DNA from: Solirubrobacterales bacterium
GTDB lineage: Bacteria > Actinomycetota > Thermoleophilia > Solirubrobacterales > 70-9
Assembly (NCBI GenBank): GCA_017304845.1
Contig: JAFKLL010000013.1
Location: 62,001 to 126,000 of the forward strand
Length of the DNA stretch: 64,000 nucleotides
Direction of reading: 5' to 3'
Shown here: positions 1 to 64,000 of the stretch, in pieces
Numbering within the stretch: the first letter of the stretch is position 1
Layout of the letters: each line of letters starts with the position of its first letter
Notes under the pieces: model-generated
Database searches by the model: none
Seen by the model: only the letters and a program-made list of their open reading frames with translations
What the model was told of the DNA's origin: nothing
Translations under genes and position numbers: made by a program

Positions 1-564
1 ATCCGCTGGATGCAGAAGAAGTCACGGGCCGAGATCGCCGAGCGCCGAGCCGAGGTGGTCGCCCGCCTGCGCGAGGTCGCGCCGATCGAGATCGTCAACG
101 GCGGCGGCACCGGGTCGCTGGACTCGACCTCGGCCGAGGAGGCGGTGACCGAGGTGACCGCCGGATCGGGCTTCTTCGCCCCCGCGCAGTTCGACGCCTA
201 CACCCGCTTCAGCCTCCGGCCGGCGGCCGGCTACGCCCTGCCGGTGGTGCGGCGCCCCGGCGCCGGGGTGGTCACCGCGCTCGGCGGCGGCTACCTGGCC
301 TCGGGCCCGCTCGATCCCGGCCGGATGCCGGTTCCCTGGCTCCCGCCCGGCCTCGAGTTCGACAAGGAGGAGGGCGCCGGCGAGGTCCAGACCCCGCTGA
401 CCGGGGCCGCCGCCGACGCGCTCGCCCTCGGCGACAACGTCTACCTGAGGCATGCCAAGGCGGGCGAGCTCTGCGAGCGGTTCGCCTCCCTCCTGCTGAT
501 CGAGGGCGACGAGATCGTCGACGAGATCCCCACCTACCGGGGCGAGGGCGAGACCTTCCTCTAG
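1..564 (+). CDS. Amino-acid deaminase/aldolase (D-threonine aldolase / D-serine dehydratase-like), 5'-truncated
   Basis: The gene is open from the first base, so its N-terminal part, including the expected PLP-binding lysine of the alanine-racemase-type barrel, lies outside the window. The visible 187 residues carry a Gly-rich phosphate-loop-like GGGTGS stretch and a C-terminal RHAKAGELCER segment. That His/Cys-containing segment sits where the D-serine dehydratase/D-threonine aldolase family keeps its C-terminal metal-site domain. The family cleaves or deaminates D-beta-hydroxy amino acids using PLP and a divalent metal. The stop overlaps by 4 bp the stop of the convergent CoA-transferase gene, leaving no room for separate terminators. 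Substrate cannot be told from this fragment. Confidence 0.75.
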   Translation: MRWMQKKSRAEIAERRAEVVARLREVAPIEIVNGGGTGSLDSTSAEEAVTEVTAGSGFFAPAQFDAYTRFSLRPAAGYALPVVRRPGAGVVTALGGGYLASGPLDPGRMPVPWLPPGLEFDKEEGAGEVQTPLTGAAADALALGDNVYLRHAKAGELCERFASLLLIEGDEIVDEIPTYRGEGETFL

Positions 565-1703
565 GCCGACCCCGGCTCGGCCGGCGGGGCCTGGCGGTAG
601 GTGGGCGGGGTGAGGCTGAGCCCGATCGGGTTGGCCGGCACCGTGACCGTGGAGCCGTCCGTCCGGGAGAGCGAGACCGTGGGGTCGAGGCCGAGCGACT
701 CCGCGAACTGGAAGGCACGGTCGATGCCGTTGACCCGTCCGGCCGGGACCCGCGCGGCGGAGAGCCGCTCGATCCAGGTGTCGACCGTCTCCCGCGCGAG
801 CACGGCCTCCAGCTCGACCCGCAACGCGTCCCGGTTCGCGACCCGGTTCTCGTTGGTCGAGAAGCGATCGTCGTCGGCGAGGCCGAGCCCGAGCACCCCG
901 CAGAGGTCGCCGAACTGCCGGTCGTTGCCGACCGCGAGGACCAGGTCGCCGTCGGCGGCCGGGTAGGCCGAGTAGGGCGCGATCGAGGGGTGGTCGTTAC
1001 CCATGCGGCCGGGCACGACGCCGGCCGCCGTGTAGGCGGAGGACTGGTTGGCCAGGGCCGAGAGCAGCGAGGAGAGGAGGTCGATGTCGACCCGCTGCCC
1101 GGCGCCGGTCGCCTCGCGGTGACGGAGCGCCGCGAACATGCCGATCGTGGCGAAGAGGCCGGCCAGGATGTCGACCATCGCGACCCCTACCTTCTGCGGG
1201 CCGCCGTCCTCGGCGCCGGTGATGCTCATCAGGCCACCGACCGCCTGGACCAGGAGGTCGTAGCCGGGCAGGGCGGCGCCGCCGCCGTTGCCGAACCCGG
1301 TGATCGAGCAGTAGACGAGGCCGGGGTTCAGCTCGGAGATGTCCCCGTAGCCAAGGCCGAGCTCGTCCATCAGGCCGGCCCGGAAGTTCTCGACCACCAC
1401 GTCGGCCTTGGTCATCAGCCGCCAGGCTTCGGCCCGGCCCTTCTCGGTCTGCAGGTCGATCACCCGCGAGGTCTTGTTGCGGTTGACCGAGAGGAAGTAG
1501 GTCGAGGTGCCCCGGTCGTCCTGCGGCGGGCGCCAGGCACGGGTGTCGTCGCCGACGCCGGGGCGCTCGATCTTGATCACCTCGGCACCGAGGTCGGCCA
1601 GCATCATGGTCGCGAACGGCCCCGCCAACACGCGGGAGAAGTCGACCACGACCAGGCCGTCGAGCACGGACGGGCTTTCCGGGTTCGGGTTCATGGTGTT
1701 CAT
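561..1703 (-). CDS. CaiB/BaiF (family III) CoA-transferase, possible glutarate CoA-transferase
   Basis: This 380-residue protein is of normal length for family III CoA-transferases, which move CoA between carboxylic acids through an aspartyl thioester. It opens with the family pattern VDFSRVLAGPFATMMLADLGA, and Asp178 in AMVDILAG fits the catalytic aspartate. The start overlaps the stop of the dehydrogenase gene upstream by 4 bp, so translation is probably coupled. Lying in one operon with glutaryl-CoA dehydrogenase suggests the SUGCT-type reaction, glutarate plus succinyl-CoA giving glutaryl-CoA. The family is certain and the substrate is inferred from neighbours. A second in-frame ATG lies 9 bases downstream. 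Confidence 0.88.
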   Translation of the reverse strand: MNTMNPNPESPSVLDGLVVVDFSRVLAGPFATMMLADLGAEVIKIERPGVGDDTRAWRPPQDDRGTSTYFLSVNRNKTSRVIDLQTEKGRAEAWRLMTKADVVVENFRAGLMDELGLGYGDISELNPGLVYCSITGFGNGGGAALPGYDLLVQAVGGLMSITGAEDGGPQKVGVAMVDILAGLFATIGMFAALRHREATGAGQRVDIDLLSSLLSALANQSSAYTAAGVVPGRMGNDHPSIAPYSAYPAADGDLVLAVGNDRQFGDLCGVLGLGLADDDRFSTNENRVANRDALRVELEAVLARETVDTWIERLSAARVPAGRVNGIDRAFQFAESLGLDPTVSLSRTDGSTVTVPANPIGLSLTPPTYRQAPPAEPGSA

Positions 1704-2557
1704 TGGTACTCGAAGAACCCCCGGCCGGTCTTCCTTCCGAGCAGGTTGGCGGCAACCATCCGCTGCAGCAGGGGCGGCGGTGCGTAGACCCGGTCGCGGT
1801 GCTCGCGGTGCAGGGTCTCGGCGACGCTCATCACCGTGTCGAGGCCGATCAGGTCGGAGAGGCGCAGCGGCCCCATCGGGTGCCCGCAGCCTCGGACCAT
1901 GCCGGTGTCGATGTCCTCGGCCGTGGCCAGCCCCTGCTCGAACATGCGAATCGCCGAGAGCAGGTAGGGGATCAGCAGGGCGTTGACCGTGAAGCCGGCG
2001 CGGTCGGGCGCGATGATCACGTCCTTGCCGAGGACCTCGGAGGCGAACTCCACGGCCTCCGCCTGGACGGCCGGGTCGGTCAGCAGCGAGGGGATCACCT
2101 CGACCAGCTTCATGACCGGGGCCGGGTTGAAGAAGTGGAGGCCCAGCACCCTCGGGGCCAGATCGCCGGTCGCGGCGGCGATCTCGACGATCGGAACCGA
2201 CGAGGTGTTGGAGGCGAAGACCGGGCGGTCTTCCCCGAACAGCTCGGCGAGCCGGGCGAACAGCTCGAGCTTGGCCTCGCGGTCCTCGACGATCGCCTCG
2301 ACGATGAGGTCCGACCCCTTCAGGTCCCGCAGGTCGTGACCGACGGTGATCCGCCCGATCGCCGCGTCCGGGTCCGACTCCTTGCCCGCCTTGGCGGCGC
2401 GGCGGATCGACTCGGCGATTTTCCCCTCGGCCGCGCCGGCCGCGCCGGCGTCCAGCTCGACGACCCGAACCGGGATGCCGGCGCGGGCGCAGACCTCGGC
2501 GATGCCGGAACCCATGGTCCCGCCGCCGACCACTCCGACCTGATTGAAGGCAGTCAT
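1700..2557 (-). CDS. 3-hydroxybutyryl-CoA dehydrogenase
   Basis: This 285-residue NAD-dependent 3-hydroxyacyl-CoA dehydrogenase has the Rossmann motif GGGTMGSGIAE at residues 10-20 and the HFFNPAP motif with the catalytic His. The C-terminal domain contains GFTVNALLIPYL and a KTGRGFFEY end, both typical of the short bacterial enzymes. It oxidises (S)-3-hydroxybutyryl-CoA to acetoacetyl-CoA in the cytoplasm. The gene starts 10 bp after the glutaryl-CoA dehydrogenase stop and overlaps the CoA-transferase by 4 bp. In context it would act after hydration of the crotonyl-CoA made from glutaryl-CoA. No enoyl-CoA hydratase is present in the operon, so that step must be encoded elsewhere. Confidence 0.92.
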   Translation of the reverse strand: MTAFNQVGVVGGGTMGSGIAEVCARAGIPVRVVELDAGAAGAAEGKIAESIRRAAKAGKESDPDAAIGRITVGHDLRDLKGSDLIVEAIVEDREAKLELFARLAELFGEDRPVFASNTSSVPIVEIAAATGDLAPRVLGLHFFNPAPVMKLVEVIPSLLTDPAVQAEAVEFASEVLGKDVIIAPDRAGFTVNALLIPYLLSAIRMFEQGLATAEDIDTGMVRGCGHPMGPLRLSDLIGLDTVMSVAETLHREHRDRVYAPPPLLQRMVAANLLGRKTGRGFFEYQ

Positions 2558-2567
2558 CGGATCGCCC

Positions 2568-3740
2568 CTACCGGAAGGCCTGGATGCCGGTCAGCGCCTG
2601 GCCGACCGAGAGGGCGTGGACCTCGGCGGTGCCCTCATAGGTGACGACCGACTCGAGGTTGTTCATGTGGCGGATCACCGGGTACTCGACGGTGACGCCG
2701 TTGGCCCCGTGGACCTGCCGGGCGGTGCGGGCTACTTCCAGGGCGCCGTTCACGTTGGCGAACTTGCCCATGCTGACGTGATGCGGGCGGATCTTGCCCT
2801 CGTCCTTCATCCGGCCGAGGCGGAGCGCCGTCAGGTAGCCGCGGTTGACCTCGGTGGCCATCTTCGCGAGCCGTTCCTGGATCAGCTGGAAGGAGGCGAT
2901 CGGCCGGTCGAACTGGATTCGGGTGAGGCTGTACTCCAGGGCCGAGTGGTAGCAGGCGCGGGCGGCGCCGACCGCGCCCCAGACGATGCCGTAGCGGGCC
3001 TCGTTGAGGCAGGAGAGCGGGCCGCGAAGGGTGTCGACCTCGGGCAGCTCGGCGCTGGCGGGGAGCCGGACGTCGTCGAGCAGCAGCTCGGAGGTGACCG
3101 AGGCGCGCAGCGACATCTTGCCCTTGATGTCCTGGGTGGTGAACCCCTTGGTGCCGCGCGGCACCACGAAGCCGCGGACGGCCTCGCCGTCCCGGGCCCA
3201 GACCACGGCGACCTCGGAGACGGAGCCGTTGGTGATCCACATCTTCTGTCCGTTGAGGATCCAGTCGTCGCCGTCGCGACGGGCGGTGGTGCGCATCGAG
3301 CCCGGGTCGGAGCCGCTGTCGGGCTCGGTCAGGCCGAAGCAGCCGATCGCCTCGCCGGCCGCCATCTTCGGCAGCCATTCCTGCTTCTGCTCCTCGGAGC
3401 CCCACTTCCAGATCGCGAACATGGCCAACGATCCCTGTACGGAGACGAGGCTGCGGATGCCGGAGTCGCCGGCCTCGAGCTCCATGCAGGCGACGCCGTA
3501 GGCGGTGGCGCTGGCCCCGGCGCAGCCGTAGCCCTCGAGGTGCATGCCGAGCAGCCCGAGCGAACCGAGCTCGCGGGCCAGCTCGAGCGGGATCTCGCCC
3601 CGGTCGAACCATTCCCCGATCTCGGGGAGGACCCGGTCCCCGACCCACTTCCTGACGGTTTCCTGGAGGAGCTTCTCCTCGTCGGTGAGCTGTGAGCTGA
3701 TGTCGAGGAAGTCGAGCGGGTCGACGGTGCTGGAGGTCAT
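2568..3740 (-). CDS. gcdH: Glutaryl-CoA dehydrogenase (acyl-CoA dehydrogenase family)
   Basis: This 390-residue flavoprotein matches the glutaryl-CoA dehydrogenase branch rather than general acyl-CoA dehydrogenases. It has the FGLTEPDSGSDP flavin loop, FDRPIASFQLIQ, RHMNNLESVVTYEGT, and Glu369 in TYEGT at the place of the catalytic base. The enzyme oxidatively decarboxylates glutaryl-CoA to crotonyl-CoA and passes electrons to ETF. It is the first gene of a three-gene operon with 3-hydroxybutyryl-CoA dehydrogenase and a CoA-transferase. An AAGGGA sequence lies just upstream of the ATG. The AT-rich 3769-3786 palindrome and a strong hairpin separate it from the regulator genes upstream, so it probably has its own promoter. 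Confidence 0.9.
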   Translation of the reverse strand: MTSSTVDPLDFLDISSQLTDEEKLLQETVRKWVGDRVLPEIGEWFDRGEIPLELARELGSLGLLGMHLEGYGCAGASATAYGVACMELEAGDSGIRSLVSVQGSLAMFAIWKWGSEEQKQEWLPKMAAGEAIGCFGLTEPDSGSDPGSMRTTARRDGDDWILNGQKMWITNGSVSEVAVVWARDGEAVRGFVVPRGTKGFTTQDIKGKMSLRASVTSELLLDDVRLPASAELPEVDTLRGPLSCLNEARYGIVWGAVGAARACYHSALEYSLTRIQFDRPIASFQLIQERLAKMATEVNRGYLTALRLGRMKDEGKIRPHHVSMGKFANVNGALEVARTARQVHGANGVTVEYPVIRHMNNLESVVTYEGTAEVHALSVGQALTGIQAFR

Positions 3741-3768
3741 GGGTCCCTTCGAGTCATGGTTGATTTCC

Positions 3769-3786
3769 TAGATAATATACAATCTA
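3769..3786. promoter_or_regulatory. AT-rich palindromic operator/promoter candidate upstream of gcdH
   Basis: This is an 18-bp AT-rich stretch in otherwise very GC-rich DNA. Its 5-bp arms TAGAT and ATCTA flank an AT core. It lies about 30-45 bp before the gcdH start, where a promoter would sit, and on the minus strand it contains TATATT and TATTAT, both possible -10 hexamers. AT-rich GT/AC palindromes are common operators of FCD-type GntR proteins. The GntR gene immediately upstream (3845-4501) is the obvious candidate binder. Visible: palindrome and AT-richness. Inferred: function. Confidence 0.5.
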
Positions 3787-3796
3787 TAATCGAGCT

Positions 3797-3847
3797 TGAG
3801 AACGGCCTGGCAACGCTCTCTCCTCCCATCCAGCCAGGCCGTTCTCA
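3797..3847 (-). terminator. Strong hairpin at the 3' end of the GntR gene
   Basis: The arms TGAGAACGGCCTGGC and GCCAGGCCGTTCTCA form a perfect 15-bp stem with a 21-nt loop. The right arm covers the stop codon of the GntR gene. No U-tract follows on the minus strand, as is usual for GC-rich actinobacteria. It would separate the importer/regulator operon from the gcdH operon. Confidence 0.7.
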
Positions 3848-4501
3848 GGCCGGCTCTTCGAGGATGCCGCGCAGCACCTCGAGAGCCCGGGAGCGATGCG
3901 AGTCCAGGGCGCCGATCAGCTCGTCGACCTGACGCGCCAAGGCGAGCTCGACCATCACGTCATGGGCGTCCATCGCCGCCGACGTCTCCTCGGCCGAGTT
4001 GTAATAGAGGGCCCGGTAGGCCTCGGTCTTGTCCCAGAGGTTGCCGATGATCCCCAGCGTGTGGGGCCGCCCGGGAGCGTCCATCAGGCAGAAGTGGAAC
4101 TCCCGGTTGGCGCCCAGCTCACCCAGGACGTCGCGTGACTCCGCCGCCACCCGGCAGGCCCCGGCCGCCGCGACCAGCCTCGCCTCCATCACCCCGTCGA
4201 AGGAGTCCATGGTCCAGCGCACGGCCCGCTCCTCGAGCAGCTCGCGCAGCCCGTAGATCTCTTCGAGGTCGCCGATCCGCAGCTCGTTGACGAAATGCCC
4301 GCGGCGCGGCAGATAGGTGAGCTGGCCCTCGCGCTCGAGGACGCGCATCGCCTCGCGGACGGGGACGATGCTCACCCCGACCTGCTCGGCGACTTCCTCC
4401 TGCCCCACCCGCTGGCCGGGTCGCAGCCGCCGGCTGACGATCGCCTCCCGCAGCCACTCGACCACGTGCTCCTGACTCGTCTTGGGGCTGCTGCCGGGCA
4501 A
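3845..4501 (-). CDS. GntR-family transcriptional regulator (FadR/FCD type)
   Basis: This 218-residue regulator has an N-terminal winged helix, residues about 10-75, with RPGQRVGQEEVAEQVGVSIV and the wing LEREGQLTYLPRRGHFV. An all-helical FCD ligand-binding domain follows, with metal-ligand-type residues in NREFHFCLMDAPG. FCD GntR proteins usually repress catabolic operons until a carboxylate-type metabolite or its CoA ester binds. The start is a TTG five bases after the stop of the second GntR gene, and no clear Shine-Dalgarno is seen. It ends the importer operon and faces the gcdH operon, so either may be its target. The AT palindrome at 3769 is a candidate operator. Confidence 0.88.
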   Translation of the reverse strand: MPGSSPKTSQEHVVEWLREAIVSRRLRPGQRVGQEEVAEQVGVSIVPVREAMRVLEREGQLTYLPRRGHFVNELRIGDLEEIYGLRELLEERAVRWTMDSFDGVMEARLVAAAGACRVAAESRDVLGELGANREFHFCLMDAPGRPHTLGIIGNLWDKTEAYRALYYNSAEETSAAMDAHDVMVELALARQVDELIGALDSHRSRALEVLRGILEEPA

Positions 4502-4506
4502 CCGGG

Positions 4507-5295
4507 TCAGCTCGAGACGGTGGGGGTGATCCCGCTCCGCCAGAGCCTCACATAGTGCGGGCGCAGCCCGTCGAGATGAGCGTGCATCCGTTTCTCGGCC
4601 AGCTCCGCATCACCCGACTCCACCGCCTCGAGGATCAGGCGGTGATCCTCGTTGACCTGATGCATCGCCTCATGGGTCATCTCCCGCCGCCGGAAGTTCT
4701 CCTGGACCACGCCGAACACGGGCTGCGCGGCGATGTGGAGCAGGGTGTTGCCGGAGGCCGAGAGCAGATGCCCGTGGAACCCGTCGTCGCAGGAATACTG
4801 GGTCTCGGACCCGATCAGCTCCGGGTCGCTGATGATGAAGGCGCGCAGGATCTCGAGGTCCTCCTCGCTGCGGCGCTTGGCGGCCAGCCGGGCCGCGAAG
4901 CCCTCCAGCAGGTCCCGGACCTCGAGCAGCTCGTTCGGCGAGACGTCCTGCGCCTCGTTCAGCAGAGCGATGTTCGACTGCAGGAACTCCGAGATGTGAT
5001 CCGGGGTCGGCAGGGTGACGAAGCTGCCTCCGGTCGCGCCCTTGGTGGTGCGGACCAGATTCTCCGAGGAGAGCATCTTCAACGCCTCGCGTGCCGTCCC
5101 TCGACTGACACCGAACTGCTGGGCCAGAAGCGCCTCGCTGGGCAGCTTCTGGCCACGTTTCAATTCACCGCTCGTGATCAGCGAACGGAGCTGGTCATAT
5201 ACCTGTTCCGAGGCACGCCGGACCCGGGTGACCGATGCCCCCAGAGGGGCATTGCCATTCGAATCCGACCTTTTGCTCTCTCCGCTCACGCTCAT
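4507..5295 (-). CDS. GntR-family transcriptional regulator (FadR/FCD type)
   Basis: This 262-residue protein has about 30 disordered N-terminal residues and a winged helix at about 30-100 (QVYDQLRSLITSGELKRGQKLPSEALLAQQFGVSRGTAREAL is the pattern, split here by helix turns). An FCD domain with DDGFHGHLLSASGN and NEDHRLILEAVESGD follows. Its ATG directly abuts the TGA of the permease gene, so it is the fourth cistron of the importer operon and probably senses the imported compound. The best candidate operators are the twin TGTCNNACA-type sites at 9198-9206 and 14475-14483, which sit next to the -35 boxes of this operon and of the AA_synth/amidase operon. Confidence 0.88.
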   Translation of the reverse strand: MSVSGESKRSDSNGNAPLGASVTRVRRASEQVYDQLRSLITSGELKRGQKLPSEALLAQQFGVSRGTAREALKMLSSENLVRTTKGATGGSFVTLPTPDHISEFLQSNIALLNEAQDVSPNELLEVRDLLEGFAARLAAKRRSEEDLEILRAFIISDPELIGSETQYSCDDGFHGHLLSASGNTLLHIAAQPVFGVVQENFRRREMTHEAMHQVNEDHRLILEAVESGDAELAEKRMHAHLDGLRPHYVRLWRSGITPTVSS

Positions 5296-6309
5296 TCAGC
5301 CATTGACCGCGATGCGCCGACGCTCGTTGCGCCGCCTCACCAACTCCGACATTACCACCGCGATTATGAGGGCACCGCCATAGAACAACTGCTGGACGAA
5401 TGAATCTGCGCCCAGTAGCTGCAGGCCGGTGATGCCACTGACCAGGAAGAACACCGCGATGAACGTTCCCCACGGGTTGAACCTTCCCGGTTGGATCGTG
5501 GTCGCCCCCAGATAGGCCGCCGCGAAGGCCGGCAGGAGGAAGCTCAGGCCCGAGGTCGGATCGGCCGTGCCGAGCATGCCGGCGTACGCGACACCCGCCA
5601 GGCCGGCGATGAAGCCGGAGGCGGTCAGCGCCCCGATCCGCACGCGGTCGACGTTGATTCCGCTGAGCAGAGCCACGTTCCTGCCCCGGCCGACGAACAG
5701 CAGCCGCTTGCCGAGCGCGGTCCGCCCCATCACGTACCAGAGGATCACGGTGAGCAGGAGGCCGTACCAGAACAACATCGAGATGCCGAGGAAACGGTTC
5801 GTCACCGTCCAGTCGATCAGCGTGTTGCTCACCCCGGTAATGGTCCTCGCATCGGATATCCAGAGCACCACCCCCTGGAGGATCGTCCCCACCCCCAATG
5901 TCACGATGAAGGAGTCGATTCCGATCTTGACCACGATCAGGCCATTGATCAGACCGATCAACGTGCCGACCGCGATGGCCAGCAACATGGTGGGAAGCAA
6001 GGGCCACCCGTGATCGACCTGGAATATCGCGACCACCATCGAGGTGAGGGTCAGGTTCGCGGCGACCGACAGGTCGAAATCACCCGTGGTCAGCGGAACT
6101 ATCAGCGCCATCGCCAGGATCAGGAGCACGGCCTGCGATCCGAAGATGGTCTGGAAGTTGCCGGTCGTGAAGTACGTGTCGGGCCGCGCCAGACTGAACC
6201 CCAGCACCAGGATCGCCCAGACGAAGAGCAACGCGAAACGCTGCCCGAAGTTCTTGGTCCACGCCGGCCGCCGGGCCGCCCCCGCCACTGTCTGCTGAAT
6301 ACCGCTCAC
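5296..6309 (-). CDS. ABC transporter permease, ribose/RbsC type
   Basis: This 337-residue inner-membrane protein has about ten hydrophobic segments. It carries hallmarks of the branched-chain/ribose permease superfamily: LTTGDFDLSVAANLTLTSM after the third helix, VVKIGIDSFIVTLGVGTILQG, and LPAFAAAYLGATTIQPGRFNPWGT near the C-terminus. It would form a homodimeric channel for solute delivered by the lipoprotein encoded at 7938-9113. Its start overlaps the stop of the ATPase gene by 4 bp. RbsC-type permeases serve pentoses, inositol, autoinducer-2, purine-like and other polar solutes, so the family alone does not give the substrate. Confidence 0.93.
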   Translation of the reverse strand: MSGIQQTVAGAARRPAWTKNFGQRFALLFVWAILVLGFSLARPDTYFTTGNFQTIFGSQAVLLILAMALIVPLTTGDFDLSVAANLTLTSMVVAIFQVDHGWPLLPTMLLAIAVGTLIGLINGLIVVKIGIDSFIVTLGVGTILQGVVLWISDARTITGVSNTLIDWTVTNRFLGISMLFWYGLLLTVILWYVMGRTALGKRLLFVGRGRNVALLSGINVDRVRIGALTASGFIAGLAGVAYAGMLGTADPTSGLSFLLPAFAAAYLGATTIQPGRFNPWGTFIAVFFLVSGITGLQLLGADSFVQQLFYGGALIIAVVMSELVRRRNERRRIAVNG

Positions 6310-7934
6310 ATCGCCTCCTCTTGGAACTGCTCCATCTCTGACAAGGTCACGCTCTGGAGCACCTGCGAGGAGATCTCCTCCTTGGTCAACTCCGCACCGC
6401 TCATCTCCCGGGACACCTCACCGCGCGCGATGATCAGAACCCGATCGCATATCTGGGCCAGCTGCTCCGAGTCCGAGCTCGCGCAGACCACGGCCAGGCC
6501 GTTCTCCGCCGCGCGTCCCAGAAGCTCGAAGATCTGCTCCCTCGCACCGATGTCGACGCCCTGCGTCGGCTCATGCAGGAGCAGGATGCCCGGCTTCGCC
6601 TCCAGCCACTTGGCCAGGAGGACCTTCTGTTGGTTGCCGCCGCTGAGCGCCCCGAACACGGCGTCCGGGTCGCGCGGCCGGACATCGAACTCCTCCAGCA
6701 GCTCGTTGGCCCGCTCCGTCATCCGACGGTTGTCGAGCCGCCAGGGCCGGTAGCCCTGCATCACCTGCATCATCAGGTTGTCCAGCACCGACACACCGCC
6801 CAGTGCGCCGTCGCGCTGCCGGTCGGAGGGCAGCAGCGCCATGCCCGACTTGAGCGCCGCCCCGGGCGAGAGCCGGGTCAGATCGGTGGTCCGGCCGTCC
6901 CTGGCCAGCACCCCTTCGCTGACCGGCTTGGCGCCGAAGAGCGAGTAGGGGACGTCCTCGAACCCGGAGCCCATCAGCCCGGTCAGACCGAGGATCTCAC
7001 CGTCGTTCAGCTCGAAGTCGATGCCCCGCAGCCGCGGCCCGCGAAGGCCCCGCACGCTCGCGCCGCCCCGGGCCTGGGCCTGGCGGCCCCGGTCCCGCAG
7101 CGGCGCCGCCTCGGCCAGGTGGCGGCCGATGATCATCTCGACCAGGCCGGCCTTGTCCATGTCGGCGGTCCGGGCGTTGCCGAAGACCGCGCCGTCGCGG
7201 AGGACGGTCACGGCGTCGGTCAGCTCCAGCACCTCGTCGATGTCATGGGACACGAAGAGCACCGAGACGCCGCGGGCGGCGACGGTCCTCACCATGTCGA
7301 AAAGTCTCGTGATCCCTTCCCGGGGCAGGAACACGGTCGGCTCGTCGAGGACCAGCAGACCGCCTCCCGAGTCGGCGATGCCCATCACCGACCGGACGAT
7401 CGCCAGCAGCGCCGCGTCGGTCTCGCTGATCGAGGTCAGGGCGCTGTCGGGATCGAGATGCGAGAGCCCGTACTCCTCGAAGATCCGGTTCGCCCGCTCG
7501 CGTTCCTTGCGGGCGCTGAGGGCGAGGTCGTGGGCTGATCCCCACTCGACCAGCCGCAGGTTCTCCAGCACGGTCAGCTCTCGGATCAGGCCGAGGTCCT
7601 GGTGCACGAAGGAGAGGCCCAGGTCCTGGAACCGGCCGGGCGCCAGGGGCAGGTCCACCGGCCGGCCGTCCACCTCGAGGGTGCCGGCGTCGGGCTGGTG
7701 GAAGGCGTTGAGGATCTTGATCAGGGTCGACTTGCCCGACCCGTTCTCGCCGAGCAGGCCGTGGATCTCGCCCGCTCGCACCTCGAGGTCGACTCCCTTC
7801 AGGGCATGCGATCCACCGAACGACTTGCGGAGCCCGCTGAGCTTGAGTCGCGGCGCCACCGGGGAGGGCGCCGGCGGCGGCATCATGCCGCCGCCGATCT
7901 CCCTCGGTGCCGCTTTGTCAGTGGCGGCGCTCAC
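6306..7934 (-). CDS. ABC transporter ATP-binding protein, RbsA/MglA type (two fused ATPase domains)
   Basis: This 542-residue tandem ATPase energises the RbsC-type permease. Domain 1 (about 30-270) has Walker A GENGSGKST and Walker B LLVLDEPT. Where LSGGQ is expected it has the degenerate SISETDAALLAIVRS. Domain 2 (about 290-520) has a degenerate Walker A (GLMGSGFED), as is normal in RbsA proteins, and a good signature LSGGNQQKV. Its Walker B reads LLLHEPTQGVD, with His where Asp is usual. The first 25 residues are a Pro/Ala-rich extension. It starts with GTG three bases after the stop of the substrate-binding-protein gene. Confidence 0.93.
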   Translation of the reverse strand: MSAATDKAAPREIGGGMMPPPAPSPVAPRLKLSGLRKSFGGSHALKGVDLEVRAGEIHGLLGENGSGKSTLIKILNAFHQPDAGTLEVDGRPVDLPLAPGRFQDLGLSFVHQDLGLIRELTVLENLRLVEWGSAHDLALSARKERERANRIFEEYGLSHLDPDSALTSISETDAALLAIVRSVMGIADSGGGLLVLDEPTVFLPREGITRLFDMVRTVAARGVSVLFVSHDIDEVLELTDAVTVLRDGAVFGNARTADMDKAGLVEMIIGRHLAEAAPLRDRGRQAQARGGASVRGLRGPRLRGIDFELNDGEILGLTGLMGSGFEDVPYSLFGAKPVSEGVLARDGRTTDLTRLSPGAALKSGMALLPSDRQRDGALGGVSVLDNLMMQVMQGYRPWRLDNRRMTERANELLEEFDVRPRDPDAVFGALSGGNQQKVLLAKWLEAKPGILLLHEPTQGVDIGAREQIFELLGRAAENGLAVVCASSDSEQLAQICDRVLIIARGEVSREMSGAELTKEEISSQVLQSVTLSEMEQFQEEAM

Positions 7935-7937
7935 GCG

Positions 7938-9113
7938 CTACCTCAGACCCCACAGCTTCTCGTAGCCCTCGACGTAGGCGTCGCCGTAGCCCTCACCGGG
8001 CTTGGGCGGATTTCCGGCCTCGTCGATGTTGCTCGAATCGAACAGCCGCAGCGGGGTGCCGACGTTGCCGTCCTCGATCACGGGACCGGCGCCGAGCACG
8101 CGGAATCCCTGGTCGATCGAGGCGTAGGCGAGCCAACTGGTGCTCTCGCCGACGTCGGCGGTGATCGTGCCGTCCTGGACCATCTTCAGCACCTCGGTGG
8201 TGCCGTTGAAGCCGGTGACGCCGACCTGGCCGGTCTTGCCGGCCGCCCTGATGCCGGCGGTGGCCGGAATGGTCATCGAGTCGTAGTGGGTGAGGACCCA
8301 GTTGATGTCGGGGTCCTGGGTGAGGGCCGACTGGACCTCGGGCTGGATCTTGGTCGCCCACTCGGTGACGTTGACGTCGATGACCTTCGGCTCGACGTCG
8401 GGGCAGAGATCCGAGATGCCCGCGAGCAGGCCCTTCTGGACGTACTCGCTCGGGACGATGTCCGGGGCGTTCACGATGACCGGCTTGATGTCACAGCCGT
8501 CCTGCGCGATCGCGTACTCGGACTGGAGCCGGCCGGCCTCCTCGAAGGGGGCGTTGGCGTTGGCCGCGATCAGGTCCGCCACCGCCGCGGGAGTCTGCTG
8601 ACCCTCCTGGTAGGTGTGCGTGACGAGGACCGGGATGCCGGCCGACTTCGCCGCCTTCAACTGCGGGATCACCTGCTTGGGGTCGATGCCCTGCGAGAGG
8701 ATGATCAGGTCGACCTTCTGCTGGATCGCCTGGCTGATCCCGGATGCCCACTCGGTCGGCGTGCCCTGGTTCGGGTACTCGATCCACTTGAGGCCCTGAT
8801 CGGTGGCGATCTCCTTCATGCGCTCGCTGATCTCGACCTCGAACGGAATCGCGCTGCTGAGCGGGATGTTGAAGATCGTCTTGCCCTTGATCTTCGAAAG
8901 GTCGATCTTCGGCGCGTCGAGCGTGAAGGCCGGAACCTCCTGAGCCTTCGCGATCGCCTCCTTCGCCTTGGCCTGCGCCGACGAACTGTCGGACCCGGAC
9001 CCGCTGCCTCCCGAATTGCCTGAATCGTCCGACCCGCAGGCCGCGATCGTGAGCGAACCAATTGCGATCAAACCGATCGCGAGCATTCGCCCAATCTTTG
9101 ATGATGTAGCCAC
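7938..9113 (-). CDS. ABC transporter substrate-binding lipoprotein (Peripla_BP_4 type)
   Basis: This 391-residue exported lipoprotein has a signal peptide with lipobox TIAAC near residue 25, then a Gly/Ser linker and a helical segment. The periplasmic-binding fold follows, with DLIILSQGIDPKQVIPQL, GIPVLVTHTY, INWVLTHYDSMTIPA and VGVTGFNGTTEVLKMVQDG, the sugar-binding-protein pattern of type I folds. It starts with GTG behind GGAAGGAG, so the start is well supported. It is the first cistron of the operon with the tandem ATPase, permease and two GntR regulators. The promoter is the TTGACA/TAGCGT pair at 9167-9196. Ligand unknown; the coregulated enzymes suggest an amide- or carboxylate-bearing compound. 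Confidence 0.92.
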   Translation of the reverse strand: MATSSKIGRMLAIGLIAIGSLTIAACGSDDSGNSGGSGSGSDSSSAQAKAKEAIAKAQEVPAFTLDAPKIDLSKIKGKTIFNIPLSSAIPFEVEISERMKEIATDQGLKWIEYPNQGTPTEWASGISQAIQQKVDLIILSQGIDPKQVIPQLKAAKSAGIPVLVTHTYQEGQQTPAAVADLIAANANAPFEEAGRLQSEYAIAQDGCDIKPVIVNAPDIVPSEYVQKGLLAGISDLCPDVEPKVIDVNVTEWATKIQPEVQSALTQDPDINWVLTHYDSMTIPATAGIRAAGKTGQVGVTGFNGTTEVLKMVQDGTITADVGESTSWLAYASIDQGFRVLGAGPVIEDGNVGTPLRLFDSSNIDEAGNPPKPGEGYGDAYVEGYEKLWGLR

Positions 9114-9166
9114 GCCACTCCTTCCTCTCTCGTTGAATACTGCGTTTGTGGACGCTACGGTCGGGT

Positions 9167-9210
9167 ACGCTAGACGCCTTGTTACCAGTTTGTCAAGTGT
9201 CGGACATTTA
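9167..9210 (-). promoter_or_regulatory. Promoter and GntR-type operator of the ABC importer operon
   Basis: Read on the minus strand, a perfect -35 TTGACA (9191-9196) and a -10 TAGCGT (9167-9172) are separated by 18 bp. The palindrome TGTC-G-GACA (9198-9206) sits just upstream of the -35 box. The 20 bases at 9191-9210 match those at 14468-14487 in 17 positions, with the same spacing to a -10 hexamer. The site lies between divergent genes, so it may also control the aldehyde dehydrogenase gene. Function is inferred. Confidence 0.75.
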
Positions 9211-9232
9211 GATTTTGTGGAGGATTACCCCC

Positions 9233-10696
9233 TTGGACAACGATCGGCCACCCGAATTTCCCCAGCCCACCGGGCGCACGCTTCTGATCGACGGCGCCTG
9301 GCGCGCCGGCGCCGAGTCGTTCGCACGGCAGGATCCGGCCGACCTGGCCACGGTCACCGGGACCTTCGCCCGAGCCCGAGCCGAGGACGTGGCCGACGCC
9401 TACGCGGCCGCCGGGCGGGCGGCGCCAGGCTGGGCGGGGACGACCTTCGACCGACGGGCGACCGTTCTCCACGAGGCCGCCCGGATCATCGAGCGGAACC
9501 TGGACACGGCGGCCGAGCGGCTCACCGCCGACATGGGCAAGGCGATCGGCGACGCTCGCCTCGAGGTCCAGCGCGCGGCGACGATCTTCCGCTACTTCGC
9601 CGGCGAGTTGAGCCAGCCGACCGGGGAGACCTACGACAGCGCCGACCCCTCAACCCTGCTGCTGACCCTCGAGGACCCGGTCGGCGTCACCTGTGCGATC
9701 ACGCCGTGGAACTTCCCCTTCGCGATCCCCGCCTGGAAGCTGGCCCCGGCGATCGGCTTCGGCAACACCGTGGTCTGGAAGCCGGCCGAGGCCGCCTCGG
9801 GAAGTGCGGTCTTCCTGGCCCGGGCCCTTCAGGAGGCCGGCCTGCCGGACGGAGTCCTCAACCTGATCACCGGGTACGGCCGCGAGCTCTCCTCCGCCCT
9901 GACCTCCGACCCGGCCCTCGCCGCGATCACCTTCACCGGGTCGGGCGGGGTGGGCAACGTGATCCGACGCTCGGTCGCCGACCGCAACGTGAAGATCCAG
10001 CTCGAGCTCGGCGGCAAGAACCCGGCCGTCGTGCTGGCCGACGCCGACCTCGACCTGGCGGCCGACCAGATCGCCCGAGGGGCGATGCTCTCCACCGGGC
10101 AGCGCTGCACGGCGACCAGCCGGGCCTACGTCGACGGCGAGGTCTGGGACGAGTTCGTGGAGCTGCTCCGCGGGCGGGTCGAGGCGATGACGGTCGGGGA
10201 CCCTCGCGATCCCGCCACCGATCTCGGTCCGGCCGCCTCACTCGCACAGAAGGAGACCGTCGACGACTACCTGGCGCTGGCCCGGGAAGAGGGTGCGACC
10301 TTCGTCTGCGGCGTCGACCAGGCGGATCACGAATGCTTCGTCTCGCCCACCGTGCTGACCGGCGTCTCGCCGGGGAGCCGTCTGGTGCGGGAGGAGATCT
10401 TCGGTCCCGTCGTCGTGCTGCTCCCCGCCGACGGCCTCGAGGACGCGCTCGCCCAGGCCAACGACACCGAGTTCGGCCTCTCCTCGACCGTCTTCACCCG
10501 GGACCTGGCCAGCGCTCTGGAGTTCGTGCGCCGATCGGAATCGGGGGTGGTGCACGTCAACCGGGAGACCGCCGGGGTGGAACCGCATGTGCCCTTCGGC
10601 GGCCTCAAGGGGTCGAGCACCCAGGCCCGCGAGCAGGGGAAAGCCGCCCGCCGGTTCTTCACCTCGATCCGGACCGCGTACGTGCGATCAGGCTGA
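9233..10696 (+). CDS. NAD(P)-dependent aldehyde dehydrogenase (semialdehyde dehydrogenase-like)
   Basis: This 487-residue aldehyde dehydrogenase has Glu258 in LELGGKNPAVV and the nucleophile Cys292 in STGQRCTATSRA. The NAD-site segment is ITPWNFPFAIPAWKLAPA, and the end VPFGGLKGSST-QAREQG is typical of alpha-ketoglutarate-semialdehyde and succinate-semialdehyde dehydrogenases. I chose the TTG at 9233 because GGAGG lies 9 nt before it. An upstream TTG at 9215 has no such site. It is divergent from the importer operon across a shared operator and overlaps the convergent amidase gene by 9 bp. It likely oxidises an aldehyde formed from the imported compound. Confidence 0.9.
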   Translation: MDNDRPPEFPQPTGRTLLIDGAWRAGAESFARQDPADLATVTGTFARARAEDVADAYAAAGRAAPGWAGTTFDRRATVLHEAARIIERNLDTAAERLTADMGKAIGDARLEVQRAATIFRYFAGELSQPTGETYDSADPSTLLLTLEDPVGVTCAITPWNFPFAIPAWKLAPAIGFGNTVVWKPAEAASGSAVFLARALQEAGLPDGVLNLITGYGRELSSALTSDPALAAITFTGSGGVGNVIRRSVADRNVKIQLELGGKNPAVVLADADLDLAADQIARGAMLSTGQRCTATSRAYVDGEVWDEFVELLRGRVEAMTVGDPRDPATDLGPAASLAQKETVDDYLALAREEGATFVCGVDQADHECFVSPTVLTGVSPGSRLVREEIFGPVVVLLPADGLEDALAQANDTEFGLSSTVFTRDLASALEFVRRSESGVVHVNRETAGVEPHVPFGGLKGSSTQAREQGKAARRFFTSIRTAYVRSG

Positions 10697-11869
10697 GGCC
10701 CGGCCCCACTCCCTTTCGAGACGCAGGCCGAGACGCATCAGGTCCTCCTCGCCGCCGCGGCGACCCACAACCTGAATCCCCACGGGCAGGCCCTCCGACC
10801 GGATCGGCAGGGCCAGGACCGGATGCCCGGTCAGGCCGAAGGGCCGCGTGAACGGGGTCAGCAGGTCGCGGAGCGCCAGCGGGTCGTCATCCAGCCGCGG
10901 CGCGACGCAGCGGGTGGTCGGCAGGACCAGGGCGTCGGCCTCCGCCAGGGCCCGGTCGATCCGGTCTCGGAGCACGAGACGCTCGCGTTGCGCGTCGATG
11001 TACTCGGTGGCCGGGATCCCGGTTCCCTGCTCCAGCAGCACCCGCACGTCATCGCCCAGCGATTCGGGCCGTTCGCGCAGCTGGCGGCCGTGATTGGCGG
11101 CGGACTCCGCGTAGAGGGTGGTCAACCCGGGCCCGACGAAGTCGTCGAGGGAGCCGACGTCGACTGGTTCGAGGTCGCCCTCGATCCGCGCCCAGGCATC
11201 GGCGACGCCTTCGTCGAGGCCGCTCACCCAACCCTTTGGCCTGACCAGCCGGAGCCGACCCGATGCCATCTCCAGGGACGGTTCCGGCAAGGCCTCCAGG
11301 ATGTGGAGCGCCTCGATCGCCGCCCCCACATCGGGCGCGATCGGCCCGACCACGTCGAGGGTGTGGGCCAGGGGCGTGGAACCCTCGACCGGGATCCGCC
11401 CAAAGGTCGGCCGCACGCCGACCACGCCGCAGAGCGCGGAGGGGATGCGGATCGACCCGCCGGTGTCGGTGCCGAGCGCCAGGTCGCTGATCCCAGCGGC
11501 CACGGCGGCCGCCGACCCACCCGAGGAGCCGCCGGAGATCCTGGCCGGGTCATGAGGGTTGCCGACCGCGCCATAGTGAGGGTTCTGGCTGGTCGAGCCG
11601 AGACCGTGCTCGTGCATGTTGGTCTTGCCGATCACCCGGTAGCCGGCCTCGCGCATCCGCGCGACCGCCCAGGCGTCGGCCCGGGCGGGCGGCTTGCCCG
11701 GCTCGGGGATCGACCCGCCCGCGGTCACGATCCCCCGGACGTCGATGTTGTCCTTGACGACGAGCGTGGGCCCGGGCCCACGCTCGTCGGTCACCGCGGT
11801 GAAGATGTGGAGGCCGGCCCCGAGATCCGTCGGTGGGCCGGCCTCCGGCTTGTCCTCGGGAGAGGTCAC
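10688..11869 (-). CDS. Amidase (amidase signature family)
   Basis: This 393-residue amidase-signature enzyme has the Ser-cisSer-Lys triad. Lys39 lies in [10 protein letters not shown], the cis-Ser in [11 protein letters not shown] (112-122), and the nucleophile Ser139 in [16 protein letters not shown]. The family hydrolyses C-N bonds of carboxamides, ureas and related compounds. It is somewhat shorter than the usual 450-500 residues, but the core is complete. Its GTG start overlaps the stop of the cyclase gene by 4 bp. It is the last gene of an operon with a cyclase-family hydrolase, a hydroxyacid dehydrogenase and an AA_synth protein, which points to breakdown of an amide-containing substrate. 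Confidence 0.92.
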
Positions 11870-12834
11870 TGCAAGGGCATCGCCACGGGCCGGATCGGAC
11901 TGCCGGTCGAACCGCGCAGCTTGAGGCAGGAGCCCATGAAGGCGAACTCGTAGACCTCGTCCCGAGCGAGCTCCTCGAGGCAGGCCATCTCCAAGATCAC
12001 CACGCCGGCCTCGGCCAGCAGGTACGAGTGGACCACGTGGAAGTTCTCGGGATCCTCGGAGGGACGAACCTCGAGGGCGATGTTGTCGGCCCCGATGATC
12101 ATCGCCCCCTGCTTCGAGAGGTACTCGGCGCCGGAACGGTTGATCCCCGGCTCGTCGTTGATGAAGGCGTCGGAGTCGGGCCAGAGGTTCATACGGCCGG
12201 TCCGGATCAGGGCCACGTCACCGGGCCGGATCTCGGTTCCCTGCTGCTTCAGCGTCTCGCGGATCTCCTCTTCGCCGATCGCGAAGCCGGAGGGCAGGAC
12301 ATCGGTGCCGTTGACCTTGGCCACGTCGATCAGGACTCCGCGGGAGATGATCGGCGGGTGCTTGTCGGTCCCGCAGACGTCCCAGTGGCGGCTGCCGAGA
12401 TGCTCGGACTCCTTGAACCCGTTCCAGATCTCGTGGTTGTAGCCGAAGTGGTTGAACGAATCGACATGGGTTCCGCAGTGGGTGTACATCATGATCGAGT
12501 CGCCCGAGTAGCTGACCAGGTGGTTCTCGGTGTCCCCGCAGCCGATCACGTCGTCGACCACCGAGCCGTTCGGGGTGTGCGACATCCAGATCGAGTAGGG
12601 CTGGTCGCCGAAGTCGCGCCAGTGCGGCATGCCGATGAAGTAGTCGGTCGCCAGGTCGTAGACCTGCCCCGTGGTCCGCTGCAGCAGGGAGGCCGCGTCG
12701 ATGTCGTCGACGAAGTTGAGCATCCCGCGCTCGTCGTCGGGCCCCCAGGGGCTCCTGCTGGCGACGCGGAACTCGGCATCGGTCGCCGCGATCTTGTTCC
12801 GCATCGATTCGAATACTGCGTTGTCACCGCACAT
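11866..12834 (-). CDS. Cyclase-family metal-dependent hydrolase (kynurenine-formamidase/isatin-hydrolase fold)
   Basis: This 322-residue protein has the family metal motif HxGTHxDxxxH as HCGTHVDSFNH at residues 119-129. Further His, Asp and Glu positions suit a di-metal site (NHEIWNGFKESEHLG; GDVALIRTGRM). The family hydrolyses amides or opens strained lactam rings, for example N-formylkynurenine or isatin. It is longer than arylformamidases (about 210 residues) and closer to the long cyclase group. GAGGAG lies a little before the ATG. A 73-bp pyrimidine-rich gap separates it from the upstream dehydrogenase gene, and it overlaps the amidase gene by 4 bp. Substrate unknown. Confidence 0.88.
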   Translation of the reverse strand: MCGDNAVFESMRNKIAATDAEFRVASRSPWGPDDERGMLNFVDDIDAASLLQRTTGQVYDLATDYFIGMPHWRDFGDQPYSIWMSHTPNGSVVDDVIGCGDTENHLVSYSGDSIMMYTHCGTHVDSFNHFGYNHEIWNGFKESEHLGSRHWDVCGTDKHPPIISRGVLIDVAKVNGTDVLPSGFAIGEEEIRETLKQQGTEIRPGDVALIRTGRMNLWPDSDAFINDEPGINRSGAEYLSKQGAMIIGADNIALEVRPSEDPENFHVVHSYLLAEAGVVILEMACLEELARDEVYEFAFMGSCLKLRGSTGSPIRPVAMPLQ

Positions 12835-12907
12835 CTCTTCTGCTCCTCTTCTCTCTCTTTTTGTTTGCTGTTCGGTTCGCTACATCGTTATGGATCGGGC
12901 CCGTCGG

Positions 12908-13807
12908 CTAGGAGGCCTTCGCCTCCTGCCCGAGCAGACGGGCGACCGCGGAGTAGTCGAGTCCGCCGTCACCCTGGTCCTGAACGAGCCGGTACCGGCT
13001 CCGGGCGGTGCTGGTCATCGGGAGATCTATGCCGAGCTCGTCCGCGACCGCAAGGGCCAGGTCGAGGTCCTTGGCCGCGAGATCGACCGGGAAGAGTGGC
13101 TTCCAGTCGTTCGACGCGGGGGTCTCCGGCAGCACCCCGGGAACCGGGTAACGAGTGTGGAGCACCCGCGAGTTGCCGGTGCCGTTGGAAAGCACCTCGA
13201 ACAGCTTGTTGGGGTCTATTCCCTCGCGCGACGCGACCGCCACCGCCTCGCTGATCGAGGCCATGTAGCAGCCGGCGAGCAGGTTGTTGGTCAGCTTGGT
13301 GACCTGGCCGGCGCCGGGACCGCCCATGTGGCGGATCGTCTTGCCGAAGAGCTCGAGTACCGGGACGGCCTTCTCGTAGTCGACGTCGCTGCCGCCGACC
13401 ATGACGGCCAGGGTGCCGGCTTCGGCGCCCATCGGGCCGCCGCTGACCGGGGCGTCGATCGCGCTGGCCCCGCGCTCGGCGGCTGCCTGGCTGATCCGTC
13501 GGGCGAGCGAGGGCGAGCTGGTGCTGGTGTCGATCAACACGGCCCCCGGCTCGGCCTTGGCGACCAGCCCGTCTTCGCCGAGGTACACGGCCTCGACCAC
13601 GGGCGGGTCGGGCAGGCTGGTGATCACGAACTCGGCCCCGACCGCCGCTTCGCCGGCGGATCCGGCCGCGGTCGCGCCCTTGGCCACGACCCTGGCGACG
13701 GCCCGGTCGTCGAGATCGAAGACGGCCAGCTCATGCCCGCCGTCGATCAGGAACCCGGACATCGGGTCGCCCATGCGACCCAGCCCGATGAAGGCGATGC
13801 GACTCAT
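12908..13807 (-). CDS. NAD(P)-dependent beta-hydroxyacid dehydrogenase (3-hydroxyisobutyrate dehydrogenase family)
   Basis: This 299-residue protein has Rossmann motif IGLGRMGDPM at 7-16, the substrate signature DAPVSGGPMGAE (118-129), and the catalytic Lys171 in GAGQVTKLTNNLLAGC. These define the 3-hydroxyisobutyrate/tartronate-semialdehyde reductase family, which interconverts beta-hydroxyacids and semialdehydes. Its start overlaps the end of the AA_synth gene by 4 bp. In the inferred pathway it would make a semialdehyde that the coregulated aldehyde dehydrogenase at 9233 could oxidise. The exact substrate cannot be read from sequence. Confidence 0.9.
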   Translation of the reverse strand: MSRIAFIGLGRMGDPMSGFLIDGGHELAVFDLDDRAVARVVAKGATAAGSAGEAAVGAEFVITSLPDPPVVEAVYLGEDGLVAKAEPGAVLIDTSTSSPSLARRISQAAAERGASAIDAPVSGGPMGAEAGTLAVMVGGSDVDYEKAVPVLELFGKTIRHMGGPGAGQVTKLTNNLLAGCYMASISEAVAVASREGIDPNKLFEVLSNGTGNSRVLHTRYPVPGVLPETPASNDWKPLFPVDLAAKDLDLALAVADELGIDLPMTSTARSRYRLVQDQGDGGLDYSAVARLLGQEAKAS

Positions 13808-14376
13808 GCGGTGATGTCCGCCGGCGCCTCGGAGGCGAACTCGCCGAGCCTCGAGTGGGGACGGCCGGTGGTGGCCGCGGCGACCGCGATCAGGAGCTCG
13901 TTGTCACGGGGGGCGTCGGGGACGCGCATCTCGTAGGTCTGGTGATGGGAGCGGACCGTGTGGTCGTGGACGTGCTTGAGCGGGACGTCGATCGTCGCCC
14001 CGGCGGTTGCGCGCTTCTCGGTCGAGGGCAGCAGCGAGGTGGCACCCAGGGCCTTGCGGACCGGGTTGCCGAAGACCAGGTTGTGCAGAATGCCGGCGAC
14101 GTGCTCGACCTCGCCGTCGAGGCCGGCGATGCCGGCCTTGCCGAAGGCTTCGGCGGGGGCGCCCAGGAGGTCGGCCACCAGGTCACCGAGCAGCGGGCCG
14201 AGGTCGGCGCAGTAGTGGTCGAGCAGGGGGTTGAGGTCGTCGACGAACCTCCCCGCGTACGGGTTCTCGATGACGGCGGCGGCGCCGGCGAGCCGCCAGG
14301 GGTTCTCGACTTCCTTCTCGCCCTCGACTCTGACCTCCTCGGTCATCGTCACAACCTTGCGAATGCGCGCTTCCAT
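13804..14376 (-). CDS. Amino acid synthesis (AA_synth/DUF1185) family protein, function unknown
   Basis: This 190-residue protein matches the small AA_synth family throughout: start RIRKVVTMTEEV, AAVIENPYAGRFVDDLNPL, the core GKAGIAGLDGEVEHVAGILH, PSTEKRATAGATIDVPLKH, and an end with MRVPDAPRDNELLIAVAAATTGRPHSRLG. Despite the name, no reaction is established for the family. I start at 14376 because AGGGAAGGG lies about 7 nt before that ATG; an ATG at 14403 would add nine residues and has no such site. It is the first gene of the dehydrogenase-cyclase-amidase operon and is preceded by the operator shared with the importer. Confidence 0.85.
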   Translation of the reverse strand: MEARIRKVVTMTEEVRVEGEKEVENPWRLAGAAAVIENPYAGRFVDDLNPLLDHYCADLGPLLGDLVADLLGAPAEAFGKAGIAGLDGEVEHVAGILHNLVFGNPVRKALGATSLLPSTEKRATAGATIDVPLKHVHDHTVRSHHQTYEMRVPDAPRDNELLIAVAAATTGRPHSRLGEFASEAPADITA

Positions 14377-14443
14377 CTCTGCCCTTCCCTCTTCGTGTCT
14401 CATGGGGACGATCGACCGTCGAAACGTCCCATTGGTTTCGTTG

Positions 14444-14487
14444 AGACTAAGGGGAAAATTCGCTTGATGTCAAGTGTCCTACATTAA
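14444..14487 (-). promoter_or_regulatory. Promoter and GntR-type operator of the AA_synth-dehydrogenase-cyclase-amidase operon
   Basis: On the minus strand, -35 TTGACA (14468-14473) and -10 TAGTCT (14444-14449) are 18 bp apart. The dyad TGTCCTACA (14475-14483) abuts the -35 box. The 20-base element is 17/20 identical to that at 9191-9210, and spacing to the -10 is also the same. This implies control of both operons by one regulator, most likely the GntR encoded at 4507-5295. Confidence 0.75.
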
Positions 14488-14663
14488 ACTCATCTGTCCA
14501 CAGCACCGAACCTTTACCGCTTGATAGGGCCGATTTTCGGCTTGTTTGCGGCAGATACAGACGGTCAGAGCAACTGCCATGGCGGAATACCGAGAAGACC
14601 AATTGATCTTCTCGTCAGGAAAGAAGCATTACCCAAACAAGGTCGGGCAATGGCAATGGCGGC
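14488..14663. other. Lower-GC intergenic region with a hairpin
   Basis: This gap between the AA_synth promoter and the TetR stop codon has clearly lower GC than its surroundings. It holds no credible gene on either strand. The only structure seen is the hairpin CGAGAAGA-N8-TCTTCTCG at 14591-14614, placed where a terminator for the minus-strand MFS-TetR operon would be. Confidence 0.5.
14591..14614 (-). terminator. Hairpin downstream of the TetR gene
   Basis: There are perfect 8-bp arms CGAGAAGA and TCTTCTCG with an 8-nt loop, about 50 bp beyond the TetR stop. There is no strong U-tract, only GGTATT on the minus strand. It is plausibly the end of the MFS-TetR transcript. Confidence 0.45.
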
Positions 14664-15266
14664 TCAGGGACGGAAGGCGTCGATGACCAGATCGGTGTGC
14701 CGGCGCCAGACCTCGGGGCTGCGCTCACCGGCGTCCCCGAGGGTCCGGCAGAGCCCGCCGAAGAGAACCCAGACCTCCTCCGGGAGGGCGTCGGCGCGGA
14801 TCGTGCCCTGGGCCTGGGAGGCCTCGACCAGCTTCGCCATGCTCTGCCTGGTCCGGGCCTTGACCTCGTCCAGCTCGGGGTTCTTGCCCGCCCAGTAGAT
14901 GCCGGCCGGGAAGCTGAGGTCGCTGGCCCGGGCGGCCGCCTTCTGCAGGACCTCGCGGAACCCGGCGCCCGGGTCGTCGCTCTCGAGGGCCTGGTTGATG
15001 TCCTCCTCGAAGCGCGCCATGCGCTTGGTCAGGATCGCCGCGACCAGGTCGTCCTTGCTCTCGAAGTTCCGGTAGACGGTGCCCTTGCCGACCCCGGCCC
15101 GCTCCGCGATCTCGGGAATGCCGGCGTCGACGCCGTGCTCGGCGAAGACCTGCTCGGCGGCGGCGATCACCTTCTCCCGGTTGCGCACCGCGTCAGCGCG
15201 TCGCGGTGCCTCGCCCTCGGCGGCGCTGTCTTCGGTCGCGTTGTCGGTGCCGGTCGTGGTCATCAC
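14664..15266 (-). CDS. TetR-family transcriptional regulator
   Basis: This 200-residue protein has about 25 variable residues, then a TetR helix-turn-helix at about 27-75: IAAAEQVFAEHGVDAGIPEIAERAGVGKGTVYRNFESKDDL is the pattern, with the recognition helix around VGKGTVYRNF. A helical C-terminal domain contains a Trp-rich piece, AGIYWAGKNPELDEVK. It is co-transcribed with the MFS transporter upstream, with a 4-bp overlap, so it is probably the local repressor of that pump. A candidate operator is the GGACYCCGGRGTCC-like palindrome at 16765-16780. Confidence 0.9.
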   Translation of the reverse strand: MMTTTGTDNATEDSAAEGEAPRRADAVRNREKVIAAAEQVFAEHGVDAGIPEIAERAGVGKGTVYRNFESKDDLVAAILTKRMARFEEDINQALESDDPGAGFREVLQKAAARASDLSFPAGIYWAGKNPELDEVKARTRQSMAKLVEASQAQGTIRADALPEEVWVLFGGLCRTLGDAGERSPEVWRRHTDLVIDAFRP

Positions 15267-16741
15267 TCATCGGCGGCGAGGGCCGGGTCGGGCAGGATCG
15301 TAGCCGCACCGATCTCCTCCGCGACCGGCAGGTGCCGGTGGCCGGAGCTGGGGATCAGCAGCGAGAGCAGGCCGGCGAAGAGCGAGACCCCGGCGCCGAC
15401 CAGGAAGGCGACCTTGAAGCCGTTGCTGGTCGGGAAGGTGGCACCGGCCACGATCGTCGCGGTGAGGATCGAGGCGGTGACCTGGGAGCCGAGCGAGGAG
15501 CCGACCGACCTGATCAGCGCGTTGAACCCGGTCGCCTCGCCGGTCCGCTCGACCGGGACCGCCTCCATGATCAGGTTCGGCATCGCCGCGTAGGCGAGGC
15601 CGACGCCGGTCGAGGAGAGGATGTTCCAGAGCACGATCGACAGCGAGGAGCCGTGGTCGAGCCCGAGCCCGACCAGGCCGACGCCGCTGATCAACCCGCC
15701 CAGGGCGAGCGGCAGCTTGTTGCCGTAGCGGGCACCGAGGCGACCGGAGAGAGGCCCCGCGAAGAGCATCATCAGCGCGGCCGGCAGCATGACCAGGCCG
15801 GCCTGGGTTGCCGAGTACCCGAACCCGTAGCCGGTCGAGTCGGGAGCCTCGACCAGCTGCGGGATCAGGATGAAGGAGGCGAACATGCCGAAGCCGATCA
15901 GGAGGGTCGCGAAGTTGGTCATCGCGACGGTCGGCTCGGCCAGCAGCGAGACGTCGGCGAGCGGCTCGTCGGTCCGCTTCTGCAGCCAGACCCAGAAGGC
16001 GATGACCGCCAGGCCGCCGGCCACGAGACCGATCGTCTTGGCGCTGGTCCAGCCCCACTTGTTGGCCTCCGAGATCGCGTACATCGGGACCGAGAGCCCG
16101 ACCGCGAGCACGGCGGCGCCGCGGAAGTCGATCTTGGCGGGGGTCCGGTTCGGCGATTCGGGGACGAAGAGCATCGCGGCTATCGCGGCGACCACGGCCA
16201 TCGCGCCACCCAGCCAGAAGATCCAGTGGTAGGAGGCGTGATCGACGATCAGGCCGCCGATGATCAGGCCGAGGCCACCGCCGATGCCGAGCGTGGCCGA
16301 CATCAGGCCGATCGAGGCGGAGACCCGTTCGGGCGGGAACTCGTCGCGGATGATGCCGAAGCAGAGGGGGAAGATGCCGCCGCCGACGCCCTGCAGGATC
16401 CGTCCGGCGACGATCATGGCGACGCTGTCCCCGAGCGCCGAGACGGCCGAGCCGCCGGCGAAGGTGAAGAGGGCGATGACGAGCAGGCGACGCTTGCCGA
16501 ACATGTCGCCGAGGCGGCCGAAGATCGGGGTGAAGATCGCGGCGGAGATCAGGTAGCCGGTGAGGACCCAGGCGATGCCGGTGGCGTCGGTGTGGAACTC
16601 CTCCATGAGCTCGGCCAGGGCCGGGATCAGGGTGGTCTGGGCGAGGGCGAACGAGAGCGCGGCCACGCCGAGGATCAGCAGGCTGTGCATGGGGTGTGGA
16701 CGAGAGGCGCCGGGAGCGGCGGATTCACTAAGCGGACTCAT
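15263..16741 (-). CDS. MFS drug-efflux-type transporter (DHA2/EmrB-like, 14 segments)
   Basis: This 492-residue membrane protein has about 14 hydrophobic segments and the major facilitator motifs GRLGDMFGKRRLL between helices 2 and 3 and VLTGYLISAAIFTPIFG in helix 2. The family exports hydrophobic drugs or metabolites by proton antiport. I start at the ATG at 16741. It has no Shine-Dalgarno, but TACTAT lies 8 nt before it, consistent with a leaderless or nearly leaderless mRNA. The overlapping TetR gene suggests efflux induced by its own substrate. Confidence 0.9.
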   Translation of the reverse strand: MSPLSESAAPGASRPHPMHSLLILGVAALSFALAQTTLIPALAELMEEFHTDATGIAWVLTGYLISAAIFTPIFGRLGDMFGKRRLLVIALFTFAGGSAVSALGDSVAMIVAGRILQGVGGGIFPLCFGIIRDEFPPERVSASIGLMSATLGIGGGLGLIIGGLIVDHASYHWIFWLGGAMAVVAAIAAMLFVPESPNRTPAKIDFRGAAVLAVGLSVPMYAISEANKWGWTSAKTIGLVAGGLAVIAFWVWLQKRTDEPLADVSLLAEPTVAMTNFATLLIGFGMFASFILIPQLVEAPDSTGYGFGYSATQAGLVMLPAALMMLFAGPLSGRLGARYGNKLPLALGGLISGVGLVGLGLDHGSSLSIVLWNILSSTGVGLAYAAMPNLIMEAVPVERTGEATGFNALIRSVGSSLGSQVTASILTATIVAGATFPTSNGFKVAFLVGAGVSLFAGLLSLLIPSSGHRHLPVAEEIGAATILPDPALAADE

Positions 16742-16764
16742 TGGTCCGGATAGTAACAACTAAA

Positions 16765-16780
16765 CGGACCCCGGAGTCCG
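16765..16780. promoter_or_regulatory. Palindromic TetR-operator candidate
   Basis: CGGACCCCGGAGTCCG is a 16-bp near-perfect palindrome (two mismatched central positions) about 25-40 bp upstream of the MFS start and next to its TACTAT hexamer. A TetR gene lies in the same operon, which makes autoregulation likely. Binding is inferred. Confidence 0.5.
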
Positions 16781-16810
16781 CTACGTGACCCCTCTCACGC
16801 TCCCCAGCCC

Positions 16811-16857
16811 GCGAGATGCAGATTCGCGCCACATATCGCACCCAATCTGCATCTCGC
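16811..16857. repeat. Dispersed palindromic element, copy 1
   Basis: There are 14-bp perfect arms GCGAGATGCAGATT and AATCTGCATCTCGC around a 19-nt loop. A second copy at 43765-43809 matches in 44 of 45 aligned bases, loop included. It lies just past the stop of the minus-strand lactone oxidase gene, so it may serve as its terminator. Loop conservation suggests a mobile or selected sequence rather than a chance hairpin. Confidence 0.8.
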
Positions 16858-16874
16858 GCCCTGTGAGCTTGGCG

Positions 16875-18206
16875 TCAGGGGCCTAGGACCCGGTTCACGT
16901 AGGCGTTGCTGAAGGTCCGGTCCGGATCGAGGCGGTCCCGGACCGCCTCGAAGCGCTCCCACCCCGGGAAGAGCGGCGCCAGGCTTGCGGCGTCCTGGAA
17001 GTGGAGCTTGCCCCAGTGCGGCCGCCCGCCGTAGCTCTTGAAGATCTCCTCGATCTCCCGGAAGTACGGCTCGTACTCCATGGTGTGGTGCTGATGGACC
17101 GCGATGTAGGCGGTCGGCCGGCCGTGGGCTTGGCTGATCAGGGCGTCGTCCCCGGCCGAGACCCGGCACTCGATCGGCATCGCCAGAGGGAAGGACTCGC
17201 CCTCGATCATCGCCAGCACCCGTTCCAGCGCCTCCGGCCCGGCCTCGCGGGGCAGCGCGTACTCCATCTCGTTGAAGCGGATCGTCCGGTAGTTGGCGAA
17301 GAGCCGGTGCGAGACGTCGATCTGCTCGGACTGCGACATGAAGTGGGTCGAGTACCGGGCCAGCTTCGGGATCGCGCCCCTGAACTTGCCGGTGGCCCGC
17401 AGGGCGAGATCGCCGAGGCCGTTCTCGAGCACCACGTCCCCGAGATAGCGATCGACCTTTCCGCGCGGCGCCAGCGGCCGGTCGGTCCGGTTGCGACGCA
17501 GGGTGAGGGCGGTGCGGGTGTAGGGGAAGACGAAGAACTCGAAGTGCTCGTTCTCCGCGATCAGGGTCTCGAACTCGGAGAGCGCCAGGTCGAGGTCCAT
17601 CGGCTCGTCGACCCGGTGGAGGTTGAAGGCGGGAACGGTGCGCAGGGTTACCGAGGTGATCACGCCGAGCGAGCCGATCGCGACCCGCGCCGCCAGCAGC
17701 TCGTCGGAGCCGGCGCCGAACTCCCGGACCTCCCCGTCGGGCCCCATCACCCCGATCCGCTCGATCTGGGCGGAGATGTTCGGGAAGTCCTTGCCGGTGC
17801 CGTGGGTGCCGGTGGAGACCGCACCGGCGATGGTCTGGCGGTCGATGTCGCCGAGGTTCGGCATCGCCAGGCCGAGCCGATCCAGGGCGCGGTTCAGGTC
17901 GGCGAGAACGGTGCCGCCGCCGACCTCGACCAGGCCGCTCGCGCGGTCGGCCGCGATCACGCCGGCGATCGAGGTCACGTCGAGCAGGACGTCGTCGGAG
18001 AGCGCGGCGGGGGTGAAGGAGTGCCCGGAACCGACCGTGCTCACCTGGCGGCCCTCGGAGGCGGCCCGGCCGACCACCTCGCTCAGCTCGCCCACGCCCT
18101 GGACCCGGACGAAGTCCCGCGGCCGGCAGCTCTGATGACCGGCCCAGTTGGACCAGCTCCGGCCCTCTCGCCCGAGCCTTCTCGCGTCGTATCTCTCACC
18201 CACCAT
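16875..18206 (-). CDS. FAD-linked sugar-1,4-lactone oxidase (D-arabinono-/L-gulono-lactone oxidase family)
   Basis: This 443-residue vanillyl-alcohol-oxidase-superfamily flavoprotein has an N-terminal FAD domain (STVGSGHSFTPAALSDDVLLD; NLGDIDRQTIAGAVSTGTHGTG). The C-terminal ALO domain ends in HWGKLHF and the terminal RVLGP. No His in the usual covalent-FAD position is obvious, so the flavin may be non-covalent. The family oxidises aldonolactones or polyols. An 11-bp overlap with the upstream MFS gene suggests co-expression, and perhaps uptake of the substrate or export of the product by that transporter. The dispersed palindrome lies just after its stop. Confidence 0.88.
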   Translation of the reverse strand: MVGERYDARRLGREGRSWSNWAGHQSCRPRDFVRVQGVGELSEVVGRAASEGRQVSTVGSGHSFTPAALSDDVLLDVTSIAGVIAADRASGLVEVGGGTVLADLNRALDRLGLAMPNLGDIDRQTIAGAVSTGTHGTGKDFPNISAQIERIGVMGPDGEVREFGAGSDELLAARVAIGSLGVITSVTLRTVPAFNLHRVDEPMDLDLALSEFETLIAENEHFEFFVFPYTRTALTLRRNRTDRPLAPRGKVDRYLGDVVLENGLGDLALRATGKFRGAIPKLARYSTHFMSQSEQIDVSHRLFANYRTIRFNEMEYALPREAGPEALERVLAMIEGESFPLAMPIECRVSAGDDALISQAHGRPTAYIAVHQHHTMEYEPYFREIEEIFKSYGGRPHWGKLHFQDAASLAPLFPGWERFEAVRDRLDPDRTFSNAYVNRVLGP

Positions 18207-19377
18207 CGGCCACTCCCATCTCCTCGTTCACGTCCGACACCAGCGGCGGCCCGATGCCGAGCGATTTCGCGACCGCCCCCACCGCACCCAGGAGCGCGGC
18301 GACGATCAGGCAGGGCAGAAGGTACCCGGCGGCCCCTGCCAGGGCCCCGCTGCCCATCGTCCCCAGGACCTGGCCGCCGCCCCAGGCGGTGTTGGAGAGC
18401 CCGGAGGCGTAGCCCTGGTTGAGCCCGGCGGCGCTGGCCGTGTCGGTGACCAGGGTGCTGGCCGGGGTGAAGACCATGCCGGCCCCGAAGGCCATCACCA
18501 TCACCACGCCGAAGATCAGCGGCAGTAGGTCGAAGAGGCCGAGCCCGATCACGGCCACCGCCATCGCGCCGACCCCGATCAGGTAGGGCAGGGTGCGGCC
18601 GACCCGGTCGCTGATCCGCCCGATGACCGGACCGATCACCGCCTCCACGATCGACCCGGAGGCGAAGGCGGCGGCGATCACGAAGGGCGAGGCGCCGAGG
18701 TCGTCCATCCGCAGCGGGCCGACCACGACCAGGACGCCGAACGCGACCGAGGGCCCGGCCAGCATGATCACGCCTCGCGGTACGTCAGAACGGCGGACCC
18801 GATGCCAGGCCTCGGCCAGTGGCTGCGACTCGACCTCGGGCGGCCCGGAGATGTTGAGGGCGATGGCGATCAGGATCGCCGCCGCGAGCAGGACGATGCT
18901 GAAGACGATCTCGGTCCCGACCTGGTGGACGAGCGCCCCGAGCGGCGCCCCGAGCAGCTCGCCGACCACGGCCGCGGCCATGACGATGCCGAGCATCTCG
19001 CCCCGCCGGTCGGTCGGGGCGGCGACCACGACCCAGGCGATCGCCCCGGCCCACATCAACGCGCCCGACCCGCCCTGGAAGAAGCGGAGCAGGTCGAGCA
19101 GCAGGATCTCCTTGGCGAAGCCGAACAGCGGGCTGCAGACGCCGATCCCGATCAGGCCGATGACCAGGGTCTTGCGGGCCCCGATCTGGGCGACCAGCCA
19201 GCCGCCGGGGATCGAGAAGACGAGCGACCCCGCGGCGAAGCTCCCGGCCAGCACCCCGAGCCCGCCCTCGGAGAGATGATGGTCCGCCTCGTAGCTCGGC
19301 AGCAGCGGCGTCAGCACTGAGAAGAAGGTCACGTCGAGGAAGACGACCGCGCAGGCAAGAATCAGCAGACGACGCAC
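18196..19377 (-). CDS. MFS transporter
   Basis: This 393-residue 12-segment major facilitator has GGWLVAQIGARKTLVIGLIG between helices 2 and 3, corresponding to motif A, and a matching GRISDRVGRTLPYLIG in the second half. The start is GTG. CAGGAT lies exactly 6 nt upstream with no Shine-Dalgarno, fitting a leaderless start. It precedes and overlaps the lactone-oxidase gene, so the two likely work on related compounds. Substrate unknown. Confidence 0.88.
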   Translation of the reverse strand: MRRLLILACAVVFLDVTFFSVLTPLLPSYEADHHLSEGGLGVLAGSFAAGSLVFSIPGGWLVAQIGARKTLVIGLIGIGVCSPLFGFAKEILLLDLLRFFQGGSGALMWAGAIAWVVVAAPTDRRGEMLGIVMAAAVVGELLGAPLGALVHQVGTEIVFSIVLLAAAILIAIALNISGPPEVESQPLAEAWHRVRRSDVPRGVIMLAGPSVAFGVLVVVGPLRMDDLGASPFVIAAAFASGSIVEAVIGPVIGRISDRVGRTLPYLIGVGAMAVAVIGLGLFDLLPLIFGVVMVMAFGAGMVFTPASTLVTDTASAAGLNQGYASGLSNTAWGGGQVLGTMGSGALAGAAGYLLPCLIVAALLGAVGAVAKSLGIGPPLVSDVNEEMGVADGG

Positions 19378-19503
19378 GAACTCATCCTGTCACGCCAACC
19401 CCCTCCTCCCCAAAGAAATCCTGTTCAGAAACCAACGCCATTCGTATGTTTCGAAGCAGGATTTCGCCGAGGTGCTGAGCTGACGTGGTTTGTGGGGGCG
19501 TGG

Positions 19504-19509
19504 GATAGT
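19504..19509 (+). promoter_or_regulatory. Leaderless -10 hexamer (GATAGT)
   Basis: GATAGT ends 6 nt before the ATG at 19516, and no Shine-Dalgarno is present. This is the same geometry as the TAGGCT-type sites at 28714, 30365 and 58172. Confidence 0.5.
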
Positions 19510-19515
19510 CCCGGT

Positions 19516-19689
19516 ATGAGCGATCACCTGGAGACTGAGGAAGAGATCCGCGAGGAGATGGAAGAGCTCGGGGTCGACAACCACTCGACCGGCCGCCCGG
19601 ACGTCCTGATGTCCGGGCCGATGATCCAGGTCACGGTCATCGTCCTGGTCGTCCTCCTCGTCGCGGGCGCCCTGCTCCTCGTCTTCTGA
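19516..19689 (+). CDS. Small tail-anchored-type membrane protein, unknown function
   Basis: This 57-residue protein has an acidic, helical N-terminal half (LETEEEIREEMEELG) and a single C-terminal membrane segment of about 22 residues (IQVTVIVLVVLLVAGALLLV) with only one residue after it. The ATG at 19516 is preferred to an upstream in-frame start because a -10-like hexamer sits 6 nt before it. The gene lies directly before the 3-methyladenine glycosylase gene on the same strand and may be co-transcribed. I do not recognise the family. Confidence 0.65.
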   Translation: MSDHLETEEEIREEMEELGVDNHSTGRPDVLMSGPMIQVTVIVLVVLLVAGALLLVF

Positions 19690-19724
19690 GACAGGGCGCA
19701 GACACGGCGGCGTTTCCCGACTTC

Positions 19725-20273
19725 TTGGCCGATCCGGTCGAGGCGGTCGCCGAAAAGCTGCTCGGCTGCCTGCTCGAGCGCCGGATCGGCGAGGAGCGCG
19801 TCCTGGTCCGGATCGTCGAGACCGAGGCCTACGACCAGTGGGACGAGGCGAGCCACACGTTCCGCGGCGTCACACCCCGGAACGAGGTGATGTTCGGCCC
19901 GGCCGGGTTCCTCTACGTCTACTTCACCTACGGCATGCACTACTGCTGCAACGTCGTCACCGGGACGGCGGGGACGGGCTCGGCGGTCCTGCTCCGGGGG
20001 GCCGAGCCGATCGAGGGCATCGAGGCGATCGAACGGAACCGAGGGGTCAGAGGCGCCGGCGCGACCAACGGCCCGGCCAAGCTCTGTCAGGCCCTGGCGA
20101 TCGATCGCGAGCTCAACGGCCACGACCTCCACGAGAGTCCGCTGAAGCTGAGGAGCGGCGGCCTGCGTCCGGAGGAGTCGGTGATCCGCAGCACCCGCAT
20201 CGGCATCACCAAGGCGACCGATCTGGTCCGCCGCTTCCACGTCGAGGGCAACCCCTTCGTCTCTCGGAAGTAG
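19725..20273 (+). CDS. DNA-3-methyladenine glycosylase (AAG/MPG family)
   Basis: This 182-residue base-excision-repair enzyme has the family motifs VRIVETEAYDQWDEASHTFRG, GFLYVYFTYGMHYCCNVVTG and VLLRGAEPIEG, and later GPAKLCQALAI. The catalytic Glu lies in VETEAY. It removes alkylated purines. The first standard start is TTG at 19725. However, the translation just upstream in the same frame reads FPDF, matching the usual LPRDFF beginning of the family, with no ATG, GTG or TTG before it. The true start may be a non-standard codon such as CTG at 19686. Confidence 0.9.
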   Translation: MADPVEAVAEKLLGCLLERRIGEERVLVRIVETEAYDQWDEASHTFRGVTPRNEVMFGPAGFLYVYFTYGMHYCCNVVTGTAGTGSAVLLRGAEPIEGIEAIERNRGVRGAGATNGPAKLCQALAIDRELNGHDLHESPLKLRSGGLRPEESVIRSTRIGITKATDLVRRFHVEGNPFVSRK

Positions 20274-20320
20274 GAGCCCAGGCCAGTCCTGTCAGAATCG
20301 AGACCGCCTCACCGAGGCCA

Positions 20321-20409
20321 GGAGGGGTGGCAGAGCGGTTGAATGCACTGGTCTTGAAAACCAGCAGGCGTCTTACGGCGTCTCGAGGGTTCGAATCCCT
20401 CCCCCTCCG
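20321..20409 (+). tRNA. tRNA-Ser (anticodon UGA)
   Basis: This is an 89-nt class II tRNA. The acceptor GGAGGGG (20321-20327) pairs with CCCCTCC (20402-20408), followed by discriminator G. The anticodon arm ACTGG-TCTTGAAAA-CCAG carries TGA, which reads UCA serine codons. A long variable arm with a GCGTCTTACGGCGT stem lies between it and the T arm, GAGGG-TTCGAAT-CCCTC. CCA is not encoded. No integrase or attachment repeat is seen beside it. Confidence 0.95.
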
Positions 20410-20463
20410 CTGACCACCCGTCGCCGACCGCGACGGTTTCCCTGTTGATGACTCGTGGAGTTC

Positions 20464-21120
20464 TCAGGTCAGGCCCGCGTCGCGGGCGATCAAAGCTATC
20501 TGGACACGGTTCTCGGCATCCAGCTTGTCGAGGAGGCGGGAGACATAGGCTTTGACGGTGGCGAGGCTCATGTGGAGGCGATCCGCGATCTGCTGGTTGC
20601 TGTAGCCCTGGCCGAGAGCCGTCGCCACCTCGCGTTCTCGATCGGTGAGCGACTCGATCGCTTCACGGGCGCTCGCCCGCTCGCCGCCGGGGCCGTCGGA
20701 GAGGCGATCCAGCACCTGCCGGGTCACTGTCGGTGAGAGCATTGCCTCGCCCGCGGCGACCAGGCCGATCGCCCGGATGATCTCGTCCGGTGGGGTGTCC
20801 TTGAGCAGGAAGCCATCGGCGCCATGACGCAGAGCGGTGAAGACCATTTCGTCCGTGTCGAAGGTGGTCAGGACGATGACCGCGGGTGGCTTGGCCCGCT
20901 TCCTGAGTCGCTGCGTCGCGGTCAAGCCGTCGACCTCCGGCATGCGGATGTCCATCAGCACCACGTCGGGCCGGAAGCCGTCAACCGCGGCCGGCACCTC
21001 CTTCCCATCAGCCGCCTCGCCGACGATCCGGATCGAATCCGCGCCACCGAGCAGCATCGCCAGGCCCGACCGGACCAGCGGATCGTCGTCGACGATCAGG
21101 ACTCGAATCTGGTCGCTCAA
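20464..21120 (-). CDS. NarL/LuxR-family response regulator
   Basis: This 218-residue regulator has a receiver domain (1-125) with the acidic pocket VDDD at 10-13, phosphoacceptor Asp57 in VLMDIRMPEVDG, and Lys in FLLKDTPPDE. A LuxR helix-turn-helix at about 152-212 has LTDREREVATALGQGYSNQQ and IADRLHMSLATVKAYVSRL. It overlaps the histidine kinase gene by 4 bp, so it is the partner of that kinase. The divergent ABC transporter is its likely target through the paired CGAC-N4-GTCG sites at 22369-22402. Confidence 0.94.
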   Translation of the reverse strand: MSDQIRVLIVDDDPLVRSGLAMLLGGADSIRIVGEAADGKEVPAAVDGFRPDVVLMDIRMPEVDGLTATQRLRKRAKPPAVIVLTTFDTDEMVFTALRHGADGFLLKDTPPDEIIRAIGLVAAGEAMLSPTVTRQVLDRLSDGPGGERASAREAIESLTDREREVATALGQGYSNQQIADRLHMSLATVKAYVSRLLDKLDAENRVQIALIARDAGLT

Positions 21121-22352
21121 GGCGAGGTCCCCGGCACGAGCTCCTCGGTCACGACCCGCTCCGACGACGGCTGCCAGGGCAGCCAGGCCTCCAGCTTGAA
21201 CTCGCGGTTCGACTGGATGCCGTAGGTGAGACGCCCGCCCGCCAGGTCCACCCGTTCGGCCAGCCCGATCAGGCCGGTCCCGGTGCCTGGGATGGGCCGG
21301 ACCGTGGTCGGCCCGACCGGCTCGCGGTTAGCCACGACCACAGTGAGTCCCGAGCCGGCGCTCCCGGAGACGTGGACTCGGGCGGCACCGCCCGGAGCGT
21401 GCTTGCGGGCGTTGGTCAGGCCCTCCTGCACGACCCGGTACGCGGTGCGGCCGATCGCTGCCGGCAGATCGTCCAGAGACTCGGCCCGAGACTCCAGCTC
21501 GACCGTCATGCCCGAATCGCGCGACTCATCGACCAGGGCGGCGAGATCACGCAACGTGGGCTGGGGCGGCTCCTTGGCCGCCCCCTCGCCATCCGAGTTC
21601 TCACGCAGCACGGCGATCACGTCGCGCAGCTCCTCCAGGGCCTGGTGCGCGTTCTCGCGAACCACGCTGGCGGCACGGGCCACCTCCTCCGGCGATGCGT
21701 CCGGCCGGTACTCAAGCGCACCGGCGTTCAAGGCCACCAGGGAGATCCGGTGCGCGAGCACGTCATGCATCTCCCGGGCGATGCGGGTCCGCTCGTTGGC
21801 GCGGGCCTGGGCCAGGCGGGCATCGCGATCCGCTTCGGCGTCCCGCGCCCGCTGCCGCAGCGACTCGACCAGCTCGCGCCGGGCCCGCACGTACATGCCC
21901 CAGCCGACCACCGCCGAGAACATGACGGCGACCAGGATCATCATCACCCAGAGCGAGTCGCTGCTCGGGTAGAGGAAGTAAAAGGCGATGCCGGAGGCCA
22001 TCGCCATGGCACCCACCGCGACCGCCTGCCGCCAAGGGCGGTGGATCGCGAGGCTGAAGACGGCGACGAGGACCGCCCCGCCGGCGGCGGGGCTCACCGC
22101 CGAAGCCAGCGCCGCGAACACTCCGACCCCGAGCGGCCACCGCCGGCGGAACCAGAGCCCCGCACAGGCGGCGAGACCCAGCACGAACAGGCCCACCTCC
22201 AAGAACACCGACCCGAACGGCACCTCGCCGAAGTAGGCGCTCAAGCCGATCGCTCCGGCGAAAGCCAGGGAGAGGAGATCGACGATCCAGTCTCGTCGGC
22301 TGCGAGTCCATTTCTGCGCCGGGGCTTCCACCTTCCCCAGGCTACGTGACAC
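21117..22352 (-). CDS. Sensor histidine kinase (HisKA_3, NarX/DesK-like)
   Basis: This 411-residue kinase has about six N-terminal membrane segments (residues 20-160) and then a coiled linker. The dimerisation/phosphoacceptor helix has His196 in IAREMHDVLAHRISL. The ATPase domain ends with GTGTGLIGLAERVDLAGGRLTYG, and AYRVVQEGLTNARKHA is its N-box. No large extracellular domain exists, so it probably senses a membrane-associated cue such as envelope stress or a membrane-active compound, as in DesK- or LiaS-type systems. The start is GTG. It is divergent from the ABC transporter at 22493. Confidence 0.93.
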   Translation of the reverse strand: MSRSLGKVEAPAQKWTRSRRDWIVDLLSLAFAGAIGLSAYFGEVPFGSVFLEVGLFVLGLAACAGLWFRRRWPLGVGVFAALASAVSPAAGGAVLVAVFSLAIHRPWRQAVAVGAMAMASGIAFYFLYPSSDSLWVMMILVAVMFSAVVGWGMYVRARRELVESLRQRARDAEADRDARLAQARANERTRIAREMHDVLAHRISLVALNAGALEYRPDASPEEVARAASVVRENAHQALEELRDVIAVLRENSDGEGAAKEPPQPTLRDLAALVDESRDSGMTVELESRAESLDDLPAAIGRTAYRVVQEGLTNARKHAPGGAARVHVSGSAGSGLTVVVANREPVGPTTVRPIPGTGTGLIGLAERVDLAGGRLTYGIQSNREFKLEAWLPWQPSSERVVTEELVPGTSP

Positions 22353-22367
22353 GGCAGGAGGCTCCCA

Positions 22368-22403
22368 CCGACTTTGGTCGATGCGTGTCTCGACCTTAGT
22401 CGG
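22368..22403. promoter_or_regulatory. Paired dyad operator between the two-component system and the ABC transporter
   Basis: Two 12-bp dyads, CGACTTTGGTCG (22369-22380) and CGACCTTAGTCG (22391-22402), have centres 22 bp apart, about two helical turns. Together they also form a 36-bp inverted repeat with 11 of 13 matches per arm. The site lies in the divergent region between the kinase and the ABC genes. Tandem dyads are typical of NarL-type regulators bound as two dimers. Function is inferred. Confidence 0.6.
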
Positions 22404-22492
22404 GGGAGAAATGGCTGTTCAGCCGTGGTGAGCGCGCCGAACGCCGACGAGCATGGCGCCATGACCGAAAGTGAACGACCTAGACGAGATCG

Positions 22493-23473
22493 GTGGGTGA
22501 CGAGGTGACCGCGCTGGCGAGCTTCGAGAATCTGACCAAGAGATACGGCACCGGCATCGCCGTCGACGACCTCAGCTTCGCCGTGCCCGAGGGCGAAGTC
22601 TGCGGCCTGCTCGGGCCGAACGGAGCCGGCAAGACGACCGCCATCAGGGCGCTTCTGGGCCTGGCCCGGCCGACCAGCGGGTCGACGACCCTGCTCGGCA
22701 TGAACCCCGGCGAAAGAGGCTTCACCGCCGCCGTGCGGAACGTCGGGACCCTGATCGAGGGGCCGGCTCTCTACGGCCGCGCCACCGCCCGACAGAACAT
22801 GCGGATCGAGGCCGACGCGATCGGCCTCACCGATCCCGAAGCCGAGATCCGCGAGCTGCTCGAGCTGGTCGGCCTGACCGAACGAGCCGACACCAGATGT
22901 GGCTCCTTCTCGCTCGGCATGAAGCAGAGGCTGGGGCTCGGCATCGCGCTCATGGGCCGGCCCCGGCTGGTCGTGCTCGACGAGCCGACCAACGGCCTCG
23001 ACCCGGCCGGCATCGTCGAGATCCGCGAGCTGATCAAGCGCCTGCCCGAGCGGGGCACCTCCGTCCTGGTCTCCTCCCATCTGCTGGCCGAGATCCAGCT
23101 GATGTGCGACCGCGCCGTCATCCTCCAGCGCGGGAAACTGATCGCCGAGGGCACCATCGCCCAGCTGCTCGACGGCGACGGCACCGGCTACGTGGTCAGG
23201 GTCGACCCGAAGCTGACCGAGCAGGCGATGGGTACCTTGGGACGGGTCGGCCTGAGCGCCGACCGCGACGCGGACGACTCGATCGTCGTCGACGGGGTCA
23301 TCGAGAACGGCAAGGAGATAAGCCAGCCTCTGGCCCAGGCCGGGATCTACGTCCACGAACTCCAGCGGCAGAGCGTCGATCTGGAGCAGGTGTTCCTGCG
23401 CCTGACCGACGAGAGCCACGACGAATCGCCGGTCGAGAAACCGGCCCTGGCGGGGGTGTCCGATGCGGTCTGA
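22493..23473 (+). CDS. ABC transporter ATP-binding protein (drug/antimicrobial-exporter type)
   Basis: This 326-residue ATPase has Walker A GPNGAGKTTAI, signature FSLGMKQRLGLG, Walker B RLVVLDEPTNGLDP, and the H-loop VSSHLLAEI. A C-terminal extension of about 100 residues resembles BcrA/DrrA-like transporters. The GTG at 22493 has TAGACG 6 nt upstream and no clear Shine-Dalgarno. A GTG 12 bases later is an alternative. It overlaps the permease gene by 11 bp. Divergence from a LiaRS/DesKR-like two-component system is a common arrangement for peptide- or drug-resistance transporters. Confidence 0.92.
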   Translation: MGDEVTALASFENLTKRYGTGIAVDDLSFAVPEGEVCGLLGPNGAGKTTAIRALLGLARPTSGSTTLLGMNPGERGFTAAVRNVGTLIEGPALYGRATARQNMRIEADAIGLTDPEAEIRELLELVGLTERADTRCGSFSLGMKQRLGLGIALMGRPRLVVLDEPTNGLDPAGIVEIRELIKRLPERGTSVLVSSHLLAEIQLMCDRAVILQRGKLIAEGTIAQLLDGDGTGYVVRVDPKLTEQAMGTLGRVGLSADRDADDSIVVDGVIENGKEISQPLAQAGIYVHELQRQSVDLEQVFLRLTDESHDESPVEKPALAGVSDAV

Positions 23474-24176
23474 GATGAGAAAGCTGATCTACCTCCCGAC
23501 GCCTCGCTGGACCCTCGCCTTCGTCGGTGCCGCGGTGACCATCGCCGCGATCGTGGTCGCGATCACCGGCCCCGGCGAGGACAATCTCGCCCCGACCTTC
23601 GGCCTCACCGTCCCAACCTGGATCGCCTCGGTGGTGATCGGCGTCTGGGTGGCCGGAATGGAGTACGGCCAGAAGACAATGAGCCGCACCCTGAACCGCA
23701 ACCCCGACCGGATCCGCCTCTTCGCCGACAAGATCGCGGTCGGGCTGATCGCGGTCACGGTGATGACCGCCGTCGCGACGATCGTCGGCACGCTGCTGTT
23801 CGGCCTCGCCTCGACCGGCCATGACCTGACCGTGCCGGCCTCCGAGGTGCTCCGGGTCGGGTTCGCAGGGTTGGCGATCAACCTGGCCGTGGTAATCATC
23901 TCGATGTCGCTCGCCCTGCTCACCAGGAGCATGGCCGGAGGGATCGCGGTCGCTTTCGGCTTCTTCTTCGTGATCGACTCACTGCTGACCGAGATCCCGA
24001 AGGTCGGGAAGTACATGTTCTCGCCGGTCGCCAACGTGGTCTCGAGCCGCATCTCCGGCCCCGGATACGAGTCCGGAGGGGAGATCGCGCTGGGCCTGGC
24101 GGTGATGCTGACGGTGGCCTGGGTGGCGGCATTCGCCCTGGCGGCCGGTGCCAGGTTCGTCCGCTCAGACGCCTAG
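23463..24176 (+). CDS. ABC transporter permease (ABC-2-like)
   Basis: This 237-residue membrane protein has about six hydrophobic segments and short loops. Cues are [12 protein letters not shown] at the N-terminus, the first segment [18 protein letters not shown], and conserved [17 protein letters not shown] after segment 2, as in bacitracin/lantibiotic-type permeases. It overlaps the ATPase gene by 11 bp, and together they would form an exporter or flippase. A strong hairpin follows the stop codon. Confidence 0.88.
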
Positions 24177-24177
24177 C

Positions 24178-24220
24178 CGGAGGTCCCGTCGGCCGGCGCT
24201 CCCAGCCGGCGGGACCTCCG
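24178..24220 (+). terminator. Hairpin terminator after the ABC permease gene
   Basis: The arm CGGAGGTCCCG (24178-24188) pairs perfectly with CGGGACCTCCG (24210-24220). An inner CCGGC/GCCGG stem closes a 7-nt loop, with a 4-nt bulge on the left side. It begins 2 bp after the TAG. Confidence 0.8.
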
Positions 24221-24252
24221 ACACCGCTCCCTGTGATGGGAGAATCCGCCGG

Positions 24253-24582
24253 GTGACCGGGCGTTCCATTCTTCTTTTCGTGGCTGCGGCGATTGCCGAG
24301 ATCGGTGGGGCCTACCTGATCTGGATCGGGTTGCGGGATGGGAAGGGGGCTCTCGTCGTCGCTCTGGGCGTGGTCGCACTGGGTCTCTACGGCGCGATCG
24401 CGACGCTTCAGCCAGATGCGACCTTCGGTCGGATCCTGGCCGCCTACGGGGGCGTCTTCATCATCGGGTCGATGCTCTGGGGGATGGTCTTCGACGGGTA
24501 TCGGCCCGACCGATTCGATGTGATCGGAGCCTCGATCTGCCTGGTCGGCGTGGCCACGATCATGTACGCCCCGAGGGGTTGA
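24253..24582 (+). CDS. UPF0060 (YnfA-like) membrane protein
   Basis: This 109-residue four-segment membrane protein matches UPF0060 from end to end: [33 protein letters not shown]-type core ([17 protein letters not shown]), [13 protein letters not shown] and [23 protein letters not shown]. The family is related to small multidrug-resistance transporters, and no firm physiological role is known. The GTG at 24253 gives the canonical N-terminus. AGAATC lies 6 nt upstream, so this may be another leaderless gene. A short hairpin follows the stop. Confidence 0.9.
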
Positions 24583-24587
24583 GTCGG

Positions 24588-24604
24588 CCGGCCTGCAAGG
24601 CCGG
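24588..24604 (+). terminator. Hairpin after the UPF0060 gene
   Basis: CCGGCCT-GCA-AGGCCGG is a perfect 7-bp stem with a 3-nt loop, 5 bp after the TGA. It also isolates the next gene's promoter, whose TTGACA begins at 24614. Confidence 0.65.
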
Positions 24605-24613
24605 ACCCAGGCC

Positions 24614-24643
24614 TTGACAAGCCCTCGCCGATGCTCCTTACTT
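24614..24643 (+). promoter_or_regulatory. Promoter of the PAS-EAL gene
   Basis: A perfect -35 TTGACA (24614-24619) is followed after 18 bp by TTACTT (24638-24643). Transcription would start near 24649-24652, giving an untranslated leader of about 80 nt, unusually long for this window. Confidence 0.55.
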
Positions 24644-24648
24644 GACGC

Positions 24649-24722
24649 GGCTCCGGTGTCTCGACGACTCAGCCACGCCCGGGGCATGGAGCGTGGCAGA
24701 GCGAAAAACCAGCCGGAGAGCC
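24649..24722 (+). promoter_or_regulatory. Structured 5' leader of the cyclic-di-GMP phosphodiesterase gene (riboswitch candidate)
   Basis: GGCT-CCGG (24649-24656) can pair with CCGG-AG-AGCC (24713-24722), leaving a 2-nt bulge. Inside, GCCACGC (24672-24678) pairs perfectly with GCGTGGC (24691-24697). A purine-rich GAGCGAAAAACCA follows. The outer stem would cover the region just before the GTG at 24730, so it could control translation. It does not match the cyclic-di-GMP-I consensus well enough for me to name it. Confidence 0.45.
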
Positions 24723-24729
24723 AGTCGTC

Positions 24730-25914
24730 GTGCCTGAGAACCCAGGTCTTTACAGGGAGCCGCTGCGTCCGGACGAGGCGAGGGCGGCGGATGCGATGTT
24801 CGCGTTGGAGATCGCCTTCGACCTCTCCCCGATCGGCATGGCGGTGCTCGACGAGAACCTCGGGTTCCGCATGGTCAACAAGGCCTACTGCCAGATGCTC
24901 GGCTACCGGCGAGAGGAGCTGCTGTTCCTGGCCCTCTCCGACATCACCCATCCCGAGGACCACTGGCTCGACCACGACTGGTACGAGTTCGCCTTCGACG
25001 AACGGACCGAGACGATCAGCCGGGAGAAGCGGATGGTCTCCCGCGACGGCGAGACGATCTGGGTCAACCTCAACTCCCAGAAGCTGAGCCTCGACCGGGA
25101 CTCCTCCTTCTTCACCGTCAGCACCGTCGAGCCGATCACCGGCGACCGCAAGCGCCAGGCGGAGCTCTCGGCGAAAGCGGACTGGACCGCGCGCATCGAA
25201 GAGGCGCTGAGCCAGGACAACCTGGTGCTCCACGGCCAGCCGATCATCGACCTGAGGACCGGCGAGGTCTCGCAGCACGAGCTGCTGCTCCGCATGACCC
25301 GCGGCGGCGCGGCGCGGCGGCTGGTCATGCCCGGCGAGTTCATGCCCCCGGCCGAGAAGTACGGGCTGGTCCACCGGATCGACCAGTGGGTGGTCGCCCG
25401 GGCGCTCGAGCTGGCCCGACGGATGCGGGTGACGATCAACCTTTCCGGATCGACGATCTCGCGCCTCGAACTGATCGACGGGATCGAACGGGCGGTGCGG
25501 GAATCGGAGGCGCCGCCCGAGAACCTGGTCTTCGAGATCACCGAGACCGGGGTCGTGAACGACCTCGAGGCGGCCGAGGCCTTCATCGCCCGCCTGCACC
25601 AGCTCGGCTGCAAGTTCGCCCTGGACGACTTCGGCACCGGGTACGGGACCTTCGCGTACCTGAAACGCCTGCCGGTCGACTACCTGAAGATCGACATCGA
25701 GTTCGTCCGGGACATGGTCCGCAACGAGTCCGATCGCCGGGTCGTCGAGGCGATCACCGCCACCGCCGGCACCTTCGGCATGGAAACCATTGCGGAAGGC
25801 GTCGAGGACGCGGATACTCTGGAACTACTTCGTGACTTCGGTGTTGACTACGCACAGGGCTTCCACATCGGAAGGCCCGCTGAGATCGGAGGTGAGGCAG
25901 GTGGACCCGGATGA
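24730..25914 (+). CDS. PAS-EAL cyclic-di-GMP phosphodiesterase
   Basis: This 394-residue cytoplasmic protein has a PAS domain at about 25-140 (DLSPIGMAVLDENLGFRMVN; CQMLGYRREELL; DITHPEDHWL) and an EAL domain at about 160-390. The EAL catalytic set is present: Glu184 in HELLLRM, Asn in TINLSGS, the FEITETG Glu, Asp299-Asp300 in ALDDFGTGYG, Lys320 in YLKID, Glu352 in METIAEGVED, and YAQGFHIGRP. It should hydrolyse cyclic di-GMP to pGpG. There is no GGDEF domain. The PAS domain likely sets activity in response to an internal signal. The GTG start follows a folded leader. Confidence 0.93.
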   Translation: MPENPGLYREPLRPDEARAADAMFALEIAFDLSPIGMAVLDENLGFRMVNKAYCQMLGYRREELLFLALSDITHPEDHWLDHDWYEFAFDERTETISREKRMVSRDGETIWVNLNSQKLSLDRDSSFFTVSTVEPITGDRKRQAELSAKADWTARIEEALSQDNLVLHGQPIIDLRTGEVSQHELLLRMTRGGAARRLVMPGEFMPPAEKYGLVHRIDQWVVARALELARRMRVTINLSGSTISRLELIDGIERAVRESEAPPENLVFEITETGVVNDLEAAEAFIARLHQLGCKFALDDFGTGYGTFAYLKRLPVDYLKIDIEFVRDMVRNESDRRVVEAITATAGTFGMETIAEGVEDADTLELLRDFGVDYAQGFHIGRPAEIGGEAGGPG

Positions 25915-26104
25915 CGACGAGCGCGACGCGGAACTCGAACGGGAGCGAAGCCTGTCCGACCTCGAGCAGGCCTTCGGCGAACGGGGCCGCGTGATCGACG
26001 AGGCCGGCCGTCTAGGCACCGACGATGAGACCGACCCCGAGGCTGATCATGATCGCGGCGATCAGTCCGTCGAGGACCCGCCAGGCACCGGGTCGGGCGA
26101 ATAG
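25901..26104 (+). CDS. Possible small acidic protein overlapping the LysE gene
   Basis: This 67-codon frame starts at GTG with a good GGAGGTGA site 4-11 nt upstream and overlaps the end of the EAL gene by 14 bp. It encodes a highly charged, probably helical or disordered peptide (DDDERDAELERERSL; DLEQAFGERGRVIDEAG). Its last 93 bases lie antisense to the 3' end of the LysE gene, where the codons are constrained by the other strand. It could be a real third cistron, or an accident following a chance ribosome site. No homologue is recognised. Confidence 0.35.
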   Translation: MDPDDDERDAELERERSLSDLEQAFGERGRVIDEAGRLGTDDETDPEADHDRGDQSVEDPPGTGSGE

Positions 26105-26638
26105 CGGCTTCAGCAGCCGGGCTCCGTAGCCGAGCAGGAAGAACCAGGTGAAGGAGGCGGTCGCGGCGCCGAGCGCCCACCACCAACGGTCCGTCTCACC
26201 CTGCTGATTGGCGACCGAGCCGAGCAGCATCACCGTGTCCAGGTAGACATGCGGGTTGAGCCAGGTCAGCGCCAGCGTGGTCAGGACGATCGCCTTCATC
26301 GAGGCGTCCGCCGGGCTCTCGCCCAGCGTCAGCGCCTGCGGGTTGAAGGCCCTCCTGGCGGCCATCACCCCGTACGAGATCAGGAAGACCGCGCCGAAGA
26401 TCCGCACGACGTCGATCGCGGCCGGGGCCGCTTCGATCACGGCGCCGATCCCCGCCACCCCGGCCCCGATCAGAACCGCGTCCGAGAAGGCGCAGATCAG
26501 GATCACGGTGACCAGGATCCGGCCGCGCCCCTCCACGCCGAGCCGGAGCAGGTAGGCGTTCTGGGCCCCGATCGCGACGATCAGGGTGAGGCTGGCGCCG
26601 AAGCCCAGCAGCATCATCTGGAGGAGGGAGGCGTTCAT
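26012..26638 (-). CDS. LysE/ArgO-family amino-acid exporter
   Basis: This 208-residue inner-membrane protein has about six segments. It carries the LysE signature GAQNAYLLRLGVEGRG near the start, SDAVLIGAGVAGIGA, and LTLALTWLNPHVYLDTVMLLGS, where the NPHVYLD motif is diagnostic of lysine/arginine exporters. It exports basic amino acids when internal levels rise. It is divergent from an ArgP/LysG regulator over a 73-bp AT-rich gap, the classic arrangement for this pair. Confidence 0.94.
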   Translation of the reverse strand: MNASLLQMMLLGFGASLTLIVAIGAQNAYLLRLGVEGRGRILVTVILICAFSDAVLIGAGVAGIGAVIEAAPAAIDVVRIFGAVFLISYGVMAARRAFNPQALTLGESPADASMKAIVLTTLALTWLNPHVYLDTVMLLGSVANQQGETDRWWWALGAATASFTWFFLLGYGARLLKPLFARPGAWRVLDGLIAAIMISLGVGLIVGA

Positions 26639-26711
26639 CGCGGAGGTCGAATCTAAGCCCGTCCGCCTATGTAGTCAAACTAAAGTTCCTAACCTCTATT
26701 AAGAGATTCTT
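26639..26711. promoter_or_regulatory. Divergent lysE-argP control region
   Basis: This 73-bp gap is AT-rich by local standards, especially 26667-26711. It contains the imperfect palindrome AAGAGATTCTT (26700-26710) and LysR-type T-N11-A spacings. ArgP/LysG regulators bind such regions to activate the exporter gene when lysine or arginine is abundant. The binding site itself is not resolved here. Confidence 0.55.
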
Positions 26712-27605
26712 ATGACGAGCTTCCGCACCGAACATCTCGAGACCCTGGTCGCCCTGGTCGAGGAGGGGACCTTCGAGGCGGCCGCCCGGCGGCTCTCGGT
26801 CACCCCCTCGGCGATCTCGCAGCGGATCAAGGCGATGGAGCGGGCCACCGGGCAGGTGCTGGTCCAACGCAGCAACCCGGTCGAGCCGACCGCGGCCGGT
26901 GACATCGCCCTCCGCTACGGCCGGCAGATGAAGCTGCTCGAGGACGAGGCGGCCCGGGCCCTCGCCCTAGAAGGGACCGAGGACGGCGCGGTGACGGTGC
27001 CGTTGGCGATCAACGCCGACAGCCTCGGCACCTGGTTCATGGAGGCCCTGGCCCGGGTCGAGGCGCCCGGGGCGGTCTTCGAGGTGCTGCGCGAGGACCA
27101 GGAGCACACGACCTCGCTGCTCAAGGCGGGCAAGGTGATGGCGGCGGTCACCTCGACCGCGGAGGCGGTCCAGGGCTGCCGGTCGCAGGTGCTCGGGACC
27201 ATGACCTACCACGCGGTCTGCTCGCCCGGTTTCCGTGACCGATACCTGGGAGACGGGATCGACCCCGCCGCCCTCGGCCGCGCCCCCGTCGTCGACTTCG
27301 ACCGTCGCGACGAGATGCAGAACCGCTTCTACCGCCGCTTCGCCGACCGGCCGCTGCGGGCACCCCGCCACTACATCCCGACCTCCGCCGACTATGCCCG
27401 GACGATCGTGCTCGGGCTGGGCTGGGGGCTCCTGCCGGACCAGCAGTGCCGGGTCGAGCTGGAGCGCGGGGACCTGATCGAGATATCGCCCGAGCACGCG
27501 ATCGAGGTGCCGCTCCACTGGCAGCGCTGGACTCTGGAGTCGCCGCTGCTCGACGCCCTGACGGCCGAGGTCGTGGCGGTCGCCGAGCGCGAGCTGAACG
27601 GATAG
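26712..27605 (+). CDS. ArgP/LysG-type LysR regulator
   Basis: This 297-residue LysR-type regulator has a winged helix at about 3-62 (LETLVALVEEGTFEAAARRLSVTPSAISQRIKAMERATGQVLVQRS split over two helices) and the ArgP-like effector domain. LAINADSLGTWFMEAL, VTSTAEAVQGCRSQVLG and GLGWGLLPDQQCRVEL are typical of LysG/ArgP rather than generic LysR proteins. It should activate the divergent lysE gene in response to basic amino acids. It lies 73 bp from that gene. There is no Shine-Dalgarno; TAAGAG is 6 nt before the ATG. Confidence 0.93.
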   Translation: MTSFRTEHLETLVALVEEGTFEAAARRLSVTPSAISQRIKAMERATGQVLVQRSNPVEPTAAGDIALRYGRQMKLLEDEAARALALEGTEDGAVTVPLAINADSLGTWFMEALARVEAPGAVFEVLREDQEHTTSLLKAGKVMAAVTSTAEAVQGCRSQVLGTMTYHAVCSPGFRDRYLGDGIDPAALGRAPVVDFDRRDEMQNRFYRRFADRPLRAPRHYIPTSADYARTIVLGLGWGLLPDQQCRVELERGDLIEISPEHAIEVPLHWQRWTLESPLLDALTAEVVAVAERELNG

Positions 27606-27651
27606 AGACCTCGAAAATCGCTCGGGACTAGAAACTGACGCGCGTCAACTA

Positions 27652-27657
27652 TAGGAT
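27652..27657 (+). promoter_or_regulatory. Leaderless -10 hexamer (TAGGAT)
   Basis: TAGGAT ends exactly 6 nt before the ATG at 27664, with no Shine-Dalgarno and no clear -35. Transcription would begin at or beside the start codon. Confidence 0.65.
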
Positions 27658-27663
27658 GTCGTC

Positions 27664-28692
27664 ATGGCTCGTTCCCTGCGGTCTCGGATTGCCCTGTCAA
27701 TCATCCGGCGCAAGCTGCCGTCGATCATCGGCGCCGACGCCGTCGCCGGCCTGGAGGACGGCCTCCACGTCGCGATAGTCGGCTCGGGCTCGCCCCTCCC
27801 CGACGAGAGCCGCGGCAACCCCTGCGTGGCGGTGATCGTCGGCGAGCGCGTCTACGTGGTCGACGCCGGCGAGGGATCCTCGGAGACCCTGAACCGGATG
27901 AACATCGACGCCGGCCGAATCGAGACCGTGCTGCTCACCCACTTCCACTCCGACCACATCGGCGGCCTCGGCTCGGTCAACCTGCAGCGGTGGGTCTCGG
28001 ACCGGACCGACTCGCCGCTCCGGGTGCTCGGACCGCCCGGGGTCGACCGGGTCGTGGACGGCTACAACGAGGCCTACGCCCTCGACGCCACCTACCGCAC
28101 CGCCCACCACGGGGCCGAGTACGTCGACCCGGCCAACGCCGCCATGATCGCCGAGAGCTTCCCGGTCCCGCCCGACGGCGAGACCAACCTCGTCCTCGAG
28201 GACGACGGCCTCCGGATCACCGCCTTCGAGGTCGATCACGCCCCGGTCGCTCCCGTGGTCGGCTTCCGTTTCGAGTACCGCGGTCGCAGCGTCGTGATCA
28301 GCGCCGACACCGTCTACTCCGACAACCTGGTCAAGGCCGCGCGGGACACCGACCTGCTGATCCATGACGCGCTCTCGATCGAGCTGCTGATGATGGTGTC
28401 CGAAACCTCGACCGAGCTCGGCTTCGAAGCCAGGGGCAAGATCCTCGCCGACGTCACCGACTACCACGCGACCGCGCCGCAGGCCGCCGACGCCGCCCAG
28501 CGGGCCGGGGCGAAGGCGCTGGCGATCACCCACATCGTGCCGCCGCTGCCGCTCAAGGCCCTGGAAGAGGTGTTCCTCGACGGCGCGCCGAACCACTACG
28601 ACGGGCCGCTCTGGCTGGCCGCCGACGGCGATCTCTACTCGCTGCCCACGACGGGCGGGTTGAAGGTCTCCAACCTGATCCGCCGCCGCTGA
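27664..28692 (+). CDS. Metallo-beta-lactamase-fold hydrolase (RNase Z/arylsulfatase-like)
   Basis: This 342-residue protein has a basic N-terminal helix, then the metallo-beta-lactamase fold with VVDAGEGSSETL, the zinc motif HFHSDHIGG, GPPGVDRVVDGYNEAY, the Asp ligand in VVISADTVYSDNLVKAA and the late His in LAITHIVPP. The order resembles RNase Z-like enzymes and secreted or cytosolic arylsulfatase/phosphodiesterase relatives, but the length and the missing flexible arm argue against tRNA processing. The N-terminus SLRSRIALSIIRRKLPS is not a clean signal peptide. It starts with a leaderless-type promoter and stands alone. Substrate unknown. Confidence 0.82.
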   Translation: MARSLRSRIALSIIRRKLPSIIGADAVAGLEDGLHVAIVGSGSPLPDESRGNPCVAVIVGERVYVVDAGEGSSETLNRMNIDAGRIETVLLTHFHSDHIGGLGSVNLQRWVSDRTDSPLRVLGPPGVDRVVDGYNEAYALDATYRTAHHGAEYVDPANAAMIAESFPVPPDGETNLVLEDDGLRITAFEVDHAPVAPVVGFRFEYRGRSVVISADTVYSDNLVKAARDTDLLIHDALSIELLMMVSETSTELGFEARGKILADVTDYHATAPQAADAAQRAGAKALAITHIVPPLPLKALEEVFLDGAPNHYDGPLWLAADGDLYSLPTTGGLKVSNLIRRR

Positions 28693-28713
28693 GAGAACCT
28701 CTGCGGGGGCGGC

Positions 28714-28719
28714 TAGGCT
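28714..28719 (+). promoter_or_regulatory. Leaderless -10 hexamer (TAGGCT)
   Basis: TAGGCT is followed by a 6-nt spacer and the ATG at 28726. No Shine-Dalgarno is present. The hexamer and spacing are identical at 30365 and 58172. Confidence 0.7.
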
Positions 28720-28725
28720 GGGGGC

Positions 28726-29910
28726 ATGACCCTCAGATCCGCCCGTCTCGCCCTCTCGTTCCTCGTCACCTTCGCCGCGCTCGTCGCCGTCACCGCGCCC
28801 GCCTCGGCGGTGCGCCCCGACAGCCAGGCCGTGCTCTCGCCGGTCGCCTTCCAGATCCTCAACCGGCCCGCGCCGGTCCGGGGCGCCGACAACCGCCAGC
28901 ACCTGGTCTACGAGATCCAGGCGGTGAACCAGTCGAACCTCTCGATCGAGCTGCGTAAGGTCGCCCCGCGCGCCCAGGGTCAGCGCCTCGGCGCGCCCCT
29001 GACCGGATCGAAGCTGGCCGCCCGCACCCGCCTCAACTCGGGAGAAGCCGGGACCACGCTCGGCGCGGGGCAGAGCGCGATCGTCTTCGTCGACGCCGCC
29101 TACAGCCCCCGGCGACGCCCGCCCCGGGCGATCAGCCACGCGATCAGCATGGCCTGGCCCGATGCGGAGAATCCCTCCGAGATGGTCCGCCAGACCTTCA
29201 TCGGCGTCTCCTCCCGCGTGTCGCGACGCCACGCCGTGGTCCTCTCCTCGCCGCTCCGCGGCCCGGGCTGGGTCGCCGCGAACGGCTGCTGCACCTTGAA
29301 TGCCCATCGGGGCGCGACCCTGGCGATCGACGGGACGATCCGCGTGCCGGAGCGCTTCGCGATCGACTTCGTCCAGCTCAACAACCAGGACCGGCTCTTC
29401 GACGGGCCGCTCAACGACCTGACCGGCTACGCCTACTACGGGGCGCCGATCCGCGCCGCCGCCCCCGGCCGGGTGGTCGGGATCCGCAAGAACCTGCCGG
29501 AGCAGGTGCCGGGCGCGCTGCCCGCCGGGGCGACGATCCAGATGGCCGGCGGCAACTACGTGGTGGTCAACATCGGGCATGGGAGATACGCCTTCTACGC
29601 CCACCTGAAGACCGGCAGCCTCCGGGTCAGGAAGGGCCAGCGGGTCCGCACCGGCCAGGTCCTCGGCCTACTCGGCAACACCGGCAACACCGACGGCCCC
29701 CACCTCCACTTCCACATCATGGACTCGCCCTCGCCGCTCCAGTCGAACGGCCTGCCCTTCGTCTTCCGCTCCTTCCGGGGGCAGGGCGTGGTGCGGAACG
29801 TCGCCGGGATCCAGGCCGGTGAGGTCGCGGACGTCGATCGCGCCGCGCTGCGCGGTCGCCACCTGAACGCGCTGCCGATGGAGAACCAGATCGTCAGGTT
29901 CGGCCGATAG
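28726..29910 (+). CDS. M23-family metallopeptidase (LytM-type), exported
   Basis: This 394-residue protein has a signal peptide (about 1-27, ending TAPASA). A beta-rich middle domain of about 170 residues follows, then a C-terminal M23 domain. Zinc ligands appear as Asp in RFAIDFVQ and the HLHFHIMDS motif, with the lone catalytic His in GRYAFYAHLKTGS. The GGNYVVVNIGHG and VRTGQVLGLLGNTGNTDGPH segments complete the fold. It likely cuts peptidoglycan peptide bonds, or acts as a regulated wall-binding homologue, outside the membrane. It stands as a single gene with a leaderless promoter. Confidence 0.87.
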   Translation: MTLRSARLALSFLVTFAALVAVTAPASAVRPDSQAVLSPVAFQILNRPAPVRGADNRQHLVYEIQAVNQSNLSIELRKVAPRAQGQRLGAPLTGSKLAARTRLNSGEAGTTLGAGQSAIVFVDAAYSPRRRPPRAISHAISMAWPDAENPSEMVRQTFIGVSSRVSRRHAVVLSSPLRGPGWVAANGCCTLNAHRGATLAIDGTIRVPERFAIDFVQLNNQDRLFDGPLNDLTGYAYYGAPIRAAAPGRVVGIRKNLPEQVPGALPAGATIQMAGGNYVVVNIGHGRYAFYAHLKTGSLRVRKGQRVRTGQVLGLLGNTGNTDGPHLHFHIMDSPSPLQSNGLPFVFRSFRGQGVVRNVAGIQAGEVADVDRAALRGRHLNALPMENQIVRFGR

Positions 29911-29957
29911 CCGCACCGAAGAAGACGAGGCGCAAGGAGCCGCCGGCCGACACGCCG

Positions 29958-30347
29958 GTGATCCGCATCTGCCTCGGCGTGCTGGCGCTCTCGGCGCTCT
30001 CGATCGGCCTGCCGGCCAGCTTCGCCCCGGAGACCTTCTACACCGACTACCCGTTCTACACGGCGCTGGTCAAGCTGCTGCCGCCCTACAACGAGCATCT
30101 GGTCACCGATGTCGGCGGGCTCTACCTCGGCTTCGCGGTGATGCTGACCTGGGCGACGATCAAGCCGAGCCGCCAGCTGATCATCCCTCTCTGCGCGGGC
30201 TGGATCGTCGCCGAGGCGCTCCACTTCGCTTTCCACATCGGCCACCTGACCGGGTTCACGACCACCGACGCGATCGGCCAGACGATCGGCCTCGGCCTCT
30301 ACGTGGTGATCGCGATCATCCCGATTGCGATGCTCAAGAGGCAATAG
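29958..30347 (+). CDS. Small four-segment membrane protein, unknown function
   Basis: This 129-residue protein has four hydrophobic segments: ICLGVLALSALSIGLPASF; GGLYLGFAVMLTWATI; IIPLCAGWIVAEALHFAFHI; and IGLGLYVVIAIIPIAML. The loop after segment 1 has FYTDYPFYTALVKLLPPYNEHLV. The first standard start is GTG at 29958. Seventeen basic or Pro-rich codons upstream are in frame but lack a start codon. It follows the M23 peptidase gene closely on the same strand. I do not recognise a named family. Confidence 0.7.
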   Translation: MIRICLGVLALSALSIGLPASFAPETFYTDYPFYTALVKLLPPYNEHLVTDVGGLYLGFAVMLTWATIKPSRQLIIPLCAGWIVAEALHFAFHIGHLTGFTTTDAIGQTIGLGLYVVIAIIPIAMLKRQ

Positions 30348-30364
30348 ACATGCTGGAGCGGGGG

Positions 30365-30370
30365 TAGGCT
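30365..30370 (+). promoter_or_regulatory. Leaderless -10 hexamer (TAGGCT)
   Basis: TAGGCT, a 6-nt spacer CGGGGC, then the ATG at 30377. No Shine-Dalgarno is present. Confidence 0.65.
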
Positions 30371-30376
30371 CGGGGC

Positions 30377-31297
30377 ATGGATCTCTGCGTGATGATCGAG
30401 GGCCAGGAGGACGTCTCCTGGGAGCAGTGGGTCGCGATCGCGAGGGTCTGCGAGGCGAACGACATCCCGACCCTGTTCCGCTCCGATCACTATCTCTCCG
30501 TCTTCCCCTCCGAGGGACGGCAGTCCCTCGACGCCTGGGGCACGATCTGCGGCCTGGCGGCAATCACCTCGAAGCTGCGGCTGGGCACGATGGTCTCGCC
30601 GACCTCGTTCCGCCCACCCTCGGTGCTGGCCAAGCTGATCGCCACGGCCGATCAGATCAGCGGCGGCCGGATCGAGCCGGGCATCGGCGCCGGCTGGCAT
30701 CAGGCCGAGCACGAGGCCTTCGGCTTCCCCTTCCTCTCCACCGCCGAACGGATGGAGGTGCTGGAGGAACAGCTCGAGATCATGACGGGGCTCTGGTCCG
30801 AGGGCGAGTTCGAGTTCCACGGCCGGCACTACGACCTGGCCCCGGTCGACGCGCGGCCGAAGCCGGTCCAGAACCCGATGCCCCTGATCATGGGCGGCAA
30901 CGCCGGCCCGAAGGGCGCGGCGCTCGCGGCCCGTTTCGCCAGCGAGTACAACACCCCGAACCCGAGCCTGGACGAGGCCCGGCAACGGCGGTCGGCGATC
31001 GAGGCGGCCTGGCTCGAGGCCGGGCGGGACCCGGCCGGGGTCCGCTTCTCGGTGATGACCGGGGCGGCGCTGGGCCGTGACGAGGCGGAGGCGGAGGACC
31101 GGCTGCGACGGGCCCGGGAGAAGTCCGGGATCGGCGACGCCCTCGACTACGAGTTCAAGGGGTCACCGGAGCGGGTCGTCGAGCAGCTCACCGAGTGGCG
31201 CGAGGCCGGCGTCGACCGCGTCATGCTCCAGCTCCTGCTCCACGACGATCTCGAGCAGATCGAGCTGATCGGCCGGATCGCCCCGGCCCTCGCCTGA
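30377..31297 (+). CDS. LLM-class (luciferase-like) F420-dependent oxidoreductase
   Basis: This 306-residue TIM-barrel protein of the bacterial luciferase superfamily has WVAIARVCEANDIPTLFRSDHY, LRLGTMVSPTSFRPPSVLAK, ISGGRIEPGIGAGWHQAEHE, and a C-terminal helix pair around AGVDRVMLQLLLHD. The GIGAGWHQAEHEAFGF segment and absence of an FMN monooxygenase signature fit the F420-dependent group common in actinobacteria. Such enzymes use F420H2 or oxidised F420 for hydride transfer to diverse substrates. It is a single gene with a leaderless start, so nothing in the surroundings hints at its substrate. Confidence 0.88.
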   Translation: MDLCVMIEGQEDVSWEQWVAIARVCEANDIPTLFRSDHYLSVFPSEGRQSLDAWGTICGLAAITSKLRLGTMVSPTSFRPPSVLAKLIATADQISGGRIEPGIGAGWHQAEHEAFGFPFLSTAERMEVLEEQLEIMTGLWSEGEFEFHGRHYDLAPVDARPKPVQNPMPLIMGGNAGPKGAALAARFASEYNTPNPSLDEARQRRSAIEAAWLEAGRDPAGVRFSVMTGAALGRDEAEAEDRLRRAREKSGIGDALDYEFKGSPERVVEQLTEWREAGVDRVMLQLLLHDDLEQIELIGRIAPALA

Positions 31298-31300
31298 GTT

Positions 31301-31340
31301 CCCGCCAAGTTTGCACGGACTACGACCAGAAAGTGGCGGG
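31301..31340. terminator. Possible hairpin between convergent genes
   Basis: CCCGCCA (31301-31307) and TGGCGGG (31334-31340) form a 7-bp stem with a 26-nt loop, between the ends of the luciferase-like gene and the aldehyde dehydrogenase gene. The long loop makes this less certain than the other hairpins. Confidence 0.4.
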
Positions 31341-31387
31341 CTAGGCCCGGGGCTGCCGGGAACTGCCGGGGCTGCCCCAGGGCGCGC

Positions 31388-32770
31388 TCAGTCCACGGGG
31401 ATGATCGTGGTGGTGGAGCTCGCCGTGAAGAACTCTCGGGCGGCTCGGCCCTGTTCGCGGGGACCGAATGACGACTGGCCCTCGCCGCCGAACGGGGCAT
31501 AGTAGTCGACTCCCGGCGTCGGCGCGTTGACCCGTCGCAGGCCGGTGGTCATCTGACCGGCCACCCGGGCGGCCCGCCCGAGATCGCGGCCGTGGACCGC
31601 CCCGACCAGACCGAACCGGGTCGCGTTGGCGGCGGCGATCGCGGCCTCCTCGTCGGCGACCTCGATCAGCGTGAGCAGGGGGCCGAAGGTCTCCTCCTGG
31701 TTGACCGTCGCCTCCGGATCGTCCTGCCGGAGCAGGGCCGGGCCGACCACGTAGCCGTCGCCCTCGGGGGCCGAGGCCCGGGCGATCTCGCTCGCGCCCG
31801 CGCCCAGCGCCTCAGAGCGGGCGGTCTCGAACTCGTCCACGGCGGCGTCGCTGATCAGCGGACCGACCGTGACTCCGCTCTCGGCCGGGTCCCCGACCGA
31901 TAGGGCCGAGATCCGATCCGCCAGCTTCGCCTCCAGGCTCTCGCGGACCGAGGCGACCGCGACCACGCGACGGGTGGCGGTGCACTTCTGCCCCGCGAAG
32001 CCCATCGCGCCGGAGACGATCGCGTCCGCGGCCGCGTCGAGGTCGGCGTCCTCCAGCACGATCGCCGCGTTCTGACCGCCCATCTCAGCCTGGGCGGGCG
32101 CGGCCCGTCGGGCCATGCGCTCGGCGACCTGAACGCCGACCCCGGTCGACCCGGTGAAGGTGACAGCCGCGACCCGCTCGTCGTCGAGCAGGCCGGCGGT
32201 GTCCGCCCCGGAGAGCGGCAGCACCTGGAGCACGTTCTCGGGCAGCACCTCGGCCGCGCACTCGGCCAGCAGGTTCGCGGTGGCGATCGCCGGCGAGGCC
32301 GGCTTGATCACGACCGTGTTGCCGTAGGCGAGGGCGGGCGCCGATTTCCACAGCGGGATCGCCAGCGGGAAGTTCCAGGGGCAGATCGCGAGCACCAGCC
32401 CGAGCGGGTGCCGCTCGACCAGGACCTGCGCTCCGGGTGTTGATCCCGGCATCACCTCGCCGATCGGATCGAGCGGGATCTGCGAGTAGAACCGGAGCAG
32501 CGCGATCGCGCGATCGACTTCGCCGGCCGCCTCCGGCACGGGCTTGCCGACCTCGCGGATCATCAGGTCGGTGAAGCGCTGCCGGCGGACGTCGATCTCG
32601 TCGGCCAGGGCACTGAGCCCACGTGACCGCAGCATCGGGTCCGCCGCCCAGGCGGACTGCGCGGCCACCCCGGCCTCGAGCGCGGCGGAGGCCCGGTCGG
32701 GGCCGGCCGCCTCGACCTCGGCGACGACATCGGTGGGATCGAACGGGTTGACGCTCTTGATCGTGCTCAT
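31388..32770 (-). CDS. NAD(P)-dependent aldehyde dehydrogenase
   Basis: This 460-residue aldehyde dehydrogenase has Glu229 in AEMGGQNAAIVL (the usual ELGGKN is altered to EMGGQN) and nucleophile Cys263 in GQKCTATRRV. The cofactor segment is ICPWNFPLAIPLWKSAPA and the C-terminus has APFGGEGQSSFGPREQGRAA. It resembles alpha-ketoglutarate-semialdehyde and succinate-semialdehyde dehydrogenases. It starts 7 bp after the exporter ATPase stop, so it appears to be the last gene of the ten-gene operon from 42235. That is an unusual place for a catabolic enzyme, downstream of a MacB-type exporter. Substrate unknown. Confidence 0.9.
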   Translation of the reverse strand: MSTIKSVNPFDPTDVVAEVEAAGPDRASAALEAGVAAQSAWAADPMLRSRGLSALADEIDVRRQRFTDLMIREVGKPVPEAAGEVDRAIALLRFYSQIPLDPIGEVMPGSTPGAQVLVERHPLGLVLAICPWNFPLAIPLWKSAPALAYGNTVVIKPASPAIATANLLAECAAEVLPENVLQVLPLSGADTAGLLDDERVAAVTFTGSTGVGVQVAERMARRAAPAQAEMGGQNAAIVLEDADLDAAADAIVSGAMGFAGQKCTATRRVVAVASVRESLEAKLADRISALSVGDPAESGVTVGPLISDAAVDEFETARSEALGAGASEIARASAPEGDGYVVGPALLRQDDPEATVNQEETFGPLLTLIEVADEEAAIAAANATRFGLVGAVHGRDLGRAARVAGQMTTGLRRVNAPTPGVDYYAPFGGEGQSSFGPREQGRAAREFFTASSTTTIIPVD

Positions 32771-32777
32771 CGATGCC

Positions 32778-33512
<735 letters not shown>

Positions 33513-33541
33513 GGGATCTCCTTCGGCCGGCGGCATCTGAC

Positions 33542-34096
33542 TCACCAGGCGTGGTTGATTGCTTCTACGGCCGGGGCGCGGACCGCCCGGCGGGCCGGCG
33601 CCAGGCCGGCGAGAGTTGCGACGATCGTCGAGAGGGCGACCGTGATCAGGAAGGCGCGCAGGATCTCGTCGCCCCCGGGCATCGGGCCGAACAGCGCGAT
33701 CAGCAGACCGACCAGGCAGCCGATCACCCCGCCGACGAACCCGTAGATCAGCGACTCGAAGAGGAAGACCAGGAAGATGTCGCGGCTGGAGATCCCGGCG
33801 GCCTTGAGCACGCCGATCTCCTGCATGCGCTGGAGCACCACCCGGGTCATCAGCACCCCGACCTGCAGGGCGCCGACGATCACCGCGATCACGGTCAGCG
33901 AGAGCGTCGCCCGCTCGATCGTGTCGACCCCGATCCCGCCGACCGCGAGGTCGGTGGCCTGGGCCCGGACCGTCGAGCTCTGGGCGAGCACGAAGAAGGT
34001 CAGGGCGGCGGCCACCGCGACCGCGCCGGAGCGGAGCAGGGCCGAGCCGCGGGCCCGGCTGATCATCCGCAGCGAGTACTTGAGGGGTCGGATCAC
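33542..34096 (-). CDS. FtsX-like permease lacking the extracytoplasmic domain
   Basis: This 184-residue protein has four hydrophobic segments. The FtsX core is clear: RMQEIGVLKAAGISSRDIFLVFLFESLIYGFVGG and a C-terminal LAGLAPARRAVRAPAVEAIN. The usual extracytoplasmic domain of about 200 residues between the first two segments is reduced to some 25 residues (SSTVRAQATDLAVGGIGVD). GTG start, overlapping the full-length FtsX gene by 4 bp. It likely forms a heterodimer with that protein, leaving one periplasmic arm per transporter. Confidence 0.85.
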   Translation of the reverse strand: MIRPLKYSLRMISRARGSALLRSGAVAVAAALTFFVLAQSSTVRAQATDLAVGGIGVDTIERATLSLTVIAVIVGALQVGVLMTRVVLQRMQEIGVLKAAGISSRDIFLVFLFESLIYGFVGGVIGCLVGLLIALFGPMPGGDEILRAFLITVALSTIVATLAGLAPARRAVRAPAVEAINHAW

Positions 34097-35001
34097 GGTG
34101 AGCTCCTGAGCAGTTCGAGGGGGCTCTTCTGGAGCAGCCTCCAGGCCGGGATGAGCGCCCCGAGGATGAGCATGATCGGGAAGTAGACGGAGACCAGGGC
34201 CACGGCCTTGCCGACCGTGCCGAGGGCGAAGATGCTCGGCAGGAGCAGCGCGAACATGCCGCCGCCGAAGATCACCCCGACGACCAGGCCGAGCGCGATC
34301 AACAGCCCGGACTCGACCAGGAAGAGATAGAGGACGTCGTCGGTGATCCCGACCGCGGCGAGGATGCCGAACTCACGGCGACGCTCGTCGATCGAGATCA
34401 GCAGCGAGGTGAGGACGGCCAGGAAGCCGAGCGCGAGCGTGACCCGGCCGACCACGCCGAGCACGCTGGAGGCGACCTCGTTGACCTGGACCGCCTCGAA
34501 CTGCTGGGCGAAGGAGTAGGCGCCGAAACGGTCGCTGCTGGCGGTGATCAGGTAGGCCAAGGCCGGGGCGCCCGCGGTGGCGATGGTGCGGCCCGGATCC
34601 GAGGTCACGGTCAGGCCGCTTTGCTTCATCGCCGCCGCGGTCGCCTTCGGATCGGAGGACGAGACCTGCAGCGTGCCCTCGCCGCTGCCGGTGACGGTGG
34701 TCACCCCGGTCACCCCGGGGAGTCCGTCGATCTCGCCCTCGATCCCGCTCGGCAGCTTGCCGAGCGCGTCGATGCGTTCGTCCTTGCGATTCACTTCGAC
34801 GCCTTTGGCCGGCACGACCCAGATGTCGGCCTTGCCGATCGCCTGCTCGATCGCCTGGGAGCCGGAGCTCTCGAAGGCGACCGACAGGGAGTAGACGAAG
34901 ACGACCGCGCCGACCGAAAGGGCCAACGAGCCGACCGTCATCGCGGTCCGCAGCTTCTGACGCCGCCAGCTGGCGACCGCGAGTTTCAGCAGTTTGCTCA
35001 T
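34093..35001 (-). CDS. FtsX-like ABC permease with MacB-type extracytoplasmic domain
   Basis: This 302-residue protein has an N-terminal segment (RTAMTVGSLALSVGAVVFVYSL), an extracytoplasmic domain of about 140 residues (KADIWVVPAKGVEV; TGVTTVTGSGEGTLQVSS) and three C-terminal segments with ISIDERRREFGILAAVGITDD. That order is typical of MacB/LolC/DevC. Its start overlaps the GntR stop by 4 bp, which ties exporter synthesis to the regulator and catabolic genes upstream. The exported substrate is unknown. Confidence 0.88.
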   Translation of the reverse strand: MSKLLKLAVASWRRQKLRTAMTVGSLALSVGAVVFVYSLSVAFESSGSQAIEQAIGKADIWVVPAKGVEVNRKDERIDALGKLPSGIEGEIDGLPGVTGVTTVTGSGEGTLQVSSSDPKATAAAMKQSGLTVTSDPGRTIATAGAPALAYLITASSDRFGAYSFAQQFEAVQVNEVASSVLGVVGRVTLALGFLAVLTSLLISIDERRREFGILAAVGITDDVLYLFLVESGLLIALGLVVGVIFGGGMFALLLPSIFALGTVGKAVALVSVYFPIMLILGALIPAWRLLQKSPLELLRSSP

Positions 35002-35732
35002 CCAGTCACCAGGTCCTCCCAGCCGAGGCTGAGCGATGAGCTGCGCCCACCCTCCTGCTGGAGGAGGAGCGAAGCGGTGTTCACGAGATGCTGTTTCATG
35101 CTCGCCGCCGCCGCGTCAGCGTCCCCGGAGGCGAGCGCGGCGAGGATCCCCTCGTGCTCGGCCACGATCTCGGAGAGCGAGCGGGTGTTGTCGACGGTGG
35201 AGACGCCCCGGGTCAGGATCAGGTCGCGGAGCGAGTCCACGTACTCGGTGAGCCGGGTGTTGCCGGAGGCGGTGTTGATCAGTTCGTGGAAGCGGCGGTC
35301 GTGCTGCATCATGGTCGGCTCGTCGCCGTTCTCGGCCGCCTCGACCATGGCGTCCAGCTCCTGCCGGAGCGCGCTCAGGCCGTCGGCGTCGATCCGTTCG
35401 GCGGCGCGGTGGGTGGCCGGCACCTCGAGCAGGATGCGCAGGACCAGGATCTCCTCCAGGTCGTGGACCGAGGTCTCGAGGATGCGGACGCCGCGGTTCC
35501 GTTCGAACTCGACCATGTCGGCGCCGGCCAGGTCGATCAGGGCCTCGCGGACCGGGGTGCGGGAGACCTTGAAGACATCGGCCAGAGACTGGACCGAGTG
35601 GAGCGAGCCGGGTTCGAGGCTGCCGTCGATGATCGCCGCGCGAATCGACTCCCTGACCCTCGCGGTCAGGCTCGACTCCGCCTTGATCTCCCGCAGCGAT
35701 CCCTTGTTCCCGATGTCGGCTCCAGTGCTCAT
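34998..35732 (-). CDS. GntR-family transcriptional regulator (FCD type)
   Basis: This 244-residue regulator has its winged helix at about 22-90 (SLTARVRESIRAAIIDGSLEPGSLHSV; VFKVSRTPVREALIDLAGADMVEFERNRGVR) and an FCD domain with MMQHDRRFHELINTASGN and IVAEHEGILAALASGD, where the His/Asp residues form the usual metal site. Flanking genes overlap it by 4 bp on both sides, so it is embedded in the ten-gene operon. It probably responds to a pathway intermediate. The inverted repeat at 42258-42286 over the operon promoter is its best candidate target. Confidence 0.9.
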   Translation of the reverse strand: MSTGADIGNKGSLREIKAESSLTARVRESIRAAIIDGSLEPGSLHSVQSLADVFKVSRTPVREALIDLAGADMVEFERNRGVRILETSVHDLEEILVLRILLEVPATHRAAERIDADGLSALRQELDAMVEAAENGDEPTMMQHDRRFHELINTASGNTRLTEYVDSLRDLILTRGVSTVDNTRSLSEIVAEHEGILAALASGDADAAAASMKQHLVNTASLLLQQEGGRSSSLSLGWEDLVTG

Positions 35733-36739
35733 CCTGAGTTCCTCTCGTCCAGATCGCTCATGCGAATCGTTTTGCCTGTCTCAGCCGAACGATAGGCCGC
35801 CTCGACCACGGCAACGGCGGAGCGCCCCTCGACCAGGCCAACCTCGGGTTCGCGGCCGGCGGCGAGATCGGAGAGGACCGCCTGGACCGAGGCGATCACC
35901 GACTCGTCCCACTGCCCGGTCACCGGGTCGTCCGACCAGCTGCCGTCGAGCCTGACCCGCAACCTCAGGTCGCCTTCCAGGTCGCCCTCGAAGAAGGCCT
36001 CGCAGCCGAGCACCTCGGCCATCCCGTCCGAGGCCTGGATCTCGATCCGGTCGTCGAACACGCCCTCCGGACCGTGGTATCCGCCCTGGATCACGCCCAG
36101 CGCCCCGCTCTCGAACTCGAAGGTCAGCACGAAGGCGTCCTCGGAGCGGGGGTTGTCCATGACCGCGGTGACCGTCCGGATCGGACCGCCCAGGTACTCG
36201 GCCATGTAGACGCGGTGGACCCCGGCGTCCATCAGGAGGCCGCCGCCGACCTGGCTCGAGTCCTCGCGCCAGCCGCCGTACTTGCCACCCATCCAGAGCC
36301 GTTCGTAGATCGCCCTGATCTGGCCGAGCTCGCCGGCGTCGATCAGCTCGCGCAGCCGGCGATGCGGCGCGAAGTGGACCTGGTTGTGCGAGACCCCGAC
36401 CTCGCGGCCGGTCTCGTCCGCCACCCGGAGGATCTCGTCGCAGCCGGCGAGATCGACCGCCAGCGGCTTCTCCAGCAGCACGTCGCAGCCCGCCCGCAGG
36501 GCGGTCACCGCGATCGGCACGTGGAGGTGGTGGGGCAGGCAGATGTCGACCACGTCGGGACCGGCGCTCTCGATCATCTCGGCGACGTCGCGGAAGACCG
36601 GCACCTCGTCGCCGACGCTCCGGGCCGCGAGCGCGGCGTCCAGTTCGCAGACCGCGACCAACTCGGCCTCGTCGCTCTCCCGGATCGCCCGCAGATGGAT
36701 CTGCCCGATCTCGCCGAGCCCGCAGAGCGCGACCTTCAC
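35729..36739 (-). CDS. Gfo/Idh/MocA-family oxidoreductase
   Basis: This 336-residue NAD(P)-dependent dehydrogenase has Rossmann start KVALCGLGEIGQIHLRAI, the EKP motif in VLLEKPLAVDLAGCDEIL, and substrate-domain GGGLLMDAGVHRVYMAEYLGGPI, where the conserved Asp and His lie in DAGVH. The family oxidises sugars, inositols and related polyols. It overlaps the isomerase gene by 4 bp upstream and the GntR gene downstream. Pairing with a xylose-isomerase-like enzyme is typical of inositol- or rare-sugar-type catabolism. The aminotransferase and ThDP enzyme in the same operon suggest an amino-polyol or keto-acid twist. Confidence 0.9.
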   Translation of the reverse strand: MKVALCGLGEIGQIHLRAIRESDEAELVAVCELDAALAARSVGDEVPVFRDVAEMIESAGPDVVDICLPHHLHVPIAVTALRAGCDVLLEKPLAVDLAGCDEILRVADETGREVGVSHNQVHFAPHRRLRELIDAGELGQIRAIYERLWMGGKYGGWREDSSQVGGGLLMDAGVHRVYMAEYLGGPIRTVTAVMDNPRSEDAFVLTFEFESGALGVIQGGYHGPEGVFDDRIEIQASDGMAEVLGCEAFFEGDLEGDLRLRVRLDGSWSDDPVTGQWDESVIASVQAVLSDLAAGREPEVGLVEGRSAVAVVEAAYRSAETGKTIRMSDLDERNSG

Positions 36740-37521
36740 GATGCCTCCCCCAGCAGGGCGGCGACCTGGCCGCGGGCCAATCGGGCGGCAGCCCCGGGAT
36801 CATTGCCGAGGATCTGCTCGTAGTACTTGTAGGCCTCGAACTCGACCGAGAGCGGCCCCTGGTAGCCGATCCGGTCCAGCGCCGCGAGGGTCTCGGGCCA
36901 GGGCACGTCGCCCTCGCCGAGCATGCAGAAGATGAAGTCCTCCCCGTCCATGCCGGGCCGCCCGAAGGCGTCCTTGAGGTGGAAGTGGACGATCCGCTCG
37001 CCCCAACGCTCGATCAGCTCCGGGATCGGGTCGCCGGTCATCACGAAGTGGCTCGGGTCGAAGGTGACCGAGACCGGGACCGCGTCCAGCACCCGCTGGG
37101 CGGTCGCCGCGTCATGGGCGAGCGTGCCCCAGCAGGGCTCGAAGCCGATCTTCACGCCGCATTCCTCGCCCCGGAGGGCGATCCGCTCGAGGGCGCCGAG
37201 CGCCGCCGCCCAGGCCTCCTCGTCGTCACGGGCGACCGCGCCCTCCTCCCAGAGGTTCGGGCCGGTCAGCACGTTGACCACGCCGATCCCGGCCCCGGCG
37301 GCGGCCTCGATCGCGCGGAGCGTCTCCACGATCGCGGCCTCGCCGCCGGTGACCAGATCCTGCTGGCAGGCCAGCGCCGAGGCCGGCGAGCGCAGGTCCT
37401 CGACGTGGGCCATCGTCCACTCGACCGAGTCGTAGCCGGCTCCCAGCAACGAGTCGACCACCTCCCCGGCGGGCAGGCCCTCATAGTCGAGGGCCGCGAT
37501 GAAGCTGATCTCCCGGGTCAC
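36736..37521 (-). CDS. Sugar phosphate isomerase/epimerase (xylose-isomerase-like TIM barrel)
   Basis: This 261-residue TIM-barrel protein has the family's divalent-metal ligands in IGFEPCWGTLAHD, VTFDPSHFVMTGD, IVHFHLKDAFG and LSVEFEAYKYYEQ. The closest functional groups are hydroxypyruvate isomerase, inosose dehydratase and tagatose-epimerase-like enzymes. It lacks residues that would single one out. Its start overlaps the aminotransferase gene stop by 4 bp and its stop overlaps the Gfo/Idh gene. It likely isomerises or dehydrates the keto product of a neighbouring enzyme. Confidence 0.88.
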   Translation of the reverse strand: MTREISFIAALDYEGLPAGEVVDSLLGAGYDSVEWTMAHVEDLRSPASALACQQDLVTGGEAAIVETLRAIEAAAGAGIGVVNVLTGPNLWEEGAVARDDEEAWAAALGALERIALRGEECGVKIGFEPCWGTLAHDAATAQRVLDAVPVSVTFDPSHFVMTGDPIPELIERWGERIVHFHLKDAFGRPGMDGEDFIFCMLGEGDVPWPETLAALDRIGYQGPLSVEFEAYKYYEQILGNDPGAAARLARGQVAALLGEAS

Positions 37522-38864
37522 AGAGTCGCCTCTACATCACCCAGCGCCCGGCGGAAGAGCTCGATCATCTCCATCGCGTCCTCCTCGGTCACGTTGACCG
37601 CGGGCTTGAACTTCGCCACGTTGCCGTTCGCCCCGAAGACCGGGCCGGTCTTGCCGATCATCAGGCCGTGCTCGAGGCAGGCCGCCATCAGCTGGTCGGT
37701 CTCCTCGAAGGCCGGCTCCTTGGTCTGCTTGTCCCGGACCAGCTCGACCCCGATCATCAGGCCCTGGCCGCGGACGTCGCCGATCAGCTTCGAGTCGTCC
37801 TTGATCTTCTCCAGCTCGTCCATCATCAGGGTGCCGATCCGCTCCGAGTTGGCGGGCAGGTCGTCGCGGACCATGATCTCCACCATGGCCAGGCCGGCGG
37901 CGCAGGCCATCGGGTTGCCGGCCTGGGTGAAGCCGTACTCCCAGGGCAGCAGCTCCGCGTACTCGGGCGTGGTGATCGTGGCCGAGAGCGGCAGACCGCC
38001 GCCGAGCGCCTTGCCGAGGATGATCATCTCCGGCTCGATGCCCGCCCTCTCACTGGCGTACATCGGGCCGCAACGGCAGAGCGCGCCCTGGATCTCGTCG
38101 ACGATCAGCGGCACGTCATGGGCCTTCGCCATCTCATGGACCCGTTCGAGGTAGCCGTCGGGAGCGGGGACCATCCCGCCGTTGGCCTGGAACGGCTCGA
38201 CGATCACGCCGGCCGGCCCGTTCAGGTGGCCCTTGTCCAGCGCCCACTCGACGTGGTCGGCGCAGGCCAGGTCGCAGGAACCCGGCTCCAGGTTCAGCGG
38301 GCAGCGGTAGCAGTTGTAGGTCGGGACCCGCATCTGCCGCGGCAGGTAGCGGTCGAGGCCCTTGTTGGCCCCCTCGACCATGCCGGGGTTGACGTAGGTC
38401 AGGCCGATCGTGGCGAAGGTGCGGCCGTGGAAGGCGGCGTCGAGGCAGACGAAATCGGTCCCCCCGGTCGTCCGCATCGCAAGATGCATCGCCCCTTCCA
38501 CGGCCGAGGCGCCGGAAAGTCCGTACAGGACCTTGGAGAGAGCCCCCGGCGCCAGTTCTGCAAGCTTCTTCGCGTACTCGGTCCTGGCCTCCGACTCGAA
38601 GACCGGCGAGACGTAGTCGATCTTCCCGAACTGCTCCTCCATCGCCTGCTGGATCTCGGGATGGCGGAAGCCCAGGTTGAGCACCCACTCGGCCGAGATG
38701 GCGTCGAGGTACTCGTTGCCGTCCGCGTCACGGACGCGCACGCCCTGACCGTCGACCAGACCCATGTCCACGTCGCCCATGCACTTGATGACGTGGTCGT
38801 CGGACTCGTTGCGCAGCAGCTGGGCGGTGCCGTTCGGGTCTCGTTCTGGAGTGTCGTGGTTCAC
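37518..38864 (-). CDS. Class III PLP-dependent aminotransferase
   Basis: This 448-residue fold-type I aminotransferase has LGFRHPEIQQAMEEQ, YGLSGASAVEGAMHLAM, the Asp of VPLIVDEIQGALCRCG and the PLP lysine in MIILGKALGGGLPLSA. FTQAGNPMACAAGLA follows. A Cys-rich loop, CYRCPLNLEPGSCDLAC, occurs before the cofactor domain, as in some omega-aminotransferase relatives. The GTG start has GAGAGGAG 6 nt before it. Substrates of this class include GABA, beta-alanine, taurine and 2-aminoalkanols. The operon also encodes an amino-acid-type permease, so the imported compound is probably the amino donor. Confidence 0.9.
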   Translation of the reverse strand: MNHDTPERDPNGTAQLLRNESDDHVIKCMGDVDMGLVDGQGVRVRDADGNEYLDAISAEWVLNLGFRHPEIQQAMEEQFGKIDYVSPVFESEARTEYAKKLAELAPGALSKVLYGLSGASAVEGAMHLAMRTTGGTDFVCLDAAFHGRTFATIGLTYVNPGMVEGANKGLDRYLPRQMRVPTYNCYRCPLNLEPGSCDLACADHVEWALDKGHLNGPAGVIVEPFQANGGMVPAPDGYLERVHEMAKAHDVPLIVDEIQGALCRCGPMYASERAGIEPEMIILGKALGGGLPLSATITTPEYAELLPWEYGFTQAGNPMACAAGLAMVEIMVRDDLPANSERIGTLMMDELEKIKDDSKLIGDVRGQGLMIGVELVRDKQTKEPAFEETDQLMAACLEHGLMIGKTGPVFGANGNVAKFKPAVNVTEEDAMEMIELFRRALGDVEATL

Positions 38865-38883
38865 GTCGGTCTCCTCTCTCTGG

Positions 38884-40638
38884 TCAGGGCAGGTAGGCCG
38901 GCTTCGGCAGGTCCCAGTGACCGATGTTCACGCCCTCGCTGTCGGCCGGTTCCCGGGAAAGGTCGAACTCGATCAGGCACGGTCCCTCGGAGGCCATGGC
39001 CCGCTCGAAGGCGCCGCCGATCTGGCCCGGCTCGGTGACCTTCTCGGCCCCGCAGTTGAATGCTTTGGCGATCGCGCAGAAGTCGACCGGCATCAGCTGG
39101 TCGCCCTTGCGGGCTCGGAACTCGGTCTCGAAGCCGCGGTCCTCGCCGAACATGCCGCGCTGGAAGTCGCGGATCGAGATCCAGCCGGTGTTGTTCAGGC
39201 AGGCGATGATCACCGCCGCCCCGGTCTCGGCCGCCACGGCCAGCTCCTGGATGGTCTGCTGGAGGTCGCCGTCGCCGGCGAAGCCGACCACGGGCACGTC
39301 GGGCTTGGCCAGCTTGGCGCCGATCGCCGCGGGCATCGTGTAGCCCATCGTCGAGTAGCCGCCCGGGCTGAGCCAGGTCCGCGGCTCGTAGGAGAGGAAC
39401 TCCTGGAAGGCCTGGATCTGGGGGTGGCCGGCCGAGGCGATCGCGATCGCCTCGCGGGGCAGCACCTCACGCGACTTGTGCAGCACCTGGCTGAGCGAGA
39501 GCTTGCCGGTCCAACGGCCGGTCAGCATCTCCTTCCACTGCTGGCGGAGCTTCGCGATCTCGCCCCGATACTCGGGACGGCTGATGCCCTCGGCGCCGTT
39601 GTGGTCGACCAGGGCGTCGTAGAGATCGTTCAGGCCGGCCTTGGCGTCGCAGACCGCGCCGACCGCGGTCGGGTAGTTCTTGCCGATCTCGGTCGGGTCG
39701 ATGTCGAGGTGGACGATCTCGGTCGGCGGGACCGAGAAGGACATCCCGGCCATGAACGACGAGGAGGTCTGCTCGGCGAAACGGGTCCCGACCGCCAGGA
39801 TCACGTCGGCGTTCTTGGTCATGTGGTTGCCGACCAGGGTGCCGTTCGACCCGGTGTGCTCGGCGTCGAGCGGGTGGTCCTCAGGGAAGACTCCCTTGCC
39901 CATCATGGTCACGACCACGGCCGCGTCGAGGTACTCCGCGACCTTCTTCAGCTCGGCCGAGGCCTGGGCCTCGAGGCAGCCGCCGCCGGCCAGGATGACC
40001 GGGCGCTTGGCGGTGAGCAGCTTGGCCGCGGCCTTGTCGATCGCGTCGGGATCGGGCCGGACCGCGCCGGAGGTGGCCCGCCGCTCGGCCGGGTTCGGGA
40101 TCGGCAGGTCGGTGGTCTCCGCCTGCACGTCCATCGGCACCTCGATGTGGACCGGGCCGGGCCGGCCGGACAGCATGTTGTTGAAGGCCCGGGGCAGCAC
40201 GTCGGCCAGCAGGTCGACGTGCTGGACGTCCCAGTTCCGCTTCACCATCGGCTGGATGATGTGCGGGAAGACGTTGTCCTGCTGGCGCTCCAGCTCCTGG
40301 AGGACGCCGCGGCCGAGCATGTAGGTCTGCGGGCCGCCGGTGAACGAGATCAGCGGGATCGAGTCGACGAAAGCGGTGCCGAGCCCGGTCGCCACGTTCA
40401 TCGAACCAGGGCCGATCGAGGTGATCGTGGCCAGCGGCTTGCCGCTCGCCCGGTAGTAGGCATCGGCCATGTGCGCCGCCGCCTGCTCGTGCTTCGGACC
40501 GATGATCTCGATCCGGTCAGCCCGGTCCTTGAACGCATCGAACATCGCCATGTCACCGTGGCCAGGGATGCCGAACACGTACGGCACTCCCTCTTCGATC
40601 AGGTACTCAGCGATGAATTCTCCGCCGGTCAGTCCCAC
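38884..40638 (-). CDS. Thiamine-diphosphate-dependent enzyme (acetolactate-synthase-like)
   Basis: This 584-residue ThDP enzyme has the catalytic Glu in PKHEQAAAHMADAYYRASGK, a central nucleotide-type domain (AKRPVILAGGGCLEAQ; LDIDPTEIGKNYP) and the ThDP/Mg motif GFAGDGDLQQTIQELAVA with NNTGW. The protein ends in a 20-residue tail, DSEGVNIGHWDLPKPAYLP. I start at GTG 40638, 6 nt after AAGGAG. A TTG at 40644 abuts that site and is unlikely. Possible reactions are decarboxylation or carboligation of a 2-keto acid. It is not a clear IlvB, Xsc, Gcl or IolD by motif, so I leave the substrate open. Confidence 0.88.
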   Translation of the reverse strand: MGLTGGEFIAEYLIEEGVPYVFGIPGHGDMAMFDAFKDRADRIEIIGPKHEQAAAHMADAYYRASGKPLATITSIGPGSMNVATGLGTAFVDSIPLISFTGGPQTYMLGRGVLQELERQQDNVFPHIIQPMVKRNWDVQHVDLLADVLPRAFNNMLSGRPGPVHIEVPMDVQAETTDLPIPNPAERRATSGAVRPDPDAIDKAAAKLLTAKRPVILAGGGCLEAQASAELKKVAEYLDAAVVVTMMGKGVFPEDHPLDAEHTGSNGTLVGNHMTKNADVILAVGTRFAEQTSSSFMAGMSFSVPPTEIVHLDIDPTEIGKNYPTAVGAVCDAKAGLNDLYDALVDHNGAEGISRPEYRGEIAKLRQQWKEMLTGRWTGKLSLSQVLHKSREVLPREAIAIASAGHPQIQAFQEFLSYEPRTWLSPGGYSTMGYTMPAAIGAKLAKPDVPVVGFAGDGDLQQTIQELAVAAETGAAVIIACLNNTGWISIRDFQRGMFGEDRGFETEFRARKGDQLMPVDFCAIAKAFNCGAEKVTEPGQIGGAFERAMASEGPCLIEFDLSREPADSEGVNIGHWDLPKPAYLP

Positions 40639-40711
40639 TTCCAACTCCTTCCTCCGAGGGCCATGCGGCCCCCGGATGTTTCCCTCTCGTTCACCGTATT
40701 CCGGGGCATCT

Positions 40712-42235
40712 CTAGGTCGCCACCGGTTCGTCGTCGACAGCGAGATCGGCCAGTTGGTCTTCGACCGACCTGCCGCGATTCTTGGACTCGCTGACCATGA
40801 AGACGATCACCCCGACGACCAGCGCGAAGATGGCCAGTCCGGCCACCCAGGTCCGCCACTCACCAGCCGAGATCTCGTCGGTGAAGGGCAGATCGAACAC
40901 GTAGTAGATCGCCGCGATGTTTCCGACCACGCCGATGATGGCCGTGATCCATAGCCCGAGCGTGCCGCCCGGGATCTTCCAGACCTGGTCGCCGCGTTCC
41001 TCGTACATGTGCTTCCAGTTCTTGCGGGCTTGGATGATGCCCGTGTAGAGATAGAAGATCGACAGGCACCAGACCACGATCAGGGTTGCCAGGTAAAGCT
41101 GGAACGCCGTGTTAAGGGAGCCCAGCGAGAAGAACAGCGCGATCACCGCGATGCCGAGGACGGCCTGGAGCAGGATCGCCGGGACGGGCTGCTGCGACTT
41201 CTGCCCGACGTGGGCGAAGACGCGCGGCAGCCGCCGCTCGATGCCGCTGACGAAGAGCAGCCGCGAGTAGGCGTTCATGTAGGCGAGTCCCTGCGAGAGC
41301 ACCGCGGCGCAGATCCCGAGCGCGACGATCACGCCGAGGAACCCGGAGACGGACTTGACCGCCTCGGCGATGCCGGTGGTCGGGTTGATGTCCGCGACGG
41401 GAGTGATCAGCAGCGTGCCGATGATCCCGAACATGTACCCGATGAGCAGGGCGATCGAACCGAGGGTCAGCATCTGGCCGACGCCCTTCTTCTGGTCCTT
41501 GAACTCGGCCCCCATGTTGAACGGGGTCTCGACGCCGAGTAGCCACAGCACGGCAGCGCTGAAGATGAATCCGTAGGTCGAGAGGTTGAGCGTGGCGACG
41601 TCGCTGACCGTCCCGATCGGGTTGGCGCTGCCGTCGGAGATCGCGTGGACCGCCCCGCAGACGAGAACCGCGACCGCGGTTCCGGCGGAGACGAAGAAGA
41701 TCTTCTTGATCAGGCTGAGCGAGACGTCGACCTTGGCCAGGCAGAGGATCGTGATCAGACAGACGACCCCGACCTGGAGCACGACGGTGGCCCATAGCGG
41801 CCACTCGACGCCGAGCGCCACCTGGAGATGCTGGGCGAAGGCGGTGGAGACCAGGGGGAGCAGCAGGAACACCGCCACCCAGGAGAGCCAACCGGCGATG
41901 AAGCCGTGGATCTTGCCCATCGTCTTGTCCGCCCAGATGTAGATGCCGCCCTCGCCGGGGAAGAGCGTCCCCAGTTCGTAGGAGGCCAGCGCCGCCGGGA
42001 TCAGGAATACGACGAAGGCCAGCAGGAGCATCGAGATCGCGGCCCACCCACCGGCCGCCATCTGGGACGCCCCGTAGGCCCCGAAAATGATCGCGAAGTA
42101 CACCGTGACGAGCTCGCCCGCCCCCAAGTTCTTGGGAAGCAGTTTCTGCGGGACGAGTTCGGCCAACATCTTGCTACCCCTCTGGCGGCTCGAACCTGCC
42201 GTTACATCGTTCGCTGCCATCTCACCTCTCCTCAA
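40712..42235 (-). CDS. APC-superfamily amino acid permease
   Basis: This 507-residue membrane protein has about 12-13 segments of the amino acid-polyamine-organocation superfamily. It has ASYELGTLFPGEGGIYIWADKTMGK near segment 2, with the GGIYIW motif, GVETPFNMGAEFKDQKKGV in segment 6, and IERRLPRVFAHVGQKSQQPVPA later. The family imports or exchanges amino acids and related amines. A GAGGAGAGGTGAG site precedes the ATG. It is the first gene of the ten-gene operon, under the TTGCAA/TAATAT promoter that overlaps the 42258-42286 inverted repeat. Confidence 0.92.
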   Translation of the reverse strand: MRRGEMAANDVTAGSSRQRGSKMLAELVPQKLLPKNLGAGELVTVYFAIIFGAYGASQMAAGGWAAISMLLLAFVVFLIPAALASYELGTLFPGEGGIYIWADKTMGKIHGFIAGWLSWVAVFLLLPLVSTAFAQHLQVALGVEWPLWATVVLQVGVVCLITILCLAKVDVSLSLIKKIFFVSAGTAVAVLVCGAVHAISDGSANPIGTVSDVATLNLSTYGFIFSAAVLWLLGVETPFNMGAEFKDQKKGVGQMLTLGSIALLIGYMFGIIGTLLITPVADINPTTGIAEAVKSVSGFLGVIVALGICAAVLSQGLAYMNAYSRLLFVSGIERRLPRVFAHVGQKSQQPVPAILLQAVLGIAVIALFFSLGSLNTAFQLYLATLIVVWCLSIFYLYTGIIQARKNWKHMYEERGDQVWKIPGGTLGLWITAIIGVVGNIAAIYYVFDLPFTDEISAGEWRTWVAGLAIFALVVGVIVFMVSESKNRGRSVEDQLADLAVDDEPVAT

Positions 42236-42257
42236 AGGTTTGATCTTTCTGGGATAC

Positions 42258-42297
42258 AGCCGGTAACATATTACCCACTACCGGCTACATTGCAAGC
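42258..42297. promoter_or_regulatory. Inverted-repeat operator over the permease-operon promoter
   Basis: AGCCGGTA (42258-42265) and TACCGGCT (42279-42286) are perfect 8-bp arms around 13 bp, with centres 21 bp apart. On the minus strand, a TAATAT -10 lies between the arms and TTGCAA is positioned as -35 just outside. The region separates the permease operon from the divergent FAD-oxidase gene and is the natural target of the GntR at 34998. Confidence 0.6.
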
Positions 42298-42328
42298 CGG
42301 ACAACCGACTAAGAGGGCTGGAACCGCA

Positions 42329-43744
42329 TTGGAGAGGGGAAAAACGGAGAATCGGAAGGTTGACGGCAAGCTCGTAGCGGAGCTGGAGAAGCTGCTTCCC
42401 ACCGATCAGGTCCGCACGATCGGGCCCGAATTGAGAGTCGCCCTGCAGGACGGAACCGGCAGCCGGGGCATCAAGGGAGAGGCCGACGCGCTGGTCCTCC
42501 CCACCGACACCGAAGAGGTCGCGAAGGTGCTCGCCTGGTGCTACGAGCACGGCGTGCCGCTGACCGTCCGTGGCGGCGGCACCGGCCTGGCCGGCGGCGC
42601 CGTGCCCGACGGCGGCGTCGTGCTCTCGTTGGAGCGCCTGGACCGGATCCGCTCGATCGACCCCGAGCTCTGGAGGATGGAGGTCGAGGCCGGGGTGCGG
42701 ACCGCGACCGTGCACCGGATCGCGCTCGAGAACGGGCTGCTCTTCCCGCCCGACCCCGGGGCCAGCGAACAGTCGACGATCGGCGGCAACATCGCCACCA
42801 ACGCCGGCGGCCCCCATGCCTTCCGCTACGGCGTGACCGGCAGCTGGGTGACCGGGATCGAGGCGGTCGTGCCGCCGGGCGAGATCCTCACCTCGGGCGG
42901 CCCGCTGCGCAAGAACGTGGCCGGGCTCGACCTGACCGGGCTGATGATCGCCTCCGAGGGAACCCTCGGCATCGTCACCGCGGCCTGGCTGCGGCTGGTC
43001 CCCGCCCCCGAGGAGCGCGGGGTCGTGGTCGGCTTCTACCCCGACGCCCGCTCGGGCTGCGACGCGATCGGGATGATCATGGGCTCCGGGATCCAGCCCA
43101 CCGCGCTGGAGTTCCTCGACCGCGGCGCGCTCGAGTCGAGCCTCGGTTCCTTCCCCTCGCAGGCCCCCGACAAGGCCGGCTTCGCGGTGATCGCCGAGAC
43201 CGACGGCACCCCCGAGGAAGTGACCAGGGTGGTCGACGAGCTCGAGGAGGCGATGACCGAAGGGGCTCTGCTCGCCCCGGTCCGGATCACCGACCACAGC
43301 GCGATCCGTGCTTTCTGGACCTGGCGCGACGGGGTCTCGATCGCGGTCACCGCGCAGCGCGGCGGCAAGATCTCCGAAGACGTCGTGGTCCCGATCGAGG
43401 CCCTGGCCGACGCGGTCGAGGAGACCGTGGCGATCGGGGCGCGGCACGACCTGCCCGCCTGCTCCTGGGGCCATGCCGGGGACGGCAACCTGCACTCGAG
43501 CTTCCTGGTCGACCTCTCGAACCCCGACGAGATGCGTCGCGGCAACGAGGCGGCGGCGGAGATCTTCGACATGGCGATGCGCCTCGGCGGCTCGATCAGC
43601 GGCGAGCACGGAATCGGCTCGCTCAAGACCGCCCACGTAGAAGACGCCCTCGGCCCGGTGGCGGTCCGCCTCCAGGCCGAGGTCAAGAAGGTCTTCGACC
43701 CCAAGCTGCTCCTGAACCCCGGCAAGAAGATCCCCCTCCCCTGA
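42329..43744 (+). CDS. FAD-linked D-2-hydroxyacid dehydrogenase (GlcD/D-lactate dehydrogenase type)
   Basis: This 471-residue flavoprotein of the VAO superfamily has the PP-loop LTVRGGGTGLAGGAVPDGG, the second FAD element NIATNAGGPHAFRYGVTG, and the C-terminal oxidase domain with WGHAGDGNLHSSFLVDL and GSISGEHGIGSLK, where the His and Glu are typical of glycolate and D-2-hydroxyacid oxidases. The reading frame is open far upstream, but TTG 42329 gives a family-sized protein and follows AAGAGGG. It is divergent from the permease operon across a shared operator, so it probably oxidises a hydroxyacid of the same pathway. Its stop codon lies in a large palindrome. Confidence 0.88.
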   Translation: MERGKTENRKVDGKLVAELEKLLPTDQVRTIGPELRVALQDGTGSRGIKGEADALVLPTDTEEVAKVLAWCYEHGVPLTVRGGGTGLAGGAVPDGGVVLSLERLDRIRSIDPELWRMEVEAGVRTATVHRIALENGLLFPPDPGASEQSTIGGNIATNAGGPHAFRYGVTGSWVTGIEAVVPPGEILTSGGPLRKNVAGLDLTGLMIASEGTLGIVTAAWLRLVPAPEERGVVVGFYPDARSGCDAIGMIMGSGIQPTALEFLDRGALESSLGSFPSQAPDKAGFAVIAETDGTPEEVTRVVDELEEAMTEGALLAPVRITDHSAIRAFWTWRDGVSIAVTAQRGGKISEDVVVPIEALADAVEETVAIGARHDLPACSWGHAGDGNLHSSFLVDLSNPDEMRRGNEAAAEIFDMAMRLGGSISGEHGIGSLKTAHVEDALGPVAVRLQAEVKKVFDPKLLLNPGKKIPLP

Positions 43745-43764
43745 CCCAGGGTCAGGGGAGGGGG
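43732..43764 (+). terminator. Perfect 16-bp palindrome overlapping the stop codon of the FAD oxidase gene
   Basis: The arms CCCCCTCCCCTGACCC and GGGTCAGGGGAGGGGG are separated by a single A. The TGA stop lies in the left arm, so the last codons are part of the stem. It is directly followed by the dispersed palindrome at 43765. Together they would stop transcription from both convergent genes. Confidence 0.75.
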
Positions 43765-43809
43765 CGAGATGCAGATTCGCGCCACATAGCGCACCCAATC
43801 TGCATCTCG
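43765..43809. repeat. Dispersed palindromic element, copy 2
   Basis: There are 13-bp arms CGAGATGCAGATT and AATCTGCATCTCG with a 19-nt loop. It is identical to copy 1 (16812-16856) except for one loop base. It lies between the convergent FAD-oxidase and SDR genes. Confidence 0.8.
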
Positions 43810-43827
43810 TGGGCTCTGGGGGCGGGG

Positions 43828-44565
43828 TCAGCGGGGGCCGGGGATGTTTCGGAAGCGGAACTCCTGGGGCTCCATGCCCGCCTGGACGAAGTGGCAGACG
43901 CCGCTGTCCGGGCTCTCGATCAGGTTGACCATGCCGTCGACCACGTGCTCGACCTCGATGATCGGCACCCCGCCCTGTTCCAGGTTCTCCTTGAAGCCGG
44001 CGATGATCCGGGTGTCGGCGAAGCCGGGGCAGATCTCGTTGTTGCGGATGCCCTCCGCCGCGTAGACCGGGCCGGCCGAGCGGACCAGGCCGACCACCGC
44101 GTGCTTGTTGGCGGCGTAGATCGGGTCGAAGGGGACCGAGGTCAATCCGGCCAGCGAGGCGGTCGCGACGATCGCGCCGCCGCCACGCTCGCGAAGCGCC
44201 GGCACCGCGGCGTTGATGCCGAAGACCACGCCATCGAGGTTGATCTGCATCGCCCGCCGGTACAGCTCCAGGTCGAAGCTCTCGACCAGGCCGCAGCCGG
44301 TCGAGACGCCCGCGTTGAGCAGGGCGACGTCCAGCCCGCCGAAGGTCCGCACCGTGAACTCGACCGCGGCGACGCTCGCCTCCGGGTCGCGCACATCGCA
44401 CTCGACGAACTCGGCGCCGATCTCGGCCGCCGCCTGGCGGCCCGCCTCGGCCTCGATGTCGGCCAGCACCACCTTCGCCCCGGCCGCCGCGAGACGGGCT
44501 CCCGTCGCTCTGCCCAGACCGTTGGCGCCGCCGGTGATCAGTACCACCCTCTCCTCAAAGCTCAT
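43828..44565 (-). CDS. Short-chain dehydrogenase/reductase (SDR)
   Basis: This 245-residue classical SDR has the cofactor motif TGGANGLGRATG at 10-21 and LADIEAE after beta 2, where Asp suggests NAD preference. ALLNAG, the catalytic Ser in IVATASLAG, and Tyr/Lys in IYAANKHAVVG complete the active site. It reduces or oxidises a hydroxyl on an unknown substrate. I start at the ATG at 44565, giving the usual SFEERVVLITGG beginning; an ATG four codons upstream is possible. It stands alone on this strand between the repeat element and the divergent acyl-CoA ligase. Confidence 0.9.
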   Translation of the reverse strand: MSFEERVVLITGGANGLGRATGARLAAAGAKVVLADIEAEAGRQAAAEIGAEFVECDVRDPEASVAAVEFTVRTFGGLDVALLNAGVSTGCGLVESFDLELYRRAMQINLDGVVFGINAAVPALRERGGGAIVATASLAGLTSVPFDPIYAANKHAVVGLVRSAGPVYAAEGIRNNEICPGFADTRIIAGFKENLEQGGVPIIEVEHVVDGMVNLIESPDSGVCHFVQAGMEPQEFRFRNIPGPR

Positions 44566-44645
44566 GCCAGATAGCATGCCATCTACGCTGGCGGCCGGGG
44601 AAGCGGTCGTCCCGTTGCGCTTAACAAACCGGGAGAGGTAACGAG

Positions 44646-46148
44646 TTGAATCCGAATCTGGCCACCCTGCTGACCGAGTCAGCTGCGAAGTTCCCCGAGC
44701 GGACCGCGATCCGTCTCGACGACATCGCCATCCCCTACGCGGCTCTGGACCAGACCAGCAAGCTGGTCGCCGGGCTGCTCGAGGCCAAGGGCGTAGAGGC
44801 CGGCGACCGGGTCGGGATCATGCTCCCGAACGTCCCCCACTTCCCCTTCGTCTACTTCGGCGTGCTGCGCATGGGCGCGCGGGTCGTGCCGATGAACGTG
44901 CTGCTGACCGCGCGCGAGGTGAAGCACTACCTGAGCAACTCCGGCGCCAAGCTGGTCGTGGTCTGGGAGGACTTCGCTCCCGCCGCCAAGGAGGCCGCCG
45001 ACGAGCTCGGGGTCGAGCTGGTCACGATCAACCCGACCAACGTCGGCGAGCTGATCCAGGGCATCGAGCCCTACGAGGGCGTGGCCGAGGTGGCCGAGGA
45101 CGACACCGCCGTGATCCTCTACACCTCCGGCACCACCGGCCAGCCGAAGGGCGCGGAGCTGACCCACGCCAACATCCGCTCGAACATCGAGGGGATCAAG
45201 CGCCTCTTCGACCCGAACGAGACCGACGTCTTCTTCGGCGGCCTGCCGCTCTTCCACGTCTTCGGCCAGACCGTCGCCATGAACGGCGCCTTCAGCGCCG
45301 GGGCCGAGCTGACCCTGCTGCCGCGCTTCGACCCGGCCAAGGCCCTGGAGATCATCCAGCGCGACAAGGTCACGATCTTCATGGGCGTCCCCACCATGTA
45401 CGCCGCAATGCTGCAGGTCCCGGACCGCGAGCGGTACGACATCAGCTCGCTGCGCCTCTGCGTCTCCGGTGGCGCCGCCCTGCCGGTCGAGATCATCCGC
45501 GCCTTCGAGAGCGAGTTCGACACCCCGATCCTCGAGGGCTACGGCCTCTCCGAGACCTCGCCGGTCGCCTCGTTCGGACGGGTCGACATGGAGCGCAAGC
45601 CGGGCACGATCGGCACCCCGATCGACGGGGTCGAGATGCGGATCGTCGACGAGGAGGGCAAGGTCCTCGGCGTCGGCGACGTCGGCGAGCTCCAGATCAA
45701 GGGCCCGAACGTGATGAAGGGCTACTGGCAGATGCCGGAGGCCACCGAGAAGGCGATCGACGCCGACGGCTGGTTCGCCACCGGCGACATGGCCACCGTC
45801 GACTCGGACGGCTACTACTCGATCGTGGACCGCAAGAAGGAGATGATCCTGCGCGGCGGCTACAACGTGTACCCGCGCGAGGTCGAAGAGGTCCTCTACG
45901 AGCATCCCGCCGTCGCCGAGGCGGCCGTGATGGGCGTCCCGCACGACGAGCTGGGTGAGGAGATCGTCGCGATCATCTCCTTCAAGGAAGGCGAGTCCGC
46001 GACCGAGGACGAGCTCCGCGCGCATGCGAAGCAGGGTGTCGCGGCCTACAAGTACCCGCGCCACATCGTGATCGTCGACGAACTGCCCAAGGGCCCGACC
46101 GGCAAGATCCTGAAGCGCGAAATCGATCTGAGCCAGTTCGGCGCCTAG
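44646..46148 (+). CDS. Acyl-CoA synthetase / fatty-acid-CoA ligase (AMP-forming)
   Basis: This 500-residue adenylate-forming enzyme has the P-loop-like motif LYTSGTTGQPKGAEL, the GYGLSETSPVASF motif, the hinge DRKKEMILRGGYNVYPREVEE and the catalytic Lys near the end in GPTGKILKREI. It activates a carboxylic acid as acyl-AMP and transfers it to CoA. The size fits bacterial long/medium-chain FadD-like ligases. TTG start with GGGAGAGG about 7 nt before it. It stands next to, but divergent from, the SDR gene. Chain-length preference cannot be told from sequence. Confidence 0.92.
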   Translation: MNPNLATLLTESAAKFPERTAIRLDDIAIPYAALDQTSKLVAGLLEAKGVEAGDRVGIMLPNVPHFPFVYFGVLRMGARVVPMNVLLTAREVKHYLSNSGAKLVVVWEDFAPAAKEAADELGVELVTINPTNVGELIQGIEPYEGVAEVAEDDTAVILYTSGTTGQPKGAELTHANIRSNIEGIKRLFDPNETDVFFGGLPLFHVFGQTVAMNGAFSAGAELTLLPRFDPAKALEIIQRDKVTIFMGVPTMYAAMLQVPDRERYDISSLRLCVSGGAALPVEIIRAFESEFDTPILEGYGLSETSPVASFGRVDMERKPGTIGTPIDGVEMRIVDEEGKVLGVGDVGELQIKGPNVMKGYWQMPEATEKAIDADGWFATGDMATVDSDGYYSIVDRKKEMILRGGYNVYPREVEEVLYEHPAVAEAAVMGVPHDELGEEIVAIISFKEGESATEDELRAHAKQGVAAYKYPRHIVIVDELPKGPTGKILKREIDLSQFGA

Positions 46149-46185
46149 CTGTTTGAGAACCCGCGCCCGCAGGTAATTGGTACCT

Positions 46186-47754
46186 GTGGGCAGCGGGGTC
46201 TCGTGGTTCTCTCGGTTCGTTCTGACGGCACTGGCCGTCGGATTGTTGATGCCGTCGATGGCTTCGGCCTTCGACCACGTCGGCGGTTCCGCCGACCGCA
46301 GCGGTGACGGTCCCGACGCGGGGCGCGACCTGACCCGGGTCCAGGTCTCCTACGACAGCCGGACCGGCCGCTTCGAGGCAGGCATCCAGTTCGCCGGCAC
46401 CCCGTCCTCCGGCCAGCAGATCGCCGTCGGCATGGGCCGACGGGACCAGTCCGGAGCCTGCTCGGCCCCGATGCTGATCCTCGGCACCGTCCTCTACGAC
46501 GATTTCAGCGTCTGGCTGAGAGAGGAGAACGGGACCACCCCGGCCGAGGCCTCGGGGGACGCCTTCCGCACGATCGACGGCTCACGGGTCGACCTGAAGG
46601 CGACCGCCTCGGCGATGTCCGGCCTCCGCCCGAACTGCGCCGAGGCCGTAGCCAGCGACGCCTCGAACACGAGCGTCATCTACGACGCGATCGACGCCTT
46701 CGCCGTCAAGGCGCCGCCGAAGAAGCCGCGGCTCCGGGTCTCGTTCTCGGGCACCGGCGCGGTCAAGCGGGGCGCCTCGCGGACGGTCCGGGTCAAGGTC
46801 CGCAACGTCGGCGACGCGGCGGCGAAGAAGGTCCGCTTCTCGCTGAAGGCGCGCGGCAAGGGCACCGCCAGCCCACGGGCCAAGCGCCTCGGCCGGATCG
46901 CCCCGGGCAAGAGCCGGACCGTACGGGTCCGCGTGCGGGCCTCCTCGCGCGCCAAGGGCAAGATCACGCTGAAGGCCAGGGCCGCCTCCCCCGGCGCCTC
47001 GGCCAAGGCCACCGCCGTGATCCAGATCCTGGTGCCGCAGCCTCCGCCGCCACCTTCGAAGGGCGGGCTGGCCGGCAAGATCTTCTGGGGCTTCACCGCC
47101 TACCGCTACGACCAGTCCCCCGACATCGTCTTCCTCCACTTCACCAACTCCCGTTTCGTGCGCTGGGGCATCCCCCCGCACGGCCTGGTCCGCTGCGGCC
47201 GCGTCACCGCCAAGGTCAAGGACGGCGAGATGGAGCCGGGCTGCCTGCGCTACAGCTACAACCGCCGGACCGGCAAGGTCAAGATCGGCAAGGAGCACGG
47301 CACCTACCGCAACGGGCACCTGAAGCTGAGCATGGACGACGACCTCTGGCAGACCGACGGCGAGAGCTGGTATCCCGGCCTGGTCGCCAAGCCCGGCACC
47401 AGGTTCAAGACCCAGCTGATCAACCGCGGCTACTACGGCTCCTGCGGCATCACCCCGTACTGCACGACCTGGGCCGAGAACCTCACCCTGACCCGGGACG
47501 GCCGCTTCGGCCGGCAGGAATCATCGCTCTCCACGGGCGGCGGCATCGGCCTTCCCTTCGTCGCGATCAGCCGGCTCGGGCCGGACGAGAAGGGCCACTA
47601 CCAGGTGCTGCGCAACGGCAAGATCCGTTTCCGCTACGCCAGCGGCAAGGTCGGGGTCGAGACCCTGATCGTCCAGACCGACAAGCGGGGGCGCCCCGAC
47701 CCGGTCAAGGAAGGCCTGCTGGTCGGCGACACCTGGTTCTACCGCGAGGACTGA
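46186..47754 (+). CDS. Secreted protein with a CARDB-like domain, unknown function
   Basis: This 522-residue protein has a signal peptide (VLTALAVGLLMPSMASA), an N-terminal beta domain of about 150 residues and a Lys/Arg-rich CARDB/NEW3-like Ig domain at about 180-285 (SRTVRVKVRNVGDAAAKKVRF; APGKSRTVRVRVRAS). A Pro-rich hinge (QPPPPPSKGG) leads to a C-terminal domain of about 220 residues with several Cys and aromatic residues (YGSCGITPYCTTWAENL). I start at GTG 46186; an upstream TTG at 46177 adds three residues. TAATTG lies 6 nt before the GTG. The C-terminal domain is not recognised. Confidence 0.75.
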   Translation: MGSGVSWFSRFVLTALAVGLLMPSMASAFDHVGGSADRSGDGPDAGRDLTRVQVSYDSRTGRFEAGIQFAGTPSSGQQIAVGMGRRDQSGACSAPMLILGTVLYDDFSVWLREENGTTPAEASGDAFRTIDGSRVDLKATASAMSGLRPNCAEAVASDASNTSVIYDAIDAFAVKAPPKKPRLRVSFSGTGAVKRGASRTVRVKVRNVGDAAAKKVRFSLKARGKGTASPRAKRLGRIAPGKSRTVRVRVRASSRAKGKITLKARAASPGASAKATAVIQILVPQPPPPPSKGGLAGKIFWGFTAYRYDQSPDIVFLHFTNSRFVRWGIPPHGLVRCGRVTAKVKDGEMEPGCLRYSYNRRTGKVKIGKEHGTYRNGHLKLSMDDDLWQTDGESWYPGLVAKPGTRFKTQLINRGYYGSCGITPYCTTWAENLTLTRDGRFGRQESSLSTGGGIGLPFVAISRLGPDEKGHYQVLRNGKIRFRYASGKVGVETLIVQTDKRGRPDPVKEGLLVGDTWFYRED

Positions 47755-47766
47755 GCGCCGGGCCGG

Positions 47767-48660
47767 TCAGGTCGCCTCGGCCGGGGTGAACCGGCGCTGC
47801 AGGTAGAGCGTGATCGCCCCGCCGACCACGAGCAAGACGAGGTTGATCCCGAGCACCAGCAGGGCGCCCCAGGCCTTGTCCATCTCGCCGAGGGCCGAGG
47901 CGACGCCGAAGTAGGCGGAGGCGGGCACCGTCGTCACCGAGATCGCCACCCCGACCGCGCTGGCGCCCCGGGTCTCGAAGGAGAGCATCGCCGCGACCCC
48001 GGCCCCGAGCGCGATCAGGCCGGTCGAGTAGTCGGCGGCGGCCAGCCCCTGCAGCTCGACCTCGCGGACGTCGAAGTCGCTTTCGAGGATGCCGACCCCC
48101 TGCAGGGCGAGCGCGACCAGGAAGGAGACCAGCATCACCATCCCCATGCCCAGGAGCAGGGTGAGGAAGGAGCTCCCCGCCAGGTTCCAGCGGCGCCCGA
48201 CCAACCCGACGCAGGTGGCGCAGATCGGCATCAGGTCCGGGCTGACCGCCATCGCCCCGACGATCAGGATCGTGCTCGACTGGATCACGCCGAGGCCGGC
48301 GATCCAACCGGCTACCGCCATCAGGAGGAAGTACCGGGCGACCGGCCGGGCATTGGCCCGGGCCTCGCCGAGGATCTCGACCCAGGAGTAGCCGCCGCTG
48401 GCGGTGACGCCCCCCAGCCGGATCCCGTCGGTCAGGGTCTCCTGCCGCACCAGCACGTAGTCCTGGTGGTGAAGGTCCAACGCGTGGAGCGCGTCGAGCA
48501 CATCGTCGGCGGCGGCCGGCTCGACATCGGCCGAGATCATGTGCTGGCCGCTCCTCAGCTCCGGATCGGAGGTGAGCCGCCGTACCCCGTCGACGTCGGC
48601 CAGCATCGCGATCAGGCGATCTCGCTGGCTCTGGAGCACGTCGACCCGCAGTCTCAGCAT
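47767..48660 (-). CDS. DUF389-family membrane protein
   Basis: This 297-residue protein has an N-terminal soluble domain of about 90 residues with a ferredoxin-like pattern (MLRLRVDVLQSQRDRLIAMLADVDGV). Six membrane segments follow with the DUF389 hallmarks IQSSTILIVGAMAVSPDLMPI and ALGAGVAAMLSFETRGASAVGVAISVTTVPASAYF. No transported substrate or reaction is established for the family. The gene starts 13 bp after the stop of the cupin gene and is probably co-transcribed with it. Confidence 0.87.
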   Translation of the reverse strand: MLRLRVDVLQSQRDRLIAMLADVDGVRRLTSDPELRSGQHMISADVEPAAADDVLDALHALDLHHQDYVLVRQETLTDGIRLGGVTASGGYSWVEILGEARANARPVARYFLLMAVAGWIAGLGVIQSSTILIVGAMAVSPDLMPICATCVGLVGRRWNLAGSSFLTLLLGMGMVMLVSFLVALALQGVGILESDFDVREVELQGLAAADYSTGLIALGAGVAAMLSFETRGASAVGVAISVTTVPASAYFGVASALGEMDKAWGALLVLGINLVLLVVGGAITLYLQRRFTPAEAT

Positions 48661-48673
48661 GTTCGGTCCAGGG

Positions 48674-49123
48674 TCAGGCGGGGGTGTGTCGTTCGATCAG
48701 CTCCACCTGATCCGGCCAACGTCGGATCAGCTTGTCCCGACGGCCGAGCTCGAAGCGGTCCCAGTCGAAGGCCGGCGCCATCGTGGTCCCGAGCAGGGTC
48801 CAGTCGCCCATCGTCTCGGCGGCCTGCCAGGCCGAGCCGGGGACCAGCACCTGCGGGCGCTCGCCCTCCTCCAGCGAGATGCCGAGCACCTGCTGCCGGG
48901 CGTCGCCGATCTCGGGCCCGAGAATGTGGATCCGGGCGGGCGCTCCCGCATAGAAGTGGAAGAGCTCCGGCCAGGGGATCCGGTGGAGCATCGTCGGCGC
49001 GTCCCGCTCGAGCAGGAAGTAGATCGAGCTGGAGTTCTCGTCCCGGAACTTGCGACGGAACATCCCGCCTTCTTCGGGCAACGGTTCGAGCCGGAGCTCG
49101 CGGATCACGGTCTCACGATCCAT
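48674..49123 (-). CDS. Cupin-family protein (DUF985 / Cupin_5)
   Basis: This 149-residue protein has the single-domain cupin pattern: GGMFRRKFRDENSSSIYFLLE, WPELFHFYAGAPARIHIL, VLVPGSAWQAAETMGDWTLLGTTMAPAFDWDRFEL. These match DUF985 proteins, sugar-epimerase-like beta barrels that bind a metal. The His set is partly conserved (HRIPWPELFHFY). The exact reaction is unknown. It begins with the leaderless hexamer TATGGT 6 nt before the ATG, and precedes the DUF389 gene by 13 bp. Confidence 0.87.
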   Translation of the reverse strand: MDRETVIRELRLEPLPEEGGMFRRKFRDENSSSIYFLLERDAPTMLHRIPWPELFHFYAGAPARIHILGPEIGDARQQVLGISLEEGERPQVLVPGSAWQAAETMGDWTLLGTTMAPAFDWDRFELGRRDKLIRRWPDQVELIERHTPA

Positions 49124-49129
49124 ACCCCG

Positions 49130-49135
49130 ACCATA
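49130..49135 (-). promoter_or_regulatory. Leaderless -10 hexamer (TATGGT)
   Basis: TATGGT on the minus strand ends exactly 6 nt before the ATG at 49123. No Shine-Dalgarno is present. Confidence 0.6.
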
Positions 49136-49165
49136 CGCCAGCCGGGCGGCGGACGGAGGTGCGGG

Positions 49166-50125
49166 TCAGCAGCCGGTCGGCGCGGAGACCCGGTCGGCCA
49201 GGTGCGCCGCGGTCCAGCGGGCGATGTGGCTGAGCATCGATTGGCCCGACTCGAAGCTCCCGTCATCGGGGATCGCCGCCATCGCGACGACGATCTCCTT
49301 GCCGTTCACGTCCATCACTCCCATCTGCCGGACCAGGTACTTCCCGTCGAGGCCGGGCCCCCAACCGCCCTTCCACTTGGCGGGGAATCCGGCCGCGCCG
49401 AGCCCGTAGGTGTCGCTGCCGCCGACCGCCGCCATCTTGCCGAGCAGGTAGGCCCGGCTGGCGGAATCGCTCACGCAACCCCCGGCCAGGGCGGCCATGT
49501 AGCGGAACTGATCGGCGAGCGACCACTCGGTCTGGCCGTAGGTCGAGAAGCCGTCGCGCCCCTGGGTGGAGATCACCGTGGTGCCGTCGCCGGCCTGGCG
49601 GAGCACCTCGCCGACCGCTTCCGAAGCGCCTCCGAGGCCGCCGTGCTCGGCTTCCAGATCGGCGAAGAGAGCCGCCGCGGCATCGTTGTCGGAGAGCGTG
49701 ATCGCGTTGGTGATCTCGCTCTCCTGAGCGGCCGTGAGGCCGCTCGGCCCGCCGGCGTCCTGAAGCACCCGGGCCACGATCGGGACCTTGATCGTCGACC
49801 AGGCGTCGCCGGTGCCGAACGATCCGCCGCTCAGGTCCGGGCCGCCGGATCCGGGCGCCCCGACCGCCAGGCCGGCGCTCCCTCCCAGACGGCCCAGCAT
49901 CGCCCCGACCCCGGGGTCGGCCTCCGGGTCGGCGGCCGCGGCCGCATGCTCGCGGGCCGCCTGCTCGTCGTCGATCTGGTCTCGCAGCCGATCGATCCGA
50001 TCCTCGAGCCGCTTGACCTGGGCGGAACGATCCGGCGCGGGCGGGACCGTGGCGTCCTCATCCGAACCGCCGCAGCCGGCCACGACCAGACCGAGGCAGA
50101 GCCCGGCTGCGAGGAGGAGCCTCAA
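49166..50125 (-). CDS. Exported serine hydrolase, class A beta-lactamase fold (lipoprotein)
   Basis: This 319-residue protein has a lipoprotein signal with lipobox VVAGC (Cys18), then a coiled-coil-like linker (RSAQVKRLEDRIDRLRDQ). The penicillin-binding/beta-lactamase domain has Ser110-x-x-Lys113 in WSTIKVP, Ser145-Asp146-Asn147 in ITLSDNDAAAA, and a KGG triad in KWKGGWGP. The class A omega-loop Glu is not obvious, so it may be a D,D-peptidase- or esterase-like relative rather than a true beta-lactamase. TTG start, overlapping the stop of the upstream lipoprotein gene by 4 bp. It probably acts on the cell wall. Confidence 0.82.
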   Translation of the reverse strand: MRLLLAAGLCLGLVVAGCGGSDEDATVPPAPDRSAQVKRLEDRIDRLRDQIDDEQAAREHAAAAADPEADPGVGAMLGRLGGSAGLAVGAPGSGGPDLSGGSFGTGDAWSTIKVPIVARVLQDAGGPSGLTAAQESEITNAITLSDNDAAAALFADLEAEHGGLGGASEAVGEVLRQAGDGTTVISTQGRDGFSTYGQTEWSLADQFRYMAALAGGCVSDSASRAYLLGKMAAVGGSDTYGLGAAGFPAKWKGGWGPGLDGKYLVRQMGVMDVNGKEIVVAMAAIPDDGSFESGQSMLSHIARWTAAHLADRVSAPTGC

Positions 50126-50607
50126 GGCAGGTAGACCGTCGCCCCGTTCCCGCCGGAGCAGACCGTGCCGCCGCCGCTCCAGGATCCGCAGGACATCGTG
50201 TACTGCTGGCCGGTCACCGGGCTGTACGCGGTGATGGTCGAGGCGCCCGGGTTGCTGCCCTTCTCGCCGGCCACGTTCATGGCGAAGGAGCAGGAGGTGT
50301 TCGGCCCCACCTGGACCCCGTCGCCGCAGCTCGACACCGGACCGGCCGCGGAGCTGGAGCCAGAGCCCGAGGACTGGCTCTGGGTGCCGACGTTCTGATC
50401 GGAACCTCTGCTCTTCTGCTTCTGCAGCTGATTGATCTGTCGCTGAAGCTGGTTCAGCTTGGCCTGGTCGCGGGCCTCCTTGGCGCCCTCAGCCCGGGCC
50501 GCGTCCAGCTCGTCCTGGCTGGCGCCGTCATCACCCCCGCAGCCGTAGGCGAAGAGGCCGAGGCACAGCACGGCCAGGACAGCGAGCACTCCCTTGCGAC
50601 GAGACAT
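50122..50607 (-). CDS. Cys-rich lipoprotein with coiled-coil stalk
   Basis: This 161-residue protein has a signal peptide ending in a lipobox-like FAYGC, then a charged coiled coil at about 30-65 (KLNQLQRQINQLQKQK) and a Ser/Gly linker. A compact C-terminal domain holds four cysteines (SSCGDGVQVGPNTSCSF; TMSCGSWSGGGTVCSGG) that could make two disulfides. That C-terminal domain resembles small secreted modules seen on actinobacterial surface proteins. The leaderless hexamer TAAGCT lies 6 nt before the ATG. It overlaps the serine hydrolase gene by 4 bp, so the pair may act together at the membrane surface. Confidence 0.72.
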   Translation of the reverse strand: MSRRKGVLAVLAVLCLGLFAYGCGGDDGASQDELDAARAEGAKEARDQAKLNQLQRQINQLQKQKSRGSDQNVGTQSQSSGSGSSSAAGPVSSCGDGVQVGPNTSCSFAMNVAGEKGSNPGASTITAYSPVTGQQYTMSCGSWSGGGTVCSGGNGATVYLP

Positions 50608-50613
50608 GACCGA

Positions 50614-50619
50614 AGCTTA
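50614..50619 (-). promoter_or_regulatory. Leaderless -10 hexamer (TAAGCT)
   Basis: TAAGCT on the minus strand ends exactly 6 nt before the ATG at 50607. No Shine-Dalgarno is present. Confidence 0.6.
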
Positions 50620-50676
50620 GCCCCGCTTCACGGGTTCTTGGGGTGTCCACCACGACGTTTCCCACAACCCCCTGAA

Positions 50677-50682
50677 TATCCT
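50677..50682 (+). promoter_or_regulatory. Leaderless -10 hexamer (TATCCT)
   Basis: TATCCT, a 6-nt spacer GGAGCC, then the ATG at 50689. The spacer contains GGAG, but it is too close to the ATG to serve as an ordinary ribosome site. Confidence 0.6.
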
Positions 50683-50688
50683 GGAGCC

Positions 50689-52782
50689 ATGAGGAGAACC
50701 CGAACCGCCATCGCCGGCCTCGCCGCGATCTGCGCCGCCTTCGTCCTGCCCGCCGTCGCCTCGGCCGACTGCTCGCTGAGCGCGGCCAGCGACGACTACC
50801 TGTCCGGCGGCACCACCCAGACCTTTTCCGGCCACTTCGACCCGAACCTGAACGGCAAGTTCGTCCAGCTCCCCTTCCACGTGGACAGCGGGACCAGGGG
50901 CATGCGAATCCGGTACTGCTTCGCCAAGTCCGACCCGGCCGACGACGGCCCGACCCTGGACCTCGGCGTCTACGGCGCCAGGCCGGCCGGGGAGACCAGC
51001 TGGAGCCAGGACGAGCGTCGCGGCTGGAGCGGCAGCGCCCTCCGCACGGTCGGCATCGGCGAGAACGGGTACACGGACGAGACGACTTACAACGCGAGCC
51101 GCAAGGCCTACGTGCCCGGGTTCACCACCCGCGCCTTCAAGCCCGGCCCGATCGACGCGGGCGAGTGGGCGGTCGAGCTCGGGGCCGGATGGATCGACCC
51201 GGACGGCGCCGGAGTCGACTGGAAGGTCGAGGTCGTGACCAGCCCCGACTCGAACTGGTCGAACGCCCCCTTCACGCCGGACCCGTACTCGTCCTACGTC
51301 GCCGATGCGGATCCCGGCTGGTACACCGGCGACCTCCACGCGCACGGCGAGATGGAGCCCGGCAACGCGCCGATGCGGCAGACCTTCGATCTCGGCTTCA
51401 AGCCGCTGGCCCAGGGCGGCACCGGCCTCGACTTCATGACGATCGTCGACCACAACAACGACAACTCGCGGAGCGTGCTGGGCGGCTACACCGGCGACTA
51501 CCCGGGCAAGCTGATCATCCCCGGGGTCGAGGTCACGACCTATGACGGGCATGCCAACGCGCAGTACTCGAACCAGTTCGCGGACTTCCGGTTCAGCGAC
51601 GTGTACCGCTGGGACGACGACGACAACGACGACGCCGAGACCGCGGACGAGCTCAGCCTGGTCCGTCCCTCGATCGACCCGTCCTCGCAGTTCCAACGCA
51701 TCCTCGACGGTGACGGCTTCACCCAGGTGAACCACCCGGAGACGCTGAAGAGCGCCCCGGCCGCCTGCCGCGGCTGCGCCTGGACCTACAGCGACGAGCG
51801 CACCGGCTGGGGCAAGGTCAGCGCCCTGGAGATCCAGAACGGCGCCGCGGCCTTCCCGGCCAACCAGCCGACCCCGCCGAGCGCGATGAACCCGTTCACG
51901 CTCGACGCGATCACCCTCTACGAGCGGCTGCTGGCCGCCGGGTTCCACATCGCCGCGGTCGGTTCGAGCGACGACCATCAGGGCGGCGGCGCCACCGGCC
52001 CCACCGATTCAGAGGTGGGTCGCGGGGCGACGGTCGTCCACGCCGACCAGCTCTCGCCCGGCGCGATCGTCGCCGCGGTGAAGGCGGGCCACACCTACGT
52101 GAAGCCGTTCGGCGCCGATGCCCCCGACGTCGACCTGACCGCCTCCGGCCCGGGAACCGGGACCGCCCTGCCGGGCGACTCGGTCACCTCCTCGAGCCTC
52201 GACATCAAGATCGACGTCAAGGGCGCGGCCAGCGCGGTCCGACCCGGCCCGTACACGCTGAAGCTGCTCCAGGACGGGATCGAGGTCGGATCGGTGCCGG
52301 TGACCGGCGACGATTTCAGCCACACCTTCACGGTGACCGAGACGGGCCGCTACTCGTTCGAGCTGACCCGGATCCTGACCGGGACCAACGTCGGGATCGA
52401 GGCCTACTCGACCCCGGTCTGGTTCACCTACAAGAAGCCGGACGTCACGCCTCAGCCCCCGTCGAACGCCTTCAGGTTCGGGGCTTTCAAGGCAAACCGC
52501 AAGAACGGCACCGGCACGCTCAAGGTGCGGGTCGCGAGCCCCGGCCGGGTCAAGCTGACCGGCAAGGGGATCGCCGCCGCCTCGGCCCGGGTCAAGGCCA
52601 AGAACCAGACCGTGACCCTGCGGATCCGGCCCAAGGCCGCGCTCAAGAAGCGGCTGAAGAAGCGCGGTGTCGCCTCGGTCCGCCTGCGGGTGACGAACGC
52701 CCCCACCGGCGGCAAGGCCCTCAGCAAGTCGAAGACGGTCAAGCTGCGCGCCAAGAAGGCGAAGAAGCACCGCCGCCGCTAG
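50689..52782 (+). CDS. Secreted PHP-type (CehA/McbA-like) metallohydrolase with basic C-terminal tail
   Basis: This 697-residue protein has a signal peptide (IAGLAAICAAFVLPAVASA), an N-terminal beta domain of about 170 residues and a PHP-like catalytic domain at about 210-490. Metal-binding segments are WYTGDLHAHGEM, MTIVDHNNDN, GVEVTTYDGHAN, QVNHPE and VGSSDDHQGG. A beta domain and a Lys/Arg-rich tail ending KAKKAKKHRRR follow, probably for wall or surface binding. CehA/McbA relatives hydrolyse carbamates or phosphoesters, but the native substrate is unknown. The leaderless hexamer decides the start at 50689 over an upstream TTG. Confidence 0.82.
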   Translation: MRRTRTAIAGLAAICAAFVLPAVASADCSLSAASDDYLSGGTTQTFSGHFDPNLNGKFVQLPFHVDSGTRGMRIRYCFAKSDPADDGPTLDLGVYGARPAGETSWSQDERRGWSGSALRTVGIGENGYTDETTYNASRKAYVPGFTTRAFKPGPIDAGEWAVELGAGWIDPDGAGVDWKVEVVTSPDSNWSNAPFTPDPYSSYVADADPGWYTGDLHAHGEMEPGNAPMRQTFDLGFKPLAQGGTGLDFMTIVDHNNDNSRSVLGGYTGDYPGKLIIPGVEVTTYDGHANAQYSNQFADFRFSDVYRWDDDDNDDAETADELSLVRPSIDPSSQFQRILDGDGFTQVNHPETLKSAPAACRGCAWTYSDERTGWGKVSALEIQNGAAAFPANQPTPPSAMNPFTLDAITLYERLLAAGFHIAAVGSSDDHQGGGATGPTDSEVGRGATVVHADQLSPGAIVAAVKAGHTYVKPFGADAPDVDLTASGPGTGTALPGDSVTSSSLDIKIDVKGAASAVRPGPYTLKLLQDGIEVGSVPVTGDDFSHTFTVTETGRYSFELTRILTGTNVGIEAYSTPVWFTYKKPDVTPQPPSNAFRFGAFKANRKNGTGTLKVRVASPGRVKLTGKGIAAASARVKAKNQTVTLRIRPKAALKKRLKKRGVASVRLRVTNAPTGGKALSKSKTVKLRAKKAKKHRRR

Positions 52783-52804
52783 CGGCGGGCGGTAGTCCTT
52801 CGGA

Positions 52805-53185
52805 TCAGGGCGGGGATGACGGTGGCGCCGGAGCCGCTGTCATCCCGGCCAGCTCCGACTGAGCCGAGGCGGCCTCCGACTGGGCCGCCGAGGCCCGCTG
52901 TTCGAGGATCACCTTCGCGGCGTCCGACTCGGCGGCCATGCCGCCGGCCACGATCCCGTGGTCGTGCCCGGAGCGGCGGCCCGCGAGGAACCCGCGCCGC
53001 GCCATCGCCCGGCTGACCTCTTCCTCGGTCCGCGTCCGGGTCTGTTCGAAGGCCTCCTTCTCACTGAGGTCGGGGCCGTCGTCGCCCGGCTTGGCGGCCA
53101 GGCCGATCGCGAAGCCGATCCCGGCCGACACGACCAGGGCCAGGACGGCGGCCAGGGCCGGTCGTCGCCACTCACTCCTGATCAT
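52805..53185 (-). CDS. Single-pass membrane protein with tandem GxxxG motif (third gene of operon)
   Basis: This 126-residue protein has an N-terminal membrane segment (about 8-30: PALAAVLALVVSAGIGFAI) and a hydrophilic, mostly helical outer part. It contains RGFLAGRRSGHDHGIVAG, five Gly spaced by four residues, matching the pattern RGxxAGRxxGxxxGxxxG of its two upstream neighbours. The C-terminus is an Ala/Ser/Gln-rich helix (ASAAQSEAASAQSELAG) and a Pro-rich end. It overlaps the previous gene by 14 bp. The reading frames cover the operon without gaps. Function unknown. Confidence 0.75.
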   Translation of the reverse strand: MIRSEWRRPALAAVLALVVSAGIGFAIGLAAKPGDDGPDLSEKEAFEQTRTRTEEEVSRAMARRGFLAGRRSGHDHGIVAGGMAAESDAAKVILEQRASAAQSEAASAQSELAGMTAAPAPPSSPP

Positions 53186-53690
53186 GCTTGCCCTTCTGCG
53201 CCTGCTTCGCCTTCTCCTTCTCGGCCTCCTCCTGCGCCTCCTTGGCGGCCCTGACCGCGGATCTGTAGCTCGCCAGCTCGTCGCTGGTCGGGCACCACGA
53301 GGGCGCCGCCGGGACGATCCCGCAGTTCGCCTGCCGGGCCGCTATCTCCGACTCGGCCGAGGACTGGGCCGACTGGGCGGCCTTGGTCGCATCGACCAGG
53401 CTGGTGATCTCGGCGTTGCCGCTGCCGATCCCGGTCCCTTCCCGCGACCCAGTCTTGGCGCCGGCCGTCTCGCCCCGGCTGCGGCCGGCCTGCAGCCCCC
53501 GCTTCGCGGTGGCGTCCCGGGTCTCGGCGAAGGCCGTGTCGAATGCCTGCTGGTAGCCCTCCGCGCGGGCCGACTCGGCGTCGCCGCGCCCGTCGGCGTC
53601 GCCGGCCCCGAGCGACCAGCCGATGACGGCCGCGATCAGCACGGTCATCGCGGCTCCGATCAGCCAGGGGGTGAGGCGGCCGGCGCTCAC
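53172..53690 (-). CDS. Single-pass membrane protein with tandem GxxxG motif (second gene of operon)
   Basis: This 172-residue protein has a membrane segment at about 8-28 (WLIGAAMTVLIAAVIGWSLG), a helical stretch (EGYQQAFDTAFAETRDATAK) and the motif RGLQAGRSRGETAGAKTG followed by SREGTGIG, giving seven Gly at four-residue spacing. A helix and a small segment with two Cys (NCGIVPAAPSWC) lead to a highly charged tail (KEAQEEAEKEKAKQAQ). It overlaps both neighbours, by 4 and 14 bp. Topology suggests that nearly all of it lies outside the cytoplasmic membrane. Function unknown. Confidence 0.75.
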   Translation of the reverse strand: MSAGRLTPWLIGAAMTVLIAAVIGWSLGAGDADGRGDAESARAEGYQQAFDTAFAETRDATAKRGLQAGRSRGETAGAKTGSREGTGIGSGNAEITSLVDATKAAQSAQSSAESEIAARQANCGIVPAAPSWCPTSDELASYRSAVRAAKEAQEEAEKEKAKQAQKGKHDQE

Positions 53691-54397
53691 GGATCGGGTA
53701 CTTCGATCTGCTTGTTCTTGGGCGCGTCCATCCCGGCGTCCTCGTAGGCTCGGATGTAGTTCCTCCGGTAGGAGGCCGTGTAGGACTTCTTGAAGGCGAC
53801 GTCGCGGCCCTTCTTGAAGCCGTCCGCGTAGCCCTGGGTCGCGCCGGCGACCGCGCCGGCCTGGCGGCCCGCCGCCTCGCCTCGCAGGCGGGCCAGATCG
53901 ACGTCCTCACCGGATCCCTTGCCCAGCAGGTAGGCCCCGAAGCCGATCAGGAGGGCGGCCATCGCGATGCCGGCGCCGGCCAGGACCTTCTGGCCGTCGA
54001 TCTCCCGGCGGGGGATCCGGATCTCGCTGACCTTGCCGAGCAGACCGCTGCCGGCCTGCTTGGCCTTCTGACCGAGCTCGACCGAACGGGCACGCATCGC
54101 GGCGATCCGATCGGGGCGCTCGGCCTTCTCCGCCGGCGCCTCCGCGTCCTCGTCGTCTTCCTCTTCAGCCTCGTCCTCGTCCTCGTCTTCGTCTTCCTCG
54201 TACTCGGCCTCGTCCTCTTCGAAGAGGTCCTCTTCCTCGAACTCCTCCTCGTCGAGCGCGACCTCCGGCTCGGGCTCCGGCTCAGCCGGCGGCGCATCCT
54301 CCAGGCGGTACTCCTTGGTCTCCTCGGCAGCCTGAACGGCCCCCTGGGTGAACATCTCCTGGGTGTCTTCTGGATTCGGCTTTCCGGATGTGGGCAT
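53687..54397 (-). CDS. Acidic single-pass membrane protein with tandem GxxxG motif (first gene of operon)
   Basis: This 236-residue protein has a very acidic, low-complexity cytoplasmic half (about 20-85) and then a basic juxtamembrane stretch (RIPRREIDGQK). The membrane segment is at about 137-157 (LAGAGIAMAALLIGFGAYLL). The outer part carries RGEAAGRQAGAVAGATQG and YADGFKKG, seven Gly at exact four-residue spacing. A Tyr/Arg-rich end (KKSYTASYRRNYIRAYEDAG) follows. It is first of three overlapping genes and is divergent from the beta-propeller protein gene at 54550. Function unknown; the design suggests a membrane-tethered helical assembly. Confidence 0.78.
   Translation of the reverse strand: MPTSGKPNPEDTQEMFTQGAVQAAEETKEYRLEDAPPAEPEPEPEVALDEEEFEEEDLFEEDEAEYEEDEDEDEDEAEEEDDEDAEAPAEKAERPDRIAAMRARSVELGQKAKQAGSGLLGKVSEIRIPRREIDGQKVLAGAGIAMAALLIGFGAYLLGKGSGEDVDLARLRGEAAGRQAGAVAGATQGYADGFKKGRDVAFKKSYTASYRRNYIRAYEDAGMDAPKNKQIEVPDP
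54142..54262. repeat. Low-complexity triplet tract encoding poly-Asp/Glu
   Basis: A run of about 120 bases of CTC, GTC and TTC triplets on the plus strand is read on the minus strand as the Glu/Asp tract of the first GxxxG-operon protein. Such tracts slip readily, so length may vary between strains. Confidence 0.7.
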
Positions 54398-54549
54398 TTC
54401 CGCTTTCGGATCGTGGGCTCAGACCAATGTTTACGCAAGATGGCCCCGACGAAAACCCTTGACCGAAATCTCCCCGATCCGTTGCCGCCCGGAGTAGGAT
54501 CGAGATCATCGTGACGGAGCGGCGGATCCGCTCCAGGGGAAGGAATCAC

Positions 54550-57500
54550 ATGGGGGACATCTCGAGCAGGGTCAAGGCGTCGACGATCGGGGCGGTGCTC
54601 TTGGCACTCGCGTTCTGCGCTCCGGCCACGGCCGGGCCGGCCGGGCCCGGCACCACCTTCCCGATCACCTACCTAGACCTGCCAGCAGGGTCCGTCGCGG
54701 GCGGCCCCTCAGGGCTCTCGGGTCCCGGCTACGGGCAGTCGCCGGTGAGCGGGGACGGCCGGTTCGTCCTCTTCACCTCGACCTCGAACAACCTCGTCGC
54801 GGACGCGGACAGGGACCAGAACAACCTCTTCCGCAAGGACACCCAGACCGGCGACGTGGTGATGGTCAACCGCCTCACCGGCAAGAACGGCACCTCGACC
54901 GCCGGTGATCTCTACTCCTACGCGATCAGCAGCAACGGCAAGCGGGTCGCCTTCGTCACCTCGGACCAGGCCGACCCGGGAGACACCGACGACAAGAGCG
55001 ACGTCTACCTGCGAGACATCCCCGCCGGGACCACGACCCTGCTCACCCCGGGAACCGCCGACTACTTCGGCGAAGTCGACATCTCCGGCGACGGCAACTA
55101 CGTCACCTACTCCACGGTCAACGCGATGGTCGGGGGCGACGGCAACGCCGACACCGACATCTACCGCCAGAAGGTCGACGGGGGCTCGCCCGAGCTGGTC
55201 TCCCGCATCCCCGCCGCCGTCACCGCCGGCAACGACCGCTCGAGCGAGCCGACGATCAGCTCGGACGGCCGCTGGGTCGCCTTCTCCTCGGTGGCCACCG
55301 ATCTCGTCACCGGGTTCACCGATGGCAACGGCGGCTTCAACTCGGACGTCTACGCGAGGGACATGAACCTCGGCTCGACCTACCTGGTCAGCTCCCGCTA
55401 CGACTCGACCACCACCGGCGGCAACGACGAATCGAGCGAACCCGACCTGGCCGGGACCGCCGCCGCGATCGGCGGCCTGAGGATCGCCTACTCGAGCTGG
55501 GCGACCAACCTGGCCGACAACGGGATCACCGACCCGGACAGCCAGTCCAGCGTCTACTACAAGACGATGGGCGCAACCGCCTCGGAGTTGGTCAGCCGGG
55601 CCACCGGGCCGGCCGGGGCGAACGCGAACAGCCGCGCCCACACCCCGAGCATCAGCGCCGACGGCACCCGGATCGTCTTCTCCAGCGACGCGACCAACCT
55701 CGGTGCGCCACCGGACTACTACGGCGTCTACATGCGCGATCGGTCCAACTCGTCCACCTCGCTCGTCTCCGCCAGGACCGAGTACGCGGTCAGCGGCACC
55801 ATCGCCGGGGACGGCAGCCTCGCCGCCTGGACCGAGCAGGGAGGCGCCACGGCCGACAGCGACCCCGACCTCACCGGAGTCTTCTCGAGAACGGTGCCGA
55901 GCGGCCCGATCAAGCTGGTCTCGCGCCCGAAGGGCAGCGAGAAGGTCCTCGCCCCCGGCTTCTACCCGGACTTCGGGGAGAGCGGCAAGGTGCTGAGCGA
56001 CGACGGGCGATACGTGGTCTTCTCGGCCGCGACCTCCCGTCTGGAAGGCGGGTCGACGAACAAGCCGGAGGTCTACCGGCGAGATCTGGCGACCGGGAAG
56101 ATCGAACTCGTATCGCGGGCCAGCGGCGTCGGGGGAGCGGTCTCCGAGGGCGCCGACAACCCGTCGATCAGCAACGACGGCAACCTGATCGCCTTCAGCT
56201 CCTGGAGCAGCCTTGACGCCGCCGACGGCAACACGGAGGGCGACGTCTACGTGCGCGACATGACCAGCCACCAGACCGTGCTCGCCTCGCGGGCCGACGG
56301 CGTGGCCGGGGCGGTCGCCGGCAACGGGGCCGACATCCCGTCGATCAGCGGCAACGGCAAGCGGGTCGCTTTCCGCTCCGACTCGTCCAACCTCGGCGCC
56401 CCGGGCGGCACCGACCGCGTCTTCGTCCGCGACCTCGAGGCCGGCAAGACGATCGTCGCCTCCCGGGCCGACGGCGTGGCCGGAGCGATCGCCGACGCCT
56501 CCTCGACCCGACCGATGTTGAGCGACGACGGCGACCGCGTCATGTTCATGTCCAGCGCCGCCAACCTCGACCCGGACGATCTCAACGGGATGCAGAGCGT
56601 CTACGTGCGCGATCTCGGCGCGAACGACACCACCCTGGTTTCGCGGGCGCCCGGCCTGACCGGCGCCTCGCTGTCCGACTTCGTCTACGACGCGACGATG
56701 AGCGGCGACGGCACCCGCGTCGCCTTCGTGACCCCGCAGGACGCGGCCGTCCCGGCCACCGCCCCCTGGCCCGTCGGCTTCGGCCAGGTCGTGCTGAGGA
56801 ACCTGACCGACGGCTCTAACACGCTGATCAGCCAGTCCGCGGGAGGCCAGCCCGGCGAGAGCTCTTCCCGGGATGCGTCCCTGAACCGCGACGGCAGCGT
56901 CATCGCCTTCGAGACCACGTCGCAGAACATCCGACCCGAGATCGACTACTCGAATCGCTCGACCGTCGTGGTCGAGGATCTGAGCGACGGCTCGATCGGC
57001 GGGCCGCCCGCCTTCGGCTCCCCGACGGTGTCCATGACCGGCTCGTCCTCGCCCTTCGTCAGCTCGAACGGTCTCTGCGTGGTCTTCACCGCCCTCGGGC
57101 ACAACGCCATCTCCGGCGATCTCGGCGACGTGGAGTCCGGATACGTCTACGCCCGCGCGCCCGGATGCCAGAACCCCCGGGCGATCGCGCCGAAGCTCAG
57201 CCGCGTCACCATGAAGCCGGCCCGGTTCCGGGTCGCGAAGGGTCGCACCGCAACGGTCGCGAAGCGGGCCCGGAAGGCGCCGCGCGGCACCAGGATCGCC
57301 TTCACGTTGAACACCGGAGCCGACGTGACCATCTCGATCGAGCAGCGCCTCAAGGGGCGCCGCGTCAAGGGCAAGTGCGTGCGGGCGACCAAGGTCAACC
57401 GGCGCAAGAAGGCCTGCGCCCGCTTCGTCAAGCGCGGCAAGCTGGTGCGCCGTGATCTCGGCGCCGGCCGCACCGTGGTCAAGTTCACGGGCCGGGTCGG

Positions 57501-57606
57501 CAAGAAGGCCCTGAAGCCGGGCCGCTACCGGATCCGGGTGCGGGCGGTCAACGCGACCGGAGCCTCGAAGACGGTCAACCGGGCCTTCCGGGTGGTCAAG
57601 CGCTAG
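54550..57606 (+). CDS. Large secreted TolB/PD40-type beta-propeller protein
   Basis: This 1018-residue protein has a signal peptide (IGAVLLALAFCAPATAG). About twelve 55-60-residue blades follow, each with the core S-x-DGR-x-VAFSS and an ending like YVRDLxTGxTxLVSR. Examples are SGDGRFVLFTS, SSDGRWVAFSS, SDDGRYVVFSA and SGNGKRVAFRS. The last 140 residues form a basic, Cys-containing domain (RATKVNRRKKACARFVKRGKL; KALKPGRYRIRVRAVN) typical of secreted Thermoleophilia proteins. GGGGAAGGA 6 nt before ATG 54550 fixes the start; an upstream GTG at 54511 is less likely. It probably binds a surface ligand. No catalytic motif is seen. Confidence 0.85.
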   Translation: MGDISSRVKASTIGAVLLALAFCAPATAGPAGPGTTFPITYLDLPAGSVAGGPSGLSGPGYGQSPVSGDGRFVLFTSTSNNLVADADRDQNNLFRKDTQTGDVVMVNRLTGKNGTSTAGDLYSYAISSNGKRVAFVTSDQADPGDTDDKSDVYLRDIPAGTTTLLTPGTADYFGEVDISGDGNYVTYSTVNAMVGGDGNADTDIYRQKVDGGSPELVSRIPAAVTAGNDRSSEPTISSDGRWVAFSSVATDLVTGFTDGNGGFNSDVYARDMNLGSTYLVSSRYDSTTTGGNDESSEPDLAGTAAAIGGLRIAYSSWATNLADNGITDPDSQSSVYYKTMGATASELVSRATGPAGANANSRAHTPSISADGTRIVFSSDATNLGAPPDYYGVYMRDRSNSSTSLVSARTEYAVSGTIAGDGSLAAWTEQGGATADSDPDLTGVFSRTVPSGPIKLVSRPKGSEKVLAPGFYPDFGESGKVLSDDGRYVVFSAATSRLEGGSTNKPEVYRRDLATGKIELVSRASGVGGAVSEGADNPSISNDGNLIAFSSWSSLDAADGNTEGDVYVRDMTSHQTVLASRADGVAGAVAGNGADIPSISGNGKRVAFRSDSSNLGAPGGTDRVFVRDLEAGKTIVASRADGVAGAIADASSTRPMLSDDGDRVMFMSSAANLDPDDLNGMQSVYVRDLGANDTTLVSRAPGLTGASLSDFVYDATMSGDGTRVAFVTPQDAAVPATAPWPVGFGQVVLRNLTDGSNTLISQSAGGQPGESSSRDASLNRDGSVIAFETTSQNIRPEIDYSNRSTVVVEDLSDGSIGGPPAFGSPTVSMTGSSSPFVSSNGLCVVFTALGHNAISGDLGDVESGYVYARAPGCQNPRAIAPKLSRVTMKPARFRVAKGRTATVAKRARKAPRGTRIAFTLNTGADVTISIEQRLKGRRVKGKCVRATKVNRRKKACARFVKRGKLVRRDLGAGRTVVKFTGRVGKKALKPGRYRIRVRAVNATGASKTVNRAFRVVKR

Positions 57607-57620
57607 CCCCTGCCCGCGTC

Positions 57621-58133
57621 ATGGACGATCTCGATCTCTCTCGCCTCGCCCTTCGTCCGCTCGCGGAGAGCGACACGGCGGAGCTGCGGCGGATCCACCG
57701 TCGTCCCGAGGTGGCGCGTTGGTGGGATGAGCCCGCCCCCGACTTCCCCTGGGACGAACCGGAATCGACCCGGCTCACGATCGTCGTCGCGGATCGCATC
57801 GTCGGGATGATCCAGTACTGGGAGGAGGACGAGCCGAAGTACCGCCATGCCGGGATCGACCTCTTCGTCGATCCCGCCTTCCACGGGATCGGGATCGGCA
57901 CCGAGGCGATGCGCCGGGTGGCCCGCCACCTGTTCGAGGACCGCGGCCACCACCGGCTCGAGATCGACCCGGCCGCGAACAACACCGTCGCGATCCGGGC
58001 CTACGAGAAGGTCGGCTTCAAGCCGGTCGGGATCACCCGCCGCTCGGAGCGCGACCCGGACGAGCGTGGCTGGCACGACGGCCTGCTGATGGACATGCTC
58101 TCGACCGAGTTCAACCCCGGCGACCAGCCCTGA
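57621..58133 (+). CDS. GNAT acetyltransferase, aminoglycoside 6'-N-acetyltransferase-like
   Basis: This 170-residue N-acetyltransferase has a GNAT fold resembling AAC(6')-I proteins: ALRPLAESDTAELRRIHRRPEVARWWDEP at the N-terminus, GMIQYWEEDEPKYRHAGIDLFVDPAFHGIGIGTEAM with the acetyl-CoA loop HGIGIGTEAMR, and AIRAYEKVGFKPVGI. The match to known aminoglycoside enzymes is in general layout only, so a housekeeping substrate is equally likely. It lies 14 bp after the beta-propeller gene on the same strand, possibly as a read-through cistron. Confidence 0.85.
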   Translation: MDDLDLSRLALRPLAESDTAELRRIHRRPEVARWWDEPAPDFPWDEPESTRLTIVVADRIVGMIQYWEEDEPKYRHAGIDLFVDPAFHGIGIGTEAMRRVARHLFEDRGHHRLEIDPAANNTVAIRAYEKVGFKPVGITRRSERDPDERGWHDGLLMDMLSTEFNPGDQP

Positions 58134-58171
58134 CCAGGGTCTCGCCGACGCCGCCGAAACCGAAGTCCGCG

Positions 58172-58177
58172 TAGGCT
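58172..58177 (+). promoter_or_regulatory. Leaderless -10 hexamer (TAGGCT)
   Basis: TAGGCT, a 6-nt spacer TGCGTC, then the ATG at 58184. No Shine-Dalgarno is present. Confidence 0.7.
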
Positions 58178-58183
58178 TGCGTC

Positions 58184-58531
58184 ATGGCGCAGCACTTCCT
58201 CAAGCCGCTCTTCGACCGGGTGGTCATCAAGGAGTTGGAACCCGACCGGATGCGCAATTCCGGGCTGGTGGTCCCACCCGGCACCTCCGAGCCACCGCCC
58301 CAGCACGGGATCGTCCTGGCGATCGGCCAGGGAGTCGACTGGTGGGAGGCCGCCGGGGTGCGGATGCCGGTCCGGCCCGGCGATCACGTGGTCTTTCCCG
58401 CCCGGGCGGGCAACTGGGTCGAGGTCGACGAGGAACGCCTCCTGGTCTGCCGGGTCACCGAGCTGCTCGGCGTGCTCGAGAACGCCCGGGATCCGGAGAC
58501 CCCGGAACTAGGCGGCGAAGTCAGAGACTGA
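58184..58531 (+). CDS. GroES-like co-chaperonin (cpn10 family), orphan
   Basis: This 115-residue protein has the cpn10 beta-barrel: FLKPLFDRVVIKELEPDR at the start, mobile-loop region RNSGLVVPPGTSEPPPQHGIVLAIGQG, then VRPGDHVVFPARAGNWVEVDEERLLVCRVTELLG. The mobile loop has SGLVVP where GGIVLP is usual, and the barrel is followed by a 17-residue acidic tail. There is no groEL beside it. It may be an extra co-chaperonin with a specialised client or partner. It has its own leaderless promoter and a strong terminator. Confidence 0.88.
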   Translation: MAQHFLKPLFDRVVIKELEPDRMRNSGLVVPPGTSEPPPQHGIVLAIGQGVDWWEAAGVRMPVRPGDHVVFPARAGNWVEVDEERLLVCRVTELLGVLENARDPETPELGGEVRD

Positions 58532-58539
58532 TGGGCAAC

Positions 58540-58576
58540 GCGCTGGAGCCCGATCCCCCCGGATCGGGCTCAGCGC
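58540..58576 (+). terminator. Strong hairpin after the GroES-like gene
   Basis: GCGCTG-G-AGCCCGATCC (58540-58556) pairs with GGATCGGGCTCAGCGC (58561-58576) over 16 bp with one bulged G and a CCCC loop. It starts 9 bp after the TGA. Confidence 0.85.
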
Positions 58577-58699
58577 CTCCCTGCGTGTTGGTTCCCTCCC
58601 GTATTTGGAACCCGATTGCCGCTTCAGCATGGGCAATCGCATAGATAAACCGATAAGGGGAGAGGAAGTTTCGGTCGGAAACTCACAAGTTTCTCGGAA
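58577..58699. other. AT-richer gap between convergent genes with overlapping short hairpins
   Basis: These 123 bp between the co-chaperonin terminator and the stop of the minus-strand lipase gene are less GC-rich than the rest. Three related pieces, AGTTTC, GAAACT and AGTTTC, between 58667 and 58695 can form alternative small hairpins, such as GAAACT-CACA-AGTTTC. They may terminate the lipase transcript. No gene is seen. Confidence 0.4.
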
Positions 58700-59938
58700 C
58701 TACCGGAGACGGCCGATCAGCCAGTCCGCGGAGGCCGGTGCGGCATGCTCGAGATCGGTGATGTTCTCGTGCGTCCCGCCGGGCCAGACGTTGTAGGAGA
58801 CGTCGGCTCCGGAAGCCTCCAACTGCTCGGCGACCTCGCTCGTGTGGGACGGCCAGACGACCAGGTCGGCCGCTCCCTGGTCGAGCCGGATCGGCATCTC
58901 CGGGAGCTTCAGGGTGCCGGGGTCGTTGCGATCGATCACCGCGTAGATGTCGGGCAGGTAGCGGTCGGACTTCGGACCTTCGATCGCCGCCGGAGCGAGC
59001 CCGCCGAACGACTCGGGTTGACTCAGGTCCTTCAGGCAGAGCCGCTGGGTGTCCGGCAGGAGAGCCAGCGCCTCCTGGCTGAGCCCGCCGTCGCGGTACT
59101 TCCGCCAGAGGTCCGGCTCGGCCACCGCCGCCCCTTCGAGGATCAGGGCGCCGAGGGCGGAGAAGTCCGCGGTCAGGGCGGAGGGCTGGTCGAAGGCGCG
59201 GGCCAGCTCGACGATGTCGCTGATGTGGCTGGCCGGGGCGAAGGCGGCCACGCCCCGGAACGAGAGCCCGGGCGCCCGGCGCGGGCCGACCCGGGCCGTG
59301 AAGAGGGCGCCCTGGCCTCCCTCGGAGTGGCCGGCGGCGGCCCAGCGGCGGCCGAGGCCGAGCCGGAGCCCGCGACCGGCGCGGACGATGTCGGTCATCG
59401 CCCGGCCCAGCGAGTTGCCGATCAGGTACGGATGCCGGCCCGGCGTGCCGATGCCCTCGAAGTCGGCCCGGGCGACCGCCACCCCGCGCTCCAGCAGGTA
59501 GCCGGTGAAGGCGTCGCCCCGGGTCAGGCGCTCCAACTCCGTGTTGCCCGGCGTGACCCGGCTCGGCGCGCAGCGGTCGGCGCCGCCGGTGGTGACGTGG
59601 CCGAAGCTGACCACCGGCCAGCCGCCCTTCGGGGCCCGGCCCTTGGGGACGGCGATCGTGCCGGTCATCGCGGTCGGGCGGTTGCGGACCGAGGTGGATC
59701 GGTAGGCGACGGTGACCACCCTCGCCGCCCCGGCCGGGCGGGCGAGGCCCCGCGCCGCGCGCACCCAGATCGGCGTCCCCGGGCGGCCCCGGACCAGCTT
59801 GGCCGGCGGGCTGTAGAAGCGGGCGCCGGCCGGCGCCTTGGCCAGGCGGGGCTTCTTCGCCACCGCGGGTTGGCCGGCGAGCGCGCCGACGGCGCCGCAG
59901 AGCAGCAGCCCGAGGAGAACCTTCCGCCCGAGGCTCAT
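58700..59938 (-). CDS. Exported alpha/beta hydrolase (secretory lipase/esterase-like)
   Basis: This 412-residue protein has a signal peptide (VLLGLLLCGAVGALAGQPAVA) and an alpha/beta hydrolase fold with nucleophile elbow AAGHSEGGQGAL and a probable Asp in LDQGAADLVVWPSHT. The His lies in PGGTHENITD. GWPVVSFGHVTTGGADRCAP is the oxyanion region. This order matches bacterial secretory lipases and acyl esterases of the LIP family. It begins 7 bp after the M28 peptidase stop, so the two exported hydrolases form an operon. Substrate is unknown. Confidence 0.85.
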   Translation of the reverse strand: MSLGRKVLLGLLLCGAVGALAGQPAVAKKPRLAKAPAGARFYSPPAKLVRGRPGTPIWVRAARGLARPAGAARVVTVAYRSTSVRNRPTAMTGTIAVPKGRAPKGGWPVVSFGHVTTGGADRCAPSRVTPGNTELERLTRGDAFTGYLLERGVAVARADFEGIGTPGRHPYLIGNSLGRAMTDIVRAGRGLRLGLGRRWAAAGHSEGGQGALFTARVGPRRAPGLSFRGVAAFAPASHISDIVELARAFDQPSALTADFSALGALILEGAAVAEPDLWRKYRDGGLSQEALALLPDTQRLCLKDLSQPESFGGLAPAAIEGPKSDRYLPDIYAVIDRNDPGTLKLPEMPIRLDQGAADLVVWPSHTSEVAEQLEASGADVSYNVWPGGTHENITDLEHAAPASADWLIGRLR

Positions 59939-59945
59939 GCCGGCC

Positions 59946-61502
59946 TCAGGGCGCGACCGGCGGGTCGCCGGGCAGGTCCGAGAGGGGCATCCGGCTCATC
60001 CTGTTGACCATCTCCTTGTAGGCCAGGGCCATCGGTCGGAGATGCGGCTTGTAGACCTTGTCCAGAGTGTCCTGCCGGTCGTACAGGTAGATCGGCCCGC
60101 TGATCAGGCTGACCACCGGGACCCCGGCCGCGTAGGCGAAGGAGGCGTCGGTCGGAAGCGACTCGCCGAACATGGTCGCCGGGATCACGATCGTCCGGTC
60201 GAGATCGTTCCTGACCACCGCGTCCTTGATCACCTGGAGCGGCTTCTCGCCGACGTTCTGCAGGATGCCCGCGACCTCGGGAAGATCCGTCATCTTCAGC
60301 TTGCCGTCGACCACCTTGCCGTAGCGCGCGATGTGCTCGATCGCGAAGTTGACCCGTGGGCGACGGGCCTCCGGCACCCCGGTCACGTACTTGCGGATGA
60401 ACTTCTGGTGGGCCTGGTAACCGGAGAAGTGGGAGTCCATGGTCGCGAACATCAGCGACATCGGTCGCCGCTTCTTCGGCAGGGCCCCGAAGTACTTGGC
60501 CAGGGCGAGGACCTCGGCGGTGCCGGAGCCGTCCTCGACCGCGCCGTCCCAGACCGCGTCGTGGTGGGAGGAGATCAGCAGCGTCTGCCTGCTGCGCCCG
60601 GGCAGGTAGCCGATCACGTTGCGGGCCGGCGCGGCACGGCGCTCGCCGTTCATCACGAGCTTGGCCTGGGCGGAGGGATCGGCCGCGAGCTGGGCCCGGA
60701 TCGCGTCGCCCTCGGACTTGGTCACCCACATGCCGGGCACGGTCATCTGCAGACGGCGGTACTCCTCGTTGAAGTAGTACTTCGAGTCGAAGTAGTCGGC
60801 GAGCACCCCGACCACTCCCACCGCGCCGCCGTCCATGGCCCGCTGGACCACGTCGACGAAGTTCGTGAGGTACGGCTGCGGCAGCACCTCGCCGGGCGCC
60901 ACCGTCTCGTCCGGGTCGTAGTAGAAGTCGGCGATCGCCCGGAAGAGATCGGCCGGCAGGCCGGTGAAGCGCAGGTCGAACATCACGACCTTGCCCTTGA
61001 CGTCGGTGGCCGCGAAGGTCTGCTGGTTGCCGTCTCCGACGTCGACCACCGGCGCGGTGATGCCCTTGGCGCCGGTCCCGAACCTGCCGGTCCTGGTCCC
61101 GCCCATGAAGGCGTGGGCGATCGGGAAGCTGTCCCGTTTGATCCCGGCGACCGAGAGCGAGGAGTCCTTGACCTTCCAGGCGTAGGAGCGGACCGTCTGG
61201 AACCCGACGTCGCGGAGGCCGAACCGGCGGAAGCTGTCGCGCACGTACTTGGCGGCCCGCAGGCTCGCCTTGCTGCCGGTGCGTCGGTAGCCGACCGAGG
61301 TCAGGTCCTTGATGTACCTGAAGATGGTCGCGGTGGACGGCACCACCGCCCGGCGGCGAACCTGCCGCTTCGGCTTCTTGTGACCCTGCCCGGCCTTGGC
61401 GGCCTTGGCGTTCTCGGTCTGGTTCTGGGCGGTCGCCGTAGGCGCAGCCCCGATCATCGACGCGGCCACCAGGATGGCCACGACCCCTGCGATTCTCCTC
61501 AT
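59946..61502 (-). CDS. Exported M28-family peptidase-like protein
   Basis: This 518-residue protein has a signal peptide (VVAILVAASMIGAAPTATA), an N-terminal part with an inserted PA-like domain (about 150-270), and the M28 catalytic fold. ISSHHDAVWDGAVEDGSGTAEVL holds the first metal His and the bridging Asp. However, where the family has a Glu-Glu pair after the next strand, this protein reads ATMDSHFSGYQAH, without the general-base Glu. VNFAIEHIARYG supplies a later acidic ligand. It may be an inactive or altered aminopeptidase. GATGCT lies 6 nt before the ATG. It precedes the lipase gene by 7 bp. Confidence 0.82.
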   Translation of the reverse strand: MRRIAGVVAILVAASMIGAAPTATAQNQTENAKAAKAGQGHKKPKRQVRRRAVVPSTATIFRYIKDLTSVGYRRTGSKASLRAAKYVRDSFRRFGLRDVGFQTVRSYAWKVKDSSLSVAGIKRDSFPIAHAFMGGTRTGRFGTGAKGITAPVVDVGDGNQQTFAATDVKGKVVMFDLRFTGLPADLFRAIADFYYDPDETVAPGEVLPQPYLTNFVDVVQRAMDGGAVGVVGVLADYFDSKYYFNEEYRRLQMTVPGMWVTKSEGDAIRAQLAADPSAQAKLVMNGERRAAPARNVIGYLPGRSRQTLLISSHHDAVWDGAVEDGSGTAEVLALAKYFGALPKKRRPMSLMFATMDSHFSGYQAHQKFIRKYVTGVPEARRPRVNFAIEHIARYGKVVDGKLKMTDLPEVAGILQNVGEKPLQVIKDAVVRNDLDRTIVIPATMFGESLPTDASFAYAAGVPVVSLISGPIYLYDRQDTLDKVYKPHLRPMALAYKEMVNRMSRMPLSDLPGDPPVAP

Positions 61503-61505
61503 GCC

Positions 61506-62363
61506 TCAAGCATCGTGGTTCGCGTCCCGCCCTTCAAACCCCATCCGGGGGTTTTCGACACCCGGTTCGGGTGGGCCGGCCGGATCGGGCACGACCAGGC
61601 CCCGCCGGATCGCGATCGCGGTCGCCTCGGTCCGGCTCTGCGCGCCCAGCGCCCGCAGGATCCGCCCCACCCGGTCCTTGATCGTGTGGGGGCTGAGGTG
61701 GACCAGCTCGGCGATCTCCCGGTTGGTCTTGCCGGCGGCGAGCAGCTCGAGGATCTCGACGTCGCCCGAGGCGAGGCCGAGACGTTGCGCGGCGACCGTG
61801 CCGAGTGCCCGCTGCAGCTCGACGATCTGGTCCTCGTTCGAGGCGCCCGCGGTCAGGGAGGCGAAGCGGCTGTAGAGGGTGGCCATGATCCGCTCCCTCT
61901 CCTCCAGCTGCGAAAGCCGCTTGGAGGTCTCGGCCATCTCCGCCTGCAGTTGCTTGATCGCGCTGATGTTGCGGACCACTCCCTGCCGGCCGATCAGCTC
62001 TCCCTCGTGGATCAGGTCGGAGGCCCGGATCTCGAAGTCGAGTATGTGGCCGTCCCGGTGGTACGCCTGGACCTCGAAGAAGGGCGAGAGCTCCTCCCCG
62101 GCCAGGCCGCGGCTGAAGTGCTCGATCGCGACCTGTTTCGAGGCGGGGGTCAGCAGGTCGAGGAAGTGCCGCCCGAGGAACTCGTCGAAGTCGCTCTGGT
62201 CGTAGCCGAGGTACCGGAGGCCGGCCTCGTTGCCCCAGGTGAAGCGACCTTCGAGGTCGAGCGTGTAGACGGCGTCGCCGAGCCCCTCGACCAGCTCCCG
62301 GAAATCGGGTTCCCAGCGACTGTTGCCGGCCTCGTCGATCAGGTCATTGACCTCCCTCTCCAT
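61506..62363 (-). CDS. PAS-LuxR transcriptional regulator
   Basis: This 285-residue protein has a PAS domain at about 20-135 (FRELVEGLGDAVYTLDLEGRFTWGNEAGLRYLGY; HRDGHILDFEIRASDLI), a coiled linker and a LuxR-type helix-turn-helix at about 205-265 (LEILELLAAGKTNREIAELVHLSPHTIKDRVGRIL is its pattern). It has no receiver domain, so the PAS domain probably senses a small molecule or redox state directly. It lies four bases from the start of the M28-lipase operon on the same strand and may regulate it. The leaderless hexamer TATCCT lies 6 nt before the ATG. Confidence 0.88.
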   Translation of the reverse strand: MEREVNDLIDEAGNSRWEPDFRELVEGLGDAVYTLDLEGRFTWGNEAGLRYLGYDQSDFDEFLGRHFLDLLTPASKQVAIEHFSRGLAGEELSPFFEVQAYHRDGHILDFEIRASDLIHEGELIGRQGVVRNISAIKQLQAEMAETSKRLSQLEERERIMATLYSRFASLTAGASNEDQIVELQRALGTVAAQRLGLASGDVEILELLAAGKTNREIAELVHLSPHTIKDRVGRILRALGAQSRTEATAIAIRRGLVVPDPAGPPEPGVENPRMGFEGRDANHDA

Positions 62364-62369
62364 GGGGAG

Positions 62370-62375
62370 AGGATA
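62370..62375 (-). promoter_or_regulatory. Leaderless -10 hexamer (TATCCT)
   Basis: TATCCT on the minus strand ends exactly 6 nt before the ATG at 62363. The hexamer and spacing are the same as at 50677. No Shine-Dalgarno is present. Confidence 0.6.
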
Positions 62376-62390
62376 GACCCGGCTCCGCGA

Positions 62391-63518
62391 TCAGCGACGA
62401 AGCCGGCGGGTCGCCGCCGTCTGGGAGACGTCGCCGTTGCCTTGACGGGTGGTGGCGAGGACGCGCAACCGCAGGGAGCCGCGGCGCACCGCCCGACGGG
62501 CCCGGGCGCCGAGCCGGACCCGGATGGTGGTCCGTCCGGGCTCGGCCCGGTAGGCGCGGGATCCGACCACCACCTGCCGGTTGTGGCGCAGGCCGAGAGC
62601 CCGTCCGCGGGCGCGGATCGCGATCCGTCCCTGACAGGCGTCCATCCCGTCGACCGAGCAGGTGAGGGGCAGGGCCACGGCGGCGACGCGGCCGAGGCGA
62701 GGCAGGGTCCGCCCGAGCCGGATCCGGCTGGTGCCGGCGTTGGGCGGCAGGTCGGTGCCGGTGCCGGTCAGCGCGACGGTGGTGTCGGCGCCGTCCGCGT
62801 TGGTCTCGACCGTCAGGGCCGCCGACTTGGCGCCCTCGCCGGTCGGGATGAAGGTCACCTCGACCGCGCAGCCGTCGCCGCTGGCGATCACGCGGCCGGA
62901 GCAGCCGTTGGCGGTGATCGAGAACTGGTCGGCGTCCGGACCGCTCAGGGTGGCCTGGCCGACGTTGAGATCGCCGGTGCCGGTGCTGGTCAGGGTGAAG
63001 GCCTTCGGCTTCGAGCCGGAGCCGAGCAGCTGCTCGCCGAACTCGCCTGACTGCGGCGCCATGCCCGCGCCGGGAAGCAGGGCCGGCAGGCCGGTCCCGG
63101 TCAGCGGCATCACGTCGGGCGAGCTGGTCGCGTCCGAGACCAGGTCCAGTTCGGCCTCGTTCAGCCCTTCCTTCACCGGATCGAAGATCGCGACGAGGGT
63201 GCAGGAATCGCCCGGGGCGAGCTCACCGGGAACCTCGAGGAAGAAGCAGGTGCTTGCGTTGGCCAGGAAGGGGAACGAGAAGGAGTCGAGCCCGGAGACG
63301 CCGGCCTCGATCAGGTGGGCCGGAGCGGTCCCGGTGTTGGTGACCGTGAACTCGCCGGGCTCGCCCAGCTCGCCGCCGACGTTGATCGGGCCGAAGGCGA
63401 AGGAGCCGGGGCTGATCTCGATCGTCGGGGCGGGTTCCCGCGCGGCCGCCGGGCCGGCGACGAGGACCGATGCGGCTGCGACGAGGCAGAGGACGAGGAC
63501 GGACTTGAGCGATCTCAT
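62391..63518 (-). CDS. Secreted choice-of-anchor D domain protein
   Basis: This 375-residue protein has a signal peptide ([20 protein letters not shown]) and two tandem Ig-like choice-of-anchor D/ASPM-type domains: [31 protein letters not shown] and [29 protein letters not shown] single disulfide candidate appears in each ([18 protein letters not shown]). A basic C-terminal beta domain ([25 protein letters not shown]) ends in RRLRR. It is probably a surface-bound scaffold protein. The 73 bp before the gene lie between divergent genes and share the upstream region of ychF. Confidence 0.78.
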
Positions 63519-63592
63519 GGGCGCATGGTCCCGGAACCAGATTGCGACTACCTTGCAGCCTGGTCGGGCCGAGGCCCGTAACCTGTGCGGCG

Positions 63593-64000
63593 ATGGCCCT
63601 CTCGATCGGAATCGTCGGGCTTCCTAACGCCGGGAAGTCGACCCTCTTCAATGCCCTGACCAAGAACGACGTGCTCGCCGCGAACTACCCCTTCGCGACG
63701 ATCGAGCCGAACGTCGGCGTGGTCGGCGTGCCCGATCCCCGCCTCGAAAAGCTGGCCGGCCTCTACGGCTCGGAGAAGATCCTGCCGGCCACGGTCCAGT
63801 TCGTCGACATCGCCGGCATCGTCAAGGGCGCCTCCGAGGGCGAGGGCATGGGCAACAAGTTCCTCTCCAACATCCGCGAGTCCGACGCGATCTGCCAGGT
63901 CACGCGGGTCTTCCAGGACGACGACATCACCCATGTCGACGGCGAGGTCGTCCCCCGGAACGACATCGAGACGATCCGGATGGAGCTGATCCTGGCCGAT
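63593..64000 (+). CDS. ychF: Redox-regulated ATPase YchF (3'-truncated)
   Basis: The first 136 residues are in the window, and the gene runs off the end. The G1 motif [14 protein letters not shown] near the start, [13 protein letters not shown] and the G3-like [21 protein letters not shown] are diagnostic of YchF/OLA1, an Obg-family P-loop ATPase that binds ribosomes and the 50S subunit. TAACCT lies 8 nt before the ATG with no Shine-Dalgarno, so a leaderless or very short leader is likely. Confidence 0.95.

What the first reader, a model, noticed from the sequence alone, without database searches (positions are those of the whole stretch)
52805..54397. Three-gene operon of single-pass membrane proteins that share an extramembrane tandem GxxxG motif
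Three overlapping genes encode different-length proteins (236, 172, 126 residues), each with one membrane segment. Each carries the same pattern RGxxAGRxxGxxxGxxxG in the hydrophilic part: RGEAAGRQAGAVAGATQG, RGLQAGRSRGETAGAKTG and RGFLAGRRSGHDHGIVAG. Gly recurs every fourth residue seven, seven and five times. Flanking regions differ greatly: poly-acidic cytoplasmic domain, Cys pair with charged tail, Ala/Gln helix. Glycine zippers normally pack helices in membranes. A repeated zipper placed outside, in three co-translated partners, suggests a heteromeric helical fibre, stalk or sheath tethered to the membrane. I know of no described system of this form.
Basis: partly seen in the sequence, partly recalled or inferred. 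Interest (0 to 1): 0.75.

Follow-up and report, generated by a model that had tools for sequence, protein, structure and literature searches.

The report
Paired extracellular glycine-ladder membrane proteins
This operon of an uncultured actinobacterium encodes small membrane proteins that each stick a very long, glycine-stepped helix out of the cell; the first two are always encoded as a pair with mirror-image glycine and aromatic halves, so they probably zip together into a stalk, a new membrane-bound use of a zipper known so far from cytoplasmic proteins.

Summary
Three co-directional, overlapping genes (A 236 aa, B 172 aa, C 126 aa) each encode one TM segment plus a GxxxG ladder (7, 7 and 5 exact steps; 0, 0 and 7 of 20,000 shuffles reach this). 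The interpretation needs correcting. C is a duplicate of B, confined to this genus. The conserved unit is an A-B pair, adjacent at every well-matched locus with room, in several families of the class, even when divergently oriented. The ladder is probably extracytoplasmic: relatives carry it C-terminal to a Ser/Thr kinase, or with a distal SGNH-type domain. Ladder glycines are the most conserved residues, and AlphaFold gives single 86-87-residue helices. In 23 pairs, A has bare glycines near the membrane and aromatics farther out, B the reverse, in matching register. I propose a parallel A-B helical stalk held by complementary Gly/aromatic steps. Pairing is inferred; no complex could be modelled. 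Polar GX3 ladders are known in FliH/YscL (same Tyr/Phe-after-Gly bias) and Yae1-Lto1, where they mediate hetero-complex formation, so this is a membrane-anchored variant of a known kind. No family library matches above cut-off. Payload and physiological role are unknown.

The parts
53687..54397 (-). Gene A (236 aa): acidic N-terminal cytoplasmic tail, TM, GX3 ladder helix, short Pro-ended C-terminus
54122..54292 (-). Gene A, residues about 36-92: poly-acidic cytoplasmic segment (predicted without structure, variable among relatives, absent in the two-gene relatives)
53921..53986 (-). Gene A, residues about 138-159: transmembrane segment
   Evidence: hydropathy; helix 135-220
53735..53881 (-). 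Gene A, residues 173-221: four-residue small-residue ladder; exact Gly 173-197, with small+aromatic steps in the outer part (Y190 F194 F202 Y206 Y210 Y214 Y218)
53172..53690 (-). Gene B (172 aa): TM, ladder helix, loop with a Cys pair, charged helix
53607..53669 (-). Gene B, residues about 8-28: transmembrane segment
53424..53558 (-). Gene B, residues 45-89: ladder; small+aromatic steps first (Y46 F50 F54), then exact Gly 65-89
53292..53324 (-). Gene B, residues 123-133: Cys pair (NCG...WCP), conserved in the genus, in the loop between the two last predicted helices
52805..53185 (-). Gene C (126 aa): paralogue of B, without the Cys loop and last helix
53093..53161 (-). Gene C, residues about 9-31: transmembrane segment
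52943..52993 (-). Gene C, residues 65-81: five-step exact Gly ladder

Best explanation
A and B are obligate partner proteins, N-terminus in and C-terminus out, whose TM helix runs on (directly in A, after a short break in B) into an extracytoplasmic helix of about 9 nm stepped every four residues by Gly or another small residue. The two helices pack side by side, in parallel and in register: bare-glycine steps of one receive the aromatic steps of the other (A: glycine near the membrane, aromatic farther out; B: the reverse). The result is a heterodimeric stalk or coupling rod that holds whatever is fused to or bound by its ends (a Cys-pair hairpin in this genus, an SGNH-type domain in a sister genus; on the cytoplasmic side an acidic tail). 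C is a duplicated B that may substitute for B or add a third helix. Shown: genes, ladders, conservation, strict A-B adjacency, B-C paralogy, opposite polarity of Gly and aromatic halves. Predicted: helices. Inferred: topology (from fusions and flanking charge), pairing, stalk function.
For: Strict adjacency: 16 of 17 strong A loci in the class sample have B next to them, the 17th being at a contig end; gene order and orientation change (overlapping in f1 and f3, divergent in f4: G039, G045) but the pair stays; also found in family f12 (G270). Ladder Gly conserved 92-100%. Opposite Gly/aromatic polarity in 22 of 23 pairs clearly, one borderline (G050 A about zero), with best complementarity at register 0 to +4 residues from the TM end; proteins not used to define the pattern (G270 A and B, G262 B) follow it. 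AlphaFold: one helix 135-220 in A, 35-121 in B, block pLDDT mostly 75-97. Topology: the same TM+ladder is C-terminal to a Pkinase domain (L082, E 1.4e-38), and B of genus g2 ends in a GDSL/SGNH-type domain (E 1.2e-4, below Pfam's cut-off) beside acyltransferase-3 genes; basic residues precede and acidic residues follow each TM (sequence). Precedent: GX3 motifs required for Yae1-Lto1 complex formation (PMC4523923); Tyr/Phe at over 45% of x1 positions of FliH GxxxG (PMC2674601), matching the aromatic phase here.
Against: No complex prediction was possible, so no contact is shown. Opposite polarity is an inherited property, so 23 pairs are not 23 independent tests. In FliH, aromatics and glycines share the same helix, so complementarity between chains is not required for GX3 packing. 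A 4.0-residue period drifts 40 degrees per step on an ideal helix, so long pairing needs a strong right-handed twist. Several same-genus genomes have no detectable B, so the pair is dispensable.
Confidence: 0.6

Rival explanations
1. The ladders drive homodimers (A-A, B-B, C-C), as in FliH; A, B and C are adjacent because they arose by tandem duplication and share a task, not because they bind each other.
For: FliH is a homodimer with the same repeat type (PMC2674601); B and C are clear duplicates; A and B share the TM-end motif; solo relatives such as the kinase fusions must self-associate if they associate at all.
Against: A and B never appear without each other, across very different loci and orientations; their Gly and aromatic halves are oppositely arranged in register.
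Confidence: 0.2
2. The ladder is not an interaction surface between A and B but a wall-anchoring or spacer rod, the charged glycine helix binding peptidoglycan or wall polymer and merely positioning the distal domains.
For: Probable extracytoplasmic location and length of about 9 nm; many Arg/Lys in x positions; variable distal heads.
Against: x positions are poorly conserved (38-44%) while the glycines are almost invariant, which points to close helix packing rather than to a charged binding surface.
Confidence: 0.1
3. A and B are mainly a signalling pair: A's acidic tail with repeated [ED]T[QRK]E[MY] motifs is a substrate of Ser/Thr kinases, and the ladder passes the state of the outer domains to the inside, as it may in the ladder-bearing kinases of related families.
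For: TM+ladder occurs as the outer part of Ser/Thr kinases; the [ED]T[QR]E[MF] motif is conserved in most genus g1 orthologues; one locus is beside a histidine kinase and response regulator (L069).
Against: The acidic tail and the motif are missing in the two-gene relatives; no kinase gene was seen next to the operon in g1.
Confidence: 0.1

Closest known systems
FliH / YscL (flagellar and type III secretion ATPase regulator), AxxxG(xxxG)mxxxA repeats
   Same: Long polar GxxxG ladder in a predicted helix outside the membrane; Tyr/Phe strongly favoured directly after Gly (PMC2674601; here); weak NCBIfam hits fall on the ladder
   Different: FliH is a soluble cytoplasmic homodimer binding FliI; here TM-anchored, probably extracytoplasmic, in an A-B pair, without the FliH C-terminal domain; scores 11-21 bits against cut-offs of 180 or more
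Yae1-Lto1 deca-GX3 pair (Fe-S adaptor for Rli1/ABCE1)
   Same: Two small partner proteins each with a GX3 ladder; mutations of the ladder glycines of Lto1 impair complex formation (PMC4523923)
   Different: Eukaryotic, soluble, cytosolic; no TM; Pfam Yae1_N does not match A, B or C, only weakly the ladder of a kinase relative (E 0.001, below cut-off)
Membrane GxxxG / glycine-zipper dimers (glycophorin A type)
   Same: Gly every fourth residue as a helix-packing surface
   Different: Hydrophobic and inside the bilayer; here the ladder has charged x positions and lies outside
Ser/Thr protein kinases with an extracytoplasmic GX3 ladder in the same class (L082, L083, L104, L105, L107)
   Same: TM followed by the same kind of ladder
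   Different: Single protein with kinase domain; Gly and aromatics not split between two partner proteins

Membership tests
FliH / YscL | Profile match above curated cut-off, including the C-terminal FliI-binding domain | tested here: not met
   Best 21 bits vs cut-off 192 and only over the ladder
FliH / YscL | GxxxG ladder with Tyr/Phe bias at x1 | tested here: met
   Aromatics fall almost only at the position after the small ladder residue: 5.43 of 6.8 per A and 2.96 of 3.3 per B; bias in FliH from PMC2674601
FliH / YscL | Cytoplasmic, soluble | tested here: not met
   Each has a TM segment
Yae1 / Lto1 (deca-GX3) | Pfam Yae1_N match | tested here: not met
   No hit for A, B or C at E<1
Yae1 / Lto1 (deca-GX3) | Two partner GX3 proteins forming a complex through the ladders | tested here: inconclusive
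   Obligate adjacency and complementary polarity; binding itself not testable here
TM glycine-zipper dimer | Gly ladder within the hydrophobic membrane segment | tested here: not met
   Ladder starts about 14-37 residues after the TM end and is rich in charged residues
Known anti-phage defence systems | PADLOC model match | tested here: not met
   No hit for A, B, C or the two flanking genes

The most novel reading that the evidence does not exclude
A previously undescribed class of extracytoplasmic hetero-zippers in this actinobacterial class: two single-pass proteins with mirror-image Gly/aromatic ladders zip into a rigid rod outside the cell, a four-residue counterpart of a heterodimeric coiled coil, used as an interchangeable mount for outer domains (Cys-pair hairpin, SGNH-type enzyme) and, in solo form, as the outer stalk of Ser/Thr kinases.
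Probability: 0.4. Interest if true: 0.68.

Novelty: new variant of a known kind. Interest (0 to 1): 0.52.

Why it matters
Long polar GX3 ladders were called surprisingly rare outside FliH (PMC2674601, 2009), and no structure of a long one was then known. A set of small natural A-B pairs with an apparent Gly-against-aromatic pairing rule would let the packing of such ladders be solved and tested directly, and would offer a heterodimerising helix pair distinct from heptad coiled coils. It also gives a first reading of uncharacterised membrane proteins of a largely uncultured group.

Tried and rejected
Pfam, NCBIfam and PADLOC searches of A, B and C: nothing above cut-off. PDB sequence search with A and B core profiles: no credible hit. 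Foldseek of the B model against PDB: none. Literature searches for such proteins in Solirubrobacterales, or for actinobacterial extracytoplasmic glycine zippers: none in the held library. Considered and rejected: three unrelated partners (C is a B paralogue); membrane-embedded zipper (charged x positions); spurious ORFs from high GC (reading frames and glycines conserved in many genomes); FliH membership. A phylum-wide sample gave no A hit outside the class among 296 genomes.

Full report
Observation. The three genes are real and lie where stated, in the order A, B, C on the minus strand, with a 4-nt overlap (GTGA) between A and B and a 14-nt overlap between B and C. Each has a single strong hydrophobic segment. 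The exact Gly-x3 ladders (7, 7, 5 steps) are not chance: 0, 0 and 7 of 20,000 shuffles of the same composition match them. In relatives the ladder glycines are 92-100% conserved, other glycines 40-69%, and the x positions 38-44%. The shared string RGxxAGR is partly a coincidence of this genome; Arg172 of A is Glu or Gln in most orthologues, and A's motif sits nearer the membrane than that of B and C.

Relatives. B has relatives mainly in the same genus (13 of 61 near relatives searched); two of these contigs have the same lengths as the two named records found, both titled MAGs of Solirubrobacterales. Profile searches over about 300 genomes of the class find A-like sequences in 28 and B-like in 51, the weaker ones of different build; a phylum-wide sample found none outside the class. 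Every strong A has B beside it except one A at a contig end: genus g1 (with C), second loci of g1 and genus g2 (A-B only), families f3 (G050, G298, G312) and f4 (G039, G045, where A and B are divergently transcribed), and f12 (G270). B and C are homologous over about 107 residues including the ladder and the Ala/Gln-rich helix (hhalign E 1.5e-16), so C is a duplicated B, seen only in g1. A and B share the TM-end motif; whether their ladders are homologous cannot be told from repeats.

Topology. In family f5 the same TM plus ladder follows a cytoplasmic Ser/Thr kinase domain (L082, Pkinase E 1.4e-38; also L083, L104, L105, L107 by sequence). In genus g2 (L070, L072, L073) B ends in a GDSL/SGNH-type domain (E 1.2e-4, below Pfam's own cut-off) beside acyltransferase-3 genes; such domains act outside the membrane in known AT3-SGNH proteins (established knowledge, not tested here). 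Basic residues before and acidic residues after each TM agree. The ladder is therefore most likely extracytoplasmic and A's acidic tail cytoplasmic. This is inference; no topology experiment exists.

Shape. AlphaFold2 with 23 and 25 related sequences gives one helix 135-220 in A (TM plus ladder) and helices 7-29 (TM), 35-121 (ladder) and 136-170 in B, the last two joined by the Cys-pair loop 123-133. Long single helices in a monomer model say that the ladder is helical, not what it binds. The part outside the membrane is about 60 residues or 9 nm. Foldseek finds nothing comparable to the B model in the PDB.

Pairing rule. Aligned on the TM end, 23 A-B pairs show: at +10 to +30 A has 4.1 Gly and 0.5 aromatics, B 1.0 Gly and 2.0 aromatics; at +42 to +66 A has 1.7 Gly and 4.5 aromatics, B 5.5 Gly and 0.3 aromatics. 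The agreement between aromatics of one and glycines of the other is best at a shift of 0 to +4 residues (correlation 0.43-0.53) and is negative at 20 or more; a thinned set of 12 lineages gives the same. By centre of mass, 22 of 23 pairs are clearly of opposite polarity and one is borderline; proteins not used to define the pattern (G270, G262) agree. [quoted passage not shown] In Yae1-Lto1, GX3 ladders of two different proteins are needed for their complex (PMC4523923). Together these make a parallel, in-register A-B heterodimer the best explanation (0.6). The polarity is inherited, so it is one conserved fact seen many times, not 23 independent facts.

Function. The outer heads vary (Cys-pair hairpin, SGNH-type domain, short Pro-rich ends) while the paired ladder stays, so the constant job is to join two TM proteins and hold things at a distance from the membrane. 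What is held in this genus is not known. In g1 the operon often lies near a secreted PD40 beta-propeller gene, a CehA/McbA-type metallohydrolase and a small lipoprotein, but this may be simple synteny within the genus. The pair is dispensable: several same-genus genomes lack B.

Place among known things. No Pfam, NCBIfam or PADLOC family is matched above cut-off. It works like, but is not a member of, FliH/YscL and Yae1/Lto1. The new features are membrane anchoring, probable extracytoplasmic place, obligate pairing with mirrored Gly/aromatic halves, and reuse on kinases. I rate it a new variant of a known kind, interest 0.52.

Noticed in passing
window 54302-54373 (gene A N-terminus): Two [ED]T[QRK]E[MY]-type motifs (EDTQEMF, EETKEY) conserved in most genus g1 orthologues of A; they recall phospho-threonine/FHA-type motifs of actinobacteria (from memory, untested).
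   Followed up: partly
L082 4789-6285 -, L083 4297-5634 +, L104, L105, L107: Ser/Thr kinases whose outer part is a FliH-like GX3 ladder with 14-21 glycines followed by a small Cys-containing end; Pfam Yae1_N hits the ladder of L082 weakly.
   Followed up: partly
L070, L072, L073: B proteins ending in a GDSL/SGNH-type domain, beside acyltransferase-3 genes that themselves carry SGNH domains; suggests an extracytoplasmic O-acylation system using the A-B mount.
   Followed up: partly
L077 (G050) 2825-7165: The A-B pair sits inside a housekeeping cluster (by eye rsmD-, coaD-, plsX- and acpP-like; by Pfam a weak DivIVA/ATP-synt_B-like protein and YceD).
   Followed up: no
window 50638-52782 + and 54511-57606 +: A CehA/McbA-family metallohydrolase and a PD40 beta-propeller protein flank the operon and recur beside it in several same-genus genomes.
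   Followed up: partly
window 50122-50607 -: Small putative lipoprotein with a C-terminal Cys-containing domain (YSPVTGQQYTMSC), also near A-B in L026, L031 and L033.
   Followed up: partly
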